21,765 bases of DNA from a virus: positions 1-21,765 of the IMG/VR virus record IMGVR_UViG_3300046009_003312, one strand, 5' to 3'. The number at the start of each line of letters is the position of its first letter. Position 1 is the first letter of the stretch. The notes below the pieces were generated by a model. The model did not search any database, was not told where the DNA came from, and was given only the letters and a program-made list of their open reading frames with translations. Made by a program: the position numbers and the translations under genes. This document shows positions 1-21,765 of this stretch, in pieces.

Positions 1-195
1 TTATAAACAGCCTGTATTAATTAATTTTAAAATAGCATTTGTTGATTTTAAAACTGAATTATATCTATAAATTTTTTCATTATAAAATATCCAAAATGAG
101 CCATCCTTATTTATTCTATTTGTAGTAAACCATCCTAAATTATCATTTTGGAAATCTTGCCCTTCGATTATTGATTTTTTAATTTCTGTTTTCAT
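1..195 (-). CDS. Small hypothetical protein, 64 aa, with its own promoter
   Basis: I do not recognise this protein. It is small and rich in Asn, Lys and Ile, has one Cys near its end and no membrane segment. The reading frame also has an ATG at 222, but that codon lies inside the -7 element of the promoter at 220-249. A transcript from that promoter would start near 213 and could not contain it, so the ATG at 195 (MKTEIKKS...) is the better start. The stop codon is the first three bases of the window. It is preceded by AACGCTATG, the same context as the first gene of the other early operon (start 5369). That suggests an early gene under the same control. Confidence 0.7.
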   Translation of the reverse strand: MKTEIKKSIIEGQDFQNDNLGWFTTNRINKDGSFWIFYNEKIYRYNSVLKSTNAILKLINTGCL

Positions 196-219
196 AGCGT
201 TTTCGTTTTTAATTATACA

Positions 220-249
220 CAAATGTAATACTTATTTTTTAATCTGCAA
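220..249 (-). promoter_or_regulatory. Bacteroidota-type promoter (early)
   Basis: Read on the minus strand, TTG (249-247) is followed by 19 nt and then TACATTTG (227-220). This matches the Bacteroidota consensus TTG-N(about 19)-TAnnTTTG. Transcription should start near 213, giving a leader of roughly 18 nt before the ATG at 195. The -7 element and leader (TACATTTGTGTATAATTA, then AACGCTATG) closely match the promoter at 5405-5435. Confidence 0.75.
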
Positions 250-280
250 TACTTCGATATAATTAATTTGTTAAAAAATG

Positions 281-634
281 TTAAAATTTATTTATGAATT
301 CTTGAATAGGCAACAAGATTCCTTTACTCGTATTGGAATCCCCGCCGTTTACGTCTCGTTTTGTTCCTATATATTTTCTGCAAAGTTTTTTTAATTCGTC
401 TTTTTTTATCATTACAAAATGCGATTCACTAAGCCAATAACACCACCATTCCGCTTCGCTTGTGGCTATTCCCGAACGTTTACCCCTACTTTCGTATTCT
501 ACGAATATATTTCCCGTTTCCAAGCATTTAAAATCGCGTTTAACTTCTATTTTTTGTTGGAGTAATTCGCTTAATTGGTTTTCGTATGTTTGACCTACCA
601 TTAAATCAAACTTAAAATCGTTATTGAAATTCAT
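281..634 (-). CDS. PD-(D/E)XK-like phage nuclease, 117 aa
   Basis: This is probably a small endonuclease acting in phage DNA recombination or processing. The segment at residues 29-50 has the look of a PD-(D/E)XK core: E30-x-K32 with D34 (IEVKRD), then a strand with E47 (NIFVEY). It continues with SRGKRSGI and an aromatic stretch, AEWWCYWL. I know this arrangement from short phage proteins annotated as PD-(D/E)XK nucleases. The gene overlaps the end of ninG by 14 bp and is last in the replication and recombination operon, which fits a DNA-processing role. The assignment rests on motif resemblance, and an acidic residue ahead of the ExK motif is not certain. Confidence 0.6.
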   Translation of the reverse strand: MNFNNDFKFDLMVGQTYENQLSELLQQKIEVKRDFKCLETGNIFVEYESRGKRSGIATSEAEWWCYWLSESHFVMIKKDELKKLCRKYIGTKRDVNGGDSNTSKGILLPIQEFINKF

Positions 635-1139
635 TTATTTTTGATTTATAGCGTTTAATTATTTCGGTTAGTTCGTCCCGTGTCCATTTCTTTGTTTCGT
701 AGGCTCTAGCGTGTAATTCTATTAACCTATCAGCTCCGATTCTTTTTTGTATTCCTAATTGATAATAAAGTATATTTCCGTGTTTATGTTGGTTACACGT
801 TACGCATTGTCCGTGTACATTTTCTTCGTCAAAAGTTACCGACTTATGCCCTCCCATACTAAAGTAATGCCCCGCGTCAAATTTTGCGCCTAACGGCTTT
901 TCGCAACTTACGCAAGGTTTATCCTTATCGCGTAATCGAATGTACTTGTTAAACGTTATTTGAGCCAATTTAAGGAGTTCGGGTAAGGTTTGCAGTTCGT
1001 CTTTCAATACCTTCTTTTTTTTCTTCCATTGTTTTTCCTTTTCCGATTCTATCCATACCTTTACGCAATCGGATTCTAAACAATATTTTTGATTAAATCG
1101 AACGGGAGTAAATACGGCTTTGCAGTTTTTACACTTCAT
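621..1139 (-). CDS. ninG: NinG-like recombination protein
   Basis: This is a homologue of lambda NinG (Rap), a structure-specific endonuclease acting on recombination intermediates. It has an N-terminal zinc-ribbon-like Cys set (C3, C6, C20, C25), a Lys-rich linker (residues 34-46), and a second metal or HNH-like cluster: C76-x2-C79, GH91, then C112-x2-C115 with N117, H118... H120. The motif GHYFSMGGH and the Cys/His spacing are typical of NinG, and 172 aa is close to the usual length of about 200. Its ATG overlaps the methyltransferase stop (ATGA), so translation is probably coupled. It lies directly before the predicted PD-(D/E)XK nuclease. Confidence 0.88.
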   Translation of the reverse strand: MKCKNCKAVFTPVRFNQKYCLESDCVKVWIESEKEKQWKKKKKVLKDELQTLPELLKLAQITFNKYIRLRDKDKPCVSCEKPLGAKFDAGHYFSMGGHKSVTFDEENVHGQCVTCNQHKHGNILYYQLGIQKRIGADRLIELHARAYETKKWTRDELTEIIKRYKSKINEFQ

Positions 1140-2059
1140 AAATTTAGATTCTTTAAGATTTTATAAAGTACATTAACCACTATTGAATTACCTGCTTGTT
1201 TATAGGCTTGTGAATCCGAACAAGTCCAAATAAAAGAATCGGGAAAATCCATTAATCTAAAACATTCGCGCGGTGTTAATTTTCTATAAATGTTGTTTAT
1301 GTTCAAAAAAGTTCCACTAATTGAAGCGGAATATCTTGTTGTTATACATCTAACTATTGGTTCATTTATACCTGTATAAGTTCCAATTTTTTCTAAAATA
1401 TAAAAAATTCCTTTTTCAGTCATATTGTATTTTTTATCTACATTAATTTCAAGTATATCTTTTAGTAGTTTGGTTAAATGTTCTTCAACAGGGAATCTAA
1501 AGTTGTTGTCTTTATCGTCTCGGATTCCAATTAAGAAAACGCGTTCGCGGTTTTGTGGTACTCCGTGTTCTTTTGCGTTTAGAACTTTCCAATATAAATG
1601 GTAAGGTACTGAATCTTCGTAAGCAAATAATACGGGTAATCCATTAACCGATTTACCACCAAGTAAATTTACCCATTCGTTAAATGTTTTTCCGTTATCG
1701 TCCGAAAGTAATCCCTTGACGTTTTCAAATATAAAATACCTCGGTTTGTTTACCTGAATAAACTCAAGCGAATTAAAAAATAGGATTCCGCGTTTATCGT
1801 CTTTTCCTAATCGTTTTCCTGCTAATGAAAACGCTTGACAAGGTGGCGAAGTCATATATACATCCAAAGATTCTTGTGGTATTTCGCGCTCGTAAACATT
1901 AGTCGGATAGTATTCGGGTTCTCCGTAGTTTTCAATAAATGTTTCGCGTGCGTATTTATCAATATCACAGGCGAATACTTCCTTAAATGGTTTTCCTAAT
2001 CTTAATAAGGCTTGGTTAAATGCACCAACTCCGCTAAAATCACTACCAACTTTTAACAT
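1136..2059 (-). CDS. DNA (cytosine-5)-methyltransferase
   Basis: This is a C5-cytosine DNA methyltransferase using S-adenosylmethionine. All main motifs are present in order: I (DFSGVGAF, residues 7-14), IV with the catalytic Cys (SPPC74QAFS), VI (FENV, 111-114), VIII (QNRERVFLIG, 169-178), IX (RKLTPRECFRLMDFP, 259-273) and X (QAGNSIV, 288-294). The region between VIII and IX, which should hold the target recognition domain, is only about 80 residues, giving a compact 307-aa enzyme. No restriction endonuclease is seen beside it, so it is best read as an orphan phage methyltransferase, perhaps protecting phage DNA from host restriction. Its sequence specificity cannot be read from the sequence. 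Confidence 0.93.
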   Translation of the reverse strand: MLKVGSDFSGVGAFNQALLRLGKPFKEVFACDIDKYARETFIENYGEPEYYPTNVYEREIPQESLDVYMTSPPCQAFSLAGKRLGKDDKRGILFFNSLEFIQVNKPRYFIFENVKGLLSDDNGKTFNEWVNLLGGKSVNGLPVLFAYEDSVPYHLYWKVLNAKEHGVPQNRERVFLIGIRDDKDNNFRFPVEEHLTKLLKDILEINVDKKYNMTEKGIFYILEKIGTYTGINEPIVRCITTRYSASISGTFLNINNIYRKLTPRECFRLMDFPDSFIWTCSDSQAYKQAGNSIVVNVLYKILKNLNL

Positions 2060-2087
2060 AACTTATAAGTTTAATTTTTTAATTTAT

Positions 2088-2381
2088 TTATAACTCCGTG
2101 GTTAACGCTTTTATTTCGTTTTTCAGTTCTTTATTTTCGGCTTTTAATTCTAAGCATAACCGTTCTAACCTAAATGCTGAAGAATTTGCAAACCTTAGTT
2201 CTTTTTCTAACCCGTCAATTATTCTCCGTATTTCGTGAAGGTCTAACAACGTGGCTTCCATTGATTCGATTAAATCGGTACGGTGTCCGTTTTTTGCTTT
2301 GATTTCGTCCAAACTGCTTTGTACTTTCGTTGCGGTGTACGTGGTTAATACCTTCCCTTTTAATATCGTTAAATCGTCCAT
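2088..2381 (-). CDS. Small coiled-coil protein, 97 aa
   Basis: This hypothetical protein is highly charged and rich in Leu, Glu and Lys. The C-terminal half (about residues 47-97, from LLDLHEIRRIIDGLEKEL to ELKNEIKALTTEL) looks like a continuous coiled coil. There are no Cys/His metal clusters and no membrane segment. It lies between the helicase (1-bp gap after its stop) and the methyltransferase (28-bp gap), so it is co-transcribed with replication genes. A helicase or replisome accessory role is possible but is inferred only from context. Confidence 0.7.
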   Translation of the reverse strand: MDDLTILKGKVLTTYTATKVQSSLDEIKAKNGHRTDLIESMEATLLDLHEIRRIIDGLEKELRFANSSAFRLERLCLELKAENKELKNEIKALTTEL

Positions 2382-2382
2382 C

Positions 2383-3264
2383 TTAAAAAGGTAAATTTGA
2401 TTTCTTTGGGTTTCGCATATCTCTTAATGGATTAACTCCGTAAAGTTCAAAGCCTAAACCACTGTTCCAATCGCATAAAAGTTGCTCGCCAATTCCCGTT
2501 ATTTTTCCTCCCGTTTCCGTATCCTTTACTTTTTCAATCGAAATCATTGTTTTATACTTCATTTGTTCGTGTTTTATTAGTCGGTGAATTACTAACATAT
2601 CGTCGCATCTATTTAGAAAAGCCTTACCTCCTTCAATATGGTCTTTTAATGGGGGTTTTAGGTGTCCTTTCCATTCGCCTTCCGTGTATAGATTTCCGCT
2701 TCGCCCGCTTTCCGTGTTTGGATGCGTGTTAATGTAAAGCGTTATTCCCGTTTTATTGACAAACTCCCGTGCTTTATTCATAAAAGTATAATTGCCTTCG
2801 TAACTCATTTCTCGGTCTAACCCCGTAAAAGGGTCTATTAACGCTACATCGCATTCGCTTTGCTTAAATACATCCAAAAGTTCCAACGGCTTGTAAAGTT
2901 TAGAATTATCGACGAAAATAAAAAATTGCTCTAAGTAGGTAAGGTAGCTTTGTATTTGGTTATTAGTTAAGTTCTTGAATGGTTCGCCTGCGTAAAGTTG
3001 TATTAAATCCCTTAGAACTTGCCCCTTTTGATTTTCCCCCGACCATAGGCAAAATTTAAGTCCGTGTTTTAATGCAAGACAAAGAAAATACCAATTTATC
3101 CAATAAGTTTTACCGACGTTATCGTGTCCCAAAATTATGTTTACTTGCTTGCGTTTAAACCTTAAAAAGTTATCCAATACGCAATCAATACCTAATCCTG
3201 CTTTTATCTTACCCGCTTTTAAGTCAAGTAAGTATTGGATGGAATCGCCTTGTTTAGTCAGCAT
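2383..3264 (-). CDS. RecA-fold replicative helicase/ATPase (DnaB/RepA-like)
   Basis: This is a single-domain RecA-fold ATPase, probably the phage replicative helicase. Walker A is GHDNVGKT (residues 46-53). Walker B is VALIDPF (140-146). A NTH motif (179-181, LYINTHP) matches the sensor/H-motif of DnaB-type helicases. A C-terminal strand pair, IEKVKDTETGG, corresponds to the DnaB segment near the arginine finger. At 293 aa it lacks the N-terminal primase-binding domain of cellular DnaB and is closer in size to RepA-like hexameric helicases. It starts 11 bp inside the replisome-organiser gene, which would be its natural partner (initiator or loader). Asp-Asn in the P-loop is an unusual but tolerated variant. 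Confidence 0.83.
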   Translation of the reverse strand: MLTKQGDSIQYLLDLKAGKIKAGLGIDCVLDNFLRFKRKQVNIILGHDNVGKTYWINWYFLCLALKHGLKFCLWSGENQKGQVLRDLIQLYAGEPFKNLTNNQIQSYLTYLEQFFIFVDNSKLYKPLELLDVFKQSECDVALIDPFTGLDREMSYEGNYTFMNKAREFVNKTGITLYINTHPNTESGRSGNLYTEGEWKGHLKPPLKDHIEGGKAFLNRCDDMLVIHRLIKHEQMKYKTMISIEKVKDTETGGKITGIGEQLLCDWNSGLGFELYGVNPLRDMRNPKKSNLPF

Positions 3265-3883
3265 TTGAATAATCTTTAGTGTCTATGTAATTTAACATTT
3301 TTTGTACGTGGTTATACTGCAATTGTTCCAAAGATAATTCTTGTTCTTCCTTCTTTATCCAATCCGACTTAAAACTAATCCAAGAACGTTCTACGCAAGT
3401 TTGTAAAATTAGGTTTTTATCTTGTCCGTTTTTTTCTACTTGGCTAATAAAAGAGTTAAATGCTGTTTTGGTGTTTACAGCTTTCTTTTGTTTTCTTACT
3501 TGCAACCATTCTTTAACCAACTCTTTATCGAACCCGTATTTAATTAAAGATTCATAAAAATTAAATTTATCATTTACATTATCATTTACATTATCATTTA
3601 CATTGCCTTCGGTTTTGCTTCGGGTTTGCTTATCTTTTGCTTCGGATTTGCTTTCAGTTTGTTTGGTTTTGGGTTTGCTCCCGTTTATAAATTTCTTGTA
3701 ATTAGCTTCGATTTGTGGCGCAATTAAAGTAAAAATAGTTTTACTAATTCCGTTCAATTCAACGTACTTTCCATTTAACCCTAACTCATAAACTGCATTC
3801 CAAACCTCCGCCTGGTTCGTCTTTTGTAGTTCCTTAATCGCTTCAAAGAAACTGCGGTAAATAATCATAGAATCCCTTTCCAT
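3254..3883 (-). CDS. Replisome organiser / replication initiation protein (DUF6291-like)
   Basis: The N-terminal domain (about residues 8-68, YRSFFEAIKEL ... NYKKFINGSK) resembles the DUF6291 family found in Bacteroidota phages and elements. A low-complexity Lys/Thr/Ser/Glu linker (70-93) and three NVND repeats follow. The C-terminal helical domain (about 107-175) looks like the DnaD/DnaT-type ends of helicase loaders. The layout of winged-helix-like head, repeat linker and helical tail is typical of phage replisome organisers, and the next gene is the helicase. The ATG at 3883 is preferred over an in-frame ATG at 3868 because it gives the length of N-terminus I expect for the family. Expression is probably governed by the structured leader at 3902-4005. 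Confidence 0.75.
   Translation of the reverse strand: MERDSMIIYRSFFEAIKELQKTNQAEVWNAVYELGLNGKYVELNGISKTIFTLIAPQIEANYKKFINGSKPKTKQTESKSEAKDKQTRSKTEGNVNDNVNDNVNDKFNFYESLIKYGFDKELVKEWLQVRKQKKAVNTKTAFNSFISQVEKNGQDKNLILQTCVERSWISFKSDWIKKEEQELSLEQLQYNHVQKMLNYIDTKDYSNAD
3569..3604 (-). repeat. Three perfect 12-bp tandem repeats in the replisome-organiser linker
   Basis: The plus-strand unit ATCATTTACATT occurs three times in a row with no mismatch. It encodes the NVND repeats that join the two domains of the replisome organiser. A 12-bp unit keeps the reading frame whatever the copy number, so linker length could vary by slippage without breaking the gene. Confidence 0.95.
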
Positions 3884-3901
3884 AAAAAAAATTTAATAAA
3901 T

Positions 3902-3953
3902 AAAAAAAGCCCTTAAAATCCCGTGCATCCTACCTCACGTTCATTTAAGAGCC
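3902..3953 (-). terminator. Terminator-like hairpin in the leader of the replication operon
   Basis: On the minus strand GGCTCTTAAA (3953-3944) pairs with TTTAAGGGCT (3917-3908), giving 10 bp with two G-U wobbles. The stem is extended inward after a small interior loop by CGTG (3939-3936) with CACG (3925-3922). Seven T residues follow directly (3908-3902). It lies only about 20 bp before the ATG at 3883, inside the predicted leader, so it is either the end of the upstream small-gene operon or an attenuator. Confidence 0.7.
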
Positions 3954-3987
3954 TTAATAAGTTCATAAGCGCTTATAATGTAGGATG
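3926..3987 (-). promoter_or_regulatory. Structured leader: 8-bp inverted repeat, palindrome and alternative hairpin
   Basis: CATCCTAC (minus 3987-3980) is perfectly complementary to GTAGGATG (minus 3933-3926). The first lies at the very start of the predicted transcript and the second is the loop of the terminator hairpin. Between them are the 12-bp perfect palindrome ATAAGCGCTTAT (3965-3976) and TTAAG-GCT-CTTAA (3957-3945), a small hairpin that would use up the 5' arm of the terminator. These pairings cross or compete, as expected of an attenuator or pseudoknot. A DNA-level role such as an origin or operator is equally open. Confidence 0.55.
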
Positions 3988-3997
3988 AGCGCAAGTA

Positions 3998-4005
3998 CAA
4001 ATATA
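3998..4005 (-). promoter_or_regulatory. Probable promoter -7 element of the replication operon
   Basis: The minus strand reads TATATTTG, an exact match to TAnnTTTG, just past the stop codon of the DnaA-like gene. No TTG is found at the expected -33 distance, so the promoter would be weak or activator-dependent. Initiation near 3992 would give a leader of about 110 nt to the ATG at 3883. Confidence 0.45.
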
Positions 4006-4009
4006 ACTA

Positions 4010-4387
4010 TTATTCTTTTAAATTGTACTCATTTCGTAAAATTCTTCGTTGAATTTTTTCTAACCTTCTTACCGTGGTGCATTCAAGAATTTCGGAAATT
4101 AGGTCTTCAATATTTCTTACAACGGGGTTGCTTTCTAATTCCTCGCGTATTTCGGCAACGTCTGCTAAATAATATTTGTCTTCTATTTCTTCGTAATATT
4201 TTGCGTTTCGAACGTTGTGTAATACGGTAGCGTGGTTCATTTTAAACATCCTTGCGATTCTTGTAACGCTTAATCCGTGTTTGCTTAGTCGGCTCATTAA
4301 AAACGCTCTTTGATGCACTAAATATTGATTTCTGCAACGTCTACGTAGGTTGTATTTTATTATTAAATGTTCGGCTTGTTCTATCAT
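4010..4387 (-). CDS. DnaA domain IV-like helix-turn-helix protein, 125 aa
   Basis: Residues about 38-65 (HGLSVTRIARMFKMNHATVLHNVR) match the DNA-binding signature of DnaA domain IV, in which the recognition helix reads x-H-(S/T)-T-V-L-H. There is no ATPase domain. The N-terminus is a basic helical region (residues 1-37) and the C-terminal 60 residues are acidic, then basic, and helical. It is therefore probably a stand-alone DNA-binding protein for the phage origin or its early promoters, possibly mimicking or redirecting host DnaA. It overlaps the preceding 60-aa gene by 4 bp (ATGA) and ends 5 bp before the -7 element of the next promoter. Confidence 0.7.
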   Translation of the reverse strand: MIEQAEHLIIKYNLRRRCRNQYLVHQRAFLMSRLSKHGLSVTRIARMFKMNHATVLHNVRNAKYYEEIEDKYYLADVAEIREELESNPVVRNIEDLISEILECTTVRRLEKIQRRILRNEYNLKE

Positions 4388-4566
4388 AAATTTTCTATTT
4401 CTTTTTTAACGTTTTCCCAATACTCGATTAAATCATAAATTGTTTTACTTGGGGTTAGGTTTTTAATATGTTCTAAATTGTTTAGCATTTCGTTAGTAAA
4501 ATTTACGCAAATTGAAACCTTGTTAAACTTGACGATTAAATAAATGGCTTTGTCTTTTGCAGTCAT
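4384..4566 (-). CDS. Small hypothetical protein, 60 aa
   Basis: I cannot assign a function. The N-terminus (MTAKDKAIYLIVKFNKV) and the helical end (DLIEYWENVKKEIENL) resemble small proteins common in the early regions of Bacteroidota phages. It is probably soluble and mostly helical. It is coupled to the DnaA-like gene by an ATGA overlap, with a 45-bp gap upstream. Confidence 0.65.
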   Translation of the reverse strand: MTAKDKAIYLIVKFNKVSICVNFTNEMLNNLEHIKNLTPSKTIYDLIEYWENVKKEIENL

Positions 4567-4611
4567 AATTCCCGTATTTTAATTATTAGTTTTTCCCAAA
4601 TATCCAAGCGC

Positions 4612-4836
4612 CTAACCGCATCCATTTTGTCGTAAGCCGTTATCGTTATCCGTGTTTTCGTTGGTTTGCTCGTTGCGAACTTCCTCTGCCAATATAGTAT
4701 TTCGTATAATTTCATTTTTTGCCTCGATTACTTTACAATAATGTTTCCAATTAAAATGCCCACCTTTTACAAATGCCCCGCCTCCGTGACACCACCAATA
4801 AACCTGCGCGCCTAATTCCATCTGTTGCTTTTCCAT
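4612..4836 (-). CDS. Small hypothetical protein, 74 aa
   Basis: The function is not recognised. The protein has a Trp/Gly/His-rich N-terminal part (VYWWCHGGGAFVKGGHFNW) and then a helical, acidic, Asn-rich tail. The frame is open further upstream to an ATG at 4893, but that would overlap the preceding gene by 82 bp with a very basic extension (KIGRFRKRKNRR) that looks like out-of-frame translation. The ATG at 4836 (25-bp overlap) or the one at 4821 is more likely. It is part of the run of small early genes. Confidence 0.55.
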   Translation of the reverse strand: MEKQQMELGAQVYWWCHGGGAFVKGGHFNWKHYCKVIEAKNEIIRNTILAEEVRNEQTNENTDNDNGLRQNGCG

Positions 4837-5138
4837 TCGTCTATTTTTTCGTTTTCTAAATCGTCCAATCTTTCTTGTAACATCTTTTCCCAAAGCATTA
4901 AATTATTTGCTTCGTTTGCGATTGCATCCGCTAAATTTAACTCTTCGTCGAACGTAAGTTTACAAGGTAATTCGCATTCGTTAGCATCAAACCAAGCGGT
5001 TATGTTTTCGGTTTCAACTTCGAACCCGCCATCAAAGTCGGGCGTTAAGCTAAATAAACACGAACCCCAAATATCTGCGCCGTTGCGCTCAAAGTAAAAA
5101 TTACAACAGTCGTTTTCAAGTTCTATTTGCCAACTCAT
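4812..5138 (-). CDS. Hypothetical acidic protein, 108 aa
   Basis: The function is unknown. The protein is strongly acidic. Its first 60 residues look like beta strands rich in aromatic residues and Asp/Glu (CCNFYFERNGADIWG, FDGGFEVETENITAWF), and the rest is helical. Such small acidic early phage proteins sometimes act as DNA mimics or inhibitors, but nothing here shows this specifically. Its ATG overlaps the stop of the 27-aa membrane peptide gene (ATGA), so it is translated from the same early message. Confidence 0.65.
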   Translation of the reverse strand: MSWQIELENDCCNFYFERNGADIWGSCLFSLTPDFDGGFEVETENITAWFDANECELPCKLTFDEELNLADAIANEANNLMLWEKMLQERLDDLENEKIDEWKSNRWN

Positions 5139-5218
5139 AACATAAAAATTAAAAGGTAATACAATAAAAATGGCATCGCAACCAATAATAAAGTCGAAAG
5201 TAAAAAATCTTTAATCAT
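5135..5218 (-). CDS. 27-aa single-pass membrane peptide
   Basis: This tiny ORF (MIKDFLLSTLLLVAMPFLLY...) is almost entirely one hydrophobic helix after a short charged start (K3, D4). Its ATG lies inside the end of the 52-aa gene and its TGA overlaps the ATG of the 108-aa gene. It therefore fills the space between two genes with tight overlaps on both sides, the pattern of a translated, coupled gene. A role at the membrane in early infection is possible but not shown. Confidence 0.5.
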   Translation of the reverse strand: MIKDFLLSTLLLVAMPFLLYYLLIFML

Positions 5219-5369
5219 TGTTCAAATTTAAGCGGGTTAATAATTCTTCGATAACTAACCAACGTTCGATTGCTCTTTGGGTGTCGGTGTCTAAATGTCC
5301 GAATGCGTCGATATTTTCCTGCATCGTTTCGCGTAGTTCTTGCTCGTAGGCTTTAATAATTGTTTCCAT
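5211..5369 (-). CDS. First gene of the early operon, 52 aa
   Basis: This small helical, acidic protein (METIIKAYEQELRETM... ending LTRLNLNND) has no recognised domain. It is the first reading frame after the promoter at 5405-5435, with a predicted leader of about 30 nt and the start context AACGCTATG, the same as the gene at 1-195. It overlaps the following membrane-peptide gene by 8 bp. Its leading position in the early operon makes it a candidate for a host-takeover or regulatory protein, by position only. Confidence 0.65.
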   Translation of the reverse strand: METIIKAYEQELRETMQENIDAFGHLDTDTQRAIERWLVIEELLTRLNLNND

Positions 5370-5404
5370 AGCGTTTTTTTAATTGTTTAGTGAATAACTA
5401 TACG

Positions 5405-5435
5405 CAAATATAAATACTAAGTTTCAATTGACCAA
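5405..5435 (-). promoter_or_regulatory. Bacteroidota-type promoter (early operon)
   Basis: On the minus strand TTG (5435-5433) is followed by 20 nt and TATATTTG (5412-5405), matching TTG-N(19-20)-TAnnTTTG. The start should lie near 5398, giving a leader of about 30 nt before the ATG at 5369. The downstream sequence (GCGTATAGTTA, AATTAAAAA, AACGCTATGGAAACA) closely parallels the promoter at 220-249. Confidence 0.7.
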
Positions 5436-5464
5436 ACTTTTTCAAAACTTTTTTTCGATTTTCA

Positions 5465-5478
5465 ACAAAATAATTTGT
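5465..5478. promoter_or_regulatory. Possible operator: ACAAA-ATAA-TTTGT inverted repeat
   Basis: A 5-bp inverted repeat with a 4-bp spacer lies about 30 bp upstream of the -33 element of the early promoter, in the 187-bp intergenic gap between the late terminator and the early operon. It is symmetric enough to bind a dimeric regulator, but such repeats also occur by chance in AT-rich DNA. Confidence 0.25.
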
Positions 5479-5510
5479 AACACGTTGATTAACAAGCGTT
5501 TTTAAGGCAT

Positions 5511-5539
5511 AAAAAAAAAGGGGTATTTCTACCCCCCTT
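5511..5539 (-). terminator. Strong intrinsic terminator ending the late operon
   Basis: On the minus strand GGGGTA-GAAA-TACCCC forms a 6-bp stem closed by a GNRA-type tetraloop. The stem can be extended by two G-U and two A-U pairs, and it is followed by nine T residues (5519-5511). It lies 18 bp after the stop of the phosphoesterase gene and insulates the early promoter at 5405-5435 from late transcription. Confidence 0.9.
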
Positions 5540-5556
5540 AACGCTATGACGCTAAA

Positions 5557-6423
5557 TTACAACGGAAATTTGAAAGAATCTATGTTCTTTATTAACGAAT
5601 TTTCAACCTCTTTGCATTCTATTTTCAAAATTCGCCCTCCTAACGGCTTAACGGGCGCGCCTCGTTCGACGTGCCATCCGTGCGAGCCATCGCCGTATTC
5701 CTCCTTATAAGTACCCGTTAACATCGAATGAATGTACTTTTGTTTAACCGAATAACCAACCTTGGCATTATGGTTAAGGCATTCCCTTACGTCATTACGT
5801 GCGCTATTTTCGTGAATGTGTCCCATTGAAAATACGTCGAAATCTTCGTACATTTCCAAAGCACGGGTAAGGTTTAACGCTCCTTTAGTAACTACTCCAC
5901 CACCTCCGCTCCCGTGAAAATACTTAATTTTTGTACTTAATGAAACCGTTGAATGGAACATTTGTCTAACAATTATCCAACCTCCGTACCCGCCCGTATA
6001 AACTTGAGTTCCGTTTTTGTAGTTTAATAAATCTACGAATCTTTGCAGTAAGTCGGTTTCTTGGTATTTAATTACTCCCGTTTCGTGGTTACCGTAACCG
6101 ATAACTTTAATGATTCCCGCGTATGGGGAAAACCATTCTACCGCAGTTTCTACAATCGAATCTAAATACCTTCCGTTATTGTGTTCGGTTCTAATGTCCG
6201 ATTTATTGCGTCGATTATCGCCGCGTCCTTGCATTAAACAAAAGAAATCCCCGTTTATTACTACGGGAATATTATTCGACTTGCAAAATTCTAAATGCCT
6301 CTTTAATAAGTCGCGCTCACACTTAGGGTTGTCCCAATGGATGTCCGATAACATAGCAACGTGCGCCGTTTTACCGTCTATCCTTAATTCGTGGATGTTT
6401 CGTCCGTGTTTTATTACCTCCAT
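5557..6423 (-). CDS. Calcineurin-like metallophosphoesterase
   Basis: This dinuclear-metal phosphoesterase has the full ligand set: D27-x-H29 (SDIHWD), D59 (NGDFF), N112-H113-E114 (GNHE), H170 (YFHG) and GH202-x-H204 (MGHIHE). All catalytic positions are intact, so it should be active as a nuclease, phosphodiesterase or protein phosphatase. At 288 aa it is a single catalytic domain without the capping or coiled-coil parts of Mre11/SbcD. It is the last gene of the late operon, overlapping the spanin-like gene by 10 bp and followed by the 5511-5539 terminator. Its place after the lysis genes is odd for a DNA-repair enzyme. The substrate cannot be inferred. Confidence 0.87.
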   Translation of the reverse strand: MEVIKHGRNIHELRIDGKTAHVAMLSDIHWDNPKCERDLLKRHLEFCKSNNIPVVINGDFFCLMQGRGDNRRNKSDIRTEHNNGRYLDSIVETAVEWFSPYAGIIKVIGYGNHETGVIKYQETDLLQRFVDLLNYKNGTQVYTGGYGGWIIVRQMFHSTVSLSTKIKYFHGSGGGGVVTKGALNLTRALEMYEDFDVFSMGHIHENSARNDVRECLNHNAKVGYSVKQKYIHSMLTGTYKEEYGDGSHGWHVERGAPVKPLGGRILKIECKEVENSLIKNIDSFKFPL

Positions 6424-6875
6424 AATTTCATAAATAGTTTAATCCTACCGATAAAAGTAGGCGATAAAATGTAACGAACCAAAAACCCAACACAAAACGC
6501 CACAATAACCCACCACAAACGGAACTTATATTTAACAACTTGTTGCGCCTTAGCGGTCTTCCATTGTGTTTTACCTTGAATTCTTAACGTCTTCACGCGT
6601 TCTTTGTATTCGATTCGCGTTTGCCAACGTGTCTTCGGCACATAAACATTTTGAAATTTTATCACGGTATCGCGATACGCGATAAACTTTTCCCAAACGA
6701 TTGAATCGTGTTTTATTACGGGAAACGAATCAACGGTTGCAATTCGAATCGTGTCGGTGTCTTGTGTCAATTTTGCGCCGTGTTTAAGCGCTTTTCTTAC
6801 GTGGTATTGTGCCAAGCGTTCACTTGAACAAGAAAAGAGCGTTAAAACGCTTAAAATCGCTATTATTCGAATCAT
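6414..6875 (-). CDS. Probable unimolecular spanin (lipoprotein with C-terminal TM), 153 aa
   Basis: The ATG at 6875 overlaps the amidase stop (ATGA) and gives a clean lipoprotein signal: Arg, a hydrophobic stretch, and a lipobox ending LTLFS-C16. A second ATG at 6908 would add 11 polar residues ahead of the signal and is rejected. The middle (about residues 20-115) is a periplasmic region with many beta-prone and basic segments. A transmembrane helix follows at about 119-137 (LWWVIVAFCVGFLVRYIL), then a basic tail. An outer-membrane lipid anchor plus an inner-membrane helix in one chain is the layout of a u-spanin (as in phage T1 gp11), which fuses the two membranes in the last step of lysis. 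It directly follows holin and amidase. Confidence 0.75.
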   Translation of the reverse strand: MIRIIAILSVLTLFSCSSERLAQYHVRKALKHGAKLTQDTDTIRIATVDSFPVIKHDSIVWEKFIAYRDTVIKFQNVYVPKTRWQTRIEYKERVKTLRIQGKTQWKTAKAQQVVKYKFRLWWVIVAFCVGFLVRYILSPTFIGRIKLFMKLWR

Positions 6876-7528
6876 AAATTTTTGAGCATTTGAATCATTC
6901 GAGGGCAAGGATAAATATCGGATTTGTCTTTACGAACTGAATTGTGCGTAAATATGCCCGCAGTTCCTTTAAATGCTTCTTTGTCTATTTGGAAAATTTC
7001 GCTTCGGTAAGCCTTTGGAATTTTATACGTGTCGCAAAGGTAAACTAATAATTGGCGGGTGCTTTCTATTTGGGCATCCGTGTATTTTTCCCAATGTAAA
7101 AAACCCTTGTAAGGTTGTTCTAACGTAGTAACGTTTTTGGGGTCAACTACTCCGTTAACGTAGTTGTAAAATTTCCCGTTGCGGAATTTTAACATACCAA
7201 AGTTACACACCTCGATTCCTACCGAACTTTTATTTAAGTTTTGGTAAGGCGCTCCGTTCTTTGCGAAATCCTCCGCATCTATTCCTAAATGCCACGCCCA
7301 ATGTTTAGACGAAAAACATTGTACTATTTCTCCGTTGTTGGCGATAATAAAAGCCGTTGCTATCCGTGTTTCGTTAGAATTCCAAAATTGACTAACCGCT
7401 CTTGCGTTTCCCCCGCCTGCAGTATGGTGTAAGTAAATTTGTTTCTTTGTCGCTTCCTCTTGGAAGTATTGCGATTTATCCAACGGAACTTGAATAATTT
7501 TACTAGTGTCTAATTTCGTCGCTATCAT
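6872..7528 (-). CDS. Endolysin: N-acetylmuramoyl-L-alanine amidase (Amidase_2)
   Basis: This is a zinc amidase that cleaves the bond between muramic acid and the peptide stem. The Amidase_2/PGRP signs are IYLHHTAGG (first zinc His, H34 or H35), the strand IVQCFSSKHWAWHLG, SVGIEVCNFG (E106), and a C-terminal THNSV (H195) with DIYPCP (D204 or C208 as the last zinc ligand). At 218 aa it is a single catalytic domain with no separate cell-wall-binding domain, as usual for phages of Gram-negative hosts. There is no obvious signal peptide, so export relies on the holin. It overlaps the holin gene by 26 bp. Confidence 0.9.
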   Translation of the reverse strand: MIATKLDTSKIIQVPLDKSQYFQEEATKKQIYLHHTAGGGNARAVSQFWNSNETRIATAFIIANNGEIVQCFSSKHWAWHLGIDAEDFAKNGAPYQNLNKSSVGIEVCNFGMLKFRNGKFYNYVNGVVDPKNVTTLEQPYKGFLHWEKYTDAQIESTRQLLVYLCDTYKIPKAYRSEIFQIDKEAFKGTAGIFTHNSVRKDKSDIYPCPRMIQMLKNL

Positions 7529-7967
7529 TTTTTAACTCTTTTGCTCGGCTCAATAATTTTTTCAAACTTGCCCAAAGGTCAATTCCTCTAACCGCTTTGT
7601 AATTTTCATTGATACTTACAACTTCTATCGAAATTAAAACCAACGAAAGTACCTTGGTTAATAGTAATTCCGTTGTAAAGATAGTTTTTAAAATATCATT
7701 TAAAATAAAATAATCAATAAGAAAAAATAAAATAATAGTAAGTTGATATAAAAACATTTTCGATATTACCGCGCTTAACCTTCGTGAACGAATCGGAACT
7801 CCGTTTTTACGGCTTTTCCAAATACCCGTTATCGTATCTAAAAAGATAGCGAATCCTACCGCCAATACCATTCCCGTAATAGGCATAAAAAAGGTTAAAA
7901 CGATTCCCAAAAGGGAAATCCATTTAGTTTGAATCGTCGTTAGTAAAATCGTCGCGGTTGCTTTCAT
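7503..7967 (-). CDS. Holin (phage holin 4 / TcdE-like), 154 aa
   Basis: This membrane protein has about three hydrophobic helices: residues 17-44 (WISLLGIVLTFFMPITGMVL...), 72-86 (LYQLTIILFFLIDYF) and 100-117 (LLLTKVLSLVLISIEVV). The motif FLDTITGIWKSRKNG after the first helix is a hallmark of the holin-4 family. The charged C-terminal tail (KKLLSRAKELKNDSDE) is typical of holins. It lies immediately before the amidase. The ATG at 7967 overlaps the previous gene by 44 bp but is needed to keep the first helix and N-terminus whole. Confidence 0.82.
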   Translation of the reverse strand: MKATATILLTTIQTKWISLLGIVLTFFMPITGMVLAVGFAIFLDTITGIWKSRKNGVPIRSRRLSAVISKMFLYQLTIILFFLIDYFILNDILKTIFTTELLLTKVLSLVLISIEVVSINENYKAVRGIDLWASLKKLLSRAKELKNDSDEIRH

Positions 7968-8112
7968 AAGATTGTAATAATTGAAAAGTAAGTAGGCAAA
8001 TGTATGCGGCTGCCAAAATACGTACGTAGCTTTGTTCCCCTTCTAATAAAGCAACAAAACAACCCGCATAAGCCAAAACAAAATACATTCCCGCTACCCC
8101 TTTATAATTCAT
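7924..8112 (-). CDS. Small two-helix membrane protein, 62 aa
   Basis: Two hydrophobic helices (about residues 6-23, VAGMYFVLAYAGCFVALL, and 30-47, VRILAAAYICLLTFQLLQ) are joined by a short acidic turn, with an acidic Asn-rich tail. This hairpin layout, the size and the position just ahead of the holin suggest a second holin, a pinholin or an antiholin. No specific family is recognised. It is coupled to its neighbours by overlaps on both sides. Confidence 0.7.
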   Translation of the reverse strand: MNYKGVAGMYFVLAYAGCFVALLEGEQSYVRILAAAYICLLTFQLLQSYESNRDDFTNDDSN

Positions 8113-8309
8113 TTGTATAGGTAATCAATAAATAATTGAATCGTGCTAAATTCTTGTTCGTCAATGGTTACGGAAGTATCTAGTAAAATAGTTCCTCTAT
8201 CGGTAGGAAAATGCGCCTGCGTTGTGTCTAATACTTCGGATTCACCTTCAAGTAAATACTCGGTTTCGTGCATTACAAATCCGCCTTGAATTTTGGTTAT
8301 GTTAATCAT
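8109..8309 (-). CDS. Small hypothetical protein, 66 aa
   Basis: I do not recognise this protein. It is acidic, with several beta-prone segments (HETEYLLEGESEVLDTTQ) and a C-terminal amphipathic helix (STIQLFIDYLYK). It overlaps the fibre-like gene by 8 bp and the two-helix membrane protein gene by 4 bp (ATGA). It may be a small structural accessory protein, since it lies between the virion genes and the lysis cassette. Confidence 0.6.
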   Translation of the reverse strand: MINITKIQGGFVMHETEYLLEGESEVLDTTQAHFPTDRGTILLDTSVTIDEQEFSTIQLFIDYLYK

Positions 8310-8910
8310 ATTTTTGAACTATTACGCGTTTGAAATTTCCGTTGTCGGGTGTTGTTGTTCCGTTGCTTATTGCAAAAATCAAATAATTATCTACCAATGG
8401 ATTAAAAGCGGTCAAAGTTATTCCGCTCAAAGTATAATCATTTGCCGCACTTGTACCCGCCAAAAACGAATTCAAGTTCGTTCCATCGAAGAAAATGTTT
8501 CTTTCGAATCGTTGAAAATAAACGCTTGTCGACATTCCACCGCCCGCTCCAAGTAACGTTGCGCCCGTTAAAGTGTTAGCCGTGTTAACATAGTAACGTG
8601 GGGTAGTAACCCCCGTACCCGCCGTTTTGTTTATGAATGCTTTTATGTAGATAGTATTATTTGCTACTAACGTTCCCGCAGGAATTAAAACGGACGCGCT
8701 TATTTGTATGGTTGTTCCTGTAATTGCCGTTCCGTTAGCCGTTCCAATCGTGCTAGGGTTTGTTTCAGAAATAGGGATAGCGCCTATTATTTCCGCTCCC
8801 GTTACGTATTTACTTGCGTAACCATCCGCAGTAACTTCGGAAATTTCTAATAAATCGGTAGAAGCTAAGTTAGCGCCCTTTGCCGTTAATTGGCTTATTT
8901 TTTTCTCCAT
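8302..8910 (-). CDS. Tail-fibre or appendage-like protein, 202 aa
   Basis: The N-terminus (KKISQLTAKGANLASTDLLEIS ... YASKYVTGAEI) follows a pattern common at the start of phage fibre and appendage proteins, which read roughly KKISELxx...xxDLLPIxQ. The rest is rich in Thr, Gly, Asn, Ala and Ser with regular beta strands (TAITGTTIQISASVLIPAGT), as in trimeric fibres or receptor-binding domains. I see no chaperone or enzymatic domain. It lies between the connector and the lysis genes, a frequent place for accessory virion proteins. It could also be a capsid decoration protein. Confidence 0.55.
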   Translation of the reverse strand: MEKKISQLTAKGANLASTDLLEISEVTADGYASKYVTGAEIIGAIPISETNPSTIGTANGTAITGTTIQISASVLIPAGTLVANNTIYIKAFINKTAGTGVTTPRYYVNTANTLTGATLLGAGGGMSTSVYFQRFERNIFFDGTNLNSFLAGTSAANDYTLSGITLTAFNPLVDNYLIFAISNGTTTPDNGNFKRVIVQKYD

Positions 8911-8980
8911 TCGTTAGTTTTTTAACAAGTTTTTGTAACTTAATTATATTGCTTTTCTTTGGCTCGTATTGCTTTTTCAT
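8870..8980 (-). CDS. Possible 36-aa basic peptide
   Basis: An ATG at 8980 overlaps the stop of the connector gene (ATGA) and opens a Lys-rich frame (MKKQYEPKKSNIIKLQKLVKKL...) that runs into the start of the fibre-like gene, overlapping it by 41 bp in another frame. The ATGA coupling and the otherwise empty 66-bp gap favour translation. The long overlap and tiny size argue against it. Confidence 0.35.
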   Translation of the reverse strand: MKKQYEPKKSNIIKLQKLVKKLTNGEKNKPINGKGR

Positions 8981-9477
8981 ATAACCCAACCTGTATAGTT
9001 TGAATCCGTGTTTGGATAAATATCGTTGTTCGTGTTAGTGTAGTATTCGGGGAAAGTGTTACCCGAAAAAATCATAAATTGAACAAACCGCTCGGTGTAA
9101 TTTTGCGCTAAATACCTTTGTTTGTCTATAAGAAAATCCACCTCGTTTTTATCTACGTTTGAAGCGTTCTCCGAACTATGCTTAAAGATACCTTTGTTCG
9201 CCATTGTATAAGCCATAAACGGCAAATATTCAACCATCGCCCAATGAATAAGCATAGGCTTTAAGTAGGTTTCGACTAAATCTAAATAAGGGTTAGCCAA
9301 AGTTCCCGCTACTATATCCGCTTTGATTTTCTCAAGTAATTGCGTTCCCGTATACTGCTGAATATGGATGTCCTGAGCAACTTTAATCCATTGAATAAAG
9401 GTATCGGTATCTATGTTGCCGTTTAGTGCGGTAAATCGCACTAAATCGTCTCTTGTAATTAGTAATGCTTCTGCCAT
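8977..9477 (-). CDS. Head-tail connector-like protein, 166 aa
   Basis: This protein is mainly helical for about residues 8-128 (LLITRDDLVRFTALNG..., VETYLKPMLIHWAMVEYLPFMAY, DFLIDKQRYLAQNYTERFV) and ends in a Tyr/Asn-rich tail. The pattern resembles the Bacteroidota phage family annotated DUF6712, which I associate with gp6-like head-tail connectors. It follows the portal by 2 bp, which is where an adaptor that docks under the portal is expected. Confidence 0.6.
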   Translation of the reverse strand: MAEALLITRDDLVRFTALNGNIDTDTFIQWIKVAQDIHIQQYTGTQLLEKIKADIVAGTLANPYLDLVETYLKPMLIHWAMVEYLPFMAYTMANKGIFKHSSENASNVDKNEVDFLIDKQRYLAQNYTERFVQFMIFSGNTFPEYYTNTNNDIYPNTDSNYTGWVI

Positions 9478-9479
9478 TT

Positions 9480-11279
9480 CTATTTAGGTAAAAAACCTCG
9501 GTTCGGCATATCTATTGGACGTGTCGAAACCAATGCGTTATTTTTAATTTTGTATCCGAATTTTTCCGCTTTTTTAACTGCTATTCTTTTTGCGTTTGGG
9601 CTATTAACGTCTATTCCAAACTTACTATCGAACTGAGCATAAACTTGCTTATTCCATCGGTGGTGGCAATTAGGACCTCCTTTGTATAACCAAATGTCGT
9701 ACGTTAAATTTCCTTTTGGACCAAAGCCTATTTGTTCGCCTTCTGCATTAACGTAGAATCCGTTTACTATTGAATTACTCATACGTAAAATGTCTTCTTT
9801 GCGGTAAATCTTTTTAGCAGATTTCATTAACCTACAAAACGGGCGTGTTTTACCGCTTTTACCGCCGTCTTCGCCTTCGTAAACATAACGAGTAATAAAC
9901 TTTACTCCTTCGATAACTTCGTCTTGTTCCGATTTAGCGTTGGGGAATGCTATTCCTGTGTTTACTAATTCTACTAACTTAGAAAATAAACTTTTTTCAC
10001 CCCTTAACAAAGCGTTTTCTTTTTCGTCCGTGTCATAATCAACAGGCGCTTCGTCTATTAGTAACCAATTTTCCTGCGGTTCTTCGCCAAATTCCTGTAA
10101 CGCTAACGCTATTTGTTCTTCCGTGCTTTGTGCTTTAAGTTCGGTTGCATCCGCTCCCGTTTCCTCGGTTACTTGTTCTTCCGTAGTTGCGTTTTCTAAG
10201 TCGGTAAATTCAAGCGGTTTAAGCGTTCTAAAGAATAGTTTTAAGGCTATTCCATTAAATGCTAAGATTCGGTCAAACGCTTCTATTATTTCGTCTTGAA
10301 ATGGCTTAATAACCATATTGTTAAAAAGAATAAACGAGTTTTGCAGTTCGTCTGCGTTTGAACTAAACCCGTTAGAACTTGCAATACCAAAAAGTAACGG
10401 GCTTGTAACGTTATGCCCTAGCATTATTTTTCGTAAACATTCCTCCGATAGGTACGTGTAATGGTCGGGGGCATCGTTTAATGGAATATCGTCCACCGTT
10501 GTTTTAGATTCTTGGTTTTGGTTAAAAGCTACAATAACTTTTTGACCTTTTGAGCCTGTAAGTTTAGATAAAACCTTTTGGCTAATTAAATCCTGTTGTT
10601 CTTCGCTTGGAATTCCGTTGTTAAAGTTTACTACCTTCGTGCCACTAAACCCGTTTTGAACTTCGTTAATTAGATAGTCGCTTACTTCTTCTTCAAGAAC
10701 TGCGTAAGGAATCGCGCCTTGGTAGTCGGGGTAAGCGTAGTATTTCATCCCAACCCCGTAAGGCTTAACGAACATTATTTCTACCTTATCTTTAGAATGT
10801 CCAAACGCGGGAATTCGCGTAGGAGGGAACTTGCGTACATCTTCCCAATTATCGGAATAGTAATAACCCGTAATTTCGCCTTTTTCGTTACATTTTTCCG
10901 CACGTAATAAGTTAACGGGAATGTGGTAAACCTTTAATACTTTATCGTGCTTTTCGTTGTAGTGAACTTGCATTGCAAACTGCCCGAATAACTTTCTATC
11001 GAATACCATTTTACGCAAGCATTCCGCACTAAACAAGGTCATCATTTGGGCGTACTCGTTAGGCTTACGCGAAGCATCTAAGGCGCTTAAACCTTTGCCG
11101 TAAATTAAACGGCTTACGTTGTTTATTATCGCGCTATTTGTGGTGGATTTCGTGTACCTATCAATTAGGTAATTAAAGTAATTGTTATCTTCCCCAAATT
11201 CTACCCATGCATCGCGTTTAGATTCTTGGATAGTCGGTTGTTGGTATTCTGCTAATTGTAAAACGTGAACGTTATTCAT
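9480..11279 (-). CDS. Portal protein with C-terminal MuF-like domain
   Basis: The first roughly 360 residues look like a portal: an N-terminal SRLIYGKGL segment, YHIPVNLLRAEKC, and a clip/crown region with EECLRKIMLGHNVTSPLLFGI and GFSSNADELQ, a combination typical of phage portals. An acidic linker follows (about 365-420). The C-terminal part (about 475-545) carries TRPFCRLM, the segment YDIWLYKGGPN and CHHRW, which matches the SPP1 gp7 / Mu F minor head protein domain (normally ...TRPxH... PNCRC). A portal with its minor head protein in one chain is uncommon. The portal would form the dodecameric vertex and DNA gate, with the MuF part entering the head. It overlaps the 110-aa gene by 8 bp. 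Confidence 0.8.
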   Translation of the reverse strand: MNNVHVLQLAEYQQPTIQESKRDAWVEFGEDNNYFNYLIDRYTKSTTNSAIINNVSRLIYGKGLSALDASRKPNEYAQMMTLFSAECLRKMVFDRKLFGQFAMQVHYNEKHDKVLKVYHIPVNLLRAEKCNEKGEITGYYYSDNWEDVRKFPPTRIPAFGHSKDKVEIMFVKPYGVGMKYYAYPDYQGAIPYAVLEEEVSDYLINEVQNGFSGTKVVNFNNGIPSEEQQDLISQKVLSKLTGSKGQKVIVAFNQNQESKTTVDDIPLNDAPDHYTYLSEECLRKIMLGHNVTSPLLFGIASSNGFSSNADELQNSFILFNNMVIKPFQDEIIEAFDRILAFNGIALKLFFRTLKPLEFTDLENATTEEQVTEETGADATELKAQSTEEQIALALQEFGEEPQENWLLIDEAPVDYDTDEKENALLRGEKSLFSKLVELVNTGIAFPNAKSEQDEVIEGVKFITRYVYEGEDGGKSGKTRPFCRLMKSAKKIYRKEDILRMSNSIVNGFYVNAEGEQIGFGPKGNLTYDIWLYKGGPNCHHRWNKQVYAQFDSKFGIDVNSPNAKRIAVKKAEKFGYKIKNNALVSTRPIDMPNRGFLPK

Positions 11280-11604
11280 ACATTATAAAGTCGTTAGTTG
11301 TTTGGTTTGAAATGTACTCCCCGTCGTTAACCGAAAACGTGTCAATCGGTTGGTTAGTACAAAACATTCGTTCTTTTAATAGTAGGTTGCCTCCTCCGTC
11401 TTTAATTACCGCCCAATAAAAATGATTCTCCAAAGTTGGTAAAACCCCACTAAAGGAATGCACGTAATCGCCTGTAGTAAATAACCCCGCAACGGGTACG
11501 GTATCGTTTGTGTTTTCGTCCGTTAGTTCGAGCGTTACACCGCTTCCGAACCTAAGAATAAAGTTAAACGTTTGAGTTACGTTAGTTTGTTGAACTACTA
11601 TCAT
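11272..11604 (-). CDS. Small beta-rich structural protein, 110 aa
   Basis: The function is not recognised. The sequence consists mostly of predicted beta strands (QTFNFILRFGSGVTLELTD, HFYWAVIKDGGGNLLLKERMF) and could fold as a small Ig-like or jelly-roll sandwich. It lies between the tail-tube-like gene and the portal, overlapping the portal start by 8 bp. A virion decoration, stopper or neck protein is likely by position. A terminator-like hairpin lies just upstream (11640-11663). Confidence 0.6.
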   Translation of the reverse strand: MIVVQQTNVTQTFNFILRFGSGVTLELTDENTNDTVPVAGLFTTGDYVHSFSGVLPTLENHFYWAVIKDGGGNLLLKERMFCTNQPIDTFSVNDGEYISNQTTNDFIMYE

Positions 11605-11639
11605 ATTAATATAACTCTTTAACGTGTTTTTTGTGCAAT

Positions 11640-11663
11640 AAAAAAGGGGGCTATTAACCCCCC
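11640..11663 (-). terminator. Terminator-like hairpin between tail-tube-like and 110-aa genes
   Basis: On the minus strand GGGGG pairs with CCCCC around a 7-nt loop (TTAATAG). One extra G-U pair is possible and six T residues follow (11645-11640). It sits 21 bp after the stop at 11685. No consensus TAnnTTTG promoter follows before the next gene, so partial read-through is expected. Confidence 0.75.
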
Positions 11664-11684
11664 TCTTTACCTTTTTAGAACATC

Positions 11685-12245
11685 TTATGAATTAACTACC
11701 GTAGGGTTGCTAAGTAAAGCAACTAATTGCGCTTCGGTTGCCGCATCAAGGAAATTGGCAGGGGTTGCCTCTTGTCCTGTAAAAGTCAAAGAGTACCCGT
11801 TCATGTCACCTAACGCAGTCCCATTTGAAATAGTACCCGCAGTTACATCCATTCCTCGCAAAAGTCCTGCAATAAAATATTGCCCGTTGTTGTTTTCAAC
11901 GATAATGTTAGGACGTCCGTAAGAAAGCAATTTAATTTGTTTGTGCGTAATCGCGTCTTGCTTTTTAAGCATAACGGTTAATACTTGCTCGAAGAAAGTA
12001 GTTCCGTTTTCGCGTGAACTTGTAATAGTTTGCTCGAAGGAGTTAGTTCCCTTAAGTTCAAACTTGTAAATAGAAGACAAAGCAGGCAAAGTAATTGCCG
12101 TAATTTGGTCTTCGTAACCTGCCGTAGTATCGTAGGTAATATCGGTTTCGTCGTAAAGCCCGTAGTTAAGAATGTAAAGGTTTTTTAACCCCCCTACAGC
12201 ATCTTTACAAGGCTCAATTCTTCCGTGGCTAATGTCGCAGCTCAT
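11685..12245 (-). CDS. Major structural protein, tail-tube-like, 186 aa
   Basis: This protein (MSCDISHGRIEPCKDAVGG..., FELKGTNSFEQTITSSRENG, MNGYSLTFTGQEATPANF) belongs to a family I recall as common next to the capsid gene in Bacteroidota phages. A repeated beta-strand pattern, a closing YSLTFTGQE strand and an Ala-rich end suggest a tail-tube-type beta barrel. The assignment to tail tube is inferred from fold-like features, the position, and the terminators on both sides, which suit a gene expressed at its own level. It may alternatively be a head protein. Confidence 0.55.
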   Translation of the reverse strand: MSCDISHGRIEPCKDAVGGLKNLYILNYGLYDETDITYDTTAGYEDQITAITLPALSSIYKFELKGTNSFEQTITSSRENGTTFFEQVLTVMLKKQDAITHKQIKLLSYGRPNIIVENNNGQYFIAGLLRGMDVTAGTISNGTALGDMNGYSLTFTGQEATPANFLDAATEAQLVALLSNPTVVNS

Positions 12246-12266
12246 AATTTAAATTTTTTATTTGTT

Positions 12267-12299
12267 AAAAAAAAAGGGTGGCAGTTTTATCCACCACCC
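12267..12299 (-). terminator. Terminator-like hairpin after the capsid gene
   Basis: On the minus strand GGGTGG (12299-12294) pairs with CCACCC (12281-12276) around a 12-nt loop, followed by nine T residues (12275-12267). It lies between the capsid stop and the next gene. Partial termination here would make capsid mRNA more abundant than the downstream message. Confidence 0.75.
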
Positions 12300-12321
12300 C
12301 GTTATATTTTAGTTATGTGGA

Positions 12322-13263
12322 TTATCCGTAAACTACGATATCTTCGATAACTCCGTATTGCGCTCCCGCTGCATATCGCATGATAACACGTACGTTATCA
12401 TCGCCCAAAGTAGCTGAAGTGTCAATTACTCTAACTTCTTGAGTGTCGCTCAAAAGTGAGCATCCAAAGTAAAGGTTAGAAGTAGTTGTAGCCATAGCGG
12501 TATTATTCGCAAGTCCGTTAGCCATAAAGATTGGAATACCATTAAAGCTAAGGTTTCCGTTAGTGTACCACATAGTCCCTTGAGCATTGATACCCGCGTT
12601 AGCAAGGGAACCTGAACCCGCAGTTCCAAAACCACCTAAAGCAGAAATATACGCTTTTACGAAGTTTTGAGAAAGGTAAATTTTCAAATCAGGCTTTCCG
12701 TACAAAGAAGCAGGAATAGCGTCTACAATAGCTTGTAATTCACCTACTACGTTCAAAGGAGTAATTGGAGAAGAAGGTACTAATTGACCCGCAGGCAATA
12801 AAGGGTCTACCAATGCGGTGGCGTACAACCCGTCAAATTGACCCGAAGTTGATGCAGAACCTTGCCAAATAGAAATTTCGTTAGCGGCTGCAACTTTTTC
12901 AGCAGCGTAAGCGATTAAATAATCAGCAAAAGATTTTGGTAAAGTGTCGAAAGAAGAGTAACCCATTTCGATAGATTGCCAAGTAGAATGGAACTCTTTT
13001 TTACAAAGTGTCATGTTTACTTGAAGGTCTTTAACTTCTAACACACGCTCGGTTAAGTTAACTGTTCCTGCGGTGTTATAGTCGCAAGTTGCATCCTGCA
13101 AAAAGTTAGTTGTCTCTAAACGTTGGATAACGCTTTTGAATTTTACGTTAGGCATAACGGTAACCCCTCCGCCTTCGATAGTTGGCGCGCTCAAAAGAGC
13201 CGCAGAAACGTACTTACCTGCCCACTGACCTGCGTACGTTGTTGTAATGTTTGGATTTGGCAT
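12322..13263 (-). CDS. Major capsid protein, 313 aa
   Basis: The size, the position directly after a scaffold-like gene and the sequence character indicate the HK97-fold major capsid protein. It shows a P-loop-like start (ITTTYAGQWAGKYVSAAL), a conserved VKFKSVIQRLETTNFLQD segment, a spine-helix region (FADYLIAYAAEKVAAANEISIW), an A-domain stretch with KIYLSQNFVKAYISAL, and a C-terminal beta segment (VRVIMRYAAGAQYGVIEDIVVYG). No separate delta domain is visible, consistent with a separate scaffold gene. It starts after an A-rich leader (TTAGAAAAAATG), the usual Bacteroidota start context, and ends just before a terminator-like hairpin. Confidence 0.82.
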   Translation of the reverse strand: MPNPNITTTYAGQWAGKYVSAALLSAPTIEGGGVTVMPNVKFKSVIQRLETTNFLQDATCDYNTAGTVNLTERVLEVKDLQVNMTLCKKEFHSTWQSIEMGYSSFDTLPKSFADYLIAYAAEKVAAANEISIWQGSASTSGQFDGLYATALVDPLLPAGQLVPSSPITPLNVVGELQAIVDAIPASLYGKPDLKIYLSQNFVKAYISALGGFGTAGSGSLANAGINAQGTMWYTNGNLSFNGIPIFMANGLANNTAMATTTSNLYFGCSLLSDTQEVRVIDTSATLGDDNVRVIMRYAAGAQYGVIEDIVVYG

Positions 13264-13280
13264 TTTTTCTAATTTTTAGA

Positions 13281-13880
13281 TTATTTATACATTTTATTCA
13301 AAACGGAATCCATAATTCCGCGTGGTGCTTTAGCGCCTATCTTAACGAAGTCCGCTTTAGCTTCATTTTCAGGGTTAAACGCGATAGGCTCGGGTGTTTC
13401 GCTAAGTTCGGTCGCTTCGGTTGCGGTCTCGTTAACTTTGGATAACTTTGCCAATTCTGCTTTTAACAATTCGTTTTCTTCTTTAAGTTTTTCCATTTCG
13501 CTAAAGAACGTTTCTTTAACTATAGATTCAATAGTTTTCTTTGGGGCAGATACGGGTGCGCTCATTTCTTCTTCGGGCATAGGCTCGGTTACTTCCTCTT
13601 TGGTTTCTTCTTCTACTTCCTCTACTTCTTCCTCTTTTTCTTTAACCTCGGAAATAATACCTTCTTCAACGATTACTAAAATACGTCCGTCTTCTAATTC
13701 GTATTCTCCAACGGGAACGGCTATCTTTTGTTCGTCTTCCGTTACGACAAAAACTTCTTTACCTGCTTCGAATGAATCCGCTTCGATTTTGGTTACTCCG
13801 TCGCCCATAAGCATTTGCTCTAACTTAATTTCTTTGCTAAGAAGGCTTTTAATGTGTTGTAAAAGTGTGCTATTTTTCAT
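13281..13880 (-). CDS. Capsid scaffolding-like protein, 199 aa
   Basis: This very acidic protein has a Glu/Val-rich middle (about residues 76-105, EEEVEEVEEETKEEV and further), then a coiled coil (about 112-146, ETFFSEMEKLKEENELLKAELAKLS) and a basic C-terminus (FVKIGAKAPRGIMDSVLNKMYK). A coiled coil with a basic C-terminal helix directly upstream of the capsid gene is the standard layout of phage scaffolds, in which the basic end binds the capsid shell. It would be removed by the XkdF-like protease. The N-terminal part (LLSKEIKLEQ..., VVTEDEQKIAVPVG) looks like a small folded domain and is unusual for a simple scaffold. Confidence 0.7.
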   Translation of the reverse strand: MKNSTLLQHIKSLLSKEIKLEQMLMGDGVTKIEADSFEAGKEVFVVTEDEQKIAVPVGEYELEDGRILVIVEEGIISEVKEKEEEVEEVEEETKEEVTEPMPEEEMSAPVSAPKKTIESIVKETFFSEMEKLKEENELLKAELAKLSKVNETATEATELSETPEPIAFNPENEAKADFVKIGAKAPRGIMDSVLNKMYK

Positions 13881-13907
13881 TTGTGTTTATTTATTTATTA
13901 AAATTTT

Positions 13908-14276
13908 CTAAATCGCAGCTATTTTAACCGCATTTGATTTACTATCTAATGAATCTTTTAATCCGAATTCAATTAATCCCTTAAGTTTGGTTATATCGTT
14001 AGGAAGTTGAACTCCTAATTCTTTAGACATTTTTTCTAATTGACTATATTTATCTAATGCTTTTTTATATTCATCTGCGGTTTTTTGAAATGAAGATTCC
14101 ATTTTACTTGCAAAAGACATTAATTGGTCTGTGTTTGCTTTGTAAGATTTGTTAGCAGCATTGTATAAATTTTGCACGTCCTCAACTAAAGCCAACTCGA
14201 CTTCGTGTTTACCTAACTCAACTTTGTTAGCTTGAATTTCGTCCGCTCGGTTAATTTTGTCTAAAATGTTTTTCAT
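13908..14276 (-). CDS. Coiled-coil protein in the head-assembly block, 122 aa
   Basis: The sequence is helical almost throughout, Lys/Ala/Leu-rich, with heptad-like spacing from about residue 10 to 90 (NKVELGKHEVELALVEDVQNLYNAA..., KALDKYSQLEKMSKEL). No enzymatic motif, membrane segment or metal site is seen. Its place between the SEC-C protein and the scaffold suggests a head-assembly or second scaffold-like function. It resembles small coiled-coil proteins at the same place in other Bacteroidota phages, which lack an assigned role. Confidence 0.65.
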   Translation of the reverse strand: MKNILDKINRADEIQANKVELGKHEVELALVEDVQNLYNAANKSYKANTDQLMSFASKMESSFQKTADEYKKALDKYSQLEKMSKELGVQLPNDITKLKGLIEFGLKDSLDSKSNAVKIAAI

Positions 14277-14313
14277 AACTTAATAACTTATTTGATTTTT
14301 GTTTGTTGCATTT

Positions 14314-14490
14314 TTATGGTAGTGGATTCCAATTTGGCGCGGGTGGTTGTGGTGGTGTAACATCCCCTCCTATACCTTGGTTTTGTAGTTCGCCTGTACA
14401 ACATTTACGCCTGTATTTTCCGTCTTTACATAGGCAGGCTCTTTTACCACTTGTACGGCTTGCCCTTGGTTTATTTCCGTTTTCATTCAT
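14314..14490 (-). CDS. SEC-C-type zinc-motif mini-protein, 58 aa
   Basis: The frame starts with an ATG overlapping the stop of the 44-aa gene (ATGA). Residues 19-31 read C-L-C-(8 residues)-C-C, matching the SEC-C metal-binding pattern CxCx(8)C(C/H) known from the SecA C-terminus. A basic N-terminus (NKPRASRTSGKRA) precedes it. A Gly segment (GIGGD) and a Pro/Asn/Trp tail (PPQPPAPNWNPLP) follow. No other domain is present. It is probably a zinc-binding virion or assembly factor and may bind nucleic acid or protein through its basic end. The Cys spacing and double coupling make it a real gene despite its size. Confidence 0.75.
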   Translation of the reverse strand: MNENGNKPRASRTSGKRACLCKDGKYRRKCCTGELQNQGIGGDVTPPQPPAPNWNPLP

Positions 14491-14621
14491 CCTTGACCTT
14501 TATTTAGTTTAACGTAATTCTTTGAACTCTTTAGTTTGCTCGTTTTACTTTTGGCGTGTACGTTAGGACGTTTAACCTTAGGTTTTGCAACGTGAACTTT
14601 AACGTTAGTTTGCTTTGCCAT
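14487..14621 (-). CDS. Very basic 44-aa protein
   Basis: This short ORF (MAKQTNVKVHVAKPKVKRP...) is about one-third Lys/Arg with almost no hydrophobic core, so it is probably disordered and may bind nucleic acid or an acidic partner such as the scaffold. It starts inside the end of the protease gene (17-bp overlap) and its TGA overlaps the ATG of the SEC-C gene. Similar Lys-rich mini-proteins (pattern HAKSKTSKLKSSKNY) occur in other Bacteroidota phages as I recall them, which supports it being a gene. Confidence 0.7.
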   Translation of the reverse strand: MAKQTNVKVHVAKPKVKRPNVHAKSKTSKLKSSKNYVKLNKGQG

Positions 14622-15498
14622 TTTTAATTTGTTCTAATTTACGTTGCGCCCATTCTATACCTTCATCGCCACCCCAAGCTAACCAAGCCAACCTACCGCA
14701 TCCATCCCCTAACTCGCGTTTAGAGTGTTGTCGGTGGCGCTCAAAACTTGCCATTCGTGAAATCGTTTCTTCCGAAATCGGTTCTCCGTTAGCTAATTGG
14801 TTTGCCCGTGCTTTTCCTGTAGCCTCTAAGCAATCACCCCAACCATTTTCTTCTGCGTATCTAATCGCTATTTTAGCGTTTTCTATTGCGCCTTTTGGAT
14901 AGTCCGTGTAAGATTCAAGTTCAACTCCTAACAACCTTTTGAGTTCGTTTATTACTTCGGTAGCTTCGGCTTCTTCTGCGCTCATTTCGAACTTATCCGC
15001 AAAGTAACCTTCGATAGAAAAGCCTTTTACTTTACCCTCTTTAACATCGTTCCAAATTTCCTCGTTATTTACTTTCATCGAAATCATCCAAGTTCCTTTA
15101 GGCAAGTCGAATCCGTATAGTTTGCTTTTGTCTTTTTCTTCGTCTTCGATTATCCAACTTTCTACAACGCTTAAACCTGTAACCTTTTTTTCGTGTTCGT
15201 AGGTTGCGTTATTTTGGTTTGAGTTGATTAAAAAAAGTTCGCTCGCTTTTCGAATCGTGTCCGCACTAAAGTAAATATAGTATTCTTCGTTCTTTGAATT
15301 TCTGCGGTAAATTTGTTTATTAGGTACTAAAGCCGCGCCCATTAGAATTCTCTTTTCGGAATCTACCTCCTTTAATTCGATTTCGTGTTTTTTTAAGGCT
15401 ACAAAGTTTTCCTCGATAGCGGGCGAATGTACAACGCTTACCGCGTCTATTCCGCTCTGCGGGTCTTCATCGTCTATAATGAGTTCAATAATTCTCAT
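14605..15498 (-). CDS. XkdF-like prohead protease with C-terminal extension, 297 aa
   Basis: The N-terminal part (about residues 1-170) resembles the XkdF-type putative serine protease of phage heads: IDAVSVVHSPAIEENFVAL near the start, a candidate catalytic His (H102 in YEHEKKV) and a candidate nucleophile Ser (S161 in VKGFSIEGYF). It probably processes the scaffold and capsid proteins. The C-terminal part (about 200-295) is a separate helical domain with YPKGAIENAKIAIRYAEENG, a region around C223, and GDGCGRLAWLAWGGDEGIEWA. I recall that tail as a small domain found in several Bacteroidota phage proteins, with no known function. It lies between the tape measure and the scaffold block. Confidence 0.78.
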   Translation of the reverse strand: MRIIELIIDDEDPQSGIDAVSVVHSPAIEENFVALKKHEIELKEVDSEKRILMGAALVPNKQIYRRNSKNEEYYIYFSADTIRKASELFLINSNQNNATYEHEKKVTGLSVVESWIIEDEEKDKSKLYGFDLPKGTWMISMKVNNEEIWNDVKEGKVKGFSIEGYFADKFEMSAEEAEATEVINELKRLLGVELESYTDYPKGAIENAKIAIRYAEENGWGDCLEATGKARANQLANGEPISEETISRMASFERHRQHSKRELGDGCGRLAWLAWGGDEGIEWAQRKLEQIKNGKAN

Positions 15499-15519
15499 AA
15501 CTTAATAATTTTAATTTGC

Positions 15520-17799
15520 TTAAAGTGTTGCGTTTTGTATTCTGTTTCTATCCAAACTCTGAGCGCTTGTTACTTCGCCACTAACTACGAATGCTTGCGT
15601 GGGTTGTTGTTGAAGTTGGGCTAATTGGTTTAGTCCGTTATTTCCTACAACATTAAAGTTAGGGGCTTGCATTCCACCGCCTGCGGAAAGAGAACCACCA
15701 CTAACACCGCCACCACCGCCACCACCACCCGAAGAACCTCCACCTTCGAATTTTTGAGCGCCAATTTTAGCGACATTAACTAAACCCGCTGCAACGGCTA
15801 ACCCTGCTGCTATTCCACCTCGAACGGGTGAACTTGGGTCGGGTAATGGCAAGAATTGCGAACCATAGGCTGCGGTTGCATTCATATAAGTGTCGATTAA
15901 GGCGCTTGCCATTTGAGCGGCTTTCTTTACCTTGAATGCTTTACGTGCGCTTTCTATTCCTTTTTTTCCGAATAAGTCGGTAAGGTCTTGAATAATGGTT
16001 AAGCCTTGTTTTGCAAAACCTACATTTCTTTCAAGTTCTGCGCGTTTACGCTCTTCGTTTTCTTTGTCGTACTTTTGATTAATAGCGGCTACCTCCCTTC
16101 CTCTCATTTCGGCTATCGTTTTTTCGGCATCCGCGTTACCTTTAGCCATACGCTCCATTTCGGCGTATTTTTCGGAAATCAAATAAAGTTCTTTGTCTTG
16201 AGCGGTTAAACTTGCTTGGTAGTTTTCTTCCTCCATTCGCTCGATTTCCATATCAAATGCTAACTTTCTTTGCTTTTCATCGTCTTGCATTTTCTTTTGA
16301 AAATCCTCCGTACGTTTTTTTACTTCGGCTTGGTACTTTTCGTCAATCGCTAATAAATCTTTGTTTAAAAGTTCCTTAGCGTTTTTTAAAATATCTTTTT
16401 CCTGTTGGGTTAATTTATTATAAGCGTTAATTTGTAATTCTTCCGTTAATTTATTGTAAGTTTCACGGCTTATTTTTCCTTCTTTGTATTGGTTATCTAA
16501 AGCGGTTTGTTCTTCCTTTGTACGTTCTTTTAAAAAGTTGTCGCGGTAGTCGTTAAATTGGTCTTCGCGTAATGCTTTTTCTTTTTCTATTCCGTCTTGC
16601 ATTAACGCCAACCTTTGGTTTTCTGCTTCTTCTTCTAATTTTGCAGCGTCTTCGTTTTGTTTTTGTAGGTTGGTTACGTAATCTTCGCGCTTTTTCTTAG
16701 CTGCTTCCCTCGCTTTTTCGGCGGCGGCTTGTGCTGCTTCTGCGGATTTCTTATTATTGTTTACTTCATTAATTAATAATTGGTTTTGTGCATCTTTGAT
16801 TCCCTCGGTTAATTCAATGCGTTGTTTTTTTATATCTTCATATCTTTTAATTGATTCACTATCAGTACCTACCAATTTTTTTAAAGTGTTTACTGTTTGC
16901 TCGGAAGCCCGTATTTCTAACTCAATTTCTTTAAGTTTTTCCTTTTGATATTTAATCGATTCTTCAATTTTGAGTTTAGTTAGTTTTTTAGTATCCTTAC
17001 CTTGCGCGTCCATTAAAGCAATTTCGCGCTCGTATTGTTTTTGGCTTGAGTTAAATTGCGCCTCCCTTGCGGCAGCTAATTCTTCACGTGCTTGTTTTTC
17101 TGCTTCTAAACGCTTCATTTCATTTTCGTGCGCTTCTTCGCCTGCAAAATCAGTAAAGCCTAAAAAGTCCCCAACCGCTTTTAAAGATTCAATAACGGGT
17201 TGTAGGGCATCTAACAATAAATCAAAGTTTGCGATTAGTAACCCAACCGCTACAATTATAGCACCTATTCCCGTACTAATTAAAGCAGCACGAAAAGCCT
17301 TTAACGCTCCACTTCCTGCGCCCACTACAAAATTATAGGCAGTTTGAACTCCCGTTAAAACTTTTTGCGCCAACGAAGTTTCTTTAATTCGACTATATAG
17401 GTTTTTCATCGAACGCCCCGCATCTTCTAACCCTTCTAAACCCTGCGCTAAAGCCATTGCGCTTTGAACTTTAAGCATAGTTTTTTGAACGTTTTCCGAT
17501 TCCACACCGACTAAACCTAACCCGCCTTCTATAGCGCTAAAACCACTTGCGACCGCGGACATTGCTTTACCCATAGCGATAAAAGTACCTTCGCCCTTGT
17601 ACGATTGTAGTAAATCGTTAGTATCTTCGATTTGGTCTTTTAATTCTGCGGCTCGTTTGGCTGCCTGTGCGGCTTCGGTAGACGTTTCCCCGTAAGCTGC
17701 CGCCATGTTTTGCAATTCTACAACCGCTTCTTTATATTGTTGTTTAAGCGTTTTAGTATTGTCTTTTATTTCGAGTTCAATCGTTCTTTTTTCTGCCAT
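15520..17799 (-). CDS. Tail tape measure protein, 759 aa
   Basis: This is a long helical protein that sets tail length and is expelled during DNA entry. It has an N-terminal helical region (1-160), one hydrophobic segment (about 171-191, AALISTGIGAIIVAVGLLIA) and a very long charged coiled coil (about 224-620). A further helical block (AARKAFKVKKAAQM-like region to the Ala-rich VRGGIAAGLAVAAGLVNVAK) and a Gly/Ser-rich tract then lead to a C-terminus ending QAFVVSGEVTSAQSLDRNRI, a tail end typical of Bacteroidota phage tape measures. No peptidase or lysozyme domain is seen. By the usual rule for tape measures, the length points to a siphovirus tail of moderate length. It overlaps the 58-aa gene in another frame. 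Confidence 0.85.
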   Translation of the reverse strand: MAEKRTIELEIKDNTKTLKQQYKEAVVELQNMAAAYGETSTEAAQAAKRAAELKDQIEDTNDLLQSYKGEGTFIAMGKAMSAVASGFSAIEGGLGLVGVESENVQKTMLKVQSAMALAQGLEGLEDAGRSMKNLYSRIKETSLAQKVLTGVQTAYNFVVGAGSGALKAFRAALISTGIGAIIVAVGLLIANFDLLLDALQPVIESLKAVGDFLGFTDFAGEEAHENEMKRLEAEKQAREELAAAREAQFNSSQKQYEREIALMDAQGKDTKKLTKLKIEESIKYQKEKLKEIELEIRASEQTVNTLKKLVGTDSESIKRYEDIKKQRIELTEGIKDAQNQLLINEVNNNKKSAEAAQAAAEKAREAAKKKREDYVTNLQKQNEDAAKLEEEAENQRLALMQDGIEKEKALREDQFNDYRDNFLKERTKEEQTALDNQYKEGKISRETYNKLTEELQINAYNKLTQQEKDILKNAKELLNKDLLAIDEKYQAEVKKRTEDFQKKMQDDEKQRKLAFDMEIERMEEENYQASLTAQDKELYLISEKYAEMERMAKGNADAEKTIAEMRGREVAAINQKYDKENEERKRAELERNVGFAKQGLTIIQDLTDLFGKKGIESARKAFKVKKAAQMASALIDTYMNATAAYGSQFLPLPDPSSPVRGGIAAGLAVAAGLVNVAKIGAQKFEGGGSSGGGGGGGGVSGGSLSAGGGMQAPNFNVVGNNGLNQLAQLQQQPTQAFVVSGEVTSAQSLDRNRIQNATL
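15705..15730 (-). repeat. GGT/GGC triplet tract in the tape measure gene
   Basis: A run of Gly codons encodes eight consecutive Gly residues within a larger Gly/Ser-rich hinge near the C-terminus of the tape measure protein. The triplet tract keeps the frame if it expands or contracts. Confidence 0.85.
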
Positions 17800-17953
17800 T
17801 TCTCTTTACTTTTATTTCGCGCATTCCTTGTTTCCAAAGCCCTTTAATGTCGTTATGTAGTTTATATTTCCCCTTTGCGATTTCGATAAATTCGTGTTTT
17901 CCTACGAACTCATCTACTTGTAATAATCCAATAATTTGTTTTATGTAACTCAT
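17777..17953 (-). CDS. Small conserved-looking tail gene, 58 aa
   Basis: The ATG overlaps the stop of the 791-aa tail protein (ATGA) and the frame ends 23 bp inside the tape measure gene, so it is tightly packed on both sides. The protein (MSYIKQIIGLLQVDEFVGKH...) is basic at the C-terminus (VKRNGRKKND) and probably a mix of helices and strands. The function is unknown. Genes just before a tape measure often encode tail assembly chaperones, but at 58 aa this one is short for that and no frameshift pair is visible. Confidence 0.7.
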   Translation of the reverse strand: MSYIKQIIGLLQVDEFVGKHEFIEIAKGKYKLHNDIKGLWKQGMREIKVKRNGRKKND

Positions 17954-20325
17954 CTTATAATTATAATTTGTCCGTTTCTAATTTCTCCGTTTGCGTATTC
18001 GTATTCAATGTCGATAAAAATAACATCGTTGCGCCCTTCTGTTTCTAAGGTGTATCCGTCTTCTGTTATTCTTGTATCGCTTTCCTCGGTTATCCGTGTC
18101 GCGGTATCTAAAGTCGGTAGGGTTATTTCTACACTTCTATCTTCCGTTATTTCGTCGGGTGTTATTACTACATCCGAATTTGTAGAAGTAAACCTAACCG
18201 AAGCCACAGAACCCGTTTTCGAAGTTACGTTAGGTAACGTAATAGGAACTACTACTACGTCTTTGTCGGGTGGTGGTTGCAAAATATAAACAGGGTTAAC
18301 GGGCATAAAATCGTTAAGTAATTCGAACTCCGTTACGCCTGTAACTAAATTCGTTTTCATTTGATTTATTAAATACCTTTTATCCCTAATTACTACCCTA
18401 TCGTTTAGTTGGATTCCTGTAAGTATTGAAACGGGTAAATTAGCTTTTACCGTTGTTAGCCTGTTTTTAGGGTTAAATAAGTTAGCTAAATACGGAAAAT
18501 AATACGTTGCGAAAATACTTTGTTGTATAGGAGTAAGCCAATAAGAAGAAGTTTCGGGCGCAAAGTTTAACGAGTATTTAATTCCGTTATTTGTTAAATC
18601 CTGCCCGAACATTGTATAATCTAAATTCGTAAAGTGGTTAGTTCCATCCGTATAATGTACGTGCGTTGCTAGCGTAACACCTCCGTATTTGTACAATAAT
18701 AAAGGCTTAGGAATATTAGGCGAAAACGAACTATCTAACGAGTAACCTACTTGCAAGTTCGTACCCGTAAATTTGTTAAATAGCATATTTTCAAACGGAA
18801 CTTCTAAAGTAAATTCGCCTCCATCGTATGGGTATTGGTATTCCGTGTTCCCCCATTCTTTTAAGCCAACTTCAAAATATTTTTTATTCATAAAATTTTC
18901 CGAAGGCTGAAACTTAAAACCTATTTTTTTGTAAAGTTTTACGCGGTCTATTCCTATTTCGTCTTTGTCCGTAAATTCAGTAATGTCTATTACCGCTCCT
19001 GCTCCGTACCAATCCGCTAAAGGAACTATATTAAATGTGTTTGGCTTAGTGCCGTAGCAAGTTAGGTTAAATTGTTTAAGAATGCCCGAAATAAAATCCT
19101 GCACCTTCATAGTAGGCGCTAAGGTTTGTAAATCGCTAAAAGTAGTTAGGTTGTTTACATTTGTATCTATGGTAACAAAATCAGTAAAAAAGTTAGCCCC
19201 TATAAAATAACTTACCGAGTAGGTAATATCCAAGGTAATAGATACCGCCGCGCTCGCTCTTAATTTAAATTCGTAAACATCATATAAACCTTGTACATTT
19301 GGAATGTTAGTAATGCTTGCGTTTAAGGTAAATCCTTGACCTTGCGTAGTTTGATAAAGTGAACCATTTACGTAAGTATCTAAGTAATATATTACCGAAG
19401 GGTTAGAGTTACTAGCTACCGAAAAAGTTATGCCCATAAAAGAAGCGCCGTTTTGGTAGTAAACGTTTAATACGTTTTGCGTAAAATCAAAAACGTAAGG
19501 AGGCGAACTTGGGTTAAGGTTGTACGTACTTCCTCCCTGCGCTATTACTGAATTAAAGGTAACGTTTTGCGCTTGCCCGATAAAGTCGAAATCGTTTTTA
19601 TTTTTGTACCATAGGTAAGCCTGCTTAAATCTATTGTCCGTTAAGAAACTTCCTGTAAACGTTACTCCGTATTGCGCTGCAATTAAATCGAAAATACTTT
19701 TAACTCTAACCGCAGGGAATAATTCGCGGTAATCTATGGCTCCTGCGTTGTTGCTTATGTTATTTGCCCCTGTATTCGAATACCAATTAGGAAAATTACC
19801 GCTTGGGTCTACCCCTTGGTATTGCCAAACTCGGTTTGAAGTTATTAGCGGGTAACATACGTCCCAATCAATAGTTGGGTTTGTTATGCGGTTGTATATT
19901 TCCGTGAACGAGTAATCGTGGTCAAGTGTGGAATGGTCTAAAACGCTTAGTAAGTCTTCGCCTACCAAATCTTTAAGCGTAGTAACTTCGCCGTAAAAAG
20001 TAATAGTATAGGAGTTAGGTTGTCCGTTTTTTAGTTGGCTCTTTTCCATTTGGATTTTTCCCCTTCTAAAAAAGGTCATATCTATTTCTATGTAACCTTC
20101 TAAACGTTCTTGGTAGTTAATAGAACTATTTAACGCGTTTTCATAGAAGTATTGCCAAATAGCGTTATTATTCGCGCTCGTAGGTATTGTAAAGGATTGC
20201 GAAAAATCGGTAAACGTTTTTGAAATGTCCTGTATGTTTTGAATAGTAGAAGTTACCTCTATACTTTCATCGTTGAATAAATCTAATTGCCTACCTTCTA
20301 CAAAAATTCTAACTTGCCTTTTCAT
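17950..20325 (-). CDS. Large tail/baseplate protein, 791 aa
   Basis: The N-terminus (QLDLFNDESIEVTSTIQNIQDISKT..., FTDFSQSFTIPTSANNN) is a signature of a large structural protein widespread in Bacteroidota phages and prophages. Long beta-rich stretches follow. The middle (about residues 395-455) includes LKQFNLTCYGTKPNTFNIVPLADW, reminiscent of baseplate-hub proteins. The last 110 residues contain Thr-rich beta repeats (ITPDEITEDRS..., DTATRITEESDTRITEDG). It is probably the tail tip or baseplate hub, by size, position before the tape measure and pairing with the 362-aa protein. It overlaps that gene by 1 bp (TAATG). Confidence 0.65.
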   Translation of the reverse strand: MKRQVRIFVEGRQLDLFNDESIEVTSTIQNIQDISKTFTDFSQSFTIPTSANNNAIWQYFYENALNSSINYQERLEGYIEIDMTFFRRGKIQMEKSQLKNGQPNSYTITFYGEVTTLKDLVGEDLLSVLDHSTLDHDYSFTEIYNRITNPTIDWDVCYPLITSNRVWQYQGVDPSGNFPNWYSNTGANNISNNAGAIDYRELFPAVRVKSIFDLIAAQYGVTFTGSFLTDNRFKQAYLWYKNKNDFDFIGQAQNVTFNSVIAQGGSTYNLNPSSPPYVFDFTQNVLNVYYQNGASFMGITFSVASNSNPSVIYYLDTYVNGSLYQTTQGQGFTLNASITNIPNVQGLYDVYEFKLRASAAVSITLDITYSVSYFIGANFFTDFVTIDTNVNNLTTFSDLQTLAPTMKVQDFISGILKQFNLTCYGTKPNTFNIVPLADWYGAGAVIDITEFTDKDEIGIDRVKLYKKIGFKFQPSENFMNKKYFEVGLKEWGNTEYQYPYDGGEFTLEVPFENMLFNKFTGTNLQVGYSLDSSFSPNIPKPLLLYKYGGVTLATHVHYTDGTNHFTNLDYTMFGQDLTNNGIKYSLNFAPETSSYWLTPIQQSIFATYYFPYLANLFNPKNRLTTVKANLPVSILTGIQLNDRVVIRDKRYLINQMKTNLVTGVTEFELLNDFMPVNPVYILQPPPDKDVVVVPITLPNVTSKTGSVASVRFTSTNSDVVITPDEITEDRSVEITLPTLDTATRITEESDTRITEDGYTLETEGRNDVIFIDIEYEYANGEIRNGQIIIIR

Positions 20326-21413
20326 TAAATCACGTTGTTAATTAAATCGTAGCTTTCTTCGAACTCTAAAGTGTAATTTATTTTTTTGTTGTTTAGGTTC
20401 TTTTCTTTGTTAAAATCTTTTGTTTTCATTTTAACGGGTTTTCCGTCTAATAAAATTCGTTCGCTTAAAAGTAACTGCTGAAGATTTGAGTTAAAGGATT
20501 CGTCTACCCATCCCGTATTTACTCTATGGGTTATAATTCCGTTCGTGTTAAATACTTGTCGTTGGTTTAGGTTTGTGTCCCATTGTGCAGAAGCCCCTAT
20601 TTTTTGCATTAAATTAAACTCGCTTGTGGTTGTGTTTAAACTTTCGTAGGAGGCTTTGAAAAAGAATTCACGTTGCCAAGTTCCGTACATATTGATAAAG
20701 TCCACTACTTGCACATCGTAGTAACATTCTTCTATGGGGTAAAACGTAGCCTCCCAAACTAAGTTAGAAAACGTATCGAATACCTCTACTTTATTACCCG
20801 TCAAATAATAAGGAGAATAAACGCGGTAAAGGTTGTAAATCCCGTCCGCAGTAATGTTATTCGTAAAACTTAATCCCGTTTGAAGTTGCGTATATTTTAC
20901 GCTATACCCATTTTCTAAATAACTTACAAACGTTCCCGCTCTTTGCAAAGGGTTGGCAATAGGAATGTTATTCGCACCGCTCCAAAAATAATAATTCTTC
21001 GGCTCTAAATGAACTAAAAATAAATTGCTAGGATTAACCCCCTGTTGATAATATCCATAACCGTCGTAAGCATAAAAATTAAGCGTGTCAATTAGTACGT
21101 AAGTTCCTGCGATTAGGTAATATCTTTTAACGTCTACTAAAATGTATTCGTCTACGTTTAACAAAGCCGTGTTAGAACTAAAGTTGTTTTGAAAACTATC
21201 ATGCTTTATATACTCCATCAAATAAGGAGAAATGTTATAAAGCGTTTGCGTATTGTTACTCGCGGGAATCAGTTTTTCGAGCGTGTAACTTGGTAACGTT
21301 GGCGGTGTTGTTCCGTCTTTATATATGTATAGTTCTATTTTACTTCCTGTTTGCCCTACTACGTCTATTTCCAAAATAAACGGGCTTCTAACGAATATTT
21401 CACTTATAGCCAT
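20325..21413 (-). CDS. Tail structural protein, 362 aa
   Basis: This beta-rich protein has many aromatic residues. A conserved-looking block near residues 225-255 (EECYYDVQVVDFINMYGTWQREFFFKAS) is one I know from Bacteroidota phage proteins encoded beside the large tail protein. Near the C-terminus is a segment, LLLSERILLDGKPVKMK, followed by a helical Lys/Asn-rich stretch. It is probably part of the distal tail or baseplate, acting with the 791-aa protein. No enzymatic domain is recognised. It overlaps the previous gene by 14 bp and the next by 1 bp. Confidence 0.6.
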   Translation of the reverse strand: MAISEIFVRSPFILEIDVVGQTGSKIELYIYKDGTTPPTLPSYTLEKLIPASNNTQTLYNISPYLMEYIKHDSFQNNFSSNTALLNVDEYILVDVKRYYLIAGTYVLIDTLNFYAYDGYGYYQQGVNPSNLFLVHLEPKNYYFWSGANNIPIANPLQRAGTFVSYLENGYSVKYTQLQTGLSFTNNITADGIYNLYRVYSPYYLTGNKVEVFDTFSNLVWEATFYPIEECYYDVQVVDFINMYGTWQREFFFKASYESLNTTTSEFNLMQKIGASAQWDTNLNQRQVFNTNGIITHRVNTGWVDESFNSNLQQLLLSERILLDGKPVKMKTKDFNKEKNLNNKKINYTLEFEESYDLINNVI

Positions 21414-21765
21414 AGTTCTTCATATTTTCTTTCATTATTGTATCGAATAGTTCTTCGGATTCCAACCCGTAAGCGTCTATCATTTCGTTTGGTAATGTTT
21501 TAAATGCCTGTTCAAATGGCTTGGTAAAAAACATACTAGGCTTTATTCCTTTTTGCCAAATAGAACGCGTAATTATAAATGCCGTAGCGTCGCTACTTAA
21601 AAACCTTCCTTTCTTGTCTCTAAATTGAATGCTACGATATTTAACCCATTTTTTTATTCCTTCGGTTAGTCCTCCTTTTTTACCCGAACCCGAACCAAAC
21701 CTAAAGCTACTTAGGCTTCGTCCACTACTTACACCCTTCACCCCTTGGTCTTGGTAAAACCCGTA
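21400..21765 (-). CDS. Tail-completion-like protein, 5' end cut by window edge
   Basis: The frame is open to the last base of the window (YGFYQDQGVKGVSSGRS...), so the start codon lies outside. A GTG at 21741 is in frame but would cut the YGFYQDQGVKG motif, so it is an unlikely start. The family, as I recall it in Bacteroidota phages, begins with about 20-40 more residues and has the pattern YG-YQDxGVKG, a Gly-rich segment, KWV, RDKKGRF and a final GI-P--FF--PF block. It is of the size of tail-completion or HK97-gp10-like proteins. It is the first visible gene of the late block and overlaps the 362-aa gene by 14 bp. Confidence 0.6.
   Translation of the reverse strand, partial: YGFYQDQGVKGVSSGRSLSSFRFGSGSGKKGGLTEGIKKWVKYRSIQFRDKKGRFLSSDATAFIITRSIWQKGIKPSMFFTKPFEQAFKTLPNEMIDAYGLESEELFDTIMKENMKNYGYK

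Follow-up and report, generated by a model that had tools for sequence, protein, structure and literature searches.

The stretch of DNA analysed here, called the window throughout, is a linear 21.8-kb IMG/VR record (21,765 nucleotides) that carries portal and tail genes, NinG and replication genes, nearly all of them on the minus strand. Between the gene for a 125-aa DnaA domain IV-like protein and that for a 209-aa replisome organiser lies an element that occupies positions 4005-3884 of the minus strand (Table 1). The replisome organiser matches Pfam PF19808 (6.4e-11) as well as PHROG 6451 (1.3e-22) and PHROG 678 (7.3e-16), while the Bac_DnaA_C match of the upstream neighbour (9.4e-6) falls under Pfam's cut-off. 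All of the sequence features that the initial annotation had listed for this region are indeed present on the minus strand, namely the promoter element TATATTTG, the segments CATCCTAC and GTAGGATG, the palindrome ATAAGCGCTTAT, the TTAAG/CTTAA pair, and a terminator stem with seven T residues.

Table 1. Features of the element and its two flanking genes in the window
Feature	Positions	Strand	Sequence and remarks
125-aa DnaA domain IV-like helix-turn-helix protein	4010..4387	(-)	Upstream neighbour of the element
-7 promoter box	3998..4005	(-)	TATATTTG; Bacteroidota type, consensus TAnnTTTG
Hairpin P1	3969..3992	(-)	GCGCT (3992-3988) / AGCGC (3973-3969), loop CATCCTACATTATA; contains the core of the 12-bp palindrome
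Segment A	3980..3987	(-)	CATCCTAC; in the P1 loop; first strand of the kissing/pseudoknot helix, 8 pairs with A'
Palindrome	3965..3976	(-)	ATAAGCGCTTAT; 12 bp, from sequence
Linker	3954..3960	(-)	TTATTAA; single-stranded, before P2; TTATTA invariant and last A almost so in the family-1 alignment (A1)
P2 5' arm	3944..3953	(-)	GGCTCTTAAA; terminator stem, in the minimum-energy structure
P3	3922..3939	(-)	CGTG (3939-3936) / CACG (3925-3922), 10-nt loop AGGTAGGATG; 4-bp inner stem within P2
Segment A'	3926..3933	(-)	GTAGGATG; complement of A, in the P3 loop after AG; from sequence and covariation
P2 3' arm	3908..3917	(-)	TTTAAGGGCT; pairs with the P2 5' arm, P2 being 10-12 bp
U-run	3902..3908	(-)	7 T, terminator tail after P2; T5-T9 retained in family-1 relatives
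209-aa replisome organiser	3254..3883	(-)	Gene that the element would gate; DUF6291 N-terminus, primosomal / O-like C-terminus

The promoter box agrees with the Bacteroidota -7 consensus given in PMC7366714 and is retained among relatives; no good -33 TTTG box was found in the window copy. Judged from the position of this box, transcription would start near 3993-3990. The sequence ATTATA separates segment A from the 3' arm of P1, TGAA separates the 5' arm of P2 from P3, and GGAT separates P3 from the 3' arm of P2. The inner stem P3 (CGTG/CACG), which was missing from the initial list, carries A' in its 10-nt loop, and the 3' end of A' is 43 nt from the ATG at 3883. With a GC-rich stem directly followed by a U-run, P2 and its seven T residues fit the layout of an intrinsic terminator. 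The minimum-energy fold of the window leader predicted by ViennaRNA consists of P1, P2 and P3 (-23.0 kcal/mol, z = -2.0), and the A/A' duplex is predicted at -10.4 kcal/mol in the window and at -9 to -16 kcal/mol overall. When the 100-nt leader was subjected to dinucleotide shuffling, 1 of 20000 shuffles yielded an 8-nt A/A' match in a stem of similar score with a T-run.

Relatives of the window element (family 1) were gathered by scans with the two flanking proteins and later with the RNA pattern, which led to about 80 contigs with a single copy per contig. The sequences of A and A' change from relative to relative and continue to match, as in CATCCTAC/GTAGGATG, CCTTCGAC/GTCGAAGG, GGTCTCAC/GTGAGACC, GGTTCGAC/GTCGAACC, CGTCTAAC/GTTAGACG and CTCTCAC/GTGAGAG. 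Across 24 distinct family-1 sequences, the 26 proposed pairs of P1, A/A', P2 and P3 are 97.1% paired, and two-sided changes occur in 18 of the 26, compared to 12.5 in shuffles and 2-5 in slid controls. The number of two-sided cells is 134 (42 in shuffles, 5-13 in slid controls), and the covariation score is 0.625 (0.209 in shuffles, below 0.09 in slid controls). Each helix contributes in these 24 relatives: P1 with 5 pairs (97.5% of cells paired, two-sided changes in 4), A/A' with 8 (96.9%, changes in 5), P2 with 9 counted (95.8%, changes in 6) and P3 with 4 (100%, changes in 3). The complementarity of the terminator-loop segment to the 5' segment, pointed out in the initial annotation, is thereby confirmed as eight pairs, five of them with two-sided changes, and relatives that keep the flanking genes show the compensatory changes that had been proposed as a test, in P1, P2 and P3 as well as in A/A'.

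Other parts of the first description had to be redrawn. The 12-bp palindrome is present, but not as an element in its own right: P1, the hairpin that displays A in its loop, has the palindrome core AGCGC as its 3' arm, and in relatives P1 has other sequences such as GGTTC/GAACC and GGCTT/AAGCC. The palindrome was also considered as a repressor operator, and this was rejected because in the family-1 alignment its sequence is peculiar to the window copy and amounts to an arm of P1. The structures had been said to cross or exclude one another. A pseudoknot is indeed present, but P1, A/A', P2 and P3 are mutually compatible and together form one kissing-loop pseudoknot. The supposedly exclusive TTAAG/CTTAA hairpin, a candidate anti-terminator, was dropped: its predicted stability is -0.1 kcal/mol in the window and ranges from 0 to -4.2 kcal/mol, and it is absent in 6 of the 24 relatives and near zero in most others.

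The initial annotation had left open a choice between a conditional terminator or pseudoknotted RNA and a replication origin. The covariation upholds the first of these. It is extremely improbable that the structure is a DNA element at the module boundary, whether an origin or a protein operator, despite its place next to replication genes and its wealth of inverted repeats. Sense-strand wobbles comprise 108 G.U cells and 3 A.C cells, and since neither a constraint on the DNA nor one on the antisense strand would produce such a preference for G.U, the sense-strand RNA is what folds. Taken with the promoter and an orientation that never changes, this bias argues that the transcript is the selected object; moreover, the structure always lies between promoter and ATG, and the palindrome sequence is not conserved. 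GC skew, suggested earlier as a check on the origin idea, does not change at the element. The direct repeats and AT-rich region of an iteron-type origin are likewise not at the element and fall inside the downstream gene. Within the replisome-organiser gene, 3601-3679 holds six direct repeats of 11 bp (CTTCGGTTTTG-like) and 3567-3604 about three AT-rich repeats of 12 bp (TTATCATTTACA), the two kinds spanning 3561-3679; one relative (L022) has both kinds and two (L034, L024) have the 12-bp kind. A period of 11 bp does not keep the reading frame and therefore points to a DNA function, and to judge from these sequences the repeats at 3561-3679 are likely an iteron origin of replication and a better origin candidate than the leader. 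The phage lambda O gene contains iterons inside it, which the repeats within the replisome-organiser gene resemble.

A second family of leaders (family 2), unlike family 1 in sequence, precedes DUF6291 and other replication genes and follows a common plan, with a 19-pair P2, a side hairpin P4 and a 9-pair A/A'. In 30 distinct copies, its 32 pairs are paired in 99.5% of cells, with two-sided changes in 15 pairs and A/A' 100% paired; all 75 distinct copies keep 9 of 9 A/A' pairs and show 13 versions of A among them. The U-tract is weak and interrupted (TATTTAGTTT), so that termination is less certain in this family, while P2 reaches to about 5 nt from the ATG and includes pairing of AAAU with AUUU. 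These properties, along with the placement of A at or near the RNA 5' end, are what one would expect if the leader controlled translation or mRNA stability, with a pseudoknot by the start codon that blocks ribosomes or shields the 5' end for as long as no protein displaces it, on the model of T4 gene 32 autoregulation. We regard this explanation as unlikely, though worth keeping in view, because family 1 and several unrelated loci display the intrinsic-terminator layout, with a GC-rich stem, 5-9 unbroken T and about 20 nt from the U-run to the ATG.

The view that no leader peptide is apparent holds for family 1, where the short window ORF MNLLRLLNEREVGCTGF, which overlaps the terminator, is not retained by the aligned relatives. 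The picture in family 2 is mixed. An ATGAAA follows A in all 75 leaders, and most encode MKTFLNPTITALP-like peptides ending CCATAG or CCATAA (L046, L053, L185 and others), several of which are out of frame or shortened. A leader peptide specific to family 2 is possible.

To follow the architecture apart from sequence, we used a detector that specifies only the plan: a promoter box, an A segment no more than 28 nt away, its complement A' enclosed in a stem-loop, and a T-run. It found 82 matches in 1.36 Mb of fetched loci and 0-1 in shuffled loci. Because loci L102-L162 and L184-L303 were retrieved with the RNA pattern itself, their counts cannot serve as an independent measure of frequency. Of the 38 distinct matches, 22 come from the window or from loci retrieved with a protein query rather than the RNA pattern. 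The T-runs range from T4 to T9, and the matches include loci without evident mutual sequence similarity (L041, L044, L065, L075, L078, L091 and L096). Three cultured phages carry one element each: Polaribacter phage P12002L (A/A' GGTCGTAG/CTACGACC), Flavobacterium phage 11b (CGGGCAGG/CCTGCCCG) and Flavobacterium phage FCL-2 (CATCCAC/GTGGATG; element at 37474-37595 of NC_027125), and other FCL-2 and FCOV records, from phages of Flavobacterium columnare, are identical to FCL-2 at the element. P12002L (HTH_36/DnaD_N) and FCL-2 (Phg_2220_C) have replication initiators of other families immediately after the element. No match was obtained with the detector in phages 6H and P12024L or in 40 kb of phi38:1, and a blast search of cultured phages with the DNA of the element returned nothing but FCL-2 relatives and one partial metagenomic match. 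In bacterial genomes, the family-1 DNA pattern gave 13 matches to genome contigs, none with the element, and the single match of model R1 in 396 Flavobacteriales genomes lies within a phosphate-transporter permease-like gene and is false. Model R2 had no match in 396 Flavobacteriales and 395 Bacteroidota genomes; the same search recovers viral records. These large scans applied strict filters, which weak copies could escape.

The genes that follow the leader vary, with 24 clusters in one set and 15 in another, and they encode replication proteins and small unknown proteins rather than metabolic functions, which offers no hint of a ligand such as a metabolite riboswitch would bind. In four loci (L002, L004, L016 and L021) the upstream gene and promoter are near-identical and the first genes wholly different, with the changeover directly past the U-run; the leader is a hot spot for module exchange in these loci. 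A small protein of 55-75 aa is a frequent first gene past the leader in both RNA families (L190, L195, L008, L117, L133, L147, L189, L242 and others). Its predicted fold is beta-beta-beta-beta-alpha (AlphaFold pLDDT 84), with repeat III of Pur-alpha as the top PDB match (E 0.35, TM 0.58, not significant), and the members scanned gave no Pfam match above cut-off. The variety of downstream genes makes it unlikely that the downstream product is the switch signal. The DnaA-like neighbour was rejected as a constant RNA partner, being missing at many copies and replaced by different upstream genes in FCL-2, 11b and family 2, and its frequent absence makes it an unlikely signal as well.

Inconstant downstream genes would be compatible, too, with a small RNA linked to its promoter and moving together with the module. 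The RNA would then act in trans, as a product of about 95 nt with its own promoter and terminator, which do bracket a compact pseudoknotted RNA, and the downstream gene would be read through incidentally. This is improbable. A same-strand ATG lies within 45 nt of the element in 82 of 82 detector matches, with start codons 5-45 nt downstream, and a start codon always so close behind the element makes a stand-alone small RNA less likely. Furthermore, A and A' vary freely while matching each other, and neither could be matched to a conserved target.

Comparison with described RNAs yielded several partial likenesses. Rfam 15 at gathering score finds nothing in the window and one unrelated tRNA in 15 related loci, and at E up to 2 in 7 loci it gives chance-level matches alone. 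The sole weak match is the riboswitch candidate trpB motif RF04312 (23.5 bits, E 0.4, far short of its gathering score of 59), which resembles the element in having two hairpins, the second terminator-like; it occurs in Firmicutes and Fusobacteria upstream of amino-acid genes (PMC11109978). HK022 putRNA is a phage RNA at the start of an early transcript that affects termination in cis (PMC9378689). Unlike the element, whose terminator-type stem belongs to it and lies directly before the gene, put acts on RNA polymerase and suppresses distant terminators; no sequence relation between the two would be expected. Neither in Rfam nor in the literature searched was there an RNA switch for Bacteroidota phage replication genes, and no published description of the element was found in the openly accessible papers searched. 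A search of that literature for RNA-seq of these phages likewise returned none. The mRNA of T4 gene 32 has a 5' pseudoknot that is bound by the gene's own product in autoregulation. The likeness to the element lies in a pseudoknot at the 5' end of the message for a phage DNA-replication gene, but here one leader plan precedes unrelated genes, which argues against regulation by the downstream product.

A functional parallel was weighed with the attenuators of the plasmids pT181 and pIP501, whose rep mRNA leader likewise holds an intrinsic terminator and has 5' sequences that pair with or around it, and whose loop sequences can be swapped for orthogonal versions (PMC3753616). The window, P12002L and FCL-2 each have a replication initiator whose leader contains a terminator-type structure. 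These attenuators answer an antisense RNA from the opposite strand, whereas here the pairing is within one RNA, and a pT181-type system was rejected because the defining antisense promoter is absent: none lies opposite the leader in the window, and one was seen in 0 of 74 family-2 loci and in 4 of 48 other loci. Over the leader plus the first 150 nt of the gene, TAnnTTTG boxes on the antisense strand occur less often than shuffled sequence would give (0 of 74 versus 8.9, and 4 of 48 versus 7.9), as if antisense transcription were selected against.

In a variant of such control, terminated leaders made by many phage genomes would bind nascent ones through A/A' and so tune replication to copy number. 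It would work like pT181-type control at the same place, and the many versions of A/A' (13 in family 2) are what identity tags would have. Given the scarcity of antisense promoters, below that of shuffled sequence, we consider it very improbable. Four contigs (L052, L196, L048 and G773) carry two family-2 leaders each, one before a large helicase-like gene and the second before a replication or small-protein gene. Their A/A' sequences differ in 4 of 4 cases, but this was set aside as proof of orthogonality, since chance would produce it about half the time (expectation about 0.55). The broader idea of a superclass of Bacteroidota phage RNA switches, made up of several unrelated families with a freely exchangeable, self-complementary tag that gates replication genes and whose pairing in trans serves as a copy-number or identity sensor for replication, is quite doubtful.

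The observed structure, covariation, strand, position and distribution of the element instead point to a cis-acting conditional terminator or attenuator with a kissing pseudoknot, which lies in the 5' leader of the replication-operon mRNA and, on balance, probably gates that operon. In the proposed course of events, RNA polymerase would start at the TATATTTG promoter and make P1 with A, then the 5' arm of P2, and then A'. Segment A, at or near the RNA 5' end, would form a kissing or pseudoknot helix of 8-9 bp with A' enclosed by P2; this pairing could precede emergence of the 3' arm of P2, after which P2 would close into a pseudoknot before the U-run. When truncated forms of the window RNA were folded with pseudoknots excluded, A:A' was the most favourable helix at 80-85 nt, while P1, P2 and P3 formed from 90 nt, and by this modelling A:A' could form shortly before the terminator can close. 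P2 would terminate transcription or, in family 2, block the start codon. The interval from P2 to the ATG is too short to hold a promoter, so that every replisome-organiser transcript must pass P2, and the balance of P2 closure would set replication-gene expression. We suggest that the switch is conditional, being set by a phage or host factor or by folding kinetics.

Little is known of transcription control in phages of Bacteroidota. The leader RNA in front of replication genes in many Bacteroidota viruses is probably a built-in gate that decides their expression. Because this strongly covarying RNA class is common in viral contigs and also occurs in the cultured phages FCL-2, FCOV, P12002L and 11b, its function is directly testable. 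Matched A/A' tags would supply a collection of orthogonal terminators ready for use in Bacteroidota, and if the element is a gate on replication, it would reveal how the onset of genome replication is timed in these phages.
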